Of a stretch of 64,000 nucleotides of DNA, positions 1 through 64,000 are shown in pieces (positions within the stretch are counted from its first letter, which is position 1; each line of letters begins with the position of its first letter). Under the pieces are notes generated by a model. It did no database searches. It was not told where the DNA came from and saw only the letters and a program-made list of their open reading frames with translations. Origin of the DNA: Pseudomonadota bacterium (lineage in GTDB: Bacteria; Pseudomonadota; Alphaproteobacteria; Acetobacterales; Acetobacteraceae); the NCBI GenBank assembly GCA_021845985.1, contig JAJZES010000038.1, positions 1 to 64,000 of the forward strand, read 5' to 3'. The position numbers and the translations under genes are program-made.

Positions 1-138
1 TGGGTCGTCGAACGCTTCTTCGCCTGGATCAACCGAAACAGACGGCTGGCCAAGGACTTCGAAGCCACAATCGAGTCCGTCGAGGCCTTCCTCTACGCCG
101 CCTCAAGCGTGCTGCTGCTACGACGCCTGGCTCGTTGA
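1..138 (+). pseudogene. 3' end of an IS5/IS4-type DDE transposase (truncated by the window edge)
   Basis: Frame 1 is open from base 1 and ends at TGA 136-138. The peptide begins WVVERFFAWINRNRRLAKDF and ends LLLRRLAR. The WVVERFxAWxxRxRRLxKDFE pattern, with its C-terminal catalytic Glu context, is typical of the end of IS5-family (IS427-like) DDE transposases. Only about 45 residues are inside the window, so it cannot be said whether the whole gene is intact upstream. It would catalyse cut-and-paste movement of its own element. It reads toward the 3' end of zwf, so the element lies just downstream of that operon. Confidence 0.8.
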
Positions 139-165
139 GACACCGTTTCCAAATGGACTCTCAGT
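137..165. mobile_element. Probable right end of the insertion sequence
   Basis: The bases directly after the transposase stop (GAGACACCGTTTCC, then AAATGGACTCTC) resemble the terminal inverted repeats of IS5-family elements, where the transposase ends within a few bases of the repeat. The left end and the target duplication are outside the window, so the exact boundary is a guess. Confidence 0.35.
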
Positions 166-232
166 CCGCTCCTGCTGCGTGGCCTTGAAAGCCGCCATTC
201 TCCTTCCGGCCAATCCCTGCCGCCCCGCCGCC

Positions 233-1714
233 TCAGTCCGCGTCCTCTTCGTACCACGTCCGCCCGTCGCGCTCGATCAGCGCGATGGCCGCGGAGGGGC
301 CCCAGGTGCCGGAGGTGTAGCCGCGCGGGCCGTCGGTGCTGGCGCCCCAGGCGTCCAGGATCGGGTCGATCCAGGTCCACGCCGCCTCCACCTCGTCGCG
401 CCGCATGAACAGCGTCTGGTTGCCGCGCACCACATCCATCAGCAGCCGCTCATAGGCGTCGGGGTTGCGCACGTTGAACACGCTGGCGAAGCTCATATCC
501 AGCGGCACATGCTGCAACCGCATGCCGCCGGGGCCGGGGTCTTTGATCATCAGCCACAGTTTTACGCCCTCGTTGGGCTGCAGCCGGATCACCAGCCGGT
601 TGGTGCCGATCGGGCCGGCGCCGCCGTCGAACACCGAATGCGGGATCGGCCGGAACGACACCACGATCTCCGATACCCGGCTCGCCAGCCGCTTGCCGCT
701 GCGCAGGTAGAACGGCACCCCGGCCCAGCGCCAGTTGGCAATCTGTGCCTTCAACGCGACGAACGTCTCGGTGCGGCTCGACGGCGCGCCGAGTTCCTCC
801 AGATAGCCCTTCACCGGCCCGCCGGCCGAGGCGCCGGCGCGATACTGGCCGCGCACCGTCTGCTCCGCCGCCGTCTCCGGCGTCAGCCGCACCAGCGCCT
901 TCAACACTTTCAGCTTCTCGTCGCGCACCGCATCCGCCGCCAGCGAGGTCGGCGGCTCCATCGCCACCAGACACAGCAGCTGCAGCATGTGGTTCTGCAC
1001 CATGTCGCGCAGCGCCCCGGCGGTGTCGTAGTAGCCGGCGCGGCCCTCCACCCCCAGCGTCTCGGCGACGGTGATCTGCACATGGTCGATATGCGCCGAG
1101 TTCCACAGCGGCTCGAACAGCGAATTGGCAAAGCGCAGCGCCATCAGGTTCTGCACCGTCTCCTTGCCGAGATAATGGTCGATGCGATAGACTCGCTCCT
1201 CGGGGAACACCGCGCCGATGGCGTCATTCACCTCGGTTGCCGAGGCGAGGCTTTTGCCGATCGGCTTCTCCACCACCACGCGCGCATTCGCCGTGGCGAG
1301 GCCGAAGCGGCCGATGCGCCCGCAGATCGGGCCGAACAGATCGGGGCTGGTGGCGAGATAGAACACCCGCACCCGGTCCGGCTGGTCGGCCAGCGCCGCG
1401 GCGAGGTCTTCCCAGCCGTCATCGCCGTCCGCCTGCACCGGGACATAGCCGAGCCGGCCGAGGAAGCGCGGCACCGCGCCGTCGCGCCGGTCCTCCGCCT
1501 CGACATGGGTTTCCAGCCAGCCGCGCGCGAGGTCGCGGTACTCGTTGTCGGAAAGATGCCGGCGGGAGGCGCCGATGATGCGCGCGCGCTGCGGAATCTG
1601 CCCCGCCTCGTCGCGGTGAAACAGCGCCGGGATCAGCTTGCGCGCGGCCAGGTCGCCGGTGGCGCCGAACACGACGATGTCGAAGGCATCGACGACGATG
1701 ACTCGCGCAACCAT
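233..1714 (-). CDS. zwf: Glucose-6-phosphate 1-dehydrogenase
   Basis: Oxidises glucose 6-phosphate to 6-phosphogluconolactone with NADP+, the entry to the oxidative pentose phosphate and Entner-Doudoroff routes; cytoplasmic. The 493-aa product has the nucleotide-binding GATGDLAARKLIPAL at residues 17-31, VVVEKPIG near 147 and the catalytic RIDHYLGKE at 177-185; length matches the family (about 490). The ORF track extends to 1840, but ATG 1714 is preceded by AAGGAG at good spacing and the upstream extension is low-complexity Arg-rich, so 1714 is preferred. It is the last gene of the ROK/sugar ABC operon, 85 bp behind the binding protein gene, which suggests that imported sugar is fed to this dehydrogenase. 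Family assignment is firm; the operon role is inference. Confidence 0.96.
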   Translation of the reverse strand: MVARVIVVDAFDIVVFGATGDLAARKLIPALFHRDEAGQIPQRARIIGASRRHLSDNEYRDLARGWLETHVEAEDRRDGAVPRFLGRLGYVPVQADGDDGWEDLAAALADQPDRVRVFYLATSPDLFGPICGRIGRFGLATANARVVVEKPIGKSLASATEVNDAIGAVFPEERVYRIDHYLGKETVQNLMALRFANSLFEPLWNSAHIDHVQITVAETLGVEGRAGYYDTAGALRDMVQNHMLQLLCLVAMEPPTSLAADAVRDEKLKVLKALVRLTPETAAEQTVRGQYRAGASAGGPVKGYLEELGAPSSRTETFVALKAQIANWRWAGVPFYLRSGKRLASRVSEIVVSFRPIPHSVFDGGAGPIGTNRLVIRLQPNEGVKLWLMIKDPGPGGMRLQHVPLDMSFASVFNVRNPDAYERLLMDVVRGNQTLFMRRDEVEAAWTWIDPILDAWGASTDGPRGYTSGTWGPSAAIALIERDGRTWYEEDAD

Positions 1715-1740
1715 GCGGCTCTCCTTGTGTAAACAGGTTC

Positions 1741-1764
1741 GGCGCCGGCCTTGCAGCCGGCGCC
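1741..1764 (-). repeat. Hairpin between the sugar-binding protein gene and zwf
   Basis: GGCGCCGGC / GCCGGCGCC is a perfect 9-bp inverted repeat with a 6-base loop. It lies in the 85-bp gap between the binding-protein stop and zwf. There is no T-run after it on the minus strand, so it looks like a processing, stability or weak attenuation element rather than a strong terminator. Confidence 0.5.
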
Positions 1765-1799
1765 TCCCCCCTTTGTGCTGTCGTCTTGTCGCGGCGGCG

Positions 1800-2735
1800 T
1801 CAGTTGCGGTCCGACGTCCAGCCCTTGTAGCTGCCGACATTGTCGCGCGTCACCAGCTTGCTGTCCATCAGCTGCACCGGATGCTCAAGCGTCTCGCCGT
1901 TCAGCAGCTTGACGCCGGCCTGCACCGCCAGCCGCGCCATCATGAACGGGTCCTGGCTGGCCGAGGCGACGAACTGCGGCGATTTCGCGTCCTTCAGCGC
2001 GGTCTCCGCATCCGGCGCGCCATCGACCGCGGTGATCGGGAAGTTGGTGCGGTGGATCTGCTTGGCCGCCAGCTCCGAGCCGATCGCCTCGGGGTCGTTG
2101 ATGGCGAACACACCGTCAACTTTCTGGAAGCGCGTCAGCAGCGACTGCATCACCGCCAGACCGCCGTCGCGCGAGCCCTTGGCGTCCTGATCCGACGACA
2201 GGATCTTGATGCTGGTCTTGGCGATCACGTCCTTGCAGCCCTTCACCCGGTCGATCACCGAGGAAACCTGCGGGCCGTTGACGATGATCATGTCGCCCTT
2301 GCCGCCCATCTTGTCGGCGAGGTACTGGCAGGCCACTTCGCCGGCCTGGACGTTGTTGGTCGTCACCGTGGCATCGGCGCCCTTGGCCGCGGTATCGACC
2401 GCCACCACCTTGATGCCGGCCGCCTGGGCGCGGCGGATCGCCGGCTCGATGGCGTTCGGATCGCCGGGGTTGAGCAGGATCAGATCGACGCCGGCGGCGA
2501 TGAAGTTGTCGATCTGGGTGTTCTGCTTGCCGAGGTCGTAGTCATAACCGACCGTCAGCACCTTGACGTTCGGATTGGTCTTCTTGGCCTCGAACTCGGC
2601 GCCCTTGGCGAGGGCGATGAAGAACGGGTTGCCCATCGAGCCGAGCGAAATGCCGATCGACTTGAGCTCCTTCGCCGAGGCGACGTTGACACTGAGTGCC
2701 AGCACGACGCCCGTCATCAGAATCTTCTTCAGCAT
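1800..2735 (-). CDS. Sugar ABC transporter periplasmic binding protein (ribose/xylose-type)
   Basis: Captures a monosaccharide or polyol in the periplasm and delivers it to the permease encoded upstream. The 311-aa product has a Sec signal (MLKKILMTGVVLALSVNVASA, cleavage after VASA) and a type I periplasmic binding fold (Peripla_BP_4-like). Family landmarks are GISLGSMGNPFF near the start of the mature protein, TTNNVQAG, IAINDPEAIG-like FAINDPEAIG and ITAVDGAPDA. ATG 2735 is chosen over ATG 2744 because AGGGGG is about 9 bases from 2735 but abuts 2744. It follows the permease gene by 74 bp, a gap that contains a strong hairpin. The substrate cannot be read from sequence; the neighbouring ROK regulator and zwf point to a hexose-like sugar or polyol. 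Confidence 0.92.
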   Translation of the reverse strand: MLKKILMTGVVLALSVNVASAKELKSIGISLGSMGNPFFIALAKGAEFEAKKTNPNVKVLTVGYDYDLGKQNTQIDNFIAAGVDLILLNPGDPNAIEPAIRRAQAAGIKVVAVDTAAKGADATVTTNNVQAGEVACQYLADKMGGKGDMIIVNGPQVSSVIDRVKGCKDVIAKTSIKILSSDQDAKGSRDGGLAVMQSLLTRFQKVDGVFAINDPEAIGSELAAKQIHRTNFPITAVDGAPDAETALKDAKSPQFVASASQDPFMMARLAVQAGVKLLNGETLEHPVQLMDSKLVTRDNVGSYKGWTSDRN

Positions 2736-2766
2736 ACTGTCCATCCCCCTGGAGCGTGATTGAACC

Positions 2767-2802
2767 CTGCGCGCGCGGCGGTCCAGGAAGCCGCGCGCGC
2801 AG
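2767..2802 (-). repeat. 13-bp perfect hairpin between permease and binding-protein genes
   Basis: CTGCGCGCGCGGC and GCCGCGCGCGCAG form a 13-bp GC stem with a 10-base loop. In transcription order it follows the permease stop and precedes the binding-protein start. Such hairpins in binding-protein operons are known to give different mRNA stability to the flanking cistrons; that role here is inference. No T-run follows it. Confidence 0.55.
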
Positions 2803-2809
2803 ATCCGTG

Positions 2810-3825
2810 TCAGGTGCGGGCCGAGCCGCGCAGCCGGTAGCGATCGAGCGCCACCGCGCCGATGATCACCGCACCCTTGATGATGTACTGCCAGACATCG
2901 GTGACGCCGAGCAGGATCAGCCCGTTGGTCAGCACGGCGATGATCAGCGCGCCGATCAGCGTGCCCCAGATGCTGCCGATGCCGCCAACGAAGCTGGTGC
3001 CGCCGAGAATCACCGCGGCGATGGCGTCAAGTTCGTAGGACTGGCCGAGCTGCAATCCGTTGGCGGCATAGAGCCGCGCCGCCTGCATCACCCCGCCAAG
3101 CCCGGCCAGCAGCCCCGAGGCGCCATAGACGAACAGCAGAACCGCCCAGACCTTGATGCCAGAAAGTCGCGCCGCGTTCTCGTTGCCACCGACGGCATAG
3201 ATGTGCACGCCGAGCACGGTGCGCCGCAGGATCAGCCACGAGCCGAGAATGACCAGAAAGGCAATGACGATCAGCCACGACACCGACACCGGACCGATGG
3301 TCAGCGAGCCGTTGCCGATGAAGGCAAACGGCAGGTCGGCGTTGAATACCGTGGTGTCGTTGCCGAGCAGACGGGCGAAGCCGCGCACCGCGGTCAGCGA
3401 GCCGAGGGTGACGATGAACGGCGGCAGCCGCAGGAAGGCGATCAGCGCACCGTTGCCCAGGCCGATCAGCAAACCCATCAGCAGGGCGGCGGGAATGCCG
3501 AGATCGCCGAGACCCTGCGAGACGATCAGCCCGATCATCGCCGCGGCGGCGAGGATCGACCCGACCGACAGGTCGATGCCGCCGGTCAGGATGACGAACG
3601 TCATGCCCGCCGCCAGCACCGCGTTGACCGAGGCCTGCTGAGCCACGATCGACAGGTTCTGAAAGGTCAGGAAGCGGCCTTCGCCGGTCAGATAGATGCC
3701 GCCGACCTGGACCAGTACGCCGAGGATGATCAGCACCGGCAGCATGCCGACAGAGCGCACGAGGGCGCGCATCTGCGCCCGGCCCGCGCGCTGGCCAGAG
3801 GGTTGGGCGCCGCCCGTGGTGTTGC

Positions 3826-3829
<4 letters not shown>
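2810..3829 (-). CDS. Sugar ABC transporter permease (RbsC-like)
   Basis: Inner-membrane channel subunit of the sugar importer formed with the ATPase (3826-5373) and binding protein (1800-2735). The 339-aa product has a short hydrophilic N-terminus and then many hydrophobic segments. It carries the family hallmark [10 protein letters not shown] at 82-91 and the cytoplasmic-loop segment [12 protein letters not shown]. Its start overlaps the ATPase stop by four bases (ATGA), which implies translational coupling and a fixed start. Length fits the BPD_transp_2 family. It ends 74 bp before the binding-protein gene. Confidence 0.94.
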
Positions 3830-5356
<1,527 letters not shown>

Positions 5357-5373
<17 letters not shown>

Positions 5374-6595
5374 AGGCGCCTCCCTGGCGGTTCGGGTCGC
5401 GCTGCATCCCGGCGCTGCCGCCGGGACCGAAGGTCAGGAACAGCGGCAGCGTTGCCGCCCCGACCGCGCCGGCCATGGCCCCGAAACTGCCGCGCAGCAG
5501 GGCAGGGGGCTGCGCCGCCTCGGCCGCCGTGGCGGCAAGGCGGGTTGCGGTGCGCTCGATCAGCCGATCGAGCAGCGGCGCCGACAGATCGCCGTCGATC
5601 ACCACCAGCTTGACGTCGAGCAGCGCGCGCGCCGCCAGCAACGGATCGGCCAGCGCATCGGCGCAGTCGTCGAGCCATTCATCCACCGCGGCGCTGCGCC
5701 GCGGCGCGTCGATCGCCGCCGGCGGCTCGCCGCGGGCGCGCAAATGCCGGCGCAGCCCGGCCAGAGAGGCGCGACCGAGCAGAATTTCCCGCCCGTCGGC
5801 TGCGCGCGGCACGCTGGCCAGCCGCGACGGACCGACCGGCATCACCGCGATGTCGCCGGCATTGCCGGTGCTGCCGCGGACGCACTGGCCGCCGAGCACC
5901 AGCCCGCCGCCGATCGCCGGGCCGATGAACACATGCAGGAAATCGTCGTGGCTGCGGCCATGGCCGTGGAACAGCTCGGCGATGGCGGCGGCGCTGCCGT
6001 CGTTCTCCTCGATCACCGGCATGCCGCAGGCGCGTTCCAGTTCGGCGGCGAAGGCGACGTGCTCCCAGGGGGCGAAGTCCTCGCGCGCCAGGTCGAGCTT
6101 CTCCAGCCAATGATTGAGCCGATCGGGCCGCGCCACGCCGACGCCGACGATGCGCCGCCGCCGCGCCGCCGGCACCAGGGCGGCGAGCCGGGTGATGTCG
6201 TCGCGGACGATCTCGATGGCGCGCAGCGGCGCCGGCAGCAGATGGTCGTGGGTGAGATGCGCCAGCACGGTGCCGGACAGATCGGTCAGCGCGGTTTCGA
6301 TGCGCATGCGGTCGAGCCGGACGCCGATGGCATAAGCGCCGCGCGGATCGAGTTCCAGCATCGTCGCCGGCTGGCCGCGCTGGCCGCCATGCTTCTTGCC
6401 GAGCGTGCGGACCAGCCCGTCTTGTTCGAGATGCTTGATGATCTGCCCGACCGCGGTGTTGGTCAGCCCGGCGGCGCGCGCCAGATCGGCCCGCGACGCC
6501 TCGCCGAGCCGGCGCAGGCGCTGCAGAATCAACCGCTGGTTGGCGTGCCGGATAAGGACCGACGAGGCCCCCTGACCGGCGCTGCGGACGGGCAT
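5357..6595 (-). CDS. ROK-family transcriptional regulator
   Basis: Likely sugar-responsive repressor of its own operon (ABC transporter and zwf). The 412-aa protein (from ATG 6595) has an N-terminal winged helix ([21 protein letters not shown], then [19 protein letters not shown]) and a ROK domain. The ROK signature is recognisable as [20 protein letters not shown], but the usual zinc site (GEIGH plus the CxCGxxGC cluster) is missing: GDIAVM stands in its place. It is therefore a regulator rather than a sugar kinase. A GTG at 6622 would add nine residues; ATG 6595 has the more typical N-terminus. It is the first gene of the operon and sits 70 bp from a strong promoter, so autoregulation is likely. 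Confidence 0.88.
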
Positions 6596-6639
6596 GGACG
6601 CTACGTTTCCCCCACGCGGCACATCGAGGCGCCGCGCAT

Positions 6640-6672
6640 TTTTTGTTCAATCAGTCTGCTTTAATTAAACAG
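6640..6672 (-). promoter_or_regulatory. AT-rich operator candidate for the ROK operon
   Basis: TTTTGTTCAATCAGTCTG followed by CTTTAATTAAAC is strikingly AT-rich in this GC-rich window. It contains the palindrome TTAATTAA and spans the -10 and transcription start region of the promoter at 6664-6691. ROK repressors bind such AT-rich sites at their own promoters. The assignment rests on position and composition only. Confidence 0.4.
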
Positions 6673-6691
6673 GGCCGATCCTGGCTGTCAA
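6664..6691 (-). promoter_or_regulatory. Sigma70-type promoter for the ROK/sugar ABC/zwf operon
   Basis: On the minus strand TTGACA (6686-6691) is a perfect -35 box. Sixteen bases later comes TTTAAT (6664-6669), a 5-of-6 match to the -10 consensus. Transcription would start near 6657, about 60 bp before the ROK start. The -35 box overlaps the stop codon of the upstream leftward glycosyltransferase gene. Confidence 0.65.
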
Positions 6692-7626
6692 TCACTCAAA
6701 TGGCTCCCCGCTGCGGCATAAGCGCGGAATGGCCCGTGCAGCCGCGGCGGCAGCAGCCGCAGCGCGTGCGCGGCGAGCAGCAGCACCGCGCGCCGGGCGC
6801 TCGGCCGGCCGGCCAGCGAACGGCGCAGCCAGCCCAGACCCTCGCCGGCCCTGCCGTGGCGGAGCAGTTCGCGGCCGATGATCCAGTCGATCTCCGCCTC
6901 GCTCTGCCGCCGTCGCCCGGCGCCGACCCGGCCGGCAATCGCCGGGTTGGCGAAAATCGCGTCGAGGCAGGGGGTGAGGGCGCTGCGCTCGGTGCCCTGG
7001 CTGAGAATTGCGCTGCCGCCGCGGCGCCGTACATAGAGCAGCGGCGCCGCCCCAGGCACCACCGCGAAACGTCCGATGGCGGCGAGCCGGCACCAGTATT
7101 CCCAGTCCTCGCCATACCGCAGATCGGCGCGGAACATCCCGGCGCGGCGCAGCGCATCGGCGCGGATCAGCATGTGGCCGCCATTGGCAAACAGGTTTTG
7201 CACCACCAAACGGTCGATGATGTCGCCGGCCGGAAACGGGCCGGACTTCTGCGCGACGATGCTGCCACCGTCCTCGCTGGTGAAGCAATAGGCGCCATAG
7301 GCGGCATCGGCGCCGCCGAGGGTGGCGCACATCCGGGCCATCGCGTCCGCCGCCAGCGTGTCGTCGCCGTCGAGAAAGATCACCGCCGCGCCATCGATCG
7401 CGGCGATGCCGCGGTTGCGCGCGGCGGAGACGCCGGCATTCGCCTGCCGGATCAGCCGCAGCCGCGGTTCGTCGAACGCCGCCACGACAGCGGCGGTGTC
7501 GTCGGTCGAGCCGTCGTCGATGACCAGCATCGACCAGTCGCGATGCGTCTGCGCCTGCACCGAGGCGATGGTGGCGCCGATGAAGCGCGCCACGTTCCAG
7601 GCCGGTGTGATCACCGTGATGCGCAT
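6688..7626 (-). CDS. Glycosyltransferase family 2
   Basis: Probably transfers a sugar from a nucleotide donor to a surface glycan; cytoplasmic or membrane-associated. The 312-aa product starts MRITVITPAWNVARF and has the GT-A hallmarks LVIDDGSTDD (about 34-43), NAGVSAARNRGI and the DxD motif in IFLDGDDTLA. A GEDWEYW-like segment follows in the acceptor region. The ORF track begins at 7743, but ATG 7626 has GAGGGAG just upstream and is the family start. It is divergent from another GT2 gene at 7713, with 86 bp between them. Donor and acceptor cannot be told. Confidence 0.9.
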   Translation of the reverse strand: MRITVITPAWNVARFIGATIASVQAQTHRDWSMLVIDDGSTDDTAAVVAAFDEPRLRLIRQANAGVSAARNRGIAAIDGAAVIFLDGDDTLAADAMARMCATLGGADAAYGAYCFTSEDGGSIVAQKSGPFPAGDIIDRLVVQNLFANGGHMLIRADALRRAGMFRADLRYGEDWEYWCRLAAIGRFAVVPGAAPLLYVRRRGGSAILSQGTERSALTPCLDAIFANPAIAGRVGAGRRRQSEAEIDWIIGRELLRHGRAGEGLGWLRRSLAGRPSARRAVLLLAAHALRLLPPRLHGPFRAYAAAGSHLSD

Positions 7627-7712
7627 TGCACACTCCCTCGCGCCGCCCGACTCTAACAGCCCGCCGGCGGCTCTGCCGTCGGGCTGACCGCAACGTGATT
7701 GAGGGATGTCGC

Positions 7713-8699
7713 ATGCAGGTGATCGCCGGCGCCGCCGCCGCACCGGATCGTGCCTATGCCGCCGATGTGGTCATCCTCGCCCTCGACCGGCCCGAGGAGA
7801 CGCTGCAGGCGATCGGCTCGGCGCTGGCGCAAAGCGGGGTGGATCGGCACCTGTTCGTGGTCGATCAGGGATCGCAGCCGGACACCCTGGCCCGTCTCGC
7901 CGCTGCAGTGCAGGGGCGGAGTGATGCGACGCTGGTGCGGCTCGAGCGCAACTGGGGGGTCGCCGGCGGGCGCAACCGCGGCAGCGCGCTCGGCCATGGC
8001 CGGGTCATTGTCGCGCTCGACAACGACGCCGAGTTCGCCGACACGCAGACCCTCGCCCGCGCCGTCGCCGCGCTGGACGCCGACCAGACGGCGGCGGCGC
8101 TGGCCTTCCGCATCGTCGTGTTCGACGGCGGGCAGGACGATCTGTCGTCCTGGGGCTACCCGCACAGTCTGCTGCCGCGGGCCGGGGCGCGCTTTGATGC
8201 CGTCACCTTCGTCGGCGCCGGCCATGCCATCCGCCGCGCCGCCTGGGACGCCGCCGGCGGCTACGACGACGCCCTGTTCTTCTGCTGGGAGGAGTATGAT
8301 TTCTGCCTGCGCGTCATCGCCCGCGGCTGGCGGGTGACCTATCGCGGCGACCTCGTCATCCGCCACAAGGTCAGCCCCGCGCGGCGCTTCGCCTGGTCGG
8401 GGACGCGCTGGTTCTATTTCGTCCGCAACCGCCTCTATATCGGCCGCAAATCGGGCGAGAGCTGGCTCGGCATGGCGCCGCGCATCGGCGCCTATCTGGT
8501 CAAGGGCGCGCGCAACGGCGTGCTGCGTCAGACGCTGCGCGCGCTGCCGGCGGCGTGGCGGCTGTCGCGCTCGGCGCCGGCCACGCCGCTGCCGGCGGCG
8601 GCGCGCGCCTATCTGGCGCAGAACGACGCCGCGCATCGCGGCTCCCCCCTGGCGCGCCTGCGCCGCGAGGTGCTGGCGGCGCTGCCGGGCCGGGCGTGA
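7713..8699 (+). CDS. Glycosyltransferase family 2
   Basis: GT-A fold glycosyltransferase of 328 aa. Landmarks are VVILALDRPEETLQAIGSAL, LFVVDQGS, the donor-site segment NWGVAGGRNRGS, the DxD-type VALDNDAEF and a catalytic-base region FFCWEEYDFCLRV, followed by RHKVSPARRF. The C-terminal 80 residues are basic and Arg-rich. ATG 7713 is preferred over the track start because GAGGG lies about 7 bases before it. It shares a short divergent promoter region with the GT2 gene at 6688-7626, suggesting that both act on the same glycan. Substrate unknown. Confidence 0.88.
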   Translation: MQVIAGAAAAPDRAYAADVVILALDRPEETLQAIGSALAQSGVDRHLFVVDQGSQPDTLARLAAAVQGRSDATLVRLERNWGVAGGRNRGSALGHGRVIVALDNDAEFADTQTLARAVAALDADQTAAALAFRIVVFDGGQDDLSSWGYPHSLLPRAGARFDAVTFVGAGHAIRRAAWDAAGGYDDALFFCWEEYDFCLRVIARGWRVTYRGDLVIRHKVSPARRFAWSGTRWFYFVRNRLYIGRKSGESWLGMAPRIGAYLVKGARNGVLRQTLRALPAAWRLSRSAPATPLPAAARAYLAQNDAAHRGSPLARLRREVLAALPGRA

Positions 8700-8720
8700 G
8701 CGGTGCTGCGGGTCCGGGTT

Positions 8721-9896
8721 TCACTGCTGCGACGGCGCCGCCGAGCCCGGCGGCGGAATCGGCCGCAGCACTGCGTTATCGAGTTTGAACAATGGCGCCA
8801 GGACCGCTTTAGCGGCAGCGGCAGGCGGCCCTCCTGCCCCTGCCCCTGCCCCTGCCGGCGCCGGCACCTGCGCGCACTCATCCGTCTTCAGCTTGTCCGG
8901 GGTTCCGCCCGAGGTCGCGCTCCAGCAGGCGGCAATACCGGCCGGGATGTGCAGCACGACGCTTGCCGCGTCGTTGCCCGGTGTCGCGAAGATGCCGAGC
9001 GCCTGAAAATCGCTGTCGGCGTTGACTTTCACGACCAGCAGGAGAACGACGTCGGCGATCGTATTCAAACCTTTCTGATTAACCTCCGCCGTGAGCGTCT
9101 TCGACGGCTTGGCGATTGAGCCGATGATCTTGAAATCGTCCCCGTCTGCCGGCTTGTTCAGCACCTGCACGACCTGCTGCGTGGCGGCGCCCGGTGCGGC
9201 AGCCACGTTTCCGCCGCTGCCGCTCAGCGTCGCGGAGATCGTCGCCTCGGCAGAGGCCAGCGAGCAATAGCGGTGAATGATCCTGATCCGTGCCACGCTG
9301 GCGCCGTAGGAGAGCTTCGCCGGGTCCGTCGCCGCCACGTCGCGGACAAACTGATCCATGCGAACATAATACGTTTTCTGGATTGCATCGGCGAAATCAC
9401 TGATCGCCGCCTTGGCCAGCAGGTCGCCGTTGATCGCCCCCTTGGCACCCGAACTGATGGCGCTGGCGGCGCTGAGCGCATGCACGGTCGAGAGCGGCGT
9501 GAAGGCGGTGCCGAGCGCGGCGAAACCGCCGCCAAGAATATCGAGCACCGTGTTGCTGGTGCCCTCCCCCTTGGTCAGTTCATCGACAAATTGCCCACAT
9601 TTGTATTCAGATTCCTGAACAATATTGAAGATCTGGTTTTCAAGGTCTGCGTGATAGACAGAAAGTTTGGCGGCAAAGAGCTGATTATTCTCTTCTTTCT
9701 CCAAATTTTCGCGATCCGTCTGGAGTTTCCTGTCGTCTGCAGACAGTGCGCAGGTGTCGCCCCGGTCAGCGGGGTAGCGGGCGTCATCGACACAGAGCGG
9801 AGCCGCACCGACGACGACCTGACCGCCATGGCAAGCTGCCAGCGCCCCGGCAATCATTGCCAGAACAACGAGACGGATCAGCAGCGTTGCTGTCAT
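8721..9896 (-). CDS. Lipoprotein of unknown function
   Basis: No family recognised. The 391-aa product begins with a lipoprotein signal (MTATLLIRLVVLAMIAGALAAC), giving a lipobox LAAC with Cys22, so it should be anchored to a membrane. The mature part has a charged helical stretch (KLQTDRENLEKEENNQ), a Gly/Ala-rich central region (GGGFAALGTAF) and an Ala/Pro/Gly-rich tail encoded partly by a hexanucleotide repeat. ATG 9896 follows AGGAGG by 5 bases; that ribosome-binding site lies inside a perfect 30-bp palindrome. Bases 9590-9740 are clearly lower in GC than the surroundings, which suggests recent acquisition. It converges on the GT2 gene ending at 8699. Confidence 0.75.
   Translation of the reverse strand: MTATLLIRLVVLAMIAGALAACHGGQVVVGAAPLCVDDARYPADRGDTCALSADDRKLQTDRENLEKEENNQLFAAKLSVYHADLENQIFNIVQESEYKCGQFVDELTKGEGTSNTVLDILGGGFAALGTAFTPLSTVHALSAASAISSGAKGAINGDLLAKAAISDFADAIQKTYYVRMDQFVRDVAATDPAKLSYGASVARIRIIHRYCSLASAEATISATLSGSGGNVAAAPGAATQQVVQVLNKPADGDDFKIIGSIAKPSKTLTAEVNQKGLNTIADVVLLLVVKVNADSDFQALGIFATPGNDAASVVLHIPAGIAACWSATSGGTPDKLKTDECAQVPAPAGAGAGAGGPPAAAAKAVLAPLFKLDNAVLRPIPPPGSAAPSQQ
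8833..8856 (-). repeat. Four tandem copies of CCTGCC in the lipoprotein tail
   Basis: Four perfect CCTGCC hexamers run from 8833 to 8856 and encode an Ala/Gly tract near the C-terminus of the lipoprotein. The unit is a multiple of three, so copy-number change would alter tail length without a frameshift. Confidence 0.8.
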
Positions 9897-9939
9897 CGTC
9901 GCCTCCTGAGCAATATGTTGCTCAGGAGGCGGTGATGTC
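9892..9939. promoter_or_regulatory. Palindrome holding a Shine-Dalgarno on each strand
   Basis: GCCTCCTGAGCAA - TATG - TTGCTCAGGAGGC (9901-9930) is a perfect 13-bp inverted repeat with a 4-base loop, and weaker symmetry continues on both flanks. On the minus strand AGGAGG is followed after 5 bases by the lipoprotein ATG (9896). On the plus strand AGGAGG is followed after 5 bases by ATG 9935. In RNA the hairpin would bury the ribosome-binding site, so it could act as a translational switch or thermosensor. Confidence 0.6.
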
Positions 9940-10039
9940 GTCAAGGCGGAATGATCCGTCTGCCGCGACAAAGCGCGCCGCCCGCCGCCGCGTCACCCCG
10001 CCAGTGACGCCGTTTGCACCCCGCCCTCGATGCCGGTGA
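9935..10039 (+). CDS. Possible 34-aa Arg-rich peptide
   Basis: A short ORF (MSSRRNDPSAATKRAARRRV...) starts exactly 5 bases after a perfect AGGAGG that belongs to the 9901-9930 palindrome. It ends at TGA 10037-10039, antisense to the 3' end of the 88-aa gene. The ribosome-binding site is excellent, but the peptide is low-complexity, has no recognised family and could be only the mirror image of the lipoprotein start. Treat as tentative. Confidence 0.25.
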   Translation: MSSRRNDPSAATKRAARRRVTPPVTPFAPRPRCR

Positions 10040-10259
10040 CGTAGAGCATCTGGCCGGTTCCGGGCGTCGAGACCAGCACCATGTCGCCGGCCGCCAGCAT
10101 GTCGGCGGCCGGATCGAAGAAGCCCGGACGCGTCACCTCCTCCGCCGAGGCCGGCGGCACCAGCCGGCCGGACAGCGTCGGCACGTTGGCGCGGTAGTGC
10201 CAGAGCGTGAAACCCTGCGCATAGGCCAGTACCGACAGGTTGCGGATCGCAAACGCCAT
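9993..10259 (-). CDS. Phage-type hypothetical protein (88 aa)
   Basis: Starts MAFAIRNLSVLAYAQGFTLWHYRA and includes a PGFFDPAADMLAAGDMVLVS segment. The pattern of LSVLAYAxGFTLWHY followed by FDPAADMLxxGDM is one I associate with small proteins of prophage structural regions in alphaproteobacteria; its function is unknown. ATG 10259 has GAGGAGAG about 8 bases upstream. An intrinsic terminator lies 30-70 bp upstream in the leader. No other phage genes are visible, so this may be a domesticated orphan. Confidence 0.7.
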   Translation of the reverse strand: MAFAIRNLSVLAYAQGFTLWHYRANVPTLSGRLVPPASAEEVTRPGFFDPAADMLAAGDMVLVSTPGTGQMLYVTGIEGGVQTASLAG

Positions 10260-10287
10260 CGCTCGTCTCTCCTCGATGAAGGGCACA

Positions 10288-10330
10288 GCAAAAAGAAAAA
10301 CGGCCGTCCCAGGAGTGTGGGGCGGCCGTT
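10288..10330 (-). terminator. Intrinsic terminator or attenuator upstream of the 88-aa gene
   Basis: On the minus strand AACGGCCGCCCC - loop - GGGACGGCCGTT is followed at once by TTTCTTTTTG, giving a GC stem plus U-tract. It lies downstream of the 145-aa gene and upstream of the 88-aa gene, so it either ends the former's transcript or attenuates read-through into the latter. Confidence 0.75.
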
Positions 10331-10397
10331 GGCAAGTCTGGTCGTTAGGGAGGGAACGCCGCGGAGAGGACAAACCTCTCCCGACGACCAGCGATGT

Positions 10398-10829
10398 CTA
10401 GCGAGAGTTCACGCCACCGTCAACGATTATTTTCCTAGATGCGTGAGGCTTGGCAACGATTCCGCGCAGCCGCAACGACCAGTCCAGCAACTCGATCGCC
10501 TCCGCCCACAGCCGCGCCTCCAACCGCTCGGCCGGCATGCGCGGGTCCGGTGCCACGCCACGCTCGCCCCACTGGCGCAGCACCCGCGCATGCCCGAGAT
10601 CGATCCGCTTGCGCCGATAGAGTCCGTCCAGGCACAGGATCACGTCGTCCGGCTCGCATGGCCGCGGCACCCCGCCGCCCGGTCGGGTCGCCCCGGCATG
10701 ACGCGCCAGCAGCGCCGACATGGTCCAGAACCACGCCTGTTCGGCGTTGCGGAACGGCTCCGCCGGCGTGGCCCGCGGCGGCTTGCGCTCGCCCAGGCCC
10801 GGATGCGGAAAGGCGCGAACGGGCTGCAT
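10398..10829 (-). CDS. Conserved hypothetical protein (MQPVRAFPHPG family)
   Basis: A 143-aa protein starting MQPVRAFPHPGLGE, with EPFRNAEQAWFWTMSAL and CEPDDVILCLDGLYRRKRID, and RVLRQWGERGVAPDPR. I recognise this pattern as a conserved alphaproteobacterial protein without known function. No signal peptide or membrane segment is visible and it is rich in Arg and Trp, so it is probably cytoplasmic. A GTG at 10835 would add two residues. It is divergent from the S24 regulator region, and its transcript probably ends at the terminator near 10300. Confidence 0.7.
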   Translation of the reverse strand: MQPVRAFPHPGLGERKPPRATPAEPFRNAEQAWFWTMSALLARHAGATRPGGGVPRPCEPDDVILCLDGLYRRKRIDLGHARVLRQWGERGVAPDPRMPAERLEARLWAEAIELLDWSLRLRGIVAKPHASRKIIVDGGVNSR

Positions 10830-10853
10830 CGGCACTCACCCCCAGGAGGCAAC

Positions 10854-11018
10854 ATGAACGGAACAGGAACACTGAACCACGGACACCCCGACCTGGGCAA
10901 GCGTCTTGCGCAAACTTTCCTATTTCCGACGCGCCCGTTCCCCGGCACACTGCACCCGGCCCCGAGTCGCAGCCCACATGCTTGCGGGCAGCGGAACGCA
11001 TCGCATGACGCATCATGA
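10854..11018 (+). CDS. Possible 54-aa leader ORF of the S24 regulator
   Basis: ATG 10854 is preceded by a perfect AGGAGG at 7-base spacing (CAGGAGGCAACATG). The frame stays open to TGA 11016-11018 and overlaps the next start codon as ATGA. The peptide (MNGTGTLNHGHPDLGKRLAQ...) has no recognised family. It could be a true small gene coupled to the regulator or a coincidence over the regulator's promoter, since the palindrome TTGCGCAA (10906-10913) lies inside it. Confidence 0.35.
   Translation: MNGTGTLNHGHPDLGKRLAQTFLFPTRPFPGTLHPAPSRSPHACGQRNASHDAS
10906..10913. promoter_or_regulatory. TTGCGCAA palindrome upstream of the S24 regulator
   Basis: A perfect 8-bp palindrome about 100 bp before the regulator start, in the spacer between it and the divergent 145-aa gene. 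It is a candidate operator for the HTH/S24 protein. Evidence is position and symmetry only. Confidence 0.3.
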
Positions 11019-11659
11019 AGCATGAGGACATCTGGCGCGCCCTCGACACGCTCGCCGCCGAATACGGCATGTCGGCGTCCGGTCTGGCGCGCCGCGCCGG
11101 GCTTGACCCGACGACGTTCAACCCGTCCAAGCGCCGCATGCCGGACGGCCGCGCCCGCTGGCCCTCGACCGAGAGCGTCGCCAAGGTGCTCGCCGCCACC
11201 GGTGCCGACCTGTCCACCTTCACCGCCCTGGTCACCGGCGCCCGCGCCCTGCCCAGCGCCGCCCGCGGCCCGATCCGGCGGGTGCCGCTGATCGGCTTTG
11301 CGCAGGCCGGCGGCGAGGGGTTTTTCGACGATGGCGGCTATCCGGTCGGCGGCGGCTGGGACGAGGTCAGCCTGCCCGAGATCGCCGATCCGAACGCCTA
11401 TGCGCTGGAAGTGTCAGGCGACTCGATGGAGCCGGTGTTCCGCGATGGCGATCTGGTGATCGTCTCGCCCAACGCACCGATCCGCCGCGGCGACCGGGTG
11501 GTGGTGCGCACCCGTGCCGGCGCGGTGATGACCAAGCAGCTGCAGCGCCGCTCGGCCCGCCGCGTCGAACTGCTCAGCCTCAACCCGGCACATCCGAGCT
11601 ACAGTTTCGAGCTGCCCGAGATCGCCTGGATGCACCGCATCGTCTGGGCCAGCCAGTAG
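11015..11659 (+). CDS. HTH transcriptional regulator with S24 (LexA/CI-type) peptidase domain
   Basis: A 214-aa LexA-fold regulator. Residues 1-75 form an HTH (EYGMSASGLARRAGLDPTTF); residues 88-214 form an S24 peptidase domain. The expected self-cleavage Ala-Gly pair is A98-G99 in FAQAGGEGF, the nucleophile Ser137 in SGDSMEP and the general-base Lys174 in VMTKQL. All three elements are present, so RecA-stimulated or spontaneous autocleavage is possible. The protein resembles a conserved chromosomal alphaproteobacterial regulator rather than a phage repressor. No strong ribosome-binding site precedes ATG 11015; the ATGA overlap with the 54-aa ORF may supply coupling. Targets unknown. Confidence 0.88.
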   Translation: MKHEDIWRALDTLAAEYGMSASGLARRAGLDPTTFNPSKRRMPDGRARWPSTESVAKVLAATGADLSTFTALVTGARALPSAARGPIRRVPLIGFAQAGGEGFFDDGGYPVGGGWDEVSLPEIADPNAYALEVSGDSMEPVFRDGDLVIVSPNAPIRRGDRVVVRTRAGAVMTKQLQRRSARRVELLSLNPAHPSYSFELPEIAWMHRIVWASQ

Positions 11660-13075
11660 CTACGCCGCCGCCTGCCGCGGCTGCGGTGCTGCGAAGCGGG
11701 CGATCCCGAGCAGGTCGAGGAGGCTTGTCCCGCGCCGGTCCGGCGGCAAGGCGACGCCGTAATAGTCCAGCAGCGTCGGCATGACGTTAAGGATCGAGGT
11801 GCGCTCCGCATGCGTCCGGTGGGTTCCGGTCTTGAACCACAGCACGCTGTCGGGGTGATGGGCGCCGCTCTTGGTATGCGGGATTTCGTAGAACAGGTCG
11901 TGGAACGGCATTGCCTGGTTGCCGAACAGCACCTGCGCCTCTTGCGGCACCGCGCGGCGTACCGCATTGTCGAAGAACAGCGTATGAGCCGGTGCCTGCA
12001 CGAAGCCGATCACCGGCCGGCCCTCGCAGGTAAGCTGCGCCAGCCGCGCCCGTGCCGCCTCGGCCGCTGCCGCATCGGCGAACTCGGCAGAGAATTGCTG
12101 TGCCATGACCGGCAGCAGCCGCGTCGGCGTCACCCCGACCCAGTCGAGCAACTGCGCCGCGTTGCGCGGCCGGTAATAGCGGTTGCCGGCGTTCGGGTTG
12201 GGGTGCTGGCTCAGCGCCGTCGCCAGCACCAGCAACGCGCCCTGCCGCTCGAGGGCGAAGAAATCGCCGAGCAGCGCGTCCATCTGCTGGTAGCCATAGA
12301 GGATCGCGTCGCGATGCACCGGATCGTCAAGTCGGTCCGGCGGCAGGTCGAATGCCTCCGGCTGCAGCAGGTGGAACCATGCGTGCTGGAAATGCGCCGT
12401 GCTGTTGACGAAGAACGAGGCGAAGTCCGGCCGGCTGCGGCTCCAGTAGTGCCGGAACAGGTCGAATTGCAGCTTGTCCAGCAGCGCCGCCCGCTTCCAG
12501 GAGGTCTGCCGCGTCAGCGCCTCGCTGGTCACCTGCCGCAGCGCCGCCAGCACCGATTTGGCCCGCAGCCCGTGCGTCGTCACGTAGCGCAGGAAGGCGG
12601 CATACTCGGCCCGCCCGGCTGCGGCGCTGCCGTTGCTGTTCTCCTGCACCTTGCTCAGCACCACGCGCTGATAGGCGTCGAGTTCGGCGGGGTACGGCCG
12701 CTCGGTGTTGCACCAGGGGTCGGGCAGGTAGAATGAACCGGGGGCGGCGAAGCCCGGCGCGTTCATGCCGGCGAAGTTGCCCACCCGGTACCCGGCCGCC
12801 AGCAATGCGTGCCAGATGTCGAGATGTCCGGCCCGCGGTCCGTCGGTCAGGTTGAACACGCCATGCTGGTCGAACCCGAGACCGGTATGCAGCGAATACC
12901 ACTGGATCCACGGCTCCAGGCAGTTGGGATCGGTGGTTTCGGCAACCCCGGTGAATACCTGCGACGCGTCGTGGAAGCGCCGGAAATTCGGCAGCCGGCC
13001 CTCGGCCATCCAGCGCTGCAGCAGCGTCGGACTCAACTCGTTGAATTCGATGAAAATCAACCGCTGTCCCGGCAT
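11660..13075 (-). CDS. Alkaline-phosphatase/sulfatase-fold protein (nucleotide pyrophosphatase-like)
   Basis: A 471-aa protein starting MPGQRLIFIEFNELSPTLLQ. It looks like an alkaline-phosphatase superfamily member: LIFIEFNELSP at the N-terminus where metal-binding Asp normally sits, TDPNCLEPWIQWYSLHTGLG around the nucleophile position, DQHGVFNLTDGP, and a late PHTKSGAHHPDSVLWF block followed by ILNVMPTLLDYYGV. Some canonical metal ligands seem altered (FNEL in place of DGL/DGM), so activity is uncertain. No signal peptide is visible from ATG 13075; an extension to 13294 is low-complexity. It is divergent from the DUF1194 gene by about 110 bp. Confidence 0.65.
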   Translation of the reverse strand: MPGQRLIFIEFNELSPTLLQRWMAEGRLPNFRRFHDASQVFTGVAETTDPNCLEPWIQWYSLHTGLGFDQHGVFNLTDGPRAGHLDIWHALLAAGYRVGNFAGMNAPGFAAPGSFYLPDPWCNTERPYPAELDAYQRVVLSKVQENSNGSAAAGRAEYAAFLRYVTTHGLRAKSVLAALRQVTSEALTRQTSWKRAALLDKLQFDLFRHYWSRSRPDFASFFVNSTAHFQHAWFHLLQPEAFDLPPDRLDDPVHRDAILYGYQQMDALLGDFFALERQGALLVLATALSQHPNPNAGNRYYRPRNAAQLLDWVGVTPTRLLPVMAQQFSAEFADAAAAEAARARLAQLTCEGRPVIGFVQAPAHTLFFDNAVRRAVPQEAQVLFGNQAMPFHDLFYEIPHTKSGAHHPDSVLWFKTGTHRTHAERTSILNVMPTLLDYYGVALPPDRRGTSLLDLLGIARFAAPQPRQAAA

Positions 13076-13184
13076 GCCAGCCCATCCGTGTTTGATTACG
13101 CGATAGCACGGACGGACTGTCCGGGCCAACGCAATCATCACTTCGTGCGTGACATTCGCCGCGCCGATTTGCCAGACTGCGGCG

Positions 13185-13886
13185 ATGCGCGCGGTTGCCC
13201 TTCTGCTCGCCTGCCTCGCGGTGCCTGCCGCAGCCGGTGCTGCGGAGCCGGTTGATGTTGCGCTGGTACTGGTCAGCGACGTGTCGCGCAGCATCGACGA
13301 CAGCGAGTACCGCCTGCAGAAGCAGGGCTACCGTGCTGCCTTCACCAGCCCCGAGGTGACTGCGGCGATTGCCGGCGGCAGCGTCGGCGCCATCGCCGTC
13401 GCCTATGTCGAGTTCGCCTCGCCGGTCGATGTCCGCACCGTGCTTGACTGGCGCGTCATCCGCAGCGCCGCCGATGCCGGCCGCTTCGCCGCCGCGCTGG
13501 AGGCGGCCCCGCGCACCGCGCGGGGCCGCACCGCCATTGGCGAGGGCATCGCGCTGGCCACCGACGATCTTGCCTGCGCCCCCGTCGCCGCTGCCCGCCA
13601 GGTGATCGACGTGTGCGGCGACGGCACCAGCAATTCCGGCCGCGACGTCACCGCCGCACGCGATGCCGCGGTCGCCGCCGGCATCACCATCAACGGCCTG
13701 GCCATCATCAACGATCATCCGGTGTCCTGGGTCTTCGCCCATGTCCAGCCGCCGGGCGGCCTCGCCAAATGGTACCAGGACCACGTCACCGGCGGCCCCG
13801 GCAGCTTCGTCGTCGAGGTGCATGACTTCGCCGCCTTCGGCCGCGCCATCACCCGCAAACTGGTGGACGAGATCGCGGCGCGCTGA
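13185..13886 (+). CDS. DUF1194 family secreted protein (vWA-like)
   Basis: A 233-aa protein with a Sec signal (MRAVALLLACLAVPAAAGAA, cut before EPVD). The mature part has the MIDAS-like LVSDVSRSIDDSEY, GAIAVAYVEFAS, the segment GRTAIGEGI and VIDVCGDGTSNSG, which together match the DUF1194 family, a von Willebrand A-like fold of unknown function. It probably works in the periplasm binding a divalent metal and a partner protein. The ORF track uses GTG 13149, but ATG 13185 starts exactly at the signal peptide. No strong ribosome-binding site is visible. It stands alone between a divergent gene and the Hint gene 54 bp downstream. Confidence 0.85.
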   Translation: MRAVALLLACLAVPAAAGAAEPVDVALVLVSDVSRSIDDSEYRLQKQGYRAAFTSPEVTAAIAGGSVGAIAVAYVEFASPVDVRTVLDWRVIRSAADAGRFAAALEAAPRTARGRTAIGEGIALATDDLACAPVAAARQVIDVCGDGTSNSGRDVTAARDAAVAAGITINGLAIINDHPVSWVFAHVQPPGGLAKWYQDHVTGGPGSFVVEVHDFAAFGRAITRKLVDEIAAR

Positions 13887-13939
13887 TGCCGCCGCTGCGC
13901 TGACGTCCTGTTCACCTGGCTGCGTCAGGGTCGGCGACC

Positions 13940-16192
13940 ATGCCTAACCGCTATCTGTGGCGCGGCGGCGGCACCGACCTCGGCGCCGCCGCCGACTGGA
14001 CCGACCTGACCACCGGCGCCAGCCCCGCCGCGACACGGCCGAAATTCGCCGACACCGCCAGCATCGGCGCGGTCGGCCGGCTCGACGCGACCGGAACCGA
14101 GGTGGTCGGCGTGCTGACGCTCGCCGCCGACCTCGCGCTCGACGGATTTCTGCTCGATGCGGTGCTCGACCTCGCCGGCGGCACCATCGAGGCATTGGCG
14201 CAGGGCACGCTGGTCATCGGCACCGCGCCCTGGGCCGGCGGCGCTGTCGCCGTCGGCGTCGGCGGACTGCTCAGCGGCAGCGGGCGCATCGATGCCGCGG
14301 TCGCCCTGGCCGGCGGCAGCGTCGTCGCCTCCGGCGGCGCCCTGGCTCTGTTCGGCAGCGTCGGCGGCGCCGGCACGCTGGGGATTGCCGCCGGTGCCAC
14401 GCTGTTCGCCGCCGCCGCCGTCGGCGCCGCCGCCAGCGTCGCCTTCGAGGCGGCGGCCGGCACCCTCGAGCTGTTTGCGCCGCACGATTTCGCCGCCCCG
14501 ATCAGCGGTTTCGCCGCCGGCGACGTGATCGACCTGGCCGACGCCGCGCCGGCCGCGCTCACCTGGAACGCCGGCACGCTCAGCGTCGATGGCGCGGCCC
14601 TGGTGCTGCCCGGCGTCGCCGCCACGGCGCAATTTCTGCTGCTGCCGGACGGCATGGGCGGCAGCGCGCTGTCGCTCGCTCCCGCCGACACCGCTTTGCC
14701 GGGCAGCGCCGGGACCCTGGCGCTCGGCCATGCCGGCGGCATCGCCGTCTATGGCGGCGCCGGCAGCGCCGGCAGAGTCGCCGCCGCCGGGACCGTGGCG
14801 CTCGCCGGCAGCCTGCATGCCACCAGCCTCGCCGCGCCGGCGCTGCTCGCCGTCACCGGCGGCGGGCGGCTCGATGCCGGGGCGATCACGCTGTCCGGCA
14901 CGCTGGCGGCGCTGGCCGGCGGCGTCGTCAGCGCCGGCACGCTGACGCTGGCTGGTGGCACGCTCAGCGCCGACATCGCCTCAGGCATCGCCGTCGGCGG
15001 TTACGGCGCCTCCGGCACCGTTGCCATCGCCGCCGGGGCAACACTGTCGGGCACCGGGCGGATCGACGCGCCGCTGACGCTGGGCGGCGAGCTGCGGGTC
15101 GGCGCCGGCGCGCTCGGCCTGTTCGGCGCCGTCGGCGGGAGCGGCACCGTCGAACTCGGCGCTGGCGCGACGCTGTTTGCCGCCGCCGATCTGGTCGGCC
15201 CGACCATCGCATTCACGGCGCCAGGGGCGACGCTGATGGCGTCGGGCAAATTGTCGGTTGCCCTGGCCGGTCTCGCCATCGGCGATGCCATCGACCTTGC
15301 CGTCACTGCCGCCCAGGCCCTCGCCACCGTCGCCGCGCTGCCGGTGCTCGGCACGCCGCCGAGCCGGGTGTTCGCCGCCGCCGCCGATGGGCGCGGCGGC
15401 ACGCTGCTCACCGTCGTTGCCTGCTTCGCCGCCGCCACCCGCATTGCCACGCCGCACGGCGAAATGCCGGTCGAACTGCTGCGTCCGGGTGACGCGGTGC
15501 TGACGCCCGACGGACCGCGCCGGCTGGTCTGGACCGGCCGCAGCCGCGTCGCCGCGCCGGAGCTTCGCCCGGTGCGCATCGCCGCCGGCGCGCTCGGCCG
15601 CGGCCGGCCGCGGCGCGATCTGCTGCTCTCCCCCGAACATGCATTGCTCGACGGCGCGCTGCTGCGGCCCGCCGCCGCATGGCTCGGCCGGCCGGGCATC
15701 ACGCGCGATCCGGCCGGCGTCATCGACTATCACCACGTCGCCCTGGCGCGGCACGATCTGCTGCTGGCCGAAGGGGTGTGGGCGGAGAGCTACCTGCCGG
15801 ACGGCGCGCCGTCGGGATTCGATGTCGAGCACGGCCGGCGTCCGCGCGCGCTGCAGCCCTGCCGGGTGCGCCAGCAGGGCCAAGGCGTTGCGGCGTTGCC
15901 GACCGGCCCGGCGGGTCCGCTGCGCGGCCATGTCGAGCGCATGCTGCGTCAGCGTCGCCGGCTGCGGATCGTCGGATGGGCGCTCGACGCCGCGCCGCCG
16001 GTGGTGCTGGAGGTGCGCTGCGACCGGCGGGTCATCACCCGGTTCGTCGCCGATCACTGGCGCAGCGACCTCGACCGTGCCGGGCTTGCCGATGGTCGCT
16101 GCGGCTTCGACATCATGCTGGCCGGCCCGGCGGCGCCGCTGACCGTGCATCGCTTCAGCGATGGCCTGCAACTGCCGGTTTGCCCCGGCTGA
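13940..16192 (+). CDS. Beta-repeat protein with C-terminal Hint (hedgehog/intein) domain
   Basis: A 750-aa protein. Residues 1-490 are Gly/Ala-rich and autotransporter-like, with a duplicated block: GSGRIDAAVALAGGS...LALFGSVGGAGTLGIAAGATLF (from about 110) and GTGRIDAPLTLGGE...LGLFGAVGGSGTVELGAGATLF (from about 370). At Cys495 a Hint_2-type domain begins (VACFAAATRIATPHGEMPVE), with LLRPGDAVLTPDG and LSPEHALLDGALL, and ends near 650. The last 90 residues form an extra domain (LRIVGWALDAAPPVVLEV) of the kind seen attached to glycosyltransferases. No N-terminal Sec signal is visible. Hint domains can self-cleave at the Cys; whether this one does is unknown. The gene stands alone. Confidence 0.82.
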   Translation: MPNRYLWRGGGTDLGAAADWTDLTTGASPAATRPKFADTASIGAVGRLDATGTEVVGVLTLAADLALDGFLLDAVLDLAGGTIEALAQGTLVIGTAPWAGGAVAVGVGGLLSGSGRIDAAVALAGGSVVASGGALALFGSVGGAGTLGIAAGATLFAAAAVGAAASVAFEAAAGTLELFAPHDFAAPISGFAAGDVIDLADAAPAALTWNAGTLSVDGAALVLPGVAATAQFLLLPDGMGGSALSLAPADTALPGSAGTLALGHAGGIAVYGGAGSAGRVAAAGTVALAGSLHATSLAAPALLAVTGGGRLDAGAITLSGTLAALAGGVVSAGTLTLAGGTLSADIASGIAVGGYGASGTVAIAAGATLSGTGRIDAPLTLGGELRVGAGALGLFGAVGGSGTVELGAGATLFAAADLVGPTIAFTAPGATLMASGKLSVALAGLAIGDAIDLAVTAAQALATVAALPVLGTPPSRVFAAAADGRGGTLLTVVACFAAATRIATPHGEMPVELLRPGDAVLTPDGPRRLVWTGRSRVAAPELRPVRIAAGALGRGRPRRDLLLSPEHALLDGALLRPAAAWLGRPGITRDPAGVIDYHHVALARHDLLLAEGVWAESYLPDGAPSGFDVEHGRRPRALQPCRVRQQGQGVAALPTGPAGPLRGHVERMLRQRRRLRIVGWALDAAPPVVLEVRCDRRVITRFVADHWRSDLDRAGLADGRCGFDIMLAGPAAPLTVHRFSDGLQLPVCPG

Positions 16193-16242
16193 GACCGCCC
16201 CGCCGGTGACGGCGCCGGGACTTTGAGCTAAACCGCTGGGCC

Positions 16243-17550
16243 ATGACGGAGCATGACATCCTCGGCAACCCGGTCACGGTCGGTGCGCCGGACACGGTTG
16301 CCGGCATTGACGCCTTCGTCCACGGGTTGCTGAGCTACGAGACCGGCATCGAGCGGGTCATCGAGGCGGCCGACGCCGACCCGGACTCGGCGCTGGCCAA
16401 TGCCTATGCGGCGATGGCGTGGCTGTTTCTGGAAAGCCCCGCCGGGCCGCTGGCGGCGTTGCCCTATCTGCGCTGCGCCGAGGCCGCCGCAGCCGCCGGC
16501 AGCGGGCGCGAGCGGCTGATCGTCGCCGCCGCGCGCGCCTGGGCCGACGACGACATGGTGCGCGCGCTCGCCATCGGCGATCGCCTCGCCGCCGAGTATC
16601 CGCGCGACCTCGTCGCCGCCAAGGTGACGCAGTACCACATGTTCAACCGCGGCGACGCCGCCGGCCTGCTGCGCATCGGCGCCGCCGTGCTGCCGGCCTG
16701 CGACGACATCGCCTATGCCCATGGCATGATCGCCTTCGGCTATGAGCAGTGCCACCGGATGCGCGAGGCGGAGGCGGCGGCGCATGCGGCGATGCGGCGC
16801 CAGCGCAAGGAGCCGTGGGCGCATCACGCGCTCGCCCATGTGCTGCTCACCGAGGGGCGCAACGACGAGGGGCGCGCCTTTCTCGATGATGTGCGCGACA
16901 CCTGGACCGGCCTCAACTCGTTCATGCTGACGCATAACTGGTGGCATTTGTCGCTGGTGATGATCGCCCAGGGCGAGGCCGCGGCGGTTCTCGAGCACTA
17001 CTCCACGCATATCTGGGGCATCTGCAAGGACTACTCGCAGGATCAGGTCGGTGCCGTGTCGCTGCTGGCGCGGCTGGAACTGGCCGGGGTCGATGTCGGC
17101 GACCGCTGGCAGGACTTGGCTGATCATCTGGCGCCGCGCATCACCGAGCATGTGCAGCCGTTCCTCGATCTGCATTACCTGTACGGCCTGGCCCGTGCCG
17201 GGCGGGCGGAGGCGCCGGCGATGCTGGAGGATATGCGCCGCTTCGCCGTCGCCGCCCCCGGGCATGCGCGCGAGACGTGGCAGAGCGTCGCCCTGCCGGC
17301 GGCGGCGGGGCTGCTGGCGCATGCGCGGGGCGACCATGCGGCGGCGGTGCCGCACCTGCTGGCGGCGCTGCCGCGTCTCGCCGCGATCGGCGGCAGCCAT
17401 GCCCAGCGCGATCTGTTCGAGCAGATCACCGACGACGCGCTGCTCCGCGCCGGCCACCACGCCGCGGCGCGCGCCCGGCTGGAACGGCGGCGGGGCGGCA
17501 ATCCGCACGCAGCGGCGACGCTGGCCGCGGTTCAGCGCCTACCGGGATAG
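16243..17550 (+). CDS. TPR protein of the TTC38 family
   Basis: A 435-aa helical-repeat protein. It has LSYETGIERVIEAADADPDSALANAYAA at the start, repeated TPR-like helices, and the family core EPWAHHALAHVLLTEGRNDEG followed by FMLTHNWWHLSLVMIAQGE. The HHALAHV...NWWHLSL pattern is characteristic of TTC38 (tetratricopeptide repeat protein 38) relatives in bacteria and eukaryotes. Their biochemical role is not established. No signal peptide or membrane segment, so likely cytoplasmic. It begins 50 bp after the Hint gene and converges on the DUF2934 gene with 18 bp between stops. Confidence 0.85.
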   Translation: MTEHDILGNPVTVGAPDTVAGIDAFVHGLLSYETGIERVIEAADADPDSALANAYAAMAWLFLESPAGPLAALPYLRCAEAAAAAGSGRERLIVAAARAWADDDMVRALAIGDRLAAEYPRDLVAAKVTQYHMFNRGDAAGLLRIGAAVLPACDDIAYAHGMIAFGYEQCHRMREAEAAAHAAMRRQRKEPWAHHALAHVLLTEGRNDEGRAFLDDVRDTWTGLNSFMLTHNWWHLSLVMIAQGEAAAVLEHYSTHIWGICKDYSQDQVGAVSLLARLELAGVDVGDRWQDLADHLAPRITEHVQPFLDLHYLYGLARAGRAEAPAMLEDMRRFAVAAPGHARETWQSVALPAAAGLLAHARGDHAAAVPHLLAALPRLAAIGGSHAQRDLFEQITDDALLRAGHHAAARARLERRRGGNPHAAATLAAVQRLPG

Positions 17551-17568
17551 CGGCGCCGCATCGGCGGC

Positions 17569-17928
17569 TTACGGCGCATCGCCGCGCGTCGGCTGGTCGC
17601 GGCCTTGCTCCCAGGCGCGCAATTGCTCCTTGGTCATCGGCGTCTGCCGCCAGTCGCCCTGGTCGGCCGAGCGGTCGGGGAACTCGCCGTAATTTTCCTG
17701 GATCTGCGCTTCCTCGACAATGACGCCGGGGATCGGTTCATTCAGCGTCTGCGGGTTGGGCAGCAGGCCGGCGCCGGCGCTGTCCTGCATGCCGATCAAC
17801 TCTTCGGCACGCTCCCAGTATTCGGCATCACGGCCATGCGGGCCGCCATCCTGCTGCCACAGATGATAGGCGCGCAGGCGGATGCGCTCGGTGCGTGCCG
17901 GGTTGGTTTGCAGCGGATTATCGGACAT
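17569..17928 (-). CDS. DUF2934 family protein
   Basis: A 119-aa hydrophilic protein. The first 50 residues carry the DUF2934 core (ERIRLRAYHLWQQDGGPHGRDAEYWERAEEL), in which RIRxRAYxLWEQ and HGRDxEHWxxAE are the diagnostic words. The rest is an acidic, disordered-looking tail. Function unknown. ATG 17928 is used because the ORF-track extension lacks family similarity. It lies 53 bp downstream of rpoD in the same direction and may be co-transcribed. Confidence 0.85.
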   Translation of the reverse strand: MSDNPLQTNPARTERIRLRAYHLWQQDGGPHGRDAEYWERAEELIGMQDSAGAGLLPNPQTLNEPIPGVIVEEAQIQENYGEFPDRSADQGDWRQTPMTKEQLRAWEQGRDQPTRGDAP

Positions 17929-17968
17929 CGGCGGGTCGTCTCCGGGGTGACACGCAGACAACCCGCCG
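17929..17968 (-). repeat. Inverted repeat in the DUF2934 leader
   Basis: CGGCGGGT (17929-17936) and ACCCGCCG (17961-17968) can pair around a 24-base loop that contains the presumed ribosome-binding region of the DUF2934 gene. It may also mark the end of the rpoD message. There is no T-run. Confidence 0.35.
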
Positions 17969-17981
17969 CCGACGCTTCGGT

Positions 17982-19886
<1,905 letters not shown>

Positions 19887-20258
19887 GTCAAACCTGCTCG
19901 CACTCGTCGGGTTCGAAACGTCACGACGCCGGCGGCGCGGGGGCGCCTCCGGCTGCTTATCTCTCGTTCGGCCTGCCGGACCGCGCCGCCCGTATCGGCG
20001 TGCCCTGGCGCTGGCCGAACCCATGGGGAAGACGCGCCACGACGGCGCCGGCTGCATATGTGATCGCGCCCCGGAGTCGCACACCCCTTGTGAAGCAAGA
20101 CAGGTTTTCCTTGCAAGGCTGATGTGCGCTCCGACGGGATGGTTGGGGTGAACACAGCGTTCTTGCTGCGTCCACGACCGCCATCATAGCATGGCGTGGT
20201 TAATAAAGGGGGGCGTGATGTCGGCGACTGCGTCCTCGGGCCAGGAAAATCTGTCGTC
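19887..20258. other. Divergent intergenic region between rpoD and the SDR operon
   Basis: 372 bp without a convincing gene. It holds the small palindrome CCTTGCAAGG (near 20109) and CTTG-TGAAG-CAAG (near 20088). On the plus strand TTGCTG (about 20164) with ATAGCA/TAGCAT 17-18 bases later could be a weak promoter for the SDR gene. On the minus strand no good -35/-10 pair for rpoD was found by eye, although TATGAT occurs near 20195. Confidence 0.4.
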
Positions 20259-21050
20259 ATGAGCACGGGATTACGCGGCGACCTGACCGGGCGGGTGGTG
20301 GTGGTGACCGGCGGCACGCAGGGCGTCGGCCATGCCGCGGCGCGCCGCGTCGCCGAATGGGGCGCCGCCGGCGTGGTGATCTGCGGCCGCGATGCCGCCA
20401 AGGGGCGCGCCGCCGCCGCCGCGATCGGCCCTTGCGCTGTCTTCGTCGCCGCCGACCTCGCCGACCCGGCGGCGCCCGCCGCCGTCATGGCCGCCTGTGA
20501 TGCGGCGTTCGGCCGGCTCGACGGGCTGGTCAACGCCGCGGCGCTGACCGATCGCGGCGGGCTGCCCGATGCCGACGCGGCGTTCATCGACCGTATGCTG
20601 GCGGTCAATCTGCGCGCCCCGTTCCTGCTGATGCAGGAGGCGGCGCGGCGCATGGCCGCGGGCGGCGCCATCGTCAACGTGCTGTCGGTCAATGCACATT
20701 GCGGCGCGCCGGAGCTGGCCGCCTATGCGGCGTCCAAGGGCGGCCTCGCGACGCTGACGCGCAACGCCGCCAACACGCTGGCGCGCCGGCGCATCCGGGT
20801 CAACGGCATCAATCTCGGCTGGACCGATACGCCGGCCGAACACCTCGTGCAGCGCCGCGTCACCGGCGACGACGACTGGCTGGCGCGGGCCGCCGCGTCG
20901 GTGCCGTTCGGCCGGCTGATCGATGTCGAGGAACTGGCTGATCTGATCGCGTTCCTGCTCAGCCGGCATGCCGGGGTGATGACCGGGGCGCTGATCGACT
21001 ACGGACAGACGGTGCTTGGCGCGCCGCCGCCGCCGCGGGAGGACAGGTGA
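20259..21050 (+). CDS. SDR-family oxidoreductase
   Basis: Short-chain dehydrogenase/reductase of 263 aa, NAD(P)-dependent, probably acting on a sugar or polyol. It has the cofactor motif VTGGTQGVGHAA, the stabilising LVNAAAL, the catalytic Ser in VLSVNAHCGA and the YAASKGG active site (YxxxK). A C-terminal FGRLIDVEELADLIAFLL segment also fits the family. ATG 20259 with AGGAAA upstream is preferred over the longer track start. Its stop overlaps the next start (TGATG), making it the first gene of a three-gene unit with an isomerase and a Gfo/Idh/MocA enzyme. Confidence 0.9.
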   Translation: MSTGLRGDLTGRVVVVTGGTQGVGHAAARRVAEWGAAGVVICGRDAAKGRAAAAAIGPCAVFVAADLADPAAPAAVMAACDAAFGRLDGLVNAAALTDRGGLPDADAAFIDRMLAVNLRAPFLLMQEAARRMAAGGAIVNVLSVNAHCGAPELAAYAASKGGLATLTRNAANTLARRRIRVNGINLGWTDTPAEHLVQRRVTGDDDWLARAAASVPFGRLIDVEELADLIAFLLSRHAGVMTGALIDYGQTVLGAPPPPREDR

Positions 21051-22105
21051 TGAAAACCATCAAGGGACCGGGATTGTTTCTGGCGCAATTCGTCGGCGCT
21101 GCGCCGCCGTTCGACACGCTCGCCGGCATCGCTCGCTGGGCCGCCGGCCTGGGCTACACGGCGATCCAGATTCCGACCAATGAACGCCGCTTCTTCGATC
21201 TCGACACCGCCGCCGAGAGTCAGACCTATTGCGACGAGCTGCGCGGCATGCTGGCCGATCTCGGCCTGCAGATCAGCGAGCTTTCGACCCATATCCAGGG
21301 CCAGTTGGTCGCCGTGCATCCGGCCTATGCGCCGATGTTCGACGGCTTCGCTCCGCCGCAGGTGCGCGGCAACGCCACCGCGCGGCAGCACTGGGCGATC
21401 GACCAGGTGCGCAAGGGCGCCACCGCCTCGCGCCGTCTCGGCCTGACCGAAAGCGTCACCTTCTCCGGCGCGCTGGCGTGGCCCTACGTCTATCCCTGGC
21501 CGCAGCGGCCGGCGGGGCTGATCGACGAGGCGTTCGGCGAGCTGGCGCGGCTGTGGCGGCCGATCCTCGACCACTACGACGCGGCCGGGGTCAATCTGTG
21601 CTACGAGCTGCACCCCTGCGAGGATCTGTTCGACGGCGCCACCTTCGAGATGTTTCTCGACCGCGTCGGCAACCACCGGCGCTGCCACATCAACTACGAC
21701 GCCAGCCATTTCATCAAGCAGGGGCTGGATTATCTCGAGTTCATTGATTTCTACCACGAGCGCATCAAGATGTTCCACGTCAAGGACGCCGAGTTCAACC
21801 CGAGCGGACGTCAGGGCATGTTCAGCGGCTACCAGCCATGGCTGAAGCGCGCCGCACGGGATCGCTCGCTCGGCGACGGGCAGGTGGACTTCAAAGGCAT
21901 ATTCTCCAAACTCGCCGAATGTGATTATGCCGGATGGGCGGTCTACGAATGGGAGTGCTGCCTGATGCACCCGGAGGAGGCGGCGCGCAAAGGCGCGCCG
22001 TTCATCGCCGAGCACATCATCCACGTCACCGACAAGACGTTCGACGATTTCGCCGGCACCGGCGCCGACCGGACGACGACGCGGCACCTGCTCGGGCTCG
22101 GCTGA
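21050..22105 (+). CDS. Sugar phosphate isomerase/epimerase-like TIM-barrel protein
   Basis: A 351-aa member of the xylose-isomerase-like TIM-barrel superfamily (AP_endonuc_2/IolE-type). Metal-ligand candidates lie in CYELHPCEDLFDG, CHINYDASHFIKQG, IKMFHVKDAEF and AVYEWECCLMHP, the usual Glu/Asp/His/Glu distribution. It probably isomerises, epimerises or dehydrates a sugar or inosose intermediate. ATG 21050 overlaps the SDR stop (TGATG) and is preceded by GGGAGG; GTG 21047 would add one residue. It is followed by a second TGATG overlap with the oxidoreductase gene, so the three proteins are made together. Confidence 0.9.
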   Translation: MKTIKGPGLFLAQFVGAAPPFDTLAGIARWAAGLGYTAIQIPTNERRFFDLDTAAESQTYCDELRGMLADLGLQISELSTHIQGQLVAVHPAYAPMFDGFAPPQVRGNATARQHWAIDQVRKGATASRRLGLTESVTFSGALAWPYVYPWPQRPAGLIDEAFGELARLWRPILDHYDAAGVNLCYELHPCEDLFDGATFEMFLDRVGNHRRCHINYDASHFIKQGLDYLEFIDFYHERIKMFHVKDAEFNPSGRQGMFSGYQPWLKRAARDRSLGDGQVDFKGIFSKLAECDYAGWAVYEWECCLMHPEEAARKGAPFIAEHIIHVTDKTFDDFAGTGADRTTTRHLLGLG

Positions 22106-23286
22106 TGGTCGCGGCCTCGGCGGCGGAGGCGGGCAGCCGGCGGCTGCGCCTCGGCATGGTCGGCGGCGGACGCGGCGCGTTCATCGGCGCGGTGCATCGC
22201 ATGGCGGCGCGGCTCGATGACCGGTTCGAACTGGTCGCCGGCGCATTGTCCGCCGATGCCGCGCGCGCCGCCGCCTCGGCCGCCGATCTGCGCCTCGCGC
22301 CCGACCGCGCCTATGCCGATTTCCGCGCCATGGCGCAGGCCGAGGCGGCGCGGCCGGACGGCATCGAGGCGGTGGCGATCGTCACGCCGAATCATCTGCA
22401 TGTGCCGGTGGCGCGTGCCTTCCTCGCCGCCGGCATCGACGTGATCTGCGACAAGCCGCTGGCGGCGACGCTGGCCGAGGCGCGCGCGCTTGCCGCCACG
22501 GCCCGCGCCTCCGGTCTGATCTGTGCCGTGACCTACAACAATACCGGGCATGCGATGGTGCGTCAGGCACGGGCGATGGTGCAGGGCGGCGAGATCGGCG
22601 CGCTGCGCCGCGTGCAGGTGGAATACGCGCAGGACTGGCTGACCGTGCCGATCGAGAGCGACGGCCAAAAGCAGGCGGCGTGGCGGCTCGATCCGGTGCA
22701 GGCCGGCATCGGCGGCTGCATCGCCGATATCGGCACGCATGCCTATAATCTCGCCGCCTATGTCACCGGCCTTACCGCCGACGCGGTCTGCGCCGAACTG
22801 TCGCGCTTCGTCCCCGGACGGCGGCTCGATGACGATGCGGCGGTGCTGCTGCGCTACGGCGAGGGCGTGCGCGGCATGCTGTGGGCGAGCCAGGTGGCGC
22901 CGGGCAACGACAATGCGCTGACCCTGCGCGTGTTCGGCGCGCGCGGCGGCATCGCCTGGGCGCAGGAGCGGCCAGACGAGCTGCTGGTGACGCGGCATGG
23001 CGCGCCGCAGGTCCGGCTGGTGCGCGGCGGGGCGGGGCTGAGCGATGCGGCAACGCGGGCGACGCGACTGCCGCCGGGTCATCCCGAGGGCTATGCCGAG
23101 GCGTTTGCCACCGTCTATGCCGACGCCGCGGAGCTGATCGGCGCCCGGCGCGACGGGCGCCCGCCCGATCCGCTGGCAACGACGGTGCCGACGGTCGCCG
23201 ATGGCGTCGCGGCGATGTGCTTCGTCGCCGCCTGCGTCGCCTCCAGCGAGGCCGGCGGATGCTGGACGCCGGTGGCCGAGGCGTGA
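22105..23286 (+). CDS. Gfo/Idh/MocA family oxidoreductase
   Basis: NAD(P)-dependent sugar or inositol oxidoreductase of 393 aa. The Rossmann motif is LGMVGGGRGAFIGAVHRMA and the family EKP-type motif appears as CDKPLAATLAEARAL (Lys in DKP), with the C-terminal-domain landmark GGCIADIGTHAYNLAAYVTG holding the catalytic Asp/His. ATG 22105 overlaps the upstream stop (TGATG); the longer ORF-track frame is an artefact. It is the last gene of the rightward trio and ends 15 bp before the convergent second Gfo/Idh/MocA gene. Confidence 0.92.
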   Translation: MVAASAAEAGSRRLRLGMVGGGRGAFIGAVHRMAARLDDRFELVAGALSADAARAAASAADLRLAPDRAYADFRAMAQAEAARPDGIEAVAIVTPNHLHVPVARAFLAAGIDVICDKPLAATLAEARALAATARASGLICAVTYNNTGHAMVRQARAMVQGGEIGALRRVQVEYAQDWLTVPIESDGQKQAAWRLDPVQAGIGGCIADIGTHAYNLAAYVTGLTADAVCAELSRFVPGRRLDDDAAVLLRYGEGVRGMLWASQVAPGNDNALTLRVFGARGGIAWAQERPDELLVTRHGAPQVRLVRGGAGLSDAATRATRLPPGHPEGYAEAFATVYADAAELIGARRDGRPPDPLATTVPTVADGVAAMCFVAACVASSEAGGCWTPVAEA

Positions 23287-23301
23287 GGTCCCGCCCGGCG
23301 G

Positions 23302-24396
23302 CTACAGCGCCACCACCCGCCGCTCGCGAATGCTGGTGTCGGCGGCCAGCACGATGCGCAGGCTGTTGACCGCGTCGTCCCAGTGGCGCGACAGGTCGAG
23401 ATCGCCGCGAATCGCATCGCGCAGCCATGCCTGCTCGCGCGCGCTGATGCCGTGATGGTCCGGTGCGTCGGCCATGGCGATGTCCTCGTCGTCGAACGCC
23501 ATCGCATCGCCGGCGCCGAGTGCGGCGTGATGCACCCGCAGCACGCCGGGGCGCAAATGCGTTTCGATGTCGGAGGAGACGGTCAGCGTCGTGCCGGCCG
23601 GATTGCGCCGGCCATAGCCCGGCGTCAGGATGCTGACCGAGCCGCGCGGGCCGATCACGTCCTTTACGAAGAACGCCGTCTCGCTCATCATCGGCCCCCA
23701 TCCGGCCTCGTACCAGCCGACCGAGCCGTCATCGAACATCACCTGGAGCTGGCCGTAATTGTACATGTCCGGCGCGATCTCCTGGCTCAGCCGCGCCCCC
23801 ATCGCATGCACGCGCAGCGGCCGCGCGCCGGTCATCAGACACATCAGATCGACGTAATGCACGCCGCAATCGACGATCGGCGACAGCGAGGCGAGCAGAT
23901 TGCGGTGCCATGTCCAAGCCGGGCCGATGGATTGCTGATTGAGGTTCATCCGCATCACCAGCGGCTTGCCGAGGCCCTGCGCCACCTCGACCAGCCGCGC
24001 CCAGCTCGGGCTGTGGCGGGCGCCGTAGCCGATGACCATTTTGCGCCCCGCCCGGCGCGCCGCGGCGACCGTGCGTTCGGCATCGGCAACGGTTTCGGCC
24101 AGCGGCTTTTCGACGAACACATGCGCCCCGGCGGCGACGGCGCGGATGGCGAAATCGGCATGCGTGTCGGGCCAGGTATTGATCGACACGACATCCGGCC
24201 GCAGCGTCGCCAGCGCCTGCGCATAATCGGCAAAGCGCGGCAGATGCGCCCAGCGCGGCGGCAGGTCGTGCCGGTCGGCGATGCCGCGGGCGCACAGCCC
24301 GGCCAGTTCGTATCCCTCCAGCGCCTCATAGGCCAGCGCATGGGTGACGCCCATATGTCCCAGCCCGACCACCAGGACCCGCAGCGTGTCGGTCAT
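23302..24396 (-). CDS. Gfo/Idh/MocA family oxidoreductase (second copy)
   Basis: A 364-aa NAD(P)-dependent oxidoreductase, clearly divergent from the one at 22105. Rossmann motif LVVGLGHMGVTHALAYEAL, motif VEKPLAETVADAERTV, and active-site region SPIVDCGVHYVDLMCLMTG with the Asp and His expected for the family. ATG 24396 has GGAGG 5 bases upstream. It is the only leftward gene in the island and is divergent from the kinase gene at 24437 with a 40-bp gap, so the two may share an operator. Substrate unknown; likely a sugar or amino-sugar derivative. Confidence 0.92.
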   Translation of the reverse strand: MTDTLRVLVVGLGHMGVTHALAYEALEGYELAGLCARGIADRHDLPPRWAHLPRFADYAQALATLRPDVVSINTWPDTHADFAIRAVAAGAHVFVEKPLAETVADAERTVAAARRAGRKMVIGYGARHSPSWARLVEVAQGLGKPLVMRMNLNQQSIGPAWTWHRNLLASLSPIVDCGVHYVDLMCLMTGARPLRVHAMGARLSQEIAPDMYNYGQLQVMFDDGSVGWYEAGWGPMMSETAFFVKDVIGPRGSVSILTPGYGRRNPAGTTLTVSSDIETHLRPGVLRVHHAALGAGDAMAFDDEDIAMADAPDHHGISAREQAWLRDAIRGDLDLSRHWDDAVNSLRIVLAADTSIRERRVVAL

Positions 24397-24436
24397 GCTA
24401 TCCTCCGCCCTCGGCGCCGGCCGATCTGATCCCCGC

Positions 24437-25315
24437 ATGACCGCCCGCGTCAACTTCTGTGTCGATGCCGGCGGCACCCGCTGCCGTGGCCGGCTGGTCG
24501 ATGCGGCGGGCGGCGTGCTCGCCAGCGCCGAAGCCGGCCCGTGCAACCCCGCGACTGACCTCGACCGCGCCGCCGACAGCCTGAGCCGGCTGTGGGCGCT
24601 GTGCGCGGCGGGGCATGCGGCGGCCGATGTGGGGCTGGCGCTGGGCGGCGCCGGGCTGTCCTCGGCGGCGGTGCGGGCGCGCTTCCTCGCCGTGCTGCCG
24701 CGCTTCGCCGCTGCGGTGGTGATGAGCGACGGCTATGCGGCGCTGATCGGCGCCGGCGGCGGCCGGCCCGGCGGCCTGATCATCGCCGGCACTGGCATCG
24801 CCGCGCACCGGTTGTTCGACGACGGAACCTCGATCGAGCGCGACGGCTGGGGCTGGGTCGGCGGCGACCGGGGCAGCGGTGCCTGGATCGGCCAGCGGGC
24901 GCTGCGTCACGCGCTGGCGGCCGAGGATCGCATCGTGGCGCATGATGCCCTGTCGCGCGCGGTGCTGGCGCCGCTGCGCGCGCCGACCCTCCGGGACGGG
25001 CTGACCGGCCTCGGGCCGGACCGGCTGGCGGCGCTCGCCCCGCTGGTGCTGGCCGCCGCCGCCGCCGGCGATGCCACCGCCGGGCGCATTCTCGACCGCG
25101 CCGCGGCGCTGCTCGCGGCACTGGCGGGAACGCTGCGGCTCGGCGCGGCGGATCAGTTGTTCATGGCCGGTGGTCTGGCGGCGGCGCTGGCGCCGCGCGT
25201 CGCCGCCCGGCTCGGCCGCAGGATTGACGCGCCGGCGGCCGACGCGCAGGAAGGCTGCCGGCTGGTCGCCATCGGTGCGGCGCCGCCGGAAGTCGTGCGG
25301 GAGAGCGGTGCATGA
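24437..25315 (+). CDS. BadF/BadG-type ATPase, probable N-acetylglucosamine kinase
   Basis: A 292-aa ASKHA-fold kinase. It starts MTARVNFCVDAGGTRCRGRLVD, the phosphate-1 motif. Further landmarks are LALGGAGLSS, VMSDGYAALIGA, the phosphate-2 motif LIIAGTGIAAHRL, then GWGWVGGDRGSGAWIGQRAL and LFMAGGLAAALA. The GWGxxxGDxGSxxWIG stretch is typical of GlcNAc kinases in the BadF/BcrA family. With nagA overlapping downstream, phosphorylation of an N-acetyl amino sugar is the best guess. No strong ribosome-binding site precedes ATG 24437. Its stop overlaps the nagA start by 4 bp. Confidence 0.85.
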   Translation: MTARVNFCVDAGGTRCRGRLVDAAGGVLASAEAGPCNPATDLDRAADSLSRLWALCAAGHAAADVGLALGGAGLSSAAVRARFLAVLPRFAAAVVMSDGYAALIGAGGGRPGGLIIAGTGIAAHRLFDDGTSIERDGWGWVGGDRGSGAWIGQRALRHALAAEDRIVAHDALSRAVLAPLRAPTLRDGLTGLGPDRLAALAPLVLAAAAAGDATAGRILDRAAALLAALAGTLRLGAADQLFMAGGLAAALAPRVAARLGRRIDAPAADAQEGCRLVAIGAAPPEVVRESGA

Positions 25316-26406
25316 CCACGCCGCGGGGCAGCATCCTGACACCGGCCGGCTGGGTGCGCGGCGAGGTGACGATGGCGCAGGGGCGCATCGCCGCGGTCGT
25401 CGGCGCCGACCGGCCGCCCGAGCCGCCCTATATTCTGCCGGGGTTCATCGACCTGCATGTGCATGGCGGCGGCGGCCATGACGGGATGACCGGGGCGGCG
25501 GCGCTGCGCGGCATGCTGCGCTATCATGCGGCGCACGGCACGGTGGCGCTGGCGCCGACCACGGTGACGGAAACCGCTTCGGCGATCCGCGCCACCCTGG
25601 CCGACATCGCCGCCATCGCCGCGCGGCCCGGCGCCGGTGAGCCGCTGGTGCTCGGCGCGCATCTCGAAGGTCCGTTCATCAATCCCGCCCGGCTCGGCGC
25701 GCAGGTGCCGCGCACGCGCGACGGCGATGCGGCGCTGGCCGATGCCTGGGCCGCCGAATGCCCGATCGTCGTCGCCACCGTGGCGCCGGAAATCCCCGGC
25801 GGGCTGGCGGTGATCCGGGCACTCGCCGGCCATCGCTGCCGGGTGCAGATCGGCCACAGCATCGCCAGCGACGCCGAGTGCGCCGCCGCCTTCGCCTGCG
25901 GCTGCACCGGCTTTACTCATCTGTTCAACGCCATGACCGGACTGCACCACCGCACCCAGGGGGTCGCCGGCTACGCCCTGGCGCATGCCGATCATGCCGA
26001 ACTGATCTGCGACCTGTGCCATGTCCAGGCCACCACGATCCACGCCGCGCGGCGCGCCATCCCGCGCCTCTACGCGATCACCGACGCGACCACCGCCTCG
26101 GGCCTTGCCGACGGGGAGTACCACTTCGCCGGGCGGCGGGTGTACAAGCGCGACGGCCGCATCACGCTGGAGGACGGGACGACGCTGGCGGGCAGCGTCA
26201 TCACCATGGCCGATGCGCTGCGCAATCTGGTGGCGATCGGCGTGCCGCTGGCCGAGGCGTCGGCGATGACGGCGACGCGGCAGGCCGACTATCTCGGCCG
26301 CACCGATCTCGGCCGTATCGTTCCGGGCGCGCGCGCCTCGCTGGTGCGGCTGGACGCGGCTATGGCGGTCGAGGCGGTGTGGATCGACGGTGCCGTTATC
26401 GCCTGA
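25312..26406 (+). CDS. nagA: N-acetylglucosamine-6-phosphate deacetylase
   Basis: Removes acetate from GlcNAc-6-phosphate, giving glucosamine 6-phosphate; cytoplasmic amidohydrolase. The 364-aa protein has the metal motif IDLHVHGGGGHDGM (His49/His51), LGAHLEGPFINPARLGA (metal Glu), QIGHSIAS, TGFTHLFNAMTGLHHR (substrate-binding) and the catalytic Asp in AITDATTASGL. The start overlaps the kinase stop (ATGA). No nagB deaminase is encoded in the window, so glucosamine 6-phosphate, or its analogue, must be processed elsewhere. The biosynthetic glmS lies 22 kb away. Confidence 0.93.
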   Translation: MTTPRGSILTPAGWVRGEVTMAQGRIAAVVGADRPPEPPYILPGFIDLHVHGGGGHDGMTGAAALRGMLRYHAAHGTVALAPTTVTETASAIRATLADIAAIAARPGAGEPLVLGAHLEGPFINPARLGAQVPRTRDGDAALADAWAAECPIVVATVAPEIPGGLAVIRALAGHRCRVQIGHSIASDAECAAAFACGCTGFTHLFNAMTGLHHRTQGVAGYALAHADHAELICDLCHVQATTIHAARRAIPRLYAITDATTASGLADGEYHFAGRRVYKRDGRITLEDGTTLAGSVITMADALRNLVAIGVPLAEASAMTATRQADYLGRTDLGRIVPGARASLVRLDAAMAVEAVWIDGAVIA

Positions 26407-26478
26407 TGTCGCGGCCCAATTGTCTTTACCGACGGCGACTGTCGATGCGACACTGAGGCGACCAAAGGGGAGAAAACA

Positions 26479-27513
26479 ATGCAAAAGCGGGTTCTGCTGG
26501 CGGCGCTGCTCGCCGCGACGGCGCTGGCCGGTTTCGGCCGCCATGCCGGGGCGGCCGACAAGACCTATATCGTCGGCGTCTCCAACACGCTGATCGGCAA
26601 TGGCTGGCGCGAGGAGATGATCTGTTCGATCAAGGCGCAGGCCAAGGCGTCGGGGATCGTCTCGAAGGTCATCCTGGCCAACCGCAACGGCGGCCCGCCG
26701 GAGCAGATCGCCGATCTGCGCAACCTGATCTCCGCCGGCGCCAACGCCATCATCGTCAACCCGTCGAGCCGCGACGCGCTCAACCCGGTGATCAAGCAGG
26801 CGGCGGCCAAGGGCATCGTCGTCGTCGCCGTCGATCAGGCGGTCAGCGCGCCGGAAGCCTATGTGCTGTCCAACGATCAAGTCGCCTATGGCCAACGCGG
26901 CGCCACCTGGCTGTTCGAGCATCTGCACGGCAAGGGCAACGTCGTCGAGATGCGCGGCATCGACGGCGTGCCGGCCGATTCCGATCGTCATGAGGGCTTC
27001 ATGGCGGCGCTGAAGGCGTATCCCGACATCAAGGTGGTGGCGATGCCGTTCACCGGCTGGGCGCTCAACACCGCGTCCAAGCAGATCCGCGACCTGATCG
27101 CCTCGGGCAAGCAGATCGACGGCGTCTGGACCTCGGGCATCGACATGGTGGTGCCGGAAGCCTACCAGACGGCGCAGAAACCGTTCGTGGCGACGGTCGG
27201 CGCCGACAACAACGGCTTCATCGGCCAGCTCATCGACTGGAAGGCGAAGGGGCTGGCGGGTGTCGCGGTCACCAACCCGGCCGCGGTCGGCGGTGCCGGG
27301 CTGGCGGTGGCGCTCGACGTGCTGCAGCACAAAGACCGTCCGCACCTGATCAAGCTGACGCCCGAGGTGTGGGACAACACCACCGATGCCGGCATGGCCA
27401 AACTGACCAGCGTGCATGAGCAGAAGCTCGACCCGTTCTACAGCGTGGCGACGCAGGTCAAGCCGTACACCACCTACAGCACCGCCGACGTGGTGGCGTG
27501 CGCGGGGCCGTGA
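26479..27513 (+). CDS. Sugar ABC transporter periplasmic binding protein
   Basis: A 344-aa type I periplasmic binding protein. Sec signal MQKRVLLAALLAATALAGFGRHAGA, then YIVGVSNTLIGNGWREEMIC, AGANAIIVNPSSRDALNPV, VVAVDQAVSAPEAYV, and VEMRGIDGVPADSDRHEGF. The pattern fits the xylitol/inositol-like branch of sugar binding proteins rather than ribose RbsB. ATG 26479 follows AAAGGGGAGAAAACA, a strong ribosome-binding site. It is 72 bp after nagA, so transport and catabolism genes look like one unit. The gap after it contains a palindrome and a tandem repeat. Confidence 0.92.
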   Translation: MQKRVLLAALLAATALAGFGRHAGAADKTYIVGVSNTLIGNGWREEMICSIKAQAKASGIVSKVILANRNGGPPEQIADLRNLISAGANAIIVNPSSRDALNPVIKQAAAKGIVVVAVDQAVSAPEAYVLSNDQVAYGQRGATWLFEHLHGKGNVVEMRGIDGVPADSDRHEGFMAALKAYPDIKVVAMPFTGWALNTASKQIRDLIASGKQIDGVWTSGIDMVVPEAYQTAQKPFVATVGADNNGFIGQLIDWKAKGLAGVAVTNPAAVGGAGLAVALDVLQHKDRPHLIKLTPEVWDNTTDAGMAKLTSVHEQKLDPFYSVATQVKPYTTYSTADVVACAGP

Positions 27514-27531
27514 GTGGCGCATCCCGTCACC

Positions 27532-27560
27532 GTCATGGCCGGGCCTGTCCCGGCCATGAC
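27532..27560. repeat. 12-bp perfect palindrome (GTCATGGCCGGG type)
   Basis: GTCATGGCCGGG - CCTGT - CCCGGCCATGAC is a perfect inverted repeat. Its core closely resembles an intergenic palindromic element that is common in alphaproteobacterial genomes. It lies 18 bp after the binding-protein stop and may stabilise or end that message. Confidence 0.7.
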
Positions 27561-27564
27561 GCCA

Positions 27565-27645
27565 GCCGGCCGCCGCCTGCGATGATTTGCTGCCGGCCGC
27601 CGCCTGCGATGATTTGCTGCCGGCCGCCGCCTGCGATGATTTGCT
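27565..27645. repeat. Three perfect 27-bp tandem repeats
   Basis: The unit GCCGGCCGCCGCCTGCGATG + ATTTGCT occurs three times head to tail (27565-27591, 27592-27618, 27619-27645) with no mismatch. The last copy ends two bases before the ATG of the ABC ATPase. No Shine-Dalgarno is visible between repeat and start, so copy number could change how that gene is translated. Confidence 0.92.
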
Positions 27646-27647
27646 GA

Positions 27648-29117
27648 ATGACCGGTGCCGTCCTCCTCCGGGCCGAAAACATCGCCCGCCGCTTCGGCTC
27701 CGTCGTCGCCCTGCGCTCGGCCGATCTGGAGGTGCGGGCGGGCGAGGTGCATGCCCTGATGGGCGCCAACGGCGCCGGCAAGAGCACGCTGGTCAAGATG
27801 CTGACCGGCGTGCTGCGCCCCGATGCCGGCCGCATCGTCATTCGCGGCACCGCTCATGTCTTCCGCTCGCCGGCGGCGGCGCGGCGGGCCGGTCTCGTTT
27901 CGGTCTATCAGGATCCGGCGCTGGTGCCGGATCTGACGGTCGGCGACAATATGCGTCTCGCCGGCGTCGCCGCCGCCGAGGTGCGGCGCTGGATGGAGCA
28001 GTTCGGCCTCGGCTTCGTCGCCCCCGGCGCGGTGGTGCGCGAGCTGCCGCTGCCGCTGCTGCGGCTGATCGACCTCGCCCGCGCGCTCGCCGCGGAGCCG
28101 GATATTCTGCTGCTCGATGAGATCACCGCGGCGCTGCCGGCCGATCTGGCGGCGCATGTGTTCGCCGTGGCGCGCCAGTGGCGGGCGCGCGGGCGCGCCG
28201 TCATCTTCATCTCGCATCGTCTGGCCGAGATCGCCGCCATCTGTGACCGCGCCACCGTGCTGCGCGACGGCGTCAGCGTCGGCGTGGTCGATCCGGCCAC
28301 CGGCGGGGAGGAGCGGATCGTCTCGCTAATGCTCGGCACGTCGCCGCAGGCGGCCGAGGCGCGGCGGCCCGACCATCGCGCCGCCGGCCGGCCGGCGCTG
28401 GAGGTGAAACACCTGCGCGCCGGGGAATTGCTGCGCAACGTCTCGTTCAGCCTGCATCCCGGCGAGGTGCTCGGCGTCGCCGCGCTGGAAGGGCAGGGGC
28501 AGGCGGAGCTGTTCGACTGCATCGCCGGACTGCGCCGCCCCGATGGCGGTGTCATCCTGGCCGATGGGCAGGAGGTGCGGTTTCGCCACCCGGCCGACGC
28601 GATCGGAGCCGGCATCGTGCTGGTCCCGGCCGATCGCGTGCAGGCGCTGCTGCCGCAGCGCTCGGTGCGCGAGAACATCGCGCTGCCGCTGGTGCGCCGG
28701 CTGCGCGACTGGGGGGCGCTGCCGATGCGCGCCGAGGGCGCCCGTGTCGCCGCGGCGGTGCGCCGGCTGGACATCGACACCCGCGCCGCCGCCGAGGTGC
28801 GCCGCCTGTCGGGCGGCAACCAGCAGAAAGTGGTGATCGCCCGCTGGCTGGCGCACGGGTTCCGCACGCTGCTCTGCTTCGACCCGACGCGCGGCATCGA
28901 CATCGGCACCAAGCGGCAGATCTATGCGCTGCTGCGCGAGTTGGCGGCGTCCGGGGCGGCGGTGCTGCTGTTCACCTCCGAACTGCCGGAGATCGCGCTC
29001 GCCTGCGACCGCGTCGTGGTGCTGTTCGGCGGGCGCGTGGTCGGCGAGATGCCCGCCGCCGCGGCCGACGAGCCGACCTTGCTGCGCAGCGCGCACGGGC
29101 TGACGGCTGCGGCATGA
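27648..29117 (+). CDS. Sugar ABC transporter ATP-binding protein (two NBDs, one degenerate site)
   Basis: A 489-aa tandem-NBD ATPase for the sugar importer. NBD1 has Walker [15 protein letters not shown] and Walker B ILLLDEITAAL, but its signature is degenerate (ELPLPLLRLIDLARAL in place of LSxxEQQ). NBD2 has a degenerate Walker A (ALEGQGQAEL), a normal signature LSGGNQQKV and a Walker B LLCFDPTRGIDIG that lacks the catalytic Glu. Only one composite ATP site (Walker A/B of NBD1 with signature of NBD2) looks competent. I recall FDPTRG as a feature of this subfamily. An in-frame TGA directly before ATG 27648 fixes the start. Stop overlaps the permease start by 4 bp. Confidence 0.92.
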   Translation: MTGAVLLRAENIARRFGSVVALRSADLEVRAGEVHALMGANGAGKSTLVKMLTGVLRPDAGRIVIRGTAHVFRSPAAARRAGLVSVYQDPALVPDLTVGDNMRLAGVAAAEVRRWMEQFGLGFVAPGAVVRELPLPLLRLIDLARALAAEPDILLLDEITAALPADLAAHVFAVARQWRARGRAVIFISHRLAEIAAICDRATVLRDGVSVGVVDPATGGEERIVSLMLGTSPQAAEARRPDHRAAGRPALEVKHLRAGELLRNVSFSLHPGEVLGVAALEGQGQAELFDCIAGLRRPDGGVILADGQEVRFRHPADAIGAGIVLVPADRVQALLPQRSVRENIALPLVRRLRDWGALPMRAEGARVAAAVRRLDIDTRAAAEVRRLSGGNQQKVVIARWLAHGFRTLLCFDPTRGIDIGTKRQIYALLRELAASGAAVLLFTSELPEIALACDRVVVLFGGRVVGEMPAAAADEPTLLRSAHGLTAAA

Positions 29118-30157
29118 GCGCGGATGACGATGACCTGACTGAGGGCGAGCTGACTGCGGGCGACCTGAGGGGCGGCGGCGGCGGCGGCGGCGGAGTCGGG
29201 CGGGCGCCGGCCTTTTTGCGCCGCAACGCGCCGCTGGTGTTCATGCCGGCGCTGGTCATCGCCTTCCTGGCCCTGACCGGCGCCATCCATCCCGATTTCG
29301 GCGCCTTCGACCTGCAATCGCTGGCGCTCGGCGCCTTGCCGCTGGCGCTGGCGGCGGCGGCGCAGACGGTGGTGGTGCTGTCGGGCGGCGTCGATCTGTC
29401 GGTCGGCCCGCTGATGGCGGTGGCCAATGTGCTGGCCGCGCGCAGCATGCAGCATGTCGATTTTCCGACCTCGCTGCTGCTCGCCGCGCTGATCCTGCTC
29501 GGCGGCGCGCTGGCCGGTGCCATCAACGGCCTCGTGCTGGTCGCCTCGCGGGTGCCGGATGTGGTGGTGACGCTGGCCGCCGGGTTCATCTGGGGCGGCG
29601 TCGCGCTGCTGATCCTGGAGCAGCCGGGCGGCGGCGCGCCGGAGGCGTTCCTCAATCTCGCCACCGGCACGTCGCTGGCGCCCTGGCTGCCGAATGCGGT
29701 CTTGCTGCTGGCCGCGGTCGTCGTCGCGGTGTGGCTGCCGGTGTCGCGCAGCCGGCTCGGGCTGGCGCTCTATGCCATCGGCAGCGACCGCACCGCAGCC
29801 TTGCGCAGCGGCGTCGCGGTCGAGCGGACGCGGTTCCTGGCCTATGTCGTCGGCGGCGTGTTCAGCGCCGTCGGCGGGCTGGCGCTGACCATGACCACCG
29901 GCATCGGCTCGCCGCTCTCCGGCACCTACTACACACTGAGCGGGCTGGCCGCGGTGGTGGTCGGCGGCGTCAGCCTGACCGGCGGGCGCGGCTTCATCGC
30001 CGGGCCGATCCTCGCCGCCTTCGTGCTGACGCTCATTCCGACCGATCTGATCTTCCTTAACATCGACCCGAATTACGGCCAGGTCATTCAGGGCACGCTG
30101 ATCGTGCTGGTGGTGATGGGCGGCGGCCTCGCCACGCTGCTGCGGCAGCGTCCGTGA
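29114..30157 (+). CDS. Sugar ABC transporter permease 1
   Basis: A 347-aa inner-membrane permease of the RbsC family. The N-terminal 35 residues are acidic and contain a run of eight glycines encoded by a GGC repeat; then multiple hydrophobic segments follow. The family hallmark appears as LSGGVDLSVGPLMAV near residue 92, with a later GSDRTAALRSGVAVERT loop. ATG 29114 overlaps the ATPase stop (ATGA), and its own stop overlaps the next permease start (GTGA). Together with permease 2 it would form a heterodimeric channel. Confidence 0.92.
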   Translation: MSADDDDLTEGELTAGDLRGGGGGGGGVGRAPAFLRRNAPLVFMPALVIAFLALTGAIHPDFGAFDLQSLALGALPLALAAAAQTVVVLSGGVDLSVGPLMAVANVLAARSMQHVDFPTSLLLAALILLGGALAGAINGLVLVASRVPDVVVTLAAGFIWGGVALLILEQPGGGAPEAFLNLATGTSLAPWLPNAVLLLAAVVVAVWLPVSRSRLGLALYAIGSDRTAALRSGVAVERTRFLAYVVGGVFSAVGGLALTMTTGIGSPLSGTYYTLSGLAAVVVGGVSLTGGRGFIAGPILAAFVLTLIPTDLIFLNIDPNYGQVIQGTLIVLVVMGGGLATLLRQRP

Positions 30158-31086
30158 GGCGCTGGCTGCGCGAGCGTGCGATCGTCGTCCTGGTGCTGCT
30201 GCTGGTCGCCCTGGTCGGCGGCATCGCCGCGGTGCGGCCGGGCACCGTGACCGCGGACTGGATCGCCAACACGCTGCTGTTCGCCGCGCCGCTCGGGCTG
30301 ATGGCGGGCGGCGAGACGCTGTTGCTGCTGACCGGCGGCATCGACCTCTCGGTCGCCAGCATCGCCACCGGTGCGGCCTATCTGCTCGCCGCCAATGCGG
30401 CACATGGCGAGATGGCGGCGCTGGCGCTGGGTCTCGGCCTCGGCCTGCTGGTCGGGCTGCTCAACGGCATCGGCGTCGCGGTGTTCCAGGTGCAGCCGCT
30501 GGTGATGACGCTCGGCACCGGGCTGATGACCGAGGGCGTGCTGGTGGTCTACAGCCAGAAGATCATCGCCAACCAGCCGCATGTGCCGCAGTTCGTGGTG
30601 GCGCTGGGCAGCGGTCGGGTGTTCGGGGTGGTGCCGATCGACCTGTTCCTGTGGCTGCCGGTGGCGGCGCTGCTGATGCTGGGTCTGTCGCGCTCGGGGT
30701 TCGGCCGGCTGCTCTACGCCGTTGGCGACAACCCGCTTGCCTGCCGCATGGCCGGGGTGCGAGTCTGGCGGGTGCTGGTTGGCGCCTATGCCGGGTGCGG
30801 CCTGCTCGCCGCGGTCGCCGGCATCGTCCTGGTCGGCACCACCAATGCCGCCGATCTCAGCCTCGCCAACGTCTATCTGCTGCCCGCCATCGCCGCCGCG
30901 ATCATCGGCGGCACCTCGATCTTCGGCGGCCGCGGCGGCTATGCCGGCACCATCGTCGGCGCGCTGATCCTGACCGTGCTGGACAGTCTGCTCACCCTCC
31001 TGGACGCGCCCGAGCCGGTCAAACAGATCCTCTACGGCGCGATCATCCTGCTGCTCGCCGCCGCCTATACGCGGCTGACCGACTGA
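30154..31086 (+). CDS. Sugar ABC transporter permease 2
   Basis: A 310-aa inner-membrane permease of the same family as its neighbour, starting at GTG 30154 in a GTGA overlap. Landmarks are [20 protein letters not shown] (about 60-79), YAVGDNPLACRMAGVRVWR in the cytoplasmic loop and GGTSIFGGRGGYAGT near the C-terminus. It closes the transporter operon (binding protein, ATPase, two permeases). A 7-bp stem hairpin spans its stop codon, and gcvP converges on it with a 44-bp gap. Confidence 0.92.
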   Translation: MRRWLRERAIVVLVLLLVALVGGIAAVRPGTVTADWIANTLLFAAPLGLMAGGETLLLLTGGIDLSVASIATGAAYLLAANAAHGEMAALALGLGLGLLVGLLNGIGVAVFQVQPLVMTLGTGLMTEGVLVVYSQKIIANQPHVPQFVVALGSGRVFGVVPIDLFLWLPVAALLMLGLSRSGFGRLLYAVGDNPLACRMAGVRVWRVLVGAYAGCGLLAAVAGIVLVGTTNAADLSLANVYLLPAIAAAIIGGTSIFGGRGGYAGTIVGALILTVLDSLLTLLDAPEPVKQILYGAIILLLAAAYTRLTD

Positions 31087-31100
31087 CCCGCGCCAGTCGG
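31079..31100 (+). terminator. Candidate terminator hairpin after the sugar permease gene
   Basis: CCGACTG - ACCCGCGC - CAGTCGG is a 7-bp stem overlapping the stop codon; a second GC palindrome (GCCGCCGGCGGC, 31115-31126) follows. Neither has a T-run. Position between convergent genes supports a termination or RNA-end role, but weakly. Confidence 0.35.
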
Positions 31101-31130
31101 GCGGGCCGCCGATCGCCGCCGGCGGCGGCG

Positions 31131-33961
<2,831 letters not shown>

Positions 33962-33962
<1 letters not shown>

Positions 33963-34339
33963 CACGCCGCCCCCACCAGTGCGGCATAGGCATCGCGGTC
34001 GAGCAGGCCGCCGAGCGCAGCCGCGTCGTCGGGGACGATGCTGAACAGCCAGCCGGCCCCCTCGGCGTCGCGGTTGACCAGCGCCGGATCGTCGGCGAGT
34101 GCCGCGTTGATCGCGGCGATGCGCCCGGCGACCGGGGCGAACACGTCCGAGGCGGCCTTGACGCTCTCGACCGTGGCAATGGCTTCGCCGGCGGCGACGA
34201 CGCGGCCGGGGGCGGGCAGTTCGACGAACACGATGTCGCCGAGCAGCCCCTGGGCATGCGTGGTGATGCCGACGGTGGCCGCCCCCGCCTCGGCGGGGCG
34301 CAGCCATTCGTGGTCGGGGGTAAAGCGGGTCTCCGGCAT
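33962..34339 (-). CDS. gcvH: Glycine cleavage system H protein
   Basis: Lipoyl carrier that shuttles the aminomethyl intermediate between P, T and L proteins. The 125-aa chain has the usual start ([12 protein letters not shown]), the [19 protein letters not shown] core and the lipoylated Lys61 in VESVKAASD, then GAGWLFSI near the C-terminus. A GGAGG box sits 6-7 bases before ATG 34339. It lies 13 bp after gcvT and overlaps gcvP by one base. Confidence 0.97.
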
Positions 34340-34352
34340 GGCGTGCCTCCGG

Positions 34353-35483
34353 TCAGGAACGGGTGCGGGGGGGAAGGAAGGGCAGCGGGACGACGCGCGC
34401 CGGTACCTGCGCGCCGCGCAGCAGGGCGAACACCTCGCTGCCGTCGCTGGTCAGGTCGCGGCGCAGATAGGCCATGGCGATCGGCGCATCGAGCACCGGG
34501 GAGAAATTGCCCGAGGTGACGCTGCCCGCCGCGGTGCCGTCGGCGGCGACGAGGCTGGCGCCCGCCCGCGCCGGCGCGCGTCCGGCCAGGCGCAGCCCGA
34601 CGCGGTGGCGCGGCGGGCCATTGTCGAGCTGATCGCGGATCGCTGCGGCGCCGGGGAAGTCCCAGGCGATGCGCCGCTGCTTGCCGATGGTCCAGGTCAA
34701 TCCGGCCTCGACCGGCGTGGTCAACTCGTCGAGGTCATGGCCATAAAGCGGCAGCCCGGCCTCAAGCCGCAGCAGGTCGCGTGCGGCGAGGCCGGCCGGG
34801 CTGACCTCCGGCTGATCGAGCAGCAGCGTGGCGATGCGTTCGGCCGCCTCGCGCGGCAGCGACAGTTCAAACCCGTCCTCGCCGGTATAGCCCGAGCGGG
34901 CGATCAGCATCGGCGTGCCGGCCAGCGTGATGTCGGCGGCGTCCATGAAGCGCAGCGCCGCGACCTCCGGCGCCAGCCGGGTCAGCGCCGCCGCCGCGCG
35001 CGGCCCCTGCAGGGCGAGCAGGGCGCGTTCCGGGTGATGGGTGAGGGTGACGCTCTCCGGCAGATGGGTCCGCAGATGCAGCAGGTCGTCATCGGTGCGG
35101 CCGGCATTGACGACGAGGTGCAGCCGGTCGGCGCCGCGCCGTGTCACGATCAGATCATCGAGGATGCCGCCGGCCTCGTTGGTGAACAGCGTATAGCGCT
35201 GGCGGCCGGGGCGCAGGCCGGCGATGTCACCGACGACCAGACGCTGCAGCGCCAGCGCCGCATCCGGGCCGGCCAGCGTCACCTGTCCCATGTGCGACAC
35301 GTCGAACAGGGCGGCATCGGCGCGGCAGTGCCGGTGCTCGGCCAGCGTGCCGTCGGGGTACTGGATCGGCAGGATCCAGCCGGCAAAGGGCGCCATGCGG
35401 GCGCCCAGCCGCTGATGCAGCGCCGCCAGCGGCGAGGCCTGCGGCGGCGGCGGTGGGTCGTTTGGGGCAATTTCGATCGGCAT
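34353..35483 (-). CDS. gcvT: Aminomethyltransferase, glycine cleavage T-protein
   Basis: Transfers the methylene group from GcvH-bound aminomethyl to tetrahydrofolate and releases ammonia. The 376-aa protein has MAPFAGWILPIQYPDGTLAEH, ALFDVSHMGQVTLAG, LFTNEAGGILDDLIV (folate site with catalytic Asp region), RSGYTGEDGFELSLP and LRLEAGLPLYGHDL, all standard. A Pro-rich N-terminal tail (residues 9-14) is unremarkable. First gene of the operon, 55 bp after the end of the glycine riboswitch; GGAG lies about 9 bases before ATG 35483. Confidence 0.97.
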   Translation of the reverse strand: MPIEIAPNDPPPPPQASPLAALHQRLGARMAPFAGWILPIQYPDGTLAEHRHCRADAALFDVSHMGQVTLAGPDAALALQRLVVGDIAGLRPGRQRYTLFTNEAGGILDDLIVTRRGADRLHLVVNAGRTDDDLLHLRTHLPESVTLTHHPERALLALQGPRAAAALTRLAPEVAALRFMDAADITLAGTPMLIARSGYTGEDGFELSLPREAAERIATLLLDQPEVSPAGLAARDLLRLEAGLPLYGHDLDELTTPVEAGLTWTIGKQRRIAWDFPGAAAIRDQLDNGPPRHRVGLRLAGRAPARAGASLVAADGTAAGSVTSGNFSPVLDAPIAMAYLRRDLTSDGSEVFALLRGAQVPARVVPLPFLPPRTRS

Positions 35484-35537
35484 TCTGTCGGCTCCGCGTT
35501 GAAGGGTCCCGCTGCGCTTAACGCGCGAACGGGTCCG

Positions 35538-35735
35538 TGCCCCCCTCTGTCGCGGAACCTGAGAGATTCGGGTATGCGGTTCGGCCGCGCGCCCTTACTC
35601 CGTCGGTGCGGGGCGTGCCTGCGGCACGCACCGGCTTTCCAGAGGTTCGCACACCGGGGCGGTCCTTTGGCCTGAGCGTTTCCGGGGGCCGGTTGCGCCT
35701 TCGGCGGCAGGGATCAGCCTGCACTCTCCCGCTTC
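35538..35735 (-). ncRNA. Tandem glycine riboswitch upstream of gcvT
   Basis: Read on the minus strand, aptamer 1 (about 35732-35640) has GCGGGAGAG, GCCGCCGAAGGCGCAACC, the core CTCAGGCCAAAGGACCG and the closing CTCTGGAAAG. Aptamer 2 (about 35603-35538) has CGGAGTAAG, GCCGAACCGCATACC, GAATCTCTCAGG and GACAGAGGGG. Order, spacing and location directly before gcvTHP fit the glycine riboswitch class, which in most species turns the operon on when glycine is bound. The GCCGAAGGnGCAA core of aptamer 2 is degenerate. There is no clear terminator before gcvT, so control may be at translation. Confidence 0.9.
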
Positions 35736-35835
35736 GGTGGGATGCGAACGGACGTGATGATGGCGCATCGGCGCCGGCCACGCAACCGGTGCGGGATCAC
35801 GGGCGCGGGATTACCGGCGCCGCCGGGGAGTAGCG

Positions 35836-35865
35836 TTGCCGGCCAACCCTGGCGTAGGCTCTACT
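35836..35865 (+). promoter_or_regulatory. Possible promoter of the ring-hydroxylating oxygenase operon
   Basis: TTGCCG (35836-35841) and TCTACT (35860-35865) are separated by 18 bases and lie 27 bp before ATG 35893. Match to consensus is moderate. The rest of the 35736-35892 stretch is GC-rich with no gene or clear operator. Confidence 0.3.
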
Positions 35866-35892
35866 CTGCCGAACCTTCGCCGGAGGCGCCGC

Positions 35893-37212
35893 ATGGACGC
35901 ACAGCAGTCACCCGACCTTGCCACCCCGGACATCGCCCGGCTGGTCCAGCCCGACCGGGTGCATAAATCGGTCTATGCCGATCCCGCCATCTTCGACCTG
36001 GAGATGGAGCGCATTTTCGGCCGCGCCTGGGTCTATGTCGGCCATGACAGCCAGGTGCCGAATGTCGGTGACTATCATCAGGCGCTGATCGGCCGCGAAG
36101 CGGTGTTCATGGTGCGTGGCCCCGACGGCGCGGTGCATGTGCTGTTCAACCGCTGCCCGCACAAAGGCGCCCGACTGGTCGCCTTCCCCGCCGGCAATGT
36201 CGGCAAGTTCATCCGCTGCCCGTTTCACGGTTGGAGCTTCCGCTGCGACGGCGGGCTGCATGCGGTGCCGATCCGCGACGGCTATCAGGGCACGCGCTTC
36301 GACATCAACGATGCCGATTTCTCCGTCCGCCGCCTGCCGCGTCAGGCCGTCTATCGCGGCTTCGTGTTCGCCAGCCTCGCCGCCGACGGACCGGACCTGG
36401 AAAGCTTCCTCGGCGGCATCCGCAGTTCGATCGACAATTTCTGCGACCGCGCACCGGCCGGCGAGGTTGCCGTCGAGGGCGGCGTGTTCCGCGTCTGGCA
36501 GCAGTCCAACTGGAAAATCTTCTTCGAGAATCTCAACGACACCTCGCACCCGATGGTGACGCACGAATCCGCCGTCAACGCCGCCCGCGCCGAATACCGC
36601 AGCCTGCCGCCCGGCACCAAGATGCCGTTCCAGTTGCATATCATCGAGGGCAACGGTGAACCCTACGAGTTCTGGGACAAGCTCGAGATGGTCGCGTTCG
36701 ACAACGGCCACAGCTACATGGGCGCCATCTTCACCCCGCCGACCGATCCGGTGTCGCTGGCCTACATCGCCACGCTGGAGGCGGCGCACGGTGCGGCGCG
36801 GGCGCGCGAGATCCTGCAGGTGCAGCGCCACAACTCGATCATCTATCCGAGCTGCTCGCCGCACACCTCGTTTCAGCAGCTTCGCGTCATCCGCCCGATC
36901 GCGGTCGATCGCACGCTGGTTGAAATCTACACTTTCCGGCTCAAAGGCGCACCGGACTCGCTGTTTCAGCGCTCGGTGGTCTATGCCAACGTGGTCAACT
37001 CGCCGTCCTCAGTGGTGATGCCCGACGACATCGAGGTCTATGCCCGCTGTCAGGAGGGCCTGAAAACCCAGGGCGGCGACTGGGTCAGTCAGCATCGCGA
37101 TGCCGGCCGCGACCGGCCGATCGCGGGTGGTTTCGTCGGCAACGGGCTGAGCGAGCTGCCGATGCGCAATCAGTTCCGCGCCTGGGCGCAGTACATGACC
37201 CAGGATGCCTGA
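35893..37212 (+). CDS. Rieske ring-hydroxylating oxygenase, alpha subunit
   Basis: Catalytic large subunit that inserts oxygen into an aromatic or related ring. The 439-aa protein has the Rieske [2Fe-2S] ligands C88-x-H90 (NRCPHKGARL) and C109-x2-H112 (RCPFHGWSF), and the mononuclear iron motif ENLNDTSHPMVTHE with D216, H219 and H224. Length is typical of dioxygenase alpha subunits. GGAGG precedes ATG 35893; the track start at 35836 is not needed. The beta subunit gene follows after 3 bp. No ferredoxin or reductase gene is nearby, so electrons must come from proteins encoded elsewhere. Confidence 0.93.
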   Translation: MDAQQSPDLATPDIARLVQPDRVHKSVYADPAIFDLEMERIFGRAWVYVGHDSQVPNVGDYHQALIGREAVFMVRGPDGAVHVLFNRCPHKGARLVAFPAGNVGKFIRCPFHGWSFRCDGGLHAVPIRDGYQGTRFDINDADFSVRRLPRQAVYRGFVFASLAADGPDLESFLGGIRSSIDNFCDRAPAGEVAVEGGVFRVWQQSNWKIFFENLNDTSHPMVTHESAVNAARAEYRSLPPGTKMPFQLHIIEGNGEPYEFWDKLEMVAFDNGHSYMGAIFTPPTDPVSLAYIATLEAAHGAARAREILQVQRHNSIIYPSCSPHTSFQQLRVIRPIAVDRTLVEIYTFRLKGAPDSLFQRSVVYANVVNSPSSVVMPDDIEVYARCQEGLKTQGGDWVSQHRDAGRDRPIAGGFVGNGLSELPMRNQFRAWAQYMTQDA

Positions 37213-37215
37213 GCG

Positions 37216-37692
37216 ATGGATACAGCACGGCTGCACACGGTCTCGGCGTTCCTGTTCCACGAGGCGCGGCTGCTCGATCAGCGCCGCTGGCACGACTGGC
37301 TCGACCTGTTCGCCGAGGGCGGCATGTACTGGGCGCCGCTGACGCATGATCAGACCGACCCGATCAACCACGTCTCGCTCTATTACGAGGATGCGCTGCT
37401 GCGCGAAGTCCGCGCCCGGCGGCTGGAGGAAAAGCGCGCCTGGTCGCAGCAGCCGGTGACGCAGGCGGCGCGCATCATCGGCAATATTCATCTTCTGGCC
37501 GACACCGAGGGCGACATCGTCGCCGTCTCGACCTTTCATCTGCTGGAGTGGCGGCGCAGCGGCAACCGCATGCTCGGCGGCCACTACACCCACCGGCTGC
37601 GGCCGGCGGCGGGCGGCCTGCGCATCGTGCTCAAGCGCATCGACCTGATCGACTGCGAGGCGGCGCAGGAGACGCTGGAGACCTTCCTGTGA
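37216..37692 (+). CDS. Ring-hydroxylating oxygenase, beta subunit
   Basis: Small subunit (158 aa) of the oxygenase, with the NTF2/SnoaL-like fold; structural, sometimes shaping substrate range. Family landmarks are VSAFLFHEARLLDQRRWHDWLDLF, YWAPLTHDQTDPINHVSLYYED, and TRxR-like VTQAARIIGNI, ending with KRIDLIDCEAAQETLETFL. It begins 3 bp after the alpha-subunit stop and its stop overlaps the next GTG start (GTGA), so all are translated together. Confidence 0.93.
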   Translation: MDTARLHTVSAFLFHEARLLDQRRWHDWLDLFAEGGMYWAPLTHDQTDPINHVSLYYEDALLREVRARRLEEKRAWSQQPVTQAARIIGNIHLLADTEGDIVAVSTFHLLEWRRSGNRMLGGHYTHRLRPAAGGLRIVLKRIDLIDCEAAQETLETFL

Positions 37693-38282
37693 CCACCGCG
37701 CGCACGGTGCTGGTGGCGCTGCATTACCAGAACGACGTGGTGCATGAGCAGGGCCGCATCCGGCTCGGTCTGGCCGAGGGCGACGCGCAGCGCGCCGGGC
37801 TGCTCGACGCCGCCGAGCGGCTGCTCGCCGGGGCGCGCGCCGCGCATGTCCCGGTGGTGCATGTCGCGGTCGGCTTCCGCCCCGACCATGCCGACGTGAT
37901 CCGCAACGGCCCGATCTGGGACAATGTGGTGCGTCTCGGCGCCGTGGTCGAAGGGTCCTGGGGGGCAGCGTTCCACGACCGGCTGGCGCCGCGCGGCGCG
38001 GAAATCATCGTCCGCCACCGGCGCATCAACGCCTTCTTCGGCGCCCCGCTGGAGGAGGCGTTGCGGCTGCACGACGCGCGGCATCTGGTGCTGGCCGGCG
38101 TCGCCACCCATTCGGTGGTCGAACACACGGCGCGCCACGCCGCCGACATGGGTTTCTTCGTCAGCGTCGCCGCCGATGCCTGCGCCGCCGGCCGCGCCGA
38201 TCTGCATCGCGCGGCGCTCGACAACATCGCCCTGATCGGCCGCGTCGCCTCGGTCGATGAGGTGCTCGCCGGATGGACCTGA
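37689..38282 (+). CDS. Isochorismatase-family protein with altered catalytic triad
   Basis: A 197-aa cysteine-hydrolase (isochorismatase) fold protein starting at GTG 37689 in a GTGA overlap with the beta-subunit gene. The fold landmarks are clear: LVALHYQNDVVHEQGRI, VVHVAVGFRPDH, RINAFFGAPLEEALR, and LVLAGVATHSVVEHTARHAADMGF. However the usual catalytic Asp (in DxQND) is His12, the Lys before the xAFxG motif aligns with His110, and the nucleophile Cys of GVATxxCVxxTAR aligns with Val143. The protein may be non-catalytic or have a new mechanism. Its place between oxygenase and SDR suggests a role in the same pathway. Confidence 0.88.
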   Translation: MTTARTVLVALHYQNDVVHEQGRIRLGLAEGDAQRAGLLDAAERLLAGARAAHVPVVHVAVGFRPDHADVIRNGPIWDNVVRLGAVVEGSWGAAFHDRLAPRGAEIIVRHRRINAFFGAPLEEALRLHDARHLVLAGVATHSVVEHTARHAADMGFFVSVAADACAAGRADLHRAALDNIALIGRVASVDEVLAGWT

Positions 38283-39064
38283 TGCGGCTCGACGGCCGCG
38301 TCGCCATCGTCACCGGGGCGGCGCGCGGCCTCGGCGCCGACATCGCGCGCGGGCTGGTCGGGGCGGGTGCGCGCGTCGTGCTGGCCGACAGCGACGCGGC
38401 GGGCGGCGCGGCGGTGGCGGCGGAGCTGGGGCAGGGCGCGGCGTTCTGCGCCACCGATCTGGCGCGCGACGAGGACATCGACGGCTGTGTCGCGGCGGCG
38501 CTCGGCGGCTTCGGGCGGCTCGATGTGCTGGTCAACTGCGCCGTGCTCTATCTCGATCCAGGCCTCGATGCGATGCGGGCGGAGTGGCACCGGGCGCTCG
38601 ATGTGAACCTGATCGGGGCGGCGCTGCTGACCGCGCGGGCGGCCGCGGCGATGACCGCGCCCGGCGGCGTGGTGGTCAATATCGGCAGCGTCGGCGGCAA
38701 GTTCGGCGCCGCCGGACGCGCGCTCTATCCGGCGTCGAAGGCGGCGCTGCTGCAATTTACCCGCAACGCCGCCGTCAGCCTGGCGCCGCGCGGCATCCGC
38801 GTGCTGTCGGTATCGCCGGCCTGGACATGGTCGCCCGCGCTCGCCGCGATGGCGGGCAGCGAGGCGCGGGCGGATGCGGTGGGCGGACGGCTGCACCCGG
38901 CCGGACGGGTCGGCCGCGGCGCCGATGTCGCCAATGCGGTGGTGTTCGCTTGCTCGGACATGGCCGGCTTCATCACCGGCGTCGATCTGCCGGTGGATGG
39001 TGGATTCTCCATCCTCGGCCCGGATGCCGGCCGCTCGCCGCGGCAATGGTTTGCTGATTCCTGA
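38282..39064 (+). CDS. SDR-family dehydrogenase (cis-diol dehydrogenase-like)
   Basis: A 260-aa NAD(P)-dependent short-chain dehydrogenase. Cofactor motif IVTGAARGLGADIA, LVNCAVLYLD, Ser in IGSVGGKFG and catalytic LYPASKAALLQF (YxxxK). In an oxygenase operon the natural role is rearomatising a cis-dihydrodiol or oxidising the product alcohol; this is inference. ATG 38282 overlaps the previous stop (TGATG); ATG 38273, three codons earlier, is also possible. It ends 2 bp before the convergent ABC gene at 39067. Confidence 0.9.
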   Translation: MRLDGRVAIVTGAARGLGADIARGLVGAGARVVLADSDAAGGAAVAAELGQGAAFCATDLARDEDIDGCVAAALGGFGRLDVLVNCAVLYLDPGLDAMRAEWHRALDVNLIGAALLTARAAAAMTAPGGVVVNIGSVGGKFGAAGRALYPASKAALLQFTRNAAVSLAPRGIRVLSVSPAWTWSPALAAMAGSEARADAVGGRLHPAGRVGRGADVANAVVFACSDMAGFITGVDLPVDGGFSILGPDAGRSPRQWFADS

Positions 39065-39066
39065 CC

Positions 39067-39753
39067 TCAGACCTGCAGGTGGCGCGCGACGATCGATTGG
39101 TCGGCGGCCAGGGTGGCGGGCGCACCCTCCCAGGCGACGCGGCCTTTCTCCAGGATGACCACGCGGTCGGCCAGCGCCACCAGCGCCGCGAGGTCCTTGT
39201 CGATGACGATCGCCGCCTCGCCCGCCTGACGCAGCGTCGCCAGAACGGCGAAAATATCGGCGCGGATCAGCGGCGCCAGACCTTCGGTGGCCTCATCCAG
39301 GATCAGCAGCCGCGGGTTGGTCATCAGCGCCCGGCCGATCGCCAGCATCTGCTGCTCGCCGCCGGACAACTGAAACCCGTAATGCCGCCGCCGCTCGGCC
39401 AGCCGCGGCAGCAGCGCCAGCACCCGCGCCAGCGTCCAGCGCCCCGGCCGCGCCGTCGCCAGCAGATTTTCCGCGACGGTCAGCGTCGGAAACACCTGCC
39501 GCCCCTCCGGCACCAGCCCGATGCCGGCGCGCGCGATCAGATGCGGTGGCAGCGTGTGCAGCGCCTGCCCCTCGAACAGCACCCGCCCGCGCCAGGGCCG
39601 CAGCAGCCCGGTCAGCGCCCGCACCGTCGTCGTCTTGCCCATGCCGTTGCGACCCATCAGCGCCAGCGTCTCGCCGGGGCCGACGCTCAGCGACACGCCG
39701 AACAGCACCTGCGCCGCGCCATAGCCCGCCTCCAGCGCCTCGATCGTCAGCAT
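39067..39753 (-). CDS. Branched-chain-type ABC transporter ATPase (LivF-like)
   Basis: A 228-aa single-NBD ATPase: Walker A GRNGMGKTTTVRAL, signature LSGGEQQMLAIGRAL, Walker B LLILDEATEGLAP and the LivF word VPEGRQVFPTLTV. The Walker B has DEATEGL where DEPTEGL is usual. It overlaps the livG-like gene by 7 bp and is the last gene of the leftward transporter operon (binding protein, LivH, LivM, LivG, LivF). Liv-type systems also import aromatic acids, amides and urea, so the substrate may well be that of the adjacent oxygenase. Confidence 0.93.
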   Translation of the reverse strand: MLTIEALEAGYGAAQVLFGVSLSVGPGETLALMGRNGMGKTTTVRALTGLLRPWRGRVLFEGQALHTLPPHLIARAGIGLVPEGRQVFPTLTVAENLLATARPGRWTLARVLALLPRLAERRRHYGFQLSGGEQQMLAIGRALMTNPRLLILDEATEGLAPLIRADIFAVLATLRQAGEAAIVIDKDLAALVALADRVVILEKGRVAWEGAPATLAADQSIVARHLQV

Positions 39754-40496
39754 GCCGCGGCGTCGCCGAGATAGGCGGCGCGCACCGCCGGGTCGGCGCG
39801 CACCGCCCCGGGCGGGCCGCAGGCGATGATGCGTCCCTGCACAAGAACCGACACGCGGTCGGCCAGCGCGAACACCGCCGCCATGTCGTGCTCGACCAGC
39901 AGCATGGCGAAACGGCCGCGCAGCCGCCCGAGCAGCGCGATCATCCGCGCCGCCTCGTCATGCCCCATGCCGGCCAGCGGCTCGTCGAGCAGCACGCAGC
40001 GCGGTGCCAGGGCGAGCGCCGAGGCGATTTCCAGCGCCCGCCGCTCGCCATGCGCCAGCGCCCCGGCGGCGACCGCGGCGCGGGCCTCCAGCCCGACCGC
40101 CGCCAGCATCTCCCGCGCCGGTCCCTCCAGCGCCGCGTCGCCGGCGGCGCGGCGGAACGGCGCCAGCGGCCGGCGCGCCCGCGCCTGCACCGCCAGCGCC
40201 ACATTCTCCAACGCCGACAGATCGGCGACCAGTGCGCTGACCTGAAACGTGCGGGCGAGGCCGAGCCGGGCGCGGCGGTGCGCCGGCAGCGCGGTGACGT
40301 CGGCGCCGTCGAGCAGCACCCGCCCGGCATCCGGCCGCAGCGCCCCGGCAAGCTGCGCGATCAGGCTCGACTTGCCGGCGCCGTTCGGCCCGATCAGCGC
40401 ATGCACCTCGCCCGCCGCCACCTCCAGGCTGACATTCTGCGTCACCGCCAGGGCGCCGAATGCCTTGTGCAGTCCGCGCGCGGCCAGCACGCTCAT
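39747..40496 (-). CDS. Branched-chain-type ABC transporter ATPase (LivG-like)
   Basis: A 249-aa ATPase: Walker A GPNGAGKSSLIAQLAG, the LivG word LGLARTFQVSALVADLSALEN, signature region LAHGERRALEIASAL (LSxGE replaced by LAHGE), Walker B CVLLDEPLAGMG, and H-loop LLVEHDM. ATG 40496 overlaps the LivM stop by 4 bp; the longer ORF-track version lacks similarity. The partner of LivF-like 39067-39753 in energising the importer. Confidence 0.93.
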   Translation of the reverse strand: MSVLAARGLHKAFGALAVTQNVSLEVAAGEVHALIGPNGAGKSSLIAQLAGALRPDAGRVLLDGADVTALPAHRRARLGLARTFQVSALVADLSALENVALAVQARARRPLAPFRRAAGDAALEGPAREMLAAVGLEARAAVAAGALAHGERRALEIASALALAPRCVLLDEPLAGMGHDEAARMIALLGRLRGRFAMLLVEHDMAAVFALADRVSVLVQGRIIACGPPGAVRADPAVRAAYLGDAAAC

Positions 40497-41395
40497 GCCG
40501 TCCGCCGCAGGCGGCCGAGGGCGACGAGCAGCAGCAGCGCGCCGACGCCGATGCGGCCATGCTCGGTGACGGCGGACAGCGCTTCCTCGATCAGCGTCAG
40601 GCCGATGGCGCCCGCCATCGCCCCCGCCGGGGTCGCCGCGCCACCGAGAATGACCATCACCAGCAGCCGCCCGGCGACGCGCCAGTCCAACGTCGCCGGG
40701 CTGACAAAGCCGGACTGCACCGCCATCAGCCATCCCGCGGCACCGCCCGCCGCCCCGGCCATGACGCAGGCGATCAGGCGGGTGCGGGCGACATCGAAGC
40801 CGAGCGCCGCCAGACGTGCCGGATCGGCCCGCGCGGCGCGCAGCACCCGGCCGAAGCGCGAGGCGCCGAGAGCGGAGGCCGCCAGCACGCCGGCAGCCAG
40901 CAGCACCAGCGCCAGCGCGTGCAGGGCGAGCGGCCGGGCGAGCAGCGCCGAGCCGAACAGCGTCGGCGTGCGATCGAGCGGCATGCCGTCATCGCCGCCA
41001 TAGGCGGCGAGCGCGCCGGCGGCGAAATAGGCCATCTGCCCGAACGCCAGCGTCACCATGATGAAGCCGACGCCGCGCGCCCGCAGTGCCAGCCAGGAGG
41101 TCGGCCAGGCGAACAGCGCCGCCGCCAGCATCGCCACCGGCAGCGACAGCGCCGCCTCGTCCAGCCCCCAGCCGGCGAGGATCAGCACCGCATAGCTGCC
41201 GATGCCAAGGAACGCCGCATGGCCGAGGCTGACCAGCCCGGCGGTGCCGACGACGAGTTGCAGCGACACCGCGGCGATGGCGGTGATCGCCGCACTGGTG
41301 GCCAGCGACAGCAGCCAGGTGTTGCCCGCCGCCTGCGCCGCCAGCGGGGCCACGACCAGCAGCGCGAACAGCGCCGCCGCCAGCGCCCGCGTCAC
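40493..41395 (-). CDS. Branched-chain-type ABC transporter permease (LivM-like)
   Basis: A 300-aa inner-membrane permease starting at GTG 41395 in a GTGA overlap with the LivH-like gene. It has the LivM hallmark GLVSLGHAAFLGIGSYAVLIL and the LRARGVGFIMVTLAFGQMAYF segment, and later GGAATPAGAMAGAIG. Several hydrophobic helices cover most of the length. Its stop overlaps the LivG-like start by 4 bp. Confidence 0.92.
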   Translation of the reverse strand: MTRALAAALFALLVVAPLAAQAAGNTWLLSLATSAAITAIAAVSLQLVVGTAGLVSLGHAAFLGIGSYAVLILAGWGLDEAALSLPVAMLAAALFAWPTSWLALRARGVGFIMVTLAFGQMAYFAAGALAAYGGDDGMPLDRTPTLFGSALLARPLALHALALVLLAAGVLAASALGASRFGRVLRAARADPARLAALGFDVARTRLIACVMAGAAGGAAGWLMAVQSGFVSPATLDWRVAGRLLVMVILGGAATPAGAMAGAIGLTLIEEALSAVTEHGRIGVGALLLLVALGRLRRTA

Positions 41396-42318
41396 CGCCG
41401 TCCCCGCGCCGGCAGCAGACCGGCCGGGCGGAACGCCAGCACCGCGGCCATCAGCAGATAGATCAGCATCGAGGCCAGCGCCGGCCCGGCCATGCGCGCC
41501 GCCGACGGATCGAGCGCCACCCGCAGCGCCGCATCGAGCAGGCCGCGCCCGAGCGTGTCGGTCAGCCCGACCAGCAGCGCCGCCAGGAACGCCCCGCGTG
41601 CCGAGCCGGGACCGCCGAGCACGACGACGACGAAGGCGAGGATCAGCACCGAGCCGCCCATGCCCGGCTCGATCGCCACGATCGGCGCCGCGATCGCCCC
41701 GGCGAACCCGGCAAGCATGGCGCCGGCCGCCAGCACCAGCGCGAACAGCCGCCCGACATCGACGCCGAGTGCCGCCAGGATCGGCGCGTTCGACGCTCCG
41801 GCGCGCAGCCGCATGCCGGTGCGCGTGTGCTCGATCGCCAGCCACAGCAGCGCCGCCACCGCCAGCGCCGCCGCCACCACCGCCAGCCGATAGACCGGAT
41901 AGCGCAGTCCGCCGAACAGCGGCACCGTGCCGGCCAGCGCCGGCGGCATGGCGAGGCTGAGCGGCGCCGGGCCGAACACCATGCGCACACCCTCCTCGGC
42001 CAGCAGAATCAGGCCGAACGTCGCCAGCACCTGATCGAGATGGCCGGCGCCGACCAGCCGGCGGAACACCAGTCGCTGCAGCACCGCCCCGAGCGCCAGC
42101 GACGCCGCCGCGGCCAGCGGCAGCGCCGCCCAGAAACTGCCGGTCCAGCCGGCGCAGGCCACCGCGGCGTAGGCGCCCAGCATGTACTGGACGCCATGCG
42201 CCAGATTGACCACGTCCATGACGCCGAACACCAGCGTCAGCCCGGCGGCGATCAGAAACAGCAGCAGGCCGAGTTGCACCCCGTCCAGCGTCTGCACCAG
42301 CAGCAATCCGGCCGACAT
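41392..42318 (-). CDS. Branched-chain-type ABC transporter permease (LivH-like)
   Basis: A 308-aa inner-membrane permease. Landmarks are LDGVQLGLLLFLIAAGLTLVFGVMDVVNLAHGVQYMLGAY, the LivH N-terminal pattern, then IEHTRTGMRLRAGASN in the cytoplasmic loop and VVVLGGPGSARGAFLAALLVG. ATG 42318 is chosen because the upstream ORF-track part is the antisense of the binding-protein tail. It starts 13 bp after the binding-protein stop. Confidence 0.92.
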   Translation of the reverse strand: MSAGLLLVQTLDGVQLGLLLFLIAAGLTLVFGVMDVVNLAHGVQYMLGAYAAVACAGWTGSFWAALPLAAAASLALGAVLQRLVFRRLVGAGHLDQVLATFGLILLAEEGVRMVFGPAPLSLAMPPALAGTVPLFGGLRYPVYRLAVVAAALAVAALLWLAIEHTRTGMRLRAGASNAPILAALGVDVGRLFALVLAAGAMLAGFAGAIAAPIVAIEPGMGGSVLILAFVVVVLGGPGSARGAFLAALLVGLTDTLGRGLLDAALRVALDPSAARMAGPALASMLIYLLMAAVLAFRPAGLLPARGRR

Positions 42319-42331
42319 GGCGACGCGCCCG

Positions 42332-43516
42332 TCAGTGCAGCGGGCATTCCTGCGCGAACCCGTCCGCCTCCTGCGAGGCGACTTTTTCGGCGATCTCGGT
42401 TTCGTAGAGACCGTCCGGCCGCTTGGCGACCTTGGTGACGTAGAAATCCTGGATCGGGTAGCCGTTGGTATTGAAGCGGAACGGCCCGCGCGGCGAGGCG
42501 AAATCGGCCGCATGCAGCGCCGCGCGCAGTTTCGTCCGGTCGCCATCCTCGGCGCCGACCTTGCTGAGCGCGCTGTCGATCAGTTGCGCTGCGTCATAGC
42601 CCTGCATTGCGTAGGACCCGGGGACCGCGTGATAGGCGGCGAGGTAGTCGGCAACGAAACGCTTGTTGGCCGGGTTGTCCATATTGGGCGCCCAGGTCAT
42701 GCCGCCATAGAGGCCGATGGCGGCATCCTGCTCGGCCGGCAGGGTCGATTCGTCGGCGGTGAAGGCGGACAGGAACGGGATCGTTGCGGCCAGCCCCGAT
42801 TGGTGGAACTGCTTGACCAGCGCGACGCCGAGGCCGCCAGGCATGAAGGTGAAGATGACATCGGGCTTGAGGTCGGCGATCCGCGCCAGCTCGGACTGGA
42901 AGTCGATGGTGGTCAGCGGCACGTAATCCTCGGCCACCACTTCGCCCTTGAAGCGGCTGCGGAAGCCGGCGACGGCGTCTTTGCCGGCCTGATAATTCGG
43001 CGCCATCAGGAAGGCGCGCTTGTAGCCCTTGCTCTGTGCATAGGCGCCGAGCACCGCATGGATCTGCGTGTTCTCATAGCTGGTGACGAAGAAATCGGCG
43101 CTGCACTGCTTGCCGGCATAGACCGAGGAGCCGGCGTTGGGGCTGATCAGGATGGCGCCGCCCTGCGTCACCGGGCGGAAGATCGCGCCGAGGATGTTGG
43201 AGAAGATCGGGCCGACGACGAACGCCACCTTGTCGCCCTCGACCAGCCGGCGGGCGCGGCTGACGCCGACATCCGGCTTCAGCTCGTCATCGGCGACCAC
43301 GACATCGGCAGTGCGCCCGCCGAGCTTGCCGTCGCGCTGCTGGAGCGCCAGCATGAAGCCGTTGCGCACCTGCTGGCCGAGCACCGCGCCGGGGCCGGAC
43401 AAGGTCACCAGCAGCCCGATTTTCACCGGCGCGGCGGGTTGCGCCGGGTCTGCCGCCCAGGCCGGGCCGCTCAATGCCGCCACCGCCAGGATCGCCGCCG
43501 TCAGCCATCGTTTCAT
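42332..43516 (-). CDS. Branched-chain-type ABC transporter substrate-binding protein (LivK-like)
   Basis: A 394-aa periplasmic protein (Peripla_BP_6 type). Sec signal MKRWLTAAILAVAALSGPAWA, then VKIGLLVTLSGPGAVLGQQVRNGF, VSRARRLVEGDKVAFVVGPIFSN, and ILISPNAGSSVYAGKQC. The FRFNTNGYPIQDFYVTKVAKRPDGLYE ending is one I associate with binding proteins of aromatic-type or unknown substrates. First gene of the leftward transporter operon. GGGGCGGGG precedes ATG 43516. The substrate is likely linked to the oxygenase cluster it faces. Confidence 0.93.
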   Translation of the reverse strand: MKRWLTAAILAVAALSGPAWAADPAQPAAPVKIGLLVTLSGPGAVLGQQVRNGFMLALQQRDGKLGGRTADVVVADDELKPDVGVSRARRLVEGDKVAFVVGPIFSNILGAIFRPVTQGGAILISPNAGSSVYAGKQCSADFFVTSYENTQIHAVLGAYAQSKGYKRAFLMAPNYQAGKDAVAGFRSRFKGEVVAEDYVPLTTIDFQSELARIADLKPDVIFTFMPGGLGVALVKQFHQSGLAATIPFLSAFTADESTLPAEQDAAIGLYGGMTWAPNMDNPANKRFVADYLAAYHAVPGSYAMQGYDAAQLIDSALSKVGAEDGDRTKLRAALHAADFASPRGPFRFNTNGYPIQDFYVTKVAKRPDGLYETEIAEKVASQEADGFAQECPLH

Positions 43517-43700
43517 TGTCCCCGCCCCATCCAGGATATCCCCCACTAAAGCAGGATTCCCGCCGCGGCGACATGCCCCCCGCGCGCGGTCATGGCACGC
43601 CGCGCGTGCCTCCTCTATGCTGGGTGGCCGGGTAGCTCTGCGCGTGTCGGACGAGGCCGGCTGCGTCAGGGCACCCGGTTGAGTGTGTCGGCCGTGTTGG

Positions 43701-43724
43701 CCAATGCCCGGCGTCGGGCGTTGG
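43701..43724. repeat. Hairpin in the divergent region upstream of the SDR gene
   Basis: CCAATGCCCG - GCGT - CGGGCGTTGG forms a 10-bp stem with one G-T pair, and the palindrome TTGGCCAA (43697-43704) overlaps its left arm. It lies 28 bp before the SDR start in the 235-bp divergent spacer and could be an operator or leader structure. Confidence 0.4.
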
Positions 43725-43751
43725 CAGCGGACCACCAGCGGAGCGTCGTCC

Positions 43752-44483
43752 ATGTCCCAGCGCACCCTTCTGCTCACCGGCGCCAGCCGCGGCATCGGCC
43801 ATGCCACCGCCAAGCTGTTCCACGATCAGGGCTGGCGCGTCATCACCGTGTCGCGGCAGGCGTTTTCGCCGCGCTGCCCGTGGGGCGGCGCGGAGGACCA
43901 TGTTCAGCTCGATCTCGGCAACATCGACCATCTCGCCGACGGGCTGAACGAAATCCGCGACCGGCTGACCACCGGACGGCTCGATGCGCTGGTCAACAAC
44001 GCCGGGATTTCGCCGAAAGGGCCGGATGGCGCGCGACTCGGCGTGCTCGGCACCAGCCATGCGGTCTGGCTCGCCGTGCTCAACGTCAATCTGGTCTCGA
44101 CGGCACTGCTGGCGCAGGGGCTGATCGAGCATCTGGCGGCGGCCCACGGCTCGATCGTCAATGTCACCTCGATTGCCGGCTCGCGCGTGCATCCCTATGC
44201 CGGCGTCGCCTATGCGGCCAGCAAGGCGGCGCTGGCGACGCTGACCCGCGAGATGGCCTCGGAGTTCGCCCCGCTCGGGGTGCGCACCAACGCCATTTCA
44301 CCGGGCGAGATCGACACCGCCATCCTCTCCCCCGGCTCCGCCGCCTTCGCCGACCGCGAGGTGCCGATGCGCCGCCTCGGCAAGCCGGCCGAGGTCGCCG
44401 CCACCATCCATTTCCTCTGCAGCGACGCGGCGAGCTACGTCAACGGCGCGGAACTGCACATCAACGGCGGGCAGCATGTCTGA
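43752..44483 (+). CDS. SDR-family oxidoreductase
   Basis: A 243-aa short-chain dehydrogenase/reductase. Cofactor motif [31 protein letters not shown], catalytic Ser in [14 protein letters not shown] and [13 protein letters not shown] (YxxxK), ending with GQHV. CGGAG lies 8 bases before ATG 43752. It is divergent from the binding-protein gene of the transporter and its last codons overlap the upp start by 8 bp, so it is co-translated with upp although no metabolic link is obvious. Confidence 0.9.
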
Positions 44484-45114
44484 GATGGCCAGCGTCACCG
44501 TCCTCGACCACCCGCTGATTCAGCACAAACTGACCCTGCTGCGCAGCCGCGACACCGCGGTCGCCGATTTCCGCCGCATCGCGCGCGAGATTTCGCTGCT
44601 GATGTGCTATGAAGTGACGCGCGCCCTGCCGCTCGAACCCGTCGCCATCGAAACCCCGCTGGAGCCGATGCAGGGGCGGATGATCTCGGGTAAGAAGCTC
44701 TGCCTCGTCTCCATCCTGCGCGCCGGCAACGGCATATTGGAGGGGATGCTGGATGCGGTGCCGTCGGCCCGCGTCGGCCATATCGGCCTCTATCGCGACC
44801 CGCAGACGCTGCTGCCGGTGGAATACTACCTCAAACTGCCCGAGGACATCGCCGAGCGGCAAGTGATCGTCGTCGATCCGATGCTGGCCACCGGCCATTC
44901 CGCCGCCGCCGCGGTGGCGCGGCTGAAAGACGTGGGGGCGCAGCAACTGAGCTTCGTCTGCCTGATCGCCGCGCCCGAAGGGCTGGGCGTGCTGACCGCG
45001 GCGCACCCGGATGTGCCGGTGTTCACCTGCGCCGTCGATCGCTGCCTCGATGGTCACGGCTATATCCGGCCGGGCCTGGGCGATGCCGGCGACCGGCTGT
45101 TCGGAACAAAATAG
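44476..45114 (+). CDS. upp: Uracil phosphoribosyltransferase
   Basis: Makes UMP from uracil and PRPP in pyrimidine salvage. The 212-aa protein has [19 protein letters not shown] at the N-terminus, [21 protein letters not shown], the PRPP-binding [16 protein letters not shown] and the uracil-binding [22 protein letters not shown]-terminus. All are diagnostic. A second ATG at 44485 would give a 209-aa form starting [10 protein letters not shown]. It overlaps the SDR gene by 8 bp and is followed after 14 bp by the tannase-family gene. Confidence 0.96.
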
Positions 45115-45128
45115 TAACGGGGGGAAAC

Positions 45129-46700
45129 ATGCTGAAACGGATGCTGCTGGCCGGCGGCTGCGTGCTGCTGGCCGGAACCGCCGAGGCGGCGACGCGCGAC
45201 CCGGTGGTCGCCTGCGCGGCATTGACGGGCATGGCCGGGCCGGCGCTGGCCATCGACCGGGCGGAGGCAGTTGCCGCCGCCGACGGTCTGCCGCCGCATT
45301 GCATCGTCAGCGGCACCATCGCCCCGCGCCTCGGCGTCGGCGGCAAGCCCTATGGCGTCGGCTTTCAAATGCGCCTGCCGACGGCCTGGAGCGGCCAGTT
45401 TCTCTATCAGGGCGGCGGCGGGCTGGATGGCGCGGTGCTGCCGGCGCTCGGCCGCATCCCCGCGCATGGCAGCACCGCCGTCCCGGCGCTCGCCCGCGGC
45501 ATGGCGGTGGTCAGCGCCGATGGCGGGCATGAGGGCATGGACGCCAGTTTCGCCCTCGATCAGCAGGCGCGGCTGGATTACGAATTCAACGCCATCGCCG
45601 AAGTCACCGCAACCGCCAAGGCACTGCTCGCCCGCTACTATGACGCGCGGCCGGTGCATTCCTATTTCATGGGCTGCTCGAACGGCGGCAAGGAAGGCAT
45701 GATCGCCGCCCAGCGATTCCCGGCCGAGTTCGACGGCGTCGTCGCCGGCGCCCCGGCCTATAACCTGACCAACGCCGCCATCGCCGAGGCATGGGACACG
45801 CAGGCGCTGCTGCGCGCCGCGCCGACCGACGCCGAGGGACACAAAATCCTCGCGCGCGCCTTCTCGCCCGCCGACCTGACGCTGGTCGGCAACGCCATCC
45901 TCGCCGCCTGTGACGCAGCGGACGGGGTCAAGGACGGCATGATCGCCGATCCGCGCGTCTGCCGCTTCGACCCCGCCGTGCTGCAATGCCAGGGCGAGAA
46001 GACCGATAGCTGCCTCGCCCCGGCGCAGGTCGCGGCACTGGCGGCGATGCATGCCGGGCCGCACGACTCGCACGGCACCGCGCTCTATTCCGACTGGCCG
46101 TGGGACGCCGGCATCGCCGCCCCCGGCTGGCGGCGCTGGAAGCTCGGCAGCGCCGCCGGGCCGCAGCCGGACGCGCTCAACGTGACGCTCGGGTTCGTCG
46201 CCATGGCCTCGCTGTTTCTGACGCCGCCCGACCCGTCATTCGACCCGCTCGGCTTCGACTTCGACCGCGATCCGCCGCGGCTGGCGCAGACGGCGGCGCT
46301 GAACAACGCGACCAGCACGTTCTACAGCAGCTTCGTCGCCCGCGGCGGCAAGCTGGTGGTGTTTCATGGCGGCAGCGACCCGGTCTTCTCGGCCAACGAC
46401 TCGGCGCATTATTTCGACCGGCTGGCCGCCGACAATGGCGGCGCGGCGGCGACCGGCGAATGGGCGCGGCTGTTCATCGTGCCCGGCATGACGCATTGCG
46501 GCGACGGTCCGGCGCTGGATGATTTCGACCCGCTGACGGCGCTGACCGACTGGGTCGAGCAGGGCCATGCGCCGGCCGAGATGCTGTCGCGCGGCAAGGC
46601 GTTTCCCGGCCGGTCGCGCCCGCTCTGTCCCTATCCGCAATCGGCGCATTACAGCGGCAGCGGCGACAGCGAAGCGGCGGCCAGCTTTATCTGCCGCTAG
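45129..46700 (+). CDS. Tannase/feruloyl esterase family protein
   Basis: A 523-aa secreted esterase that probably hydrolyses galloyl, feruloyl or other aromatic esters outside the cytoplasm. Signal peptide MLKRMLLAGGCVLLAGTAEA. The nucleophile sits in YFMGCSNGGKEGM (CSxGG type, with the neighbouring Cys that forms the family disulfide). The Ca-binding-like loop is CDAADGVKDGMIADPRVC, the acid is in FHGGSDPVFSAND and the His with its Cys partner in VPGMTHCGDGP. Full-length with all catalytic residues. GGGGG precedes ATG 45129. An aromatic-ester hydrolase near a Rieske oxygenase and two Liv-type importers fits plant-phenolic use, as inference. Confidence 0.92.
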   Translation: MLKRMLLAGGCVLLAGTAEAATRDPVVACAALTGMAGPALAIDRAEAVAAADGLPPHCIVSGTIAPRLGVGGKPYGVGFQMRLPTAWSGQFLYQGGGGLDGAVLPALGRIPAHGSTAVPALARGMAVVSADGGHEGMDASFALDQQARLDYEFNAIAEVTATAKALLARYYDARPVHSYFMGCSNGGKEGMIAAQRFPAEFDGVVAGAPAYNLTNAAIAEAWDTQALLRAAPTDAEGHKILARAFSPADLTLVGNAILAACDAADGVKDGMIADPRVCRFDPAVLQCQGEKTDSCLAPAQVAALAAMHAGPHDSHGTALYSDWPWDAGIAAPGWRRWKLGSAAGPQPDALNVTLGFVAMASLFLTPPDPSFDPLGFDFDRDPPRLAQTAALNNATSTFYSSFVARGGKLVVFHGGSDPVFSANDSAHYFDRLAADNGGAAATGEWARLFIVPGMTHCGDGPALDDFDPLTALTDWVEQGHAPAEMLSRGKAFPGRSRPLCPYPQSAHYSGSGDSEAAASFICR

Positions 46701-46713
46701 CAGCCCGCCCGCC

Positions 46714-47367
46714 TCAGTCCGGCAGCAGGCGCGCGGCGATCGGTTCCATCTCGGTAAACGACGCCGCCACCGCCGCCGCGCCGGCCGCCATGTCGGGCGT
46801 GCCGTAGCCCCAGGCGGCGAAGATGCAGGGCAGGCCGGCGCCGGCGGCGGCGCGCACGTCGTTGCGGTGGTCGCCCGCCATCACCGCGCGCCCCGCCACC
46901 CCACCCATCGCCGCCAGGGTCGCCAGCACATGGCCGGGGTCGGGCTTGCGCACCGCGAAACTGTCGCCGCCGCCGAGTGCGGCGACGAACGGCGCGATCC
47001 CGGTCGCCGCCAGCACCGCGCGGGCCAGCGCCGCGGGCTTGTTGGTGCAGACGCCGATGCGCCAGCCGGCGCCGGCCAGCCGGGTCAGCCCGTCGAGCAC
47101 GCCCGGATAGGCGCGCGTCGCCACCGCGCAGGTGGCGCGATAATGCGCGGCGAACTCCGCCACCGCCGCCGCGTCCGGCGGCAGCCGCCGGGCGGCCAGG
47201 GCGCGCTCGACCAGCGCCTGCACGCCGTCGCCGATCATCGGTATCACCGCCTCGGGGGCAAAGCCGGGCAGGCCGCGCGCGGCCATCAGCCGGTCGAGCG
47301 CGGCGGCCAGATCGGGCGCCGAGTCGACCAGCGTACCGTCGAGGTCGAGCAACAGGCAGCGCGGCAT
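46714..47367 (-). CDS. gph: Phosphoglycolate phosphatase (HAD superfamily)
   Basis: Removes phosphate from 2-phosphoglycolate. The 217-aa HAD hydrolase has motif I LLDLDGTLVDSAPDLAAALD (Asp8/Asp10), motif II in GVCTNKPAALARAVL, the Lys of VRKPDPGHVLAT and motif III VMAGDHRNDVRAAAGAG. The DSAPDL word after motif I is typical of Gph. Motif III is usually GDSxxD; here GDHRND. GGAGG sits before ATG 47367; the track start at 47676 is an artefact. It is divergent from glmU by 82 bp. Confidence 0.9.
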   Translation of the reverse strand: MPRCLLLDLDGTLVDSAPDLAAALDRLMAARGLPGFAPEAVIPMIGDGVQALVERALAARRLPPDAAAVAEFAAHYRATCAVATRAYPGVLDGLTRLAGAGWRIGVCTNKPAALARAVLAATGIAPFVAALGGGDSFAVRKPDPGHVLATLAAMGGVAGRAVMAGDHRNDVRAAAGAGLPCIFAAWGYGTPDMAAGAAAVAASFTEMEPIAARLLPD

Positions 47368-47412
47368 CGGCGCCTCCAAATCACGGCGAAACGAAGCGTG
47401 ATGACGCGACCT

Positions 47413-47441
47413 TTGACACGAAGCCTCGCCGCCCGCTACCC
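47413..47441 (+). promoter_or_regulatory. Possible -35 box for glmU/glmS
   Basis: A perfect TTGACA (47413-47418) lies 32 bp before the glmU ATG. The -10 position 17-18 bases later (CTACCC/TACCCG) is poor, so this is only a candidate. Confidence 0.25.
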
Positions 47442-47449
47442 GCACCAGT

Positions 47450-48769
47450 ATGTCAGCCCTTGCCGTCATTCTCGCCGCCGGTCTCGGCACCCGCATGCGT
47501 TCGGCGCTGCCGAAGGCGCAGCATCCGATCGCCGGGCGGCCGATGCTGCGCCATCTCATCGACAGCGCCGCCGCCGTGTTCGACCGCATCGTCGTCGTCA
47601 TCGGCCCCGACATGCCGCGCCTCGCCGAGATCGCCGCACCGAACCCGGTGGTGGTGCAGGCCGAGCGCCGCGGCACCGCGCATGCGGCGCTGCAGGCGAT
47701 CGGGCATTTCGGCGCGGACGAGGTGGCGGTGCTCTATGCCGACAACCCGCTGGTCATGCCCGACACGCTGCGCCGGCTGCTGGCGCGGCGGCAGGCCGGC
47801 GATGTGGCGCTGGCGCTGCTGGCGATGCGGCCGCCCGAGCCCGGCCATTACGGCCGCGTCATCGCCCACGGCGGCATGGTCGAGCGCATCGTCGAATGGG
47901 CCGACGCCGATGCCGCCGAGCGCGCCGAGACGTTGTGCAACGCCGGTGTGCTGTGCGCCGCCGGGCCGCGCATGGCCGGATGGTTGGGCGCCGTCGGCTG
48001 CGACAATGCGCGCGGTGAATATTACCTGACCGACGTGGTCGCGCTGGCGCGTGCCGAGGGCGCCAGCGTCGCCGCCGTCGAGGCGCCCTACAGCGAACTG
48101 CGCGGCATCAACGCGCGCGCCGAGCTGGCCGAGGCGGAGGCGGTGGTGCAGACCCGGCTGCGCGCCGCGGCGATGGCCGGGGGGGCGACGCTGATCGCGC
48201 CCGACACGGTTTTTTTCTCCGTCGATACACGCCTGGCGCCCGATGTGACGGTGCATCCGCATGTCGTCTTCGGCCCCGGCGTGACGGTGGCGGAGCGGGC
48301 GGAAATCCTCTCGTTCAGCCATCTGACGCAGTGCCGCGTCGGCGCCGATGCCATCGTCGGCCCGTTCGCCCGGCTGCGGCCCGGCGCCGAGGTCGGGGCG
48401 CGGGCGCATGTGGGCAATTTCGTCGAGCTGAAAAACACCGTGCTGGGCGACGGCGCCAAGGCCAATCATCTGAGCTATCTCGGCGATGCCGAGATCGGCG
48501 CCGGCAGCAATGTCGGCGCCGGCACCATCACCTGCAACTATGACGGCTTCAACAAGCACCGCACGCGCATCGGCGCCGGCGCCTTCATCGGCTCGGACAC
48601 GGTGTTGGTGGCGCCACTGACGATCGGCGACGGCGCGTTCATCGCCGCCGGCAGCGTCATCACCGAGGATGTCGCTGACGATGCGATGGCCTTCGGCCGG
48701 GCGCGGCAGACCGCGCGGCCGGGCGCCGGCGCGGCGTTTCGCGCGGCTCGCAAAAAGGACAAAGGCTGA
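47450..48769 (+). CDS. glmU: Bifunctional GlcNAc-1-phosphate uridyltransferase / glucosamine-1-phosphate acetyltransferase
   Basis: Makes UDP-GlcNAc for peptidoglycan and LPS. The 439-aa protein has an N-terminal pyrophosphorylase domain (VILAAGLGTRMRSALPKAQH, the Mg-binding Asp in VLYADNPLVM, GRVI and NAGVLC) and a C-terminal left-handed beta-helix acetyltransferase with repeated hexapeptides (FGPGVTV, GAGSNVGAGTITCNYDG, KNTVLGDGAKANHLSYLGD). The NYDG and NHLSYLGD words carry acetyl-CoA and GlcN-1-P contacts. Its stop overlaps glmS (TGATG), so the whole UDP-GlcNAc branch from fructose 6-phosphate, apart from glmM, is coupled. Confidence 0.97.
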   Translation: MSALAVILAAGLGTRMRSALPKAQHPIAGRPMLRHLIDSAAAVFDRIVVVIGPDMPRLAEIAAPNPVVVQAERRGTAHAALQAIGHFGADEVAVLYADNPLVMPDTLRRLLARRQAGDVALALLAMRPPEPGHYGRVIAHGGMVERIVEWADADAAERAETLCNAGVLCAAGPRMAGWLGAVGCDNARGEYYLTDVVALARAEGASVAAVEAPYSELRGINARAELAEAEAVVQTRLRAAAMAGGATLIAPDTVFFSVDTRLAPDVTVHPHVVFGPGVTVAERAEILSFSHLTQCRVGADAIVGPFARLRPGAEVGARAHVGNFVELKNTVLGDGAKANHLSYLGDAEIGAGSNVGAGTITCNYDGFNKHRTRIGAGAFIGSDTVLVAPLTIGDGAFIAAGSVITEDVADDAMAFGRARQTARPGAGAAFRAARKKDKG

Positions 48770-50592
48770 TGTGCGGGATCGTTGGCGTGGTCGGCACCGG
48801 CGCCGCGGCGCCGGTGCTGCTGGAGGCGCTGCGGCGGCTCGAATATCGCGGCTATGACAGTGCCGGCGTGGCGACGGTGGTGGCCGGCGGCATCGACCGG
48901 CGCCGCGCCTCGGGCAAGCTGGTCAACCTCGCCGCGGTGCTTGCCGTGGCGCCGGTCGAGGGCAGCACTGGCATCGGCCACACCCGCTGGGCGACGCATG
49001 GCGCGCCGACCGAGACCAACGCGCATCCGCACGCCACCGCCCGCGTCGCCGTGGTGCATAACGGCATCATCGAGAACCATGCAGAACTGCGCGCCGAACT
49101 GGAAGCCGCCGGGCAGGTGTTCGTCACCGAGACGGATACCGAAACCGTCGTGCAACTGCTCGACTCGCTGCTGGCCGCCGGCATGTCGCCGGAGCAGGCG
49201 GCGCGCGCCGCGCTGCCGCGGCTGCACGGGGCCTATGCACTGGCGATGGTGTTTGCCGGCCATCCCGGACTGATGATCGGCGCCCGGCATGGCGCGCCGC
49301 TCGCCATCGGCTATGGCGAGGACGAGATGTATGTCGGCTCCGACGCGCTGGCGCTGGCGCCGCTGACCAGCCGCATCGCCTATCTCGACGATGGCGACTG
49401 GGCCGTGGTGACGCGCGACGGGGTGCGCATGTTCGCCGCCGACGGCTCGGCGGTGGCGCGTCCGGTGCGCCGCACGGCGCTGACCGGCGCCGCCGTGGGC
49501 AAGGGCAATTTCCGCCACTTCATGGAAAAGGAGCTGCACGAGCACCCGGCGGTGCTCGGCGACACGCTGCGCCGGATGGTCAATCCCGGCACCCGCGCGG
49601 TGGTGCTGCCCGAGCTGCCGTTCGACCTCGCGGCGGTGCGGCGGATCACCATCAGCGCCTGCGGCTCGGCGTTCTATGCCGGGCTGGTCGGGCGCTGGTG
49701 GCTGGAGACGCTGGCGCGCATCCCGACCGACGCCGATGTGGCGAGCGAACTGCGCTACCGCGCGCCGCCGGTCGAGCCGGGCGGGCTCGGCCTGCTGGTC
49801 AGCCAGTCGGGCGAGACCGCCGACACGCTGGCGGCGGCGCGCTATCTGCGCAGTCAGGGCATGCCGGTGCTGTCGGTGCTGAACGCGCCGGAGAGCAGCA
49901 TGGCGCGCGACAGCGACGCGGTGCTGGACACGGTGGCCGGCCCGGAAATCGGCGTCGCCAGTACCAAGGCATTCACCGCGCAACTGGCGGTGCTGGCCTG
50001 TTTCGCGCTGGCCGCCGGGCGGGCGCGCGGCACTATCTCGGTGGCGCAGGAAGCGGCGATGACAGCGGCGTTGCTGGAAGTGCCGGGGCGGGCGGCCGAA
50101 GTGCTGGAGCATGACGGCCACATCCAGCGTCTCGCCGTGCGCATCGCCGAGGCGCGCGACGTGCTCTATCTCGGCCGCGGCGCATGTTTCCCGATCGCCC
50201 TGGAGGGCGCGCTGAAATTGAAGGAGATCAGCTATATCCACGCCGAAGGCTATGCGGCGGGCGAGATGAAGCATGGGCCGATCGCGCTGATCGACCCGCG
50301 CGTGCCGGTGATCGCCATTGCCCCCTCCGGGCCGCTGTTCGACAAGACCGCGTCCAATCTGCAGGAGGCGGCGGCGCGCGGCGGCCAGTTGATCGTGTTC
50401 AGTGATGCCGCGGGGGCGGCGAAGCTGCGCGGCATCGCCGCCGAGACGGTGGTGCTGCCGACCGTCGATCCGTTCGTGGCGCCGATCCTGCACGCCATTC
50501 CGGTGCAGTTGCTGGCCTATCACGTCGCGGTGCTGAAAGGGACCGACGTGGACCAACCGCGCAATCTGGCCAAGTCGGTGACGGTGGAGTGA
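48769..50592 (+). CDS. glmS: Glutamine-fructose-6-phosphate aminotransferase (isomerizing)
   Basis: Forms glucosamine 6-phosphate from fructose 6-phosphate and glutamine. The 607-aa protein starts MCGIVGVVG, exposing the catalytic Cys2 after Met removal, then YRGYDSAG, GHTRWATHGAPTETNAHPH and HNGIIENH of the class II amidotransferase domain. Two SIS domains follow (ISACGSAFYAG, LVSQSGETADTLAA, STKAFTAQL, YLGRGACFPIALEGALKLKEISYIHAEGY), ending DQPRNLAKSVTVE. No gene or glmS-type ribozyme is visible upstream because glmU abuts it. Feeds cell-wall amino sugar synthesis. Confidence 0.98.
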   Translation: MCGIVGVVGTGAAAPVLLEALRRLEYRGYDSAGVATVVAGGIDRRRASGKLVNLAAVLAVAPVEGSTGIGHTRWATHGAPTETNAHPHATARVAVVHNGIIENHAELRAELEAAGQVFVTETDTETVVQLLDSLLAAGMSPEQAARAALPRLHGAYALAMVFAGHPGLMIGARHGAPLAIGYGEDEMYVGSDALALAPLTSRIAYLDDGDWAVVTRDGVRMFAADGSAVARPVRRTALTGAAVGKGNFRHFMEKELHEHPAVLGDTLRRMVNPGTRAVVLPELPFDLAAVRRITISACGSAFYAGLVGRWWLETLARIPTDADVASELRYRAPPVEPGGLGLLVSQSGETADTLAAARYLRSQGMPVLSVLNAPESSMARDSDAVLDTVAGPEIGVASTKAFTAQLAVLACFALAAGRARGTISVAQEAAMTAALLEVPGRAAEVLEHDGHIQRLAVRIAEARDVLYLGRGACFPIALEGALKLKEISYIHAEGYAAGEMKHGPIALIDPRVPVIAIAPSGPLFDKTASNLQEAAARGGQLIVFSDAAGAAKLRGIAAETVVLPTVDPFVAPILHAIPVQLLAYHVAVLKGTDVDQPRNLAKSVTVE

Positions 50593-50633
50593 GGCCCGCC
50601 TGCCGGCCGCAGCCATCCTGCACCGCGCCACCA

Positions 50634-50756
50634 GTGGCGCCGCGGTTGCGCTTTATCGCCAGGCCCGCAGCGATCGAGATCGCCAACCCTGTCGCATTCG
50701 CCTGCGCCGACCATCTGGAGATCAAAGACATGGCGCTCTGCGGGATCGGCACCTGA
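50634..50756 (+). other. 40-codon ORF between glmS and gor, doubtful
   Basis: GTG 50634 to TGA 50756 encodes VAPRLRFIARPAAIEIANPV and then AFACADHLEIKDMALCGIGT. It has fairly protein-like composition and ends 1 bp before the gor start. It is not in the ORF track because of its size. No family recognised; it could be a gene remnant or chance. Confidence 0.15.
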
Positions 50757-50757
50757 C

Positions 50758-52122
50758 ATGACCTTTGATTTCGATCTGTTCGTCATCGGCGGCGGCAGCG
50801 GCGGGGTGCGCTGTGCGCGCATCGCCGCCGGCCACGGCGCGCGCGTCGGCATCGCCGAGGAACGCCTCTGGGGCGGCACCTGCGTCAATGTCGGCTGCGT
50901 GCCGAAGAAGCTGATGGTGATGGCCGCGGAATACGGCGCGGCGACGGCGGATGCGGCCGGTTTCGGCTGGACCATCGCCGCCGGCACGCATGACTGGGCG
51001 AGGCTGATCGCCAACAAGAACGCCGAGATCGCCCGGCTCAACGGCATCTACCGCCGGATGCTCGACGGTGCCGGCGCCCAGGTGTTCGAGGCGCGGGCAC
51101 AGTTCATCGACGCGCATACGCTCGATGTCGGCGGCCGGCGCGTCACCGCTGAGCGCATCGTCATCGCCACCGGCGGCCGGCCGCGCCCGCCCGAGTTTCC
51201 CGGCGGCGAACACTGCATCGTCTCCGACGACGCGTTCTTTCTCCCCGACCGGCCGCAGCGCGTGGTGATCTTCGGCGGCGGCTATATCGGCGTCGAGTTC
51301 GCCGGCATTTTCGCCGGCCTCGGCAGCAGCGTCGATCTGGTGCTGCGCCAGCCGATGCCACTGCGCGGCTTCGACGACGATCTGCGCGCGGCGCTGGCCG
51401 AGACGCTGACCGCGCAGGGCATCCGCCTGCATCCCGGCAACGCCATCAGCGGCGTCAGCGCGGACGGCGCCGACAAGCGGGTGACGCTCAGCGACGGTAC
51501 CGTGCTTGTCGCCGATCTGGTGTTCGTCGCCATCGGCCGTTCGCCCAACACCGCGTCGCTGGCGCTGGAGCGTGCCGGCGTCGCCGTGGACGGTTTTGGC
51601 GCCATTCCCGTCGATACCGAGTATCGCAGTTCGGCGGCGCATATCTATGCGATCGGCGATGTCACCGACCGGCTGAACCTGACGCCGGTGGCGACGGCGG
51701 AGGGGCATGGGCTGGCCGATGCGCTGTTCGGCCGCGGCCCGCGGCGCTGGGCGTTCGACCGCGTGGCGACGGCGGTGTTTTCCAGCCCGCCGCTGGCGAC
51801 CGTCGGCCTGACGGAGGCCGCGGCGGCGGCGCGCCGCCCCGCCGACATCTACCTGACCCGCTTTACCCCGATGCGCCATGTGCTGAGCGGGCGCAAGCGG
51901 CCGACGCTGATGAAACTGGTGGTCGATCAGCAGTCGCAGGTGGTGCTGGGCGCGCATATGCTGGGCGAGGATGCACCGGAGATCATCCAGGGCCTGTCCA
52001 TCGCCATCAACTGCGGCGCCACCAAGGCCGATTTCGACCGCACCGTCGGCATCCACCCGACCGCGGCGGAGGAGTTCGTGACGCTGCGCACCCGCACCCG
52101 CGTCGCCGAGCCACCGGCCTGA
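50758..52122 (+). CDS. gor: Glutathione-disulfide reductase
   Basis: FAD flavoprotein that reduces oxidised glutathione with NADPH. The 454-aa protein has the FAD motif FVIGGGSGGVRCARIAA, redox Cys pair CVNVGC (42/47), a NADPH fold GGGYIGVEFAGIF followed by an Arg in VLRQPMPLRGFD that suits NADPH, IYAIGDVTD for the second FAD contact, the glutathione-type RKRPTLMKLVVD and the C-terminal active-site HPTAAEEF. The lack of the Lys of mercuric reductase and the Arg-rich linker favour Gor over other relatives. Confidence 0.94.
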   Translation: MTFDFDLFVIGGGSGGVRCARIAAGHGARVGIAEERLWGGTCVNVGCVPKKLMVMAAEYGAATADAAGFGWTIAAGTHDWARLIANKNAEIARLNGIYRRMLDGAGAQVFEARAQFIDAHTLDVGGRRVTAERIVIATGGRPRPPEFPGGEHCIVSDDAFFLPDRPQRVVIFGGGYIGVEFAGIFAGLGSSVDLVLRQPMPLRGFDDDLRAALAETLTAQGIRLHPGNAISGVSADGADKRVTLSDGTVLVADLVFVAIGRSPNTASLALERAGVAVDGFGAIPVDTEYRSSAAHIYAIGDVTDRLNLTPVATAEGHGLADALFGRGPRRWAFDRVATAVFSSPPLATVGLTEAAAAARRPADIYLTRFTPMRHVLSGRKRPTLMKLVVDQQSQVVLGAHMLGEDAPEIIQGLSIAINCGATKADFDRTVGIHPTAAEEFVTLRTRTRVAEPPA

Positions 52123-52242
52123 TTGGCGCGGCTGCGTGGGCCACCGGCGCTGACGCGTGGGGTGCCATCAGACCACTGGCACGACGCCCGGCCGCCCGGC
52201 GCGACCCGGCTGCGGCTGCCGCCAGCCTGCAACGATCGCGGG

Positions 52243-52935
52243 CTACGCCTTGCGCAGCACCGCCAGCGACTGCCACAGCGCCGGCGCCTCCGGCCAGGGC
52301 GCGGCGGCGCCGTCGATGAACGCCTCGCGCACATAGCCGAGCTTGTCGCACCACAGGTCGATCACCGGCCGTTCGATGAACTGATTGAGGTGCGGCACCG
52401 TGTCGCTGCGCTGCGCCTCGACGGTGTTGTCGAAGACGAGCCAGTGCTCCGGGTCGGCGAACTCCAGGAAGGAAAACACCACCCGCCCGCCCGGCCGCAG
52501 CACTCGGCGCATGTCCTCCAGATAGAGATAGGTCTCGATGTGCAGCAGATGCGTGAACACGCTGAACGCGCACACCATGTCGGCGGAGGCGTCGGGCGCC
52601 GGCACATGCAGCGTGCGGTTGAGCACGAAGCGGTAATGCGGCGGCGACCTGCTGGCGGCGTAGTCGAGCAGCGCCTGCACGATGTCGATGCCGAGATAGT
52701 CGAGGCGCATGACGCGGCCGAGCGCCGCCGCCAGCCGGCCGCTGCCGCAGCCGAGATCGACCAGCGACATGCCGTCGGCCAGCCCGCAATGGCGCAGCAC
52801 CGCGGTCTGGATGCGGCCGAACTTCTCGTAGTCGCCGCCGACGGCGCGCGCCATCGCCTCGTCCAGCGGATAGAGCGCCAGCAGCTCGGCGACCAGTTTC
52901 TCGTAATCCTCGACGAAGTGAAACCGCGCCATCAT
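52243..52935 (-). CDS. Class I SAM-dependent methyltransferase
   Basis: A 230-aa methyltransferase with motif I LVDLGCGSGRLAAALG, acidic LDYLGIDIVQALLDYA, motif IV ADMVCAFSVFTHLLH and post-motif MRRVLRPGGRVVFSFLEF. Last gene of the leftward glycan operon; ATG 52935 overlaps the stop of the 1147-aa gene (ATGA; the second ATG at 52932 is also possible) and GGAGG precedes both. It probably methylates a sugar of the glycan assembled by its neighbours, perhaps as a capping step; that is inference. Confidence 0.87.
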   Translation of the reverse strand: MMARFHFVEDYEKLVAELLALYPLDEAMARAVGGDYEKFGRIQTAVLRHCGLADGMSLVDLGCGSGRLAAALGRVMRLDYLGIDIVQALLDYAASRSPPHYRFVLNRTLHVPAPDASADMVCAFSVFTHLLHIETYLYLEDMRRVLRPGGRVVFSFLEFADPEHWLVFDNTVEAQRSDTVPHLNQFIERPVIDLWCDKLGYVREAFIDGAAAPWPEAPALWQSLAVLRKA

Positions 52936-55900
52936 CCTGCCTCCGTCACCCGCGGCGGCGTGCGCGCCTCGACCAGCGACAGCCACGGATGGCGCTGCTT
53001 CATGTCGGCGAGCACCGTCGGCTTGTTGCTCTTGTGCTCGGTGACGGAGAGCAGCATCGAGTCGCTGTGGACCCGGTATTCGGCCAGCGGCGCGCCCGGC
53101 ATCTGCCGCCCCGACAGCCCGCGTTCGGCAATGCGGCACCAGAAATCGTAATCCTCCCAGCCGAGCCGCGTGTCGCTGTAGCCGCCGACCGCCGCCCAGG
53201 CGGCAACCGACACCAGCGTCATCGCATGCACGTAGGGCACGCCGACCAGCCGCGCCGGCACATAGGGCAGGCCGCCGACCAGGCCGCTGGCTTCGCCGGT
53301 CTCGCGGATGATCGGATAGACGAAGGCGGCGCCGGAGGCTTTGGCCTCCGCCAGCAGACTCGAACAACACTCGGCGAGCAGCCGGTCGTCGGCGTCGAGC
53401 GGCAGGACGTAGGGCGTTTCGGCGGCGCCGAAGGCGGCGTTGCGCGTCGCCCCCAGTCCGGCATTGGCGACGTTGCGCAGCAGCACGACGCGGTTGAACC
53501 GCGCCGCATGGCCACGCAGCCACGCCTCGGCGATCGCCGCCGAGTCGTCGGTCGAGGCATCATCGACGACGATCAGATCGAGCGGCGTCAGCGTCTGCGC
53601 CGCCACCGAGTCGAGCGCCGTCGTGACGTACCGGGCATAGTTATAGAGCGGCACGATCACCGTCACCTCGGCGCTGCCGCCGGCATCGGCGGCGAACCGC
53701 GTCGTATGCTCGGGCAGCGCCGGCGGCGGCGGCGGTTGCAGGGAAAGCTGCACGTCGAGGGCGAAGGCGCGCGCCCCAGCCGGGCCGCCGAGCACCTGAT
53801 CGAGCAGCGAGGCCGCCATCTCGCGCCGCCGCTCCGGCCCGAAGCGCCACAGCACATCGAGATATGCCGCCCGGCCGATCCGCCGGCGCAGCGCCGCATC
53901 GTCGAGCAGCGCCGCCAGCGCGTCGTGCCACGCATCCTCGCTGCCGGCCAGACAGCCGGTGCGGCCATCGGCGATGGCGCGGCGAAACGGACCGGTGGGG
54001 GAGGCGACGGTCGGGCAATCGACCAGCGCCGCCTCAAAATATTTCAGCTCGCTCTTGGCCTCGCAGAACGGGTTGCCAACCTCCAGCGGCGCAAGGTTCA
54101 CGTCGAACCGCGCCATTTCCTCGGGCAGGCGCGCATGCGGCACGGTCTGCCGCCACTCGATCTGCCCGCCGAGATCGGCCAGCGCCGGGTATTCGGCCGG
54201 ATCGAGCACCGGCAGCCCGTCGAGATGGCTCCTGAACAGCACCAGCCGGCAATCCGGCCGGGCGCGCAGCACACGCGCGACGGCGCCGGCGATCAGGGCG
54301 AAATCGCGCTGATGGGTGCGCGTGCCGCCGGCATAGCCGAGCCGGCGCAGCCCGTCCGGCTGCCAGGCGCGGCGGGCGCGGCGGGAGTTCTGCCGCGTCG
54401 CCTCGTCAAAGCCGTTGGGGATCACCAGCACCGGCTGGCCGTGTCGGCGCATGTGCCAGGCGAGTTCGTCGGTGGTGGCGGTGCAGAAATCCGCCGCCGT
54501 CATGGCGTCGCGGACGCGCGTGTAATGGCCGCGCGCGTCGTCGGTCGAGATGCCCTCGGTGCGCAGCGCGTCGAGCAGCGCCGGGTGGGCGAGGTCGGGT
54601 TCGACCATCAGATCGTCGAGATCATAGACAATGGCGCCGCCGCCCTGGCGTGACGCCGCCATCGCCGCGTGCAGCGCATCGCCGAGCGGCACCCGCCAGA
54701 CGAACAGGATGTCGGCGCCGACGATCTCGTCGCGCCGTGCGCCGATCTCGGCGACCCGCAGCCAGGAGGTGACGGCCCCCGCCGCCTCGGCGGCGCGGGC
54801 CAGCCGCTGCACGCGATAGACATGGCCGGGGGTGTCCGGCTCGCCGGAGAGGAAGACGATGCGGCGTGCCGCCTCAGACGCCCCGGCGGCGGCCGGCGTC
54901 GCGGCGTCGGGCAGCTCGTGGCAGACCCGCCCCTCCGCCGCGCCGGTGGTCAGATAGTGCAGCAGCGGGTCGATGCCGGCGGCGGCGATGTCGGGGTAGT
55001 CGGCGAGGTAGCGCGCCGGATCAAACCGCGGGCCGGGCGGCCGCCGCTCGGGGCCGCCGTGGCGCAGGTAATGCAGCGCCGGATCCATGCCGGAGGCGGC
55101 GACATCGGCGAAGCGCGCGGTGTACCAGCCGGCATCGAACAGGTCGGAGGCGGCCAGCAGCTGCAGATGGCGCAGCGTCTCGGCGCGACGGCGCAACTGC
55201 CGGCGCAGCCGCAGCGTCACCGTCCAGGCGGCCAGCCGCAGCGCCGCCCGCGCCCGCCGGCGCAGCCCGACCGGCACCGCGCGCTCAAACCGCCGCAGCG
55301 GCGCCGCCGCCTGCCAGACCAGCGAGTCGGCAAGCTGCGCCCGCTCGGCGGTGAGATGTGCAAGCCGCGCCGCCGCCTGATCGCGCGCGCTGCGGGACGC
55401 GGCAAGATCGCGCCGCAACTGTGCCGCCTCGCGCATCGCCGCGCGGCCGGCGAGCACCTCGCGTTGCAACGGGCGCAGCCGCTCCAGCGCCTCATAGGCG
55501 TCCGCCGCCGCCGCCCGTGCCTCGCCGGCGCGCGCGGCGGCGCGGGCGCGCAGCTTGCTTTCCGCCGCCAGCGCCGCCACCGCCGCATCACGCGCCGCGC
55601 CGATCGCCGCCATGTGCCCGGCCCGCCGTGCCTCGCCCTGTTCCAGCCGCCAGCGTTCGCCGATCAGGCTGAAGCGGTCGCGCAGCGTGGCGATTCCGGC
55701 CGGGTCGCGCACGGCGCAGAGATCGGCGATCGGCGGCGGCACCTCGGCGCCGACCGCCAGCACGCCCAGGCCATGCCCGTGCAGAAACTCAAAGGCCGGG
55801 TAGCGCTGGCGCAGCTCGGCGAACAGCCGCCAGACGCCAAAGCCGCGTTCGCGCACATTGGTATCGTGGAACAGCACCACCGCGCGCGGCGACAGTTTCA

Positions 55901-56375
55901 CCAGCCAGGAGTCGAAATCGTGCCGCACCGCGTCGTAGCCGTGGCAGCCGTCGATGTGCAGCAGATCGACGCTGCCGTTGGCAATGTAGCCGCGCGCATC
56001 GTCGAAGGTGCAGCGCAGCAACTCGGAGAAGGCGCCGAAACGGCGGTCGTGGAACTGGCGCAGCGCGGCATAGACCTGCTCGCCGTAAAATCCGGCGTGC
56101 GCGTCGCCCTCCCAGGTATCAACGGCATAGCAGCGCGTGTCGAGGCCGCCGGCCAGCACCGCCTCGCAGAAGGCGGCGTAGGAGACGCCGTTATGCGTGC
56201 CCAGTTCGACCAGCAGGCGCGGGCGCAGCGCCGGCACGATCCACAGCGCGAACGGCACATGCTCGGTCCAGGCGCTTTCGACGCCGACCAGCGACGGACG
56301 GCGGAACAGCGGCGCCAGTTCCGGCGCCAGCAGCGGGGCGATGTGCGGCGCGGCAGTGCGGTCGGCGGCGTCCAT
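52932..56375 (-). CDS. Multidomain glycan enzyme: methyltransferase + GT4 + GT2
   Basis: A 1147-aa fusion. Residues about 1-230: a class I methyltransferase of the Methyltransf_24 kind (LLVELGTHNGVSYAAFCEAV, VDLLHIDGCHGYDAVRHDF). About 230-430: Ala/Arg/Glu-rich coiled coil. About 440-520: two copies of a DAGWYTARFADVAASGMDPALHYL-type repeat. About 540-850: GT-B glycosyltransferase (IVFLSGEPDTPGHVYRVQRL, VIPNGFDEATRQ, GYAGGTRTHQRDF, EVGNPFCEAKSELKYFEAAL). About 890-1147: GT2 (VTVIVPLYNYARYV, VVDDASTDDS, LPLDADDRLL, GWEDYDFW). ATG 56375 overlaps the previous stop (TGATG). It likely builds and modifies a long surface polysaccharide such as an O-antigen. Confidence 0.88.
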   Translation of the reverse strand: MDAADRTAAPHIAPLLAPELAPLFRRPSLVGVESAWTEHVPFALWIVPALRPRLLVELGTHNGVSYAAFCEAVLAGGLDTRCYAVDTWEGDAHAGFYGEQVYAALRQFHDRRFGAFSELLRCTFDDARGYIANGSVDLLHIDGCHGYDAVRHDFDSWLVKLSPRAVVLFHDTNVRERGFGVWRLFAELRQRYPAFEFLHGHGLGVLAVGAEVPPPIADLCAVRDPAGIATLRDRFSLIGERWRLEQGEARRAGHMAAIGAARDAAVAALAAESKLRARAAARAGEARAAAADAYEALERLRPLQREVLAGRAAMREAAQLRRDLAASRSARDQAAARLAHLTAERAQLADSLVWQAAAPLRRFERAVPVGLRRRARAALRLAAWTVTLRLRRQLRRRAETLRHLQLLAASDLFDAGWYTARFADVAASGMDPALHYLRHGGPERRPPGPRFDPARYLADYPDIAAAGIDPLLHYLTTGAAEGRVCHELPDAATPAAAGASEAARRIVFLSGEPDTPGHVYRVQRLARAAEAAGAVTSWLRVAEIGARRDEIVGADILFVWRVPLGDALHAAMAASRQGGGAIVYDLDDLMVEPDLAHPALLDALRTEGISTDDARGHYTRVRDAMTAADFCTATTDELAWHMRRHGQPVLVIPNGFDEATRQNSRRARRAWQPDGLRRLGYAGGTRTHQRDFALIAGAVARVLRARPDCRLVLFRSHLDGLPVLDPAEYPALADLGGQIEWRQTVPHARLPEEMARFDVNLAPLEVGNPFCEAKSELKYFEAALVDCPTVASPTGPFRRAIADGRTGCLAGSEDAWHDALAALLDDAALRRRIGRAAYLDVLWRFGPERRREMAASLLDQVLGGPAGARAFALDVQLSLQPPPPPALPEHTTRFAADAGGSAEVTVIVPLYNYARYVTTALDSVAAQTLTPLDLIVVDDASTDDSAAIAEAWLRGHAARFNRVVLLRNVANAGLGATRNAAFGAAETPYVLPLDADDRLLAECCSSLLAEAKASGAAFVYPIIRETGEASGLVGGLPYVPARLVGVPYVHAMTLVSVAAWAAVGGYSDTRLGWEDYDFWCRIAERGLSGRQMPGAPLAEYRVHSDSMLLSVTEHKSNKPTVLADMKQRHPWLSLVEARTPPRVTEAG

Positions 56376-58102
56376 CACACGGTCTCCGGCGTCTCGATAT
56401 GCCACGGGCGCGGCCGTCGCGGCGGCGACAGGCGCAGCGGGTCGTCCCACGCACAGGTCAGGTTCGGGTTGTGGAACGGATCGGCCGAGAACACATGGCG
56501 CCAGCCGTACCACAGGCTGGCCACCTCGCGTTCCTCCTGCGCCATCGCGGCCGGCGTTTCCGGCCGGCCGCGGCTCTGGCTTTCCAGATGGAACAGCTCG
56601 GCGAACGGGGTGAACACGACGCGGTAGCCGAGTTCGCCGAGCCGCAGGCAGAGATCGAGATCGTTGAAGGCGATGGCGAAATGCGCGGCGTTGAAGCCGC
56701 CCGCCTCGGCAAACACCGCCCGGCGCAGCGCCAGACAGGCGCCGGTCACCGCCAGCATGCTGCGCGTCACCGCGACCTGGCCGTCATATCCGGGGTCGCT
56801 GCGGCTGGCCAGCCGCAGCATGTGCGTCGCCGCGATGCCGGGGCCGAAGACGATGCCGGCATGCTGCAGGCTGCCGTCGCCATACAGCAGCTTCGGCCCG
56901 ACCGCGCCGACATCCGGGCGCAGCGCGTGGCCGACCAGTTCGCCGAGCCAGCCCGGATCAATCACCTCGACATCGTTGTTGAGCAGCACGACGATCTCGC
57001 CCTTCGCCTCGGCAACGGCGGCGTTGTTGATGGCGGCGAAATTGAACGTGCCGGGGTGGCGCAGCACGCGCACCCGCGGATCGGCGGCGAGATCGCGCAG
57101 CGCCTGCGCGGTCAGTTCCTCGGTGCTGTCATTATCGACGATGATCAGTTCGAGCGCGCTGTAGTCGGTGCGCCGCAGCACGCTCCAGGCGCAGGGCACC
57201 AGCAGCGCCGCGCGGTCGCGCGTCGGGATGATGATGCTGACCAGCGGCGGCGTCACCGGCAGCCGCCAGATCACCCGGTTCGCCTGCGGCCAGAGCGGTG
57301 CCGGCACGATGCGCGCGGCCTCGCCCAGCACTTCCTGCACGGCGCGGCGGGCGTGCCCGGCATCGTCGCCGAACATGCGCTTGTGCAGGTTTGGCGCGGC
57401 CTCGGCGGGACGGTGGCAGAGCACGGCGGGCAGATGGCGGATACGCTCGGGCGACAGCGTGGCCATCGCGCGCAGCGCCAGATCGTATTCCGCGGCGCGG
57501 CCGAAACCGTCGCGCAGCCCGCCCAGCGCGAGCAGCGTCTCGCGCCGCCACACCGCCAGCGAGCCGACGCCATCCATCGCCAGCATCAGATCGGGGTCCC
57601 AGCCGGTCTTGAAGCGCGGCGCGCTGCGCACGCCCTGCCAGTCGATCAGATCCTCATCGGTGTAGAGCAGATCAGTCTCCGGCGCCGCGCCGAGCGCCGC
57701 CGCGACCTCGAACAGCGCATGCTCGGGCAGCGTGTCGCCGGGGCGCAGAATGGCGACGAAGGCGCCCTCCGCCGCGCCCAGCGCCGCGTTCACCGCCTGC
57801 GCCACGTCGGCGGCGGGATGGTGCGTGGCGCGGCACAGGCGCGGCTCGGCAACATCGGCCAGCCCCGCCGCGTCGCCGGCGGCGCAGAGTTGCCAGCGCG
57901 GATAAAGCTGCCGTTGCACCGAGGCGACGGTGCGCATCGCTCCGTCCGGCAGGCCGAAGCCGAGCGGCAGCAGCAGCGAGACAAGCGGGCGGAACGCCAG
58001 GTCATGCGCCGCGATGGCGGCACGGTCGGCCGCGGCGAGCGTGTCGTGGTCGCGCACCCAGTCGGCGTAGTTGTCGAGGATGCGGTCGGCGGAGCGGCTC
58101 AT
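56375..58102 (-). CDS. Glycosyltransferase, O-antigen type, with two GT2-like halves
   Basis: A 575-aa protein. The first half (about 35-270) is a GT2-like fold with LLYTDEDLIDWQGV and FKTGWDPDLML. The second half (about 285-530) is a canonical GT2: VSIIIPTRDRAALL, LIIVDNDSTEE, HPGTFNFAAINNAAVAEAKG, VLLNNDVEVIDPGWL and a FNDLDLCLRLGELGYRVVFTP acceptor-base region. This architecture is typical of O-antigen or rhamnan transferases. ATG 58102 overlaps the upstream stop by 4 bp. The long track start at 58540 is antisense-driven. Confidence 0.9.
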   Translation of the reverse strand: MSRSADRILDNYADWVRDHDTLAAADRAAIAAHDLAFRPLVSLLLPLGFGLPDGAMRTVASVQRQLYPRWQLCAAGDAAGLADVAEPRLCRATHHPAADVAQAVNAALGAAEGAFVAILRPGDTLPEHALFEVAAALGAAPETDLLYTDEDLIDWQGVRSAPRFKTGWDPDLMLAMDGVGSLAVWRRETLLALGGLRDGFGRAAEYDLALRAMATLSPERIRHLPAVLCHRPAEAAPNLHKRMFGDDAGHARRAVQEVLGEAARIVPAPLWPQANRVIWRLPVTPPLVSIIIPTRDRAALLVPCAWSVLRRTDYSALELIIVDNDSTEELTAQALRDLAADPRVRVLRHPGTFNFAAINNAAVAEAKGEIVVLLNNDVEVIDPGWLGELVGHALRPDVGAVGPKLLYGDGSLQHAGIVFGPGIAATHMLRLASRSDPGYDGQVAVTRSMLAVTGACLALRRAVFAEAGGFNAAHFAIAFNDLDLCLRLGELGYRVVFTPFAELFHLESQSRGRPETPAAMAQEEREVASLWYGWRHVFSADPFHNPNLTCAWDDPLRLSPPRRPRPWHIETPETV

Positions 58103-59085
58103 CCGGCGCGCTCCAGCAGGCGCCGCCACCATCGCGCCGGCGGCGCCGCGGCGGGCCGCGGCGGGCGCCACTGGTCGAGCTGCCAGCGCGCATGCGGGCG
58201 CAGCGCCGGATCGTCGAGCAGCGGGGTCAGCAAGGCTTCGGCCTCGGCCGTGCGGCCGAGCCGGTGCAGAATCTCGCCCTCCGTCACCGCCGCATCGAAC
58301 GGGTCGGGCAGGGCGGCCAGCCGGGCGCGCGTCATCGCCCGCAGCGCCGCGGCCGTGTGCCCGCGGCGCAGCAGCGCCTTGGCGGCGCCGAGCCAGACCA
58401 CGTTGCTGCGCCCGCGCGTCGCCCGCAGCAGGCGGGTCAGCCCCGGCCGGTCCAGCTCGCCGCGCAGCAGGCCGAGGATCACCTCGCCGGCCATGCGCGT
58501 ATGGGTCAGCACGCGAAGTTGCTCGTGGCCGGTGAACCACAGCGGCAGCGGCGTCAGCGGATGATGCGCCAGGATCATCTCGGCGTGCTGCCGATCGGCG
58601 GTGTGCGGGTCGAACATGACGAAGCCGCGCGGCGCCGGCGGCGGCACCGCGATCCGGTCGTGGCGGAAGCCGATCGCCGCCGCCTCGGCCGCCCAGCGAT
58701 GCTCAAACGGCACCACGGCGCGGTCGATCGAGCGTTGCGGGCAGACGGCGAGCAGCGTCTGCAGCCCGATTTCGGCGGCGAAATTGATGATGCCGAAGCC
58801 GCCCATGCTGGCGCCATAGCCGACCAGATACCGCCCCGCGCCGGCGCGGCGGATGGCCGCAACGGCGTCGCTGATCTCGTCGTGCTGGTACCAGTCGTTG
58901 TCGGCCGGTCGGATGCCGATGAAATTGACCCCGCGCGGGACGAAGAAATCCTCCGCCGTCGGCGGTTCGTCCAGCGTCGGCCGGGGCAGCCAGCATTCAA
59001 AATAGACCACGGTGAACGGGTCGTCGCTCACCTGGCGGTGGACGACACGATAATGCTGGCCGTGGTGGATCTCCCCACCGCTCAT
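58099..59085 (-). CDS. Alpha/beta-hydrolase-like protein with TPR-like tail
   Basis: A 328-aa protein, first gene of the leftward glycan operon. It has an alpha/beta-hydrolase nucleophile elbow GYGASMGGFGIINFAA, preceded by a VVYFECWLPRPT-like strand and NDWYQHDEISDAV, and a middle TGHEQLR segment where the His is expected. The C-terminal 120 residues look like helical repeats (NVVWLGAAKALLRRGHTAAALRAM). It may remove or add acyl groups on the glycan or help export; no function is established. ATG 59085 is preferred; no strong ribosome-binding site. Stop overlaps the GT gene (ATGA). Confidence 0.7.
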   Translation of the reverse strand: MSGGEIHHGQHYRVVHRQVSDDPFTVVYFECWLPRPTLDEPPTAEDFFVPRGVNFIGIRPADNDWYQHDEISDAVAAIRRAGAGRYLVGYGASMGGFGIINFAAEIGLQTLLAVCPQRSIDRAVVPFEHRWAAEAAAIGFRHDRIAVPPPAPRGFVMFDPHTADRQHAEMILAHHPLTPLPLWFTGHEQLRVLTHTRMAGEVILGLLRGELDRPGLTRLLRATRGRSNVVWLGAAKALLRRGHTAAALRAMTRARLAALPDPFDAAVTEGEILHRLGRTAEAEALLTPLLDDPALRPHARWQLDQWRPPRPAAAPPARWWRRLLERAG

Positions 59086-59167
59086 GCGAACCCGCGCCCC
59101 CCGGCTTGGCTGCCGGTTCTTAGCCTCGGTGGGCACCGCGGTCCACCATCACGGCGCCGACGCACCA

Positions 59168-59198
59168 TTGACGCTCGAAGAAATCTAACTCATGTTAG
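59168..59198 (+). promoter_or_regulatory. Promoter and operator candidate for the second Liv-type operon
   Basis: TTGACG (59168-59173) is a good -35, and CATGTT 17 bases later is a poor -10. The -10 region lies within the inverted repeat CTAAC-TCAT-GTTAG (59185-59198), a plausible repressor site. The surrounding AT-rich run (AGAATATTGG) is unusual for this window and lies 30-60 bp before the binding-protein start. Confidence 0.4.
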
Positions 59199-59225
59199 GC
59201 AGAATATTGGGGCAGGAGACGACCG

Positions 59226-60497
59226 ATGGCGGCAGGGATCGCACGGCGTGAGGTGATGGTGTCGGCCGCGGCAGCGGCGCTGGCCGGCGTCGCCGGTCGC
59301 AGCACCGGCGCCCGCGCACAACAAAAGCCGATCAGGCTGGGACTGATCACCCCGCTCAGCGGGCCGCAGGAGATCGTCGGGCGCGACCATCTCGCCGGCG
59401 CGACCATCGCCGTCAACCAGATCAATCAGGCCGGCGGCGTGCTCGGCCGCACCCTGGAGCTGGAGACCCGCGACGACAAGGCGTCGCCGGCGGCGGGCGT
59501 CGCCGCCTCCAAGGATCTGGTGTCCAGCGGCGTCAACCTGCTGTTCGGGGTGCTCTCCAGCGGCGTCGCGCTGGCCATCGCGCCGACGCTGAAGGGCGAC
59601 GATGCCGTGCTGATCCTGTGCGCCGCATCGGCCAACGAGCTGACGCATGAGCAGTTCACGCCCAACCTGTTCCGCGCCTCCGACGAGGCTTATATGCGCC
59701 AGCGCGCGCTGGCCAAGGTGGTGGCCAAGGATTACGCCGCGATCAACTCGTGGACCGCGATCAATCCACAGACGGCGATCGGCGCCTCGAACTGGGACTC
59801 GTTCGTGGACGGCCTCAACCAGTTCTATCCCCAGGAGGCCGGCCACAACGTCGAGGTCATCGACGCGCTGACGGTCAAATACGGCGCCACCGACTACAAA
59901 AACGAAATCGCGCAACTGATGCGACGGTCGGCGGAGGGGCTGTATCTCGGGGTCTATGGCGGCGACGCGGTGACCATGCTGCGGCAGGCGGCGCCCTATG
60001 GCCTGGCCCGGAAATTCAAGGTTCTGGTCGATCCCGGCAGCGAGTATATCGTCGCCCAGACGCTCGGCAAAAGCACGCCGGTCGGGCTGTGGGCCGGCAT
60101 TCACTGGTATTTCGGCGCCTATCGCGGCAACGCGATCAACGACGCGCTGTACGACGCCTACGTCAAATCAACCGGCAACCCGTTTCCCGCCGGCTATGTC
60201 GGCGAGGGGCACGCCGGCGTGCTCGCCTATGCGGCGGCGATCCAGCGCGCCGGCTCGACCGAGACCGGCGCGGTGATCGGCGCGCTCGAAGGCATGAGCT
60301 TCGCGAGCTGCAAGGGCAAGCGCACCTTCCGCAAGGAGGACCACCAGGCGATCTGTGATGTCAACATGGTGCAGTTTGCGCCCGACGACACCGCGGCGGG
60401 GTGGAAGATCGTCGGCTACCGGGTGGTGGACGGCGCCGAATCGATCGAGCCGCCGAGTCCCGGCAAGGCCCTGGTGCTGAATACCAAGCGGCAGTAG
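59226..60497 (+). CDS. Branched-chain-type ABC transporter substrate-binding protein
   Basis: A 423-aa periplasmic binding protein (Peripla_BP_6). The N-terminus [31 protein letters not shown] resembles a Tat signal (twin Arg before a hydrophobic stretch). Then [39 protein letters not shown], a clear LivK-like start. Later [22 protein letters not shown] and [29 protein letters not shown] is 7 bases before ATG 59226. First gene of a six-gene overlapping operon ending with a CoA-transferase. Confidence 0.93.
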
Positions 60498-60509
60498 CCG
60501 GCTGCCGCC

Positions 60510-61394
60510 GTGCTCGCCGATCTCGCCGGGGTGGTGTTCAACGGGCTGTTCTCGGCCATGGTGGTGTTCATCTTCGCCTCCGGTCTGACCCTGCTGTTCG
60601 GGGTGCTGCGCATCCTCAATTTCTCCCAGGGCGGTTTCTTCGCGGTCGGCGCCTATCTCGCCTTTTCGCTGACCCGGCTGCTCGGGCCGGCGCTGCCGCT
60701 GTGGCGCTTTCTGGCCATCGCGGTAGTCGCCGGGGTCGTGGTCGGCGCGCTCGGCATCGTCACCGAGCGGCTGGTGCTGCGTCGGCTGCGTCAGGTCGAT
60801 GGCGCCTACTCGCTGATCGCCACCTACGCGCTGCTGCTGCTGGTCGAAGGGATCGTCAAGCTGATCTGGGGCGTCGATGTGCGCAGCATGGAACCGCCGG
60901 CCGAGTTGTCCGGCGTCTGGCAGGTCGGCGATGTGTTCATGCCGACCTACGCGCTGTTCATCCTGGCCGCCGGGCTGGCGTTGTTCGTCGCGCTGGAATG
61001 GCTGCTGCATCACAGCCGGTTGGGCAAGCTGATGCAGTCGGTGGCGACCGATCCATGGATGGCCTCGGTGCTTGGCGTCGATGTGGCGCGGATGCAGACC
61101 TGGATCGTCGTCGGCGGCTTCTTTCTGGCCGGGATCGCCGGCGGGCTGCTGGTGCCCAACCAGGCGCTGTCGCCGAGCCTTGCCGGTACATTCGTGATCC
61201 AGGCGTTCGGCGCGCTGATCGTCGGCGGGATGGGCAGCGTGCGCGGCACCTTCATGGCGGCGATTCTGCTCTGTGTGGCCGACTCGCTGGCCTCCACCTA
61301 TCTGCCCGGCGTGCCCGGCGTGTTTTTCTACATCACCATGGCGGCGCTGCTGCTGTTGCGTCCGCAGGGCCTGATGCGCGGGGCACAGCTTTGA
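60510..61394 (+). CDS. Branched-chain-type ABC transporter permease (LivH-like)
   Basis: A 294-aa inner-membrane permease starting at GTG 60510, 13 bp after the binding-protein stop. LivH pattern FNGLFSAMVVFIFASGLTLLFGVLRILNFSQGGFFAVGAY, then LHHSRLGKLMQSVATDPWMASVLGVDV and ALIVGGMGSVRGTFMAAILL. Its stop overlaps a TTG start of the next permease (TTGA). Confidence 0.93.
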   Translation: MLADLAGVVFNGLFSAMVVFIFASGLTLLFGVLRILNFSQGGFFAVGAYLAFSLTRLLGPALPLWRFLAIAVVAGVVVGALGIVTERLVLRRLRQVDGAYSLIATYALLLLVEGIVKLIWGVDVRSMEPPAELSGVWQVGDVFMPTYALFILAAGLALFVALEWLLHHSRLGKLMQSVATDPWMASVLGVDVARMQTWIVVGGFFLAGIAGGLLVPNQALSPSLAGTFVIQAFGALIVGGMGSVRGTFMAAILLCVADSLASTYLPGVPGVFFYITMAALLLLRPQGLMRGAQL

Positions 61395-62374
61395 CCGGTC
61401 GGACACTGGTGCAGGCTGCGGCGGCGCTGGCGGCGCTGGTGATGGCGCTGCTGCTGCCCGAAATCGCCGGTCAGGGGCTGGTTTTCCTGGCCGGCTTGTT
61501 GTGGATCAACATGGTGTTCGGGTTCAGTTGGAATCTGATGTTCCGGCAGACCGGTCTGGTCAGCTTCGGTCACGCGGCATTTTTCGCCATCGGCGGCTAT
61601 GGCTATGCGGTGCTTGCCCGCGCCTGGCCGGGGTTGCCTCCGCTGCTGGTGTTCGTCGCCGCCGGGGCGCTCGGGGCGGTGGCGGCGCTGGTCGTCGGCG
61701 TGGTCGCGCTGCGCCGCTCGCTCGGCGTCTATTTCGCCATTTTCTCGCTGGCCCTGTCGCAGATCGTGGCGATGGTGATCTCCGACCTGCCCTCGCTCGG
61801 GCGCGACGACGGGTTCGCCGGCATAAGGCGGCCGGTGCTCGACCTCGGCGTGGCGACGATAAAGTTGGCCGAGGGCGACAATTACTATCGCTTCCTGGTG
61901 CTGTCCTGCGCCCTGCTGACGCTGATCGTGTGGTGGGTGACGCACAGCCGCACCGGCCGGCGCTTCCGCGCGGTGCAGCAGGACGCCGAGCGGGCGGCCT
62001 TCCTCGGCATCGCCGTCGCCCGCCAGCGGCTGCTGTGTTTCGTCATCGCCGCCGCGGTCGCCGCGGTCGCCGGCGCCCTCTATGGACCCTGGCTGCAATT
62101 GCTGACGCCCGAACTGGCGCAATGGACATTCTCGGCGCGCCCGATCCTGTTCACCCTGCTGGGCGGGGCGGCGTCGTTCTGGGGGCCGGCGGTCGGCGCG
62201 CTCGGTTTCACCGTGCTCGAATACGCCACCCGCACGCTGCACGGCGTCGGCGAGATCACCGTCGGCGGCATCCTGCTGATCGTCGTGCTGATCTTCCCCG
62301 GCGGGATCATCGGCGGGATCATCGGCGGTGTGCGCGGCGCCCTGGGGCGTGCGCGGCCGGTGGCGGGCGCATGA
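61391..62374 (+). CDS. Branched-chain-type ABC transporter permease (LivM-like)
   Basis: A permease of up to 327 aa. The best start is TTG 61391, in a TTGA overlap with the LivH-like stop (LTGRTLVQAAAAL...); an internal start such as ATG 61442 is possible. LivM words are WNLMFRQTGLVSFGHAAFFAIGGYGYAVLA, ALRRSLGVYFAIFSLALSQI and THSRTGRRFRAVQQDAERAAFLGI. The C-terminus has a GGIIGGIIGGV tract encoded by a 12-bp duplication. Its stop overlaps the LivG-like start (ATGA). The 657-aa track ORF is a read-through of another frame. Confidence 0.9.
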   Translation: MTGRTLVQAAAALAALVMALLLPEIAGQGLVFLAGLLWINMVFGFSWNLMFRQTGLVSFGHAAFFAIGGYGYAVLARAWPGLPPLLVFVAAGALGAVAALVVGVVALRRSLGVYFAIFSLALSQIVAMVISDLPSLGRDDGFAGIRRPVLDLGVATIKLAEGDNYYRFLVLSCALLTLIVWWVTHSRTGRRFRAVQQDAERAAFLGIAVARQRLLCFVIAAAVAAVAGALYGPWLQLLTPELAQWTFSARPILFTLLGGAASFWGPAVGALGFTVLEYATRTLHGVGEITVGGILLIVVLIFPGGIIGGIIGGVRGALGRARPVAGA

Positions 62375-63126
62375 GCCGCGCGCCGTTCCTGACGGCGCAG
62401 GCGCTGCGCAAGAGCTATCCGGCGGTGACGGTGCTGCGCGGCGTCAGCCTGTCGGTGGCGGAGGGCGACAGCTTCGCCGTGATCGGCCCCAACGGTGCCG
62501 GCAAGACGACCCTGTTCAAGGTGCTGAGCGGGGAATTGTTTGCCGATGCCGGAACGGTCACCTTCGAGGGCCGGGACGTGACGGCGATGCCGGCGTGGCA
62601 GCGGGTGCGCCTCGGCTTCGGCCGGACGTTTCAGGTCGCCCGCGTGTTCCCCGACCTGACCGCCGAAGACAACGCCATCGTCGCCGCCGAGGCGGCACGG
62701 CGCGGCGGCGTGTCGCTCGCCTGGTGGCCCGCCCGCTCGGTGCGCGCCGCCGCCCATGCGGCACTCAACGAGGTGGCGCTGTTCGAGCGGCGGTCGCACA
62801 TCGCCCGGCTGCTGGCCTATGGCGATCGCAAGCGGCTCGAACTGGCGATGAGTCTCATCCTGCGGCCGCGTCTGCTGATGCTCGACGAGCCGACCGCCGG
62901 CATGTCGCCGCCCGACCGCGCCGCCTCGGTCGAACTGATCGCGGCGCTCAAGCAGCGGCACGGCATGACGCTGGTGCTGACCGAGCATGACATGAGCGTC
63001 GTGTTCGGGCTGGCCAACCGGGTTGCCGTGCTCAACCACGGCGAAGTGGTCACCGTCGGCACGCCGGAGGAGGTGCGCGCCAACCCGACCGTGCGCGAGA
63101 TCTATCTGGGGTCCGGTCATGCTTGA
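62371..63126 (+). CDS. Branched-chain-type ABC transporter ATPase (LivG-like)
   Basis: A 251-aa ATPase: Walker [38 protein letters not shown], signature region LAYGDRKRLELAMSL, Walker B LLMLDEPTAGMSPPDR, H-loop VLTEHDMSVVFGLANR. ATG 62371 overlaps the LivM stop by 4 bp and its own stop overlaps the LivF-like start by 8 bp. Confidence 0.94.
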   Translation: MSRAPFLTAQALRKSYPAVTVLRGVSLSVAEGDSFAVIGPNGAGKTTLFKVLSGELFADAGTVTFEGRDVTAMPAWQRVRLGFGRTFQVARVFPDLTAEDNAIVAAEAARRGGVSLAWWPARSVRAAAHAALNEVALFERRSHIARLLAYGDRKRLELAMSLILRPRLLMLDEPTAGMSPPDRAASVELIAALKQRHGMTLVLTEHDMSVVFGLANRVAVLNHGEVVTVGTPEEVRANPTVREIYLGSGHA

Positions 63127-63820
63127 GGTCGGCCCGCTCGATGCGTTTTACGGTGACAGCCACGTCGTGCAGTCGGCCAGTCTGCATGTCGCGGCGGGCG
63201 AGGGGGTGGCGCTGCTCGGCCGCAACGGCGCGGGCAAGACGACGCTGCTGAAAAGCATCATGAACGCCGGCCCGACGGTGCGCGGACCGGTGCGCTGCGA
63301 CGGCGCCGAACTCGGCGCCATGCCGGCGGACCGGCGGGCGCGGCTGGGTTTCGCCCTGGTTCCCGAGGATCGCCGCATCTACCCGCATCTGACGGTGCAG
63401 GAGAATCTCGCCATGGGCCGGCACGGGGCGCGGCCGGGGGTGCCACCCCGCAGCACCGACGAGGTGGTGGAGATGTTTCCGCTGCTCAAACAGCTTCAGG
63501 CACGGCGTGGGTTTGAACTCAGCGGCGGCCAGCAGCAGATGCTTGCCATCGCCCGCGCGGTGGTCGCCCGGCCGCGCCTGCTGCTGCTCGACGAGCCGAC
63601 CGAGGGGCTGGCGCCGGTCATCGTCGAGCAACTGGTGGCGCAGATCCAGGCGATCCAGGCGGGCGAGACGCTGGCGCTGCTGGTCGCCGAGCAGAGCATC
63701 TGGTTTGCCCGCGCGTGCACCAGCCGGCTCTATCTGCTCGACAGCGGCCGGGTGGTGTTCGGCGGCACCTGGGCGGCGTTCGACGCCGACCCCGGCCTCA
63801 AGCGGTATCTCGCGCTATGA
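63119..63820 (+). CDS. Branched-chain-type ABC transporter ATPase (LivF-like)
   Basis: A 233-aa ATPase: Walker [38 protein letters not shown], signature [16 protein letters not shown], Walker [20 protein letters not shown] 63119 lies 8 bp inside the LivG-like gene; the track start at 63023 is too long. Its stop overlaps the CoA-transferase start (ATGA). Confidence 0.94.
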
Positions 63821-64000
63821 GCGGCGTTGCAGCCGGGTCCGGCGGCGCATTGGCCGGCGTGCGGGTGCTGGATCTCACCCAGATGCTGGCCGGCCCCTAT
63901 TGCACCATGATGCTGGCCGATCAGGGCGCCACGGTGACCAAGGTGGAACCGATCGGCGGCGATCCGACGCGCCGCTTCGGCCCGTTCCCGCCGGGCGGTG
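63817..64000 (+). CDS. CaiB/BaiF-type CoA-transferase (5' part, cut by the window end)
   Basis: Only 61 codons are visible. They read [33 protein letters not shown] and [11 protein letters not shown], the classic N-terminus of class III CoA-transferases, which move CoA between carboxylic acids. ATGA overlap with the LivF-like gene puts it in the transporter operon, so the imported substrate is probably a carboxylic acid that is activated to its CoA ester. Confidence 0.9.

Follow-up and report, generated by a model that had tools for sequence, protein, structure and literature searches.

A probable inverted copy of a lipoprotein gene start, and its possible role as a silencer of read-through translation, at a genome-specific junction in Acetobacteraceae

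The window analysed here is a stretch of 64,000 nt from a genome of the family Acetobacteraceae, in which a minus-strand gene for a predicted lipoprotein is preceded by a palindrome and, further upstream, by a conserved small gene (P0002) and a putative small RNA (Table 1). The lipoprotein, of 391 aa, has no match in Pfam. Its homologues are few: a profile made from three of the sequences matched 11 of 398 genomes, the window's own included. Proteins from two genomes of the family are about 30% identical to the lipoprotein, and eight further genomes gave weaker matches. No close relative was present in the genome contigs or viral contigs, or in plasmids and phages searched by tblastn. The conserved gene upstream is 72-83% identical in three of four genus mates examined and also in G031, which belongs to a related genus, and its named relatives come from Acetobacteraceae and Rhodospirillales metagenome bins. 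It belongs to no Pfam family, and the genes behind it vary among genus mates; in genus mate G001 they are genes that we take, from their sequence, to resemble trpBA and accD, the counterparts of which lie on another contig of the window's genome. The small RNA is preceded by a TTGACG promoter-like site that is partly conserved in relatives, in which the Rfam search for this RNA gave a single sub-threshold match, to another family.

Table 1. Features of the locus, with the leaders of IS481-family elements used for comparison
Feature	Position	Strand	Basis
Predicted lipoprotein gene, 391 aa, lipobox LAAC, ATG at 9896	8721..9896	-	translation
Segment specific to this genome, between blocks that are separate in genus mates	8701..9975		genus-mate comparison
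Whole imperfect palindrome	9871..9961		self match on the opposite strand and arm alignment
Perfect core, 14 pairs round TATG (9914-9917)	9900..9931		sequence and fold
Shine-Dalgarno AGGAGG of the lipoprotein gene, within the 3' arm	9902..9907	-	sequence and freeing cost
Promoter-like TTGACG (9944-9939), 18 nt, CAACAT (9920-9915)	9915..9944	-	consensus match
Right arm, putative inverted and decayed copy of the lipoprotein gene start region	9918..9961		arm alignment; frame broken by a 1-nt difference
34-codon ORF behind the plus-strand Shine-Dalgarno and ATG, probably not a gene	9935..10039	+	ORF list; no independent support
P0002, conserved 88-aa gene upstream of the palindrome, possible source of read-through	9993..10259	-	homologues
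suhB/mmgR-like small RNA with a strong terminator	10286..10376	-	Rfam RF00519, 27.6 bits, below the gathering score of 41
IS481-family leaders with a stem that hides the Shine-Dalgarno	L038:1491-1540, L191, L190, L199-L201, L205, L206		alignment

Comparison with the genus mates shows two blocks that lie apart in those genomes. The right block (P0002, a 145-aa gene, the suhB/mmgR-like RNA and an S24 peptidase gene) is found in genus mates, with which DNA similarity ends at 9973-9987, just past the outer end of the palindrome's right arm. The left block, made of glycosyltransferase genes up to about 8700, occurs in genus mates at other places. The stretch between them, from about 8700 to about 9975, holds nothing but the lipoprotein gene and the palindrome, and none of the four genus mates has an equivalent of it; none of 65 loci with relatives of P0002 has the palindrome or the lipoprotein. 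A junction specific to this genome is thus no more than about 12-26 nt away from the palindrome. Read-through into the lipoprotein gene is plausible, because at this junction the gene stands 97 nt behind the co-oriented P0002. In the right-hand part of the locus we also observed a 544-aa minus-strand gene without a Pfam match (11660-13294), between the S24 gene and 13149, which is missing at that place in G001.

A preliminary description of this DNA had reported a palindrome with a Shine-Dalgarno (SD) and a start codon on each strand, at a spacing of 5 bases, and this proved exact when the sequence was read again. The perfect core (9901-9930) consists of GCCTCCTGAGCAA (9901-9913), the tetranucleotide TATG and TTGCTCAGGAGGC (9918-9930), and C9900-G9931 adds a 14th pair, so that 14 perfect pairs enclose a TATG loop. 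On the minus strand, AGGAGG (9907-9902) is followed after 5 nt by ATG (9896-9894); on the plus strand, AGGAGG (9924-9929) is followed at the same distance by ATG (9935-9937). The 42 nt round the core are predicted to fold with -29.0 kcal/mol on the minus strand and -31.1 kcal/mol on the plus strand. The core sits inside a larger imperfect palindrome of 91 nt, a symmetry absent from the preliminary description: in a BLAST of the genome with 9860-9990 as query, 9871-9961 matched its own reverse complement with an E-value of 4.8e-13. The arms measure 43 nt (9871-9913) and 44 nt (9918-9961), with one length difference of 1 nt, and their alignment agrees at all of the outer 10 and all of the inner 14 positions, and at about 12 of the 20 between. 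They are homologous across the SD, the ATG and the first codons (about 10), and the left arm is the one that runs on into a gene.

This element is exceptional in its combination of features, not in its stem. Its self-complementarity score of 80 compares with a mean of 21 and a maximum of 50 among shuffled sequences (none of 3000 reached it), and it is the top-scoring tile of the window. Perfect arms of at least 14 bp were found 12 times in 782 kb of the same genome, a background taken from 0.78 of its 3.78 Mb, and the stem alone is therefore not rare. Yet only one of the 49 strongest quasi-palindromes in these 782 kb, namely the present element, carries an SD and a start codon on both strands, and divergent SD and ATG pairs with a stem longer than 7 bp numbered only two in the 1.5 Mb of DNA scanned. 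BLAST and pattern searches of its own genome found no copy beyond the locus itself; among 385 sampled genomes of the class the core palindrome matched its own genome only, viral contigs lacked it, and plasmids and phages held no DNA similar to it. In 60 relatives, the pattern GCCTCCT-N-AGGAGGC was mostly no commoner than its reversed control, with the exception of genus mate G003, where it belongs to the leader of an IS481 element. The palindrome is also missing from the homologues of the gene it precedes, a comparison that the preliminary description had proposed as a check: none of ten lipoprotein homologues (L058-L067) has a comparable palindrome, and in those with a recognisable lipoprotein start, stems near the start never exceed 7 bp.

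How did two SDs and two ATGs come to face each other? Since the ATGs mirror each other across position 9915.5, both pairs can be traced to a single event. We infer that the right arm was copied, in inverted orientation, from the SD, ATG and first codons of the lipoprotein gene and has since partly decayed, or that the copying went the other way. An inverted duplication of a leader, one of the two origins put forward earlier, is thus the best account of the arms, which are homologous over 43-44 nt. The other was a symmetric translational switch serving one gene on each strand, and the equal spacing of SD and ATG on both strands is in keeping with it. However, one inverted duplication accounts for everything, and the plus-strand frame has no independent support: it is only 34 codons long, runs into the 3' end of the gene at 9993-10259 on the minus strand and is therefore partly antisense to a conserved neighbour, and is out of frame with its source copy. 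The 1-nt change in the length of the right arm breaks the frame shared with the lipoprotein, and this shift argues against a conserved second coding start. Only on the minus strand is the start backed by a gene with homologues. The plus-strand SD and ATG are best explained as mirror images without a job, and we consider a two-way switch extremely improbable.

A mechanism for such a duplication has been proposed. Template switching is reported to create reverse-complement repeats with perfect hairpins, in which 4-nt loops are favoured, and to repair existing stems (PMC8794818). The present element shares with these hairpins a near-perfect inverted copy and a 4-nt loop, and the reverse-complement copy extends past the stem core (78% identity over 91 nt); the reported cases are RNA genes, whereas here it is the start region of an mRNA (PMC8794818). 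A template switch or fold-back repair might then have copied the gene start, inverted, at a rearrangement junction and left a hairpin as a by-product without regulatory role; either repeated correction by template switching or chance would have kept its centre perfect. Several observations favour this neutral account: 1) template switching is reported both to make and to repair perfect hairpins (PMC8794818); 2) the right arm ends about 12-26 nt from the junction; 3) the arms differ chiefly in their middle stretches and not in the core, the chance of a clean inner 14 given nine differences being 0.018; and 4) the palindrome was found in a single genome. Symmetric SD and ATG pairs would, if the hairpin is only a scar, be a possible product of one duplication, and a two-way switch would be unnecessary to explain them. 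The junction itself is possibly an assembly join, in what is apparently a metagenome bin, although the divergence between the arms speaks against a simple artefact of the inverted-chimera kind.

The consequences for translation can be predicted. In a 205-nt minus-strand read-through RNA that contains both arms, freeing AGGAGG is predicted to cost 15.5 kcal/mol at 37 C, in line with the earlier proposal that the ribosome-binding site (RBS) is locked in the minus transcript. The predicted cost falls to 7.5, 6.1 or 3.0 kcal/mol in RNAs that start in the loop or the 3' arm, depending on the start. When 180 nt of context are folded, the SD of the lipoprotein gene costs 20.1 kcal/mol, the highest value of 99 SD-preceded gene starts drawn from 782 kb (median 3.9, second highest 13.1 kcal/mol). 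In this folding model, such a leader would leave its gene almost silent, except where the message starts within the palindrome or the stem is opened. A hairpin without a role fits this poorly, as the least accessible SD of 99 is expected to be lost in a used gene unless transcription starts inside. Folding across temperatures, another of the proposed checks, makes a temperature switch unlikely: 11.2 kcal/mol are still needed at 60 C in the same 205-nt RNA, and no Rfam thermometer matched. Nor is this a simple terminator, as the preliminary description had already stated; the stem is followed by GACGATG or GGTGATG, with no T-run on either strand, and was not flagged by a terminator scan.

A message that starts inside the palindrome is suggested by the promoter-like site of Table 1, whose expected start lies near 9908, inside the 3' arm. 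Transcription from it would begin past the 5' arm and so leave the SD free. The site has 8 of 12 consensus matches and a weak -10 (3 of 6), and falls below the threshold of the promoter scan. Sites of the form TTGACR-N16-18-xAxxxT occur twice in 128 kb of strand, by criteria set after the site was seen; the other one, at 59168 on the plus strand, stands immediately ahead of an SD and ATG. The neighbouring small RNA also has a TTGACA or TTGACG hexamer at its putative promoter, kept in two of three aligned relatives. The same motifs could also be read at the level of DNA, as a bidirectional promoter centred on CAACATATTG or the site of a symmetric regulator, to which the RNA stem would be incidental. 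Each arm contains TTGxxG-N18-CAAYAT, pointing inwards, and bacteria commonly have bidirectional promoters that are pseudo-symmetric (PMC12825309). We nevertheless find this unlikely, as the plus-strand -35 is only TTGCTG and no supported gene lies on that side, while 30 perfect bases are long for an operator and have no second copy in the genome.

The stem might instead be opened by ribosomes. A GTG overlaps the stop codon of P0002 (GTGA) and begins a 24-codon frame (9996-9922, minus strand) that ends at a TGA (9924-9922) in the 5' arm; a ribosome terminating there would unfold the stem and couple the lipoprotein to the translation of P0002. The frame and the position of its stop are read directly from the sequence, but it lacks a clear SD, and the genus mates compared do not share the overlap, their stops reading ATAG, ATGA, CTGA and GTAG; such coupling seems quite improbable.

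The working model that we consider best, and hold tentatively, is a silencer of read-through translation that arose by inverted duplication. The start region of the lipoprotein gene would long ago have been duplicated, in inverted orientation, directly upstream of the gene; minus-strand transcripts arriving from P0002 would carry both arms, fold into the 14-bp stem and hide AGGAGG, and the lipoprotein would hardly be translated from them. Transcripts from TTGACG-N18-CAACAT would start inside the palindrome, lack the 5' arm and keep the SD open. In favour of this model stands the predicted contrast between 15.5 kcal/mol in read-through RNA and 7.5 to 3.0 kcal/mol after an internal start. Against it stand the finding of the palindrome in just one genome, the ten homologues of the lipoprotein that lack anything comparable, the -10 with 3 of 6 matches and the choice of the promoter criteria after the site had been seen. 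The neutral scar is a strong rival, close behind in probability. A more specific form of the silencer is rather unlikely, if attractive: a newly acquired ordinary gene may have been insulated in one mutational step, when a template switch copied its start upstream, inverted, and thereby silenced read-through translation. A translatable message would still come from the gene's own promoter, which would overlap the loop. If this is true, a control device of the transposon type would have arisen de novo at a chromosomal gene.

Devices of this type are best known from mobile elements. In IS10 and IS50, transcripts that enter from outside include both arms, and their fold covers the start signals; a promoter of the element within the repeat yields an RNA that escapes the fold; the present locus differs in that no transposon was found there and its promoter is only predicted. 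In IS200, one stem stops incoming transcripts and another hides the RBS, which keeps translation low (PMC3196728). The stem ahead of the start codon that hides the RBS is common to both, but here the gene encodes a lipoprotein, the 5' arm copies the gene's own start including its codons, and there is no companion terminator. The 5'-UTR of the ISPpu9 transposase likewise buries the RBS, and weakening its structure raised reporter activity 26-fold (PMC8450116). The RBS-burying structure is again shared; that of ISPpu9 is opened by an antisense RNA, whereas no such RNA is known for the present locus. As in these systems, a stable stem is predicted to include the SD in read-through RNA; control of a transposase is not part of the picture, the gene being a predicted lipoprotein with no element ends found. 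With no mobile element found at the locus, the palindrome would work like, rather than be, an RBS-hiding stem of the insertion-sequence type, and by this analogy the putative silencer reads as one of the kind seen in the transposase leaders of IS200 and IS481. Protection from read-through is otherwise known from transposase genes, and if the model is true, it would stand here before an ordinary, recently placed gene that received it by a single inverted copying event.

The IS481 comparison came from the second divergent SD and ATG pair of the 1.5-Mb scan, which lies in genus mate G003 and is an insertion-sequence leader, GCCTCCTTGGCTGGCTAGCCAGCCAAGGAGGCGTTGATGCCGTGGA. This leader occurs at two contig ends of G003 and in G262, another genome of the family, and in both genomes has GCCTCCTTGGCTGGC/GCCAGCCAAGGAGGC ahead of ATGCCGTGGA. 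That these leaders share the anatomy of an SD within a palindrome could suggest that the present element is itself a mobile-element end or a recombination site, be it an IS481 remnant, a REP or MITE, or an integron attC. This is largely refuted, and we regard it as very unlikely. An IS481 element or remnant was rejected, as the translation after either ATG is not IS481-like and no IS481 coding sequence is adjacent; a REP or MITE, as the element is single-copy in its own genome and not found in the 385 class genomes, viral contigs, plasmids or phages; and an attC, as neither strand of 9841-10000 contains GTTRRRY or RYYYAAC. The likeness to the IS481 leaders lies in the palindrome, the SD in its 3' arm and the ATG 4-5 nt later; the core sequence is another one, and the window element has neither an IS481 gene nor convincing similarity outside the stem.

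A literature search found no description of an SD-hiding stem in IS481-family leaders. Such palindromes before start codons may form a class that can be found by a simple search and tested across genomes. In Methylocystis, Rhizobium and Bradyrhizobium, related elements show a different stem sequence in the same place, and the two of these transposases that were checked have an integrase core and the IS481 leucine-zipper domain. When seven leaders were compared at nine pairs, all 63 cells paired, including those of two pairs in which both sides change; slid versions of the alignment gave only 51-61% pairing. As the sequences are few and related, this is moderate evidence that the IS481 leader stem has been kept through covarying changes, and it shows that, within the same bacterial group, mobile genes keep this anatomy.
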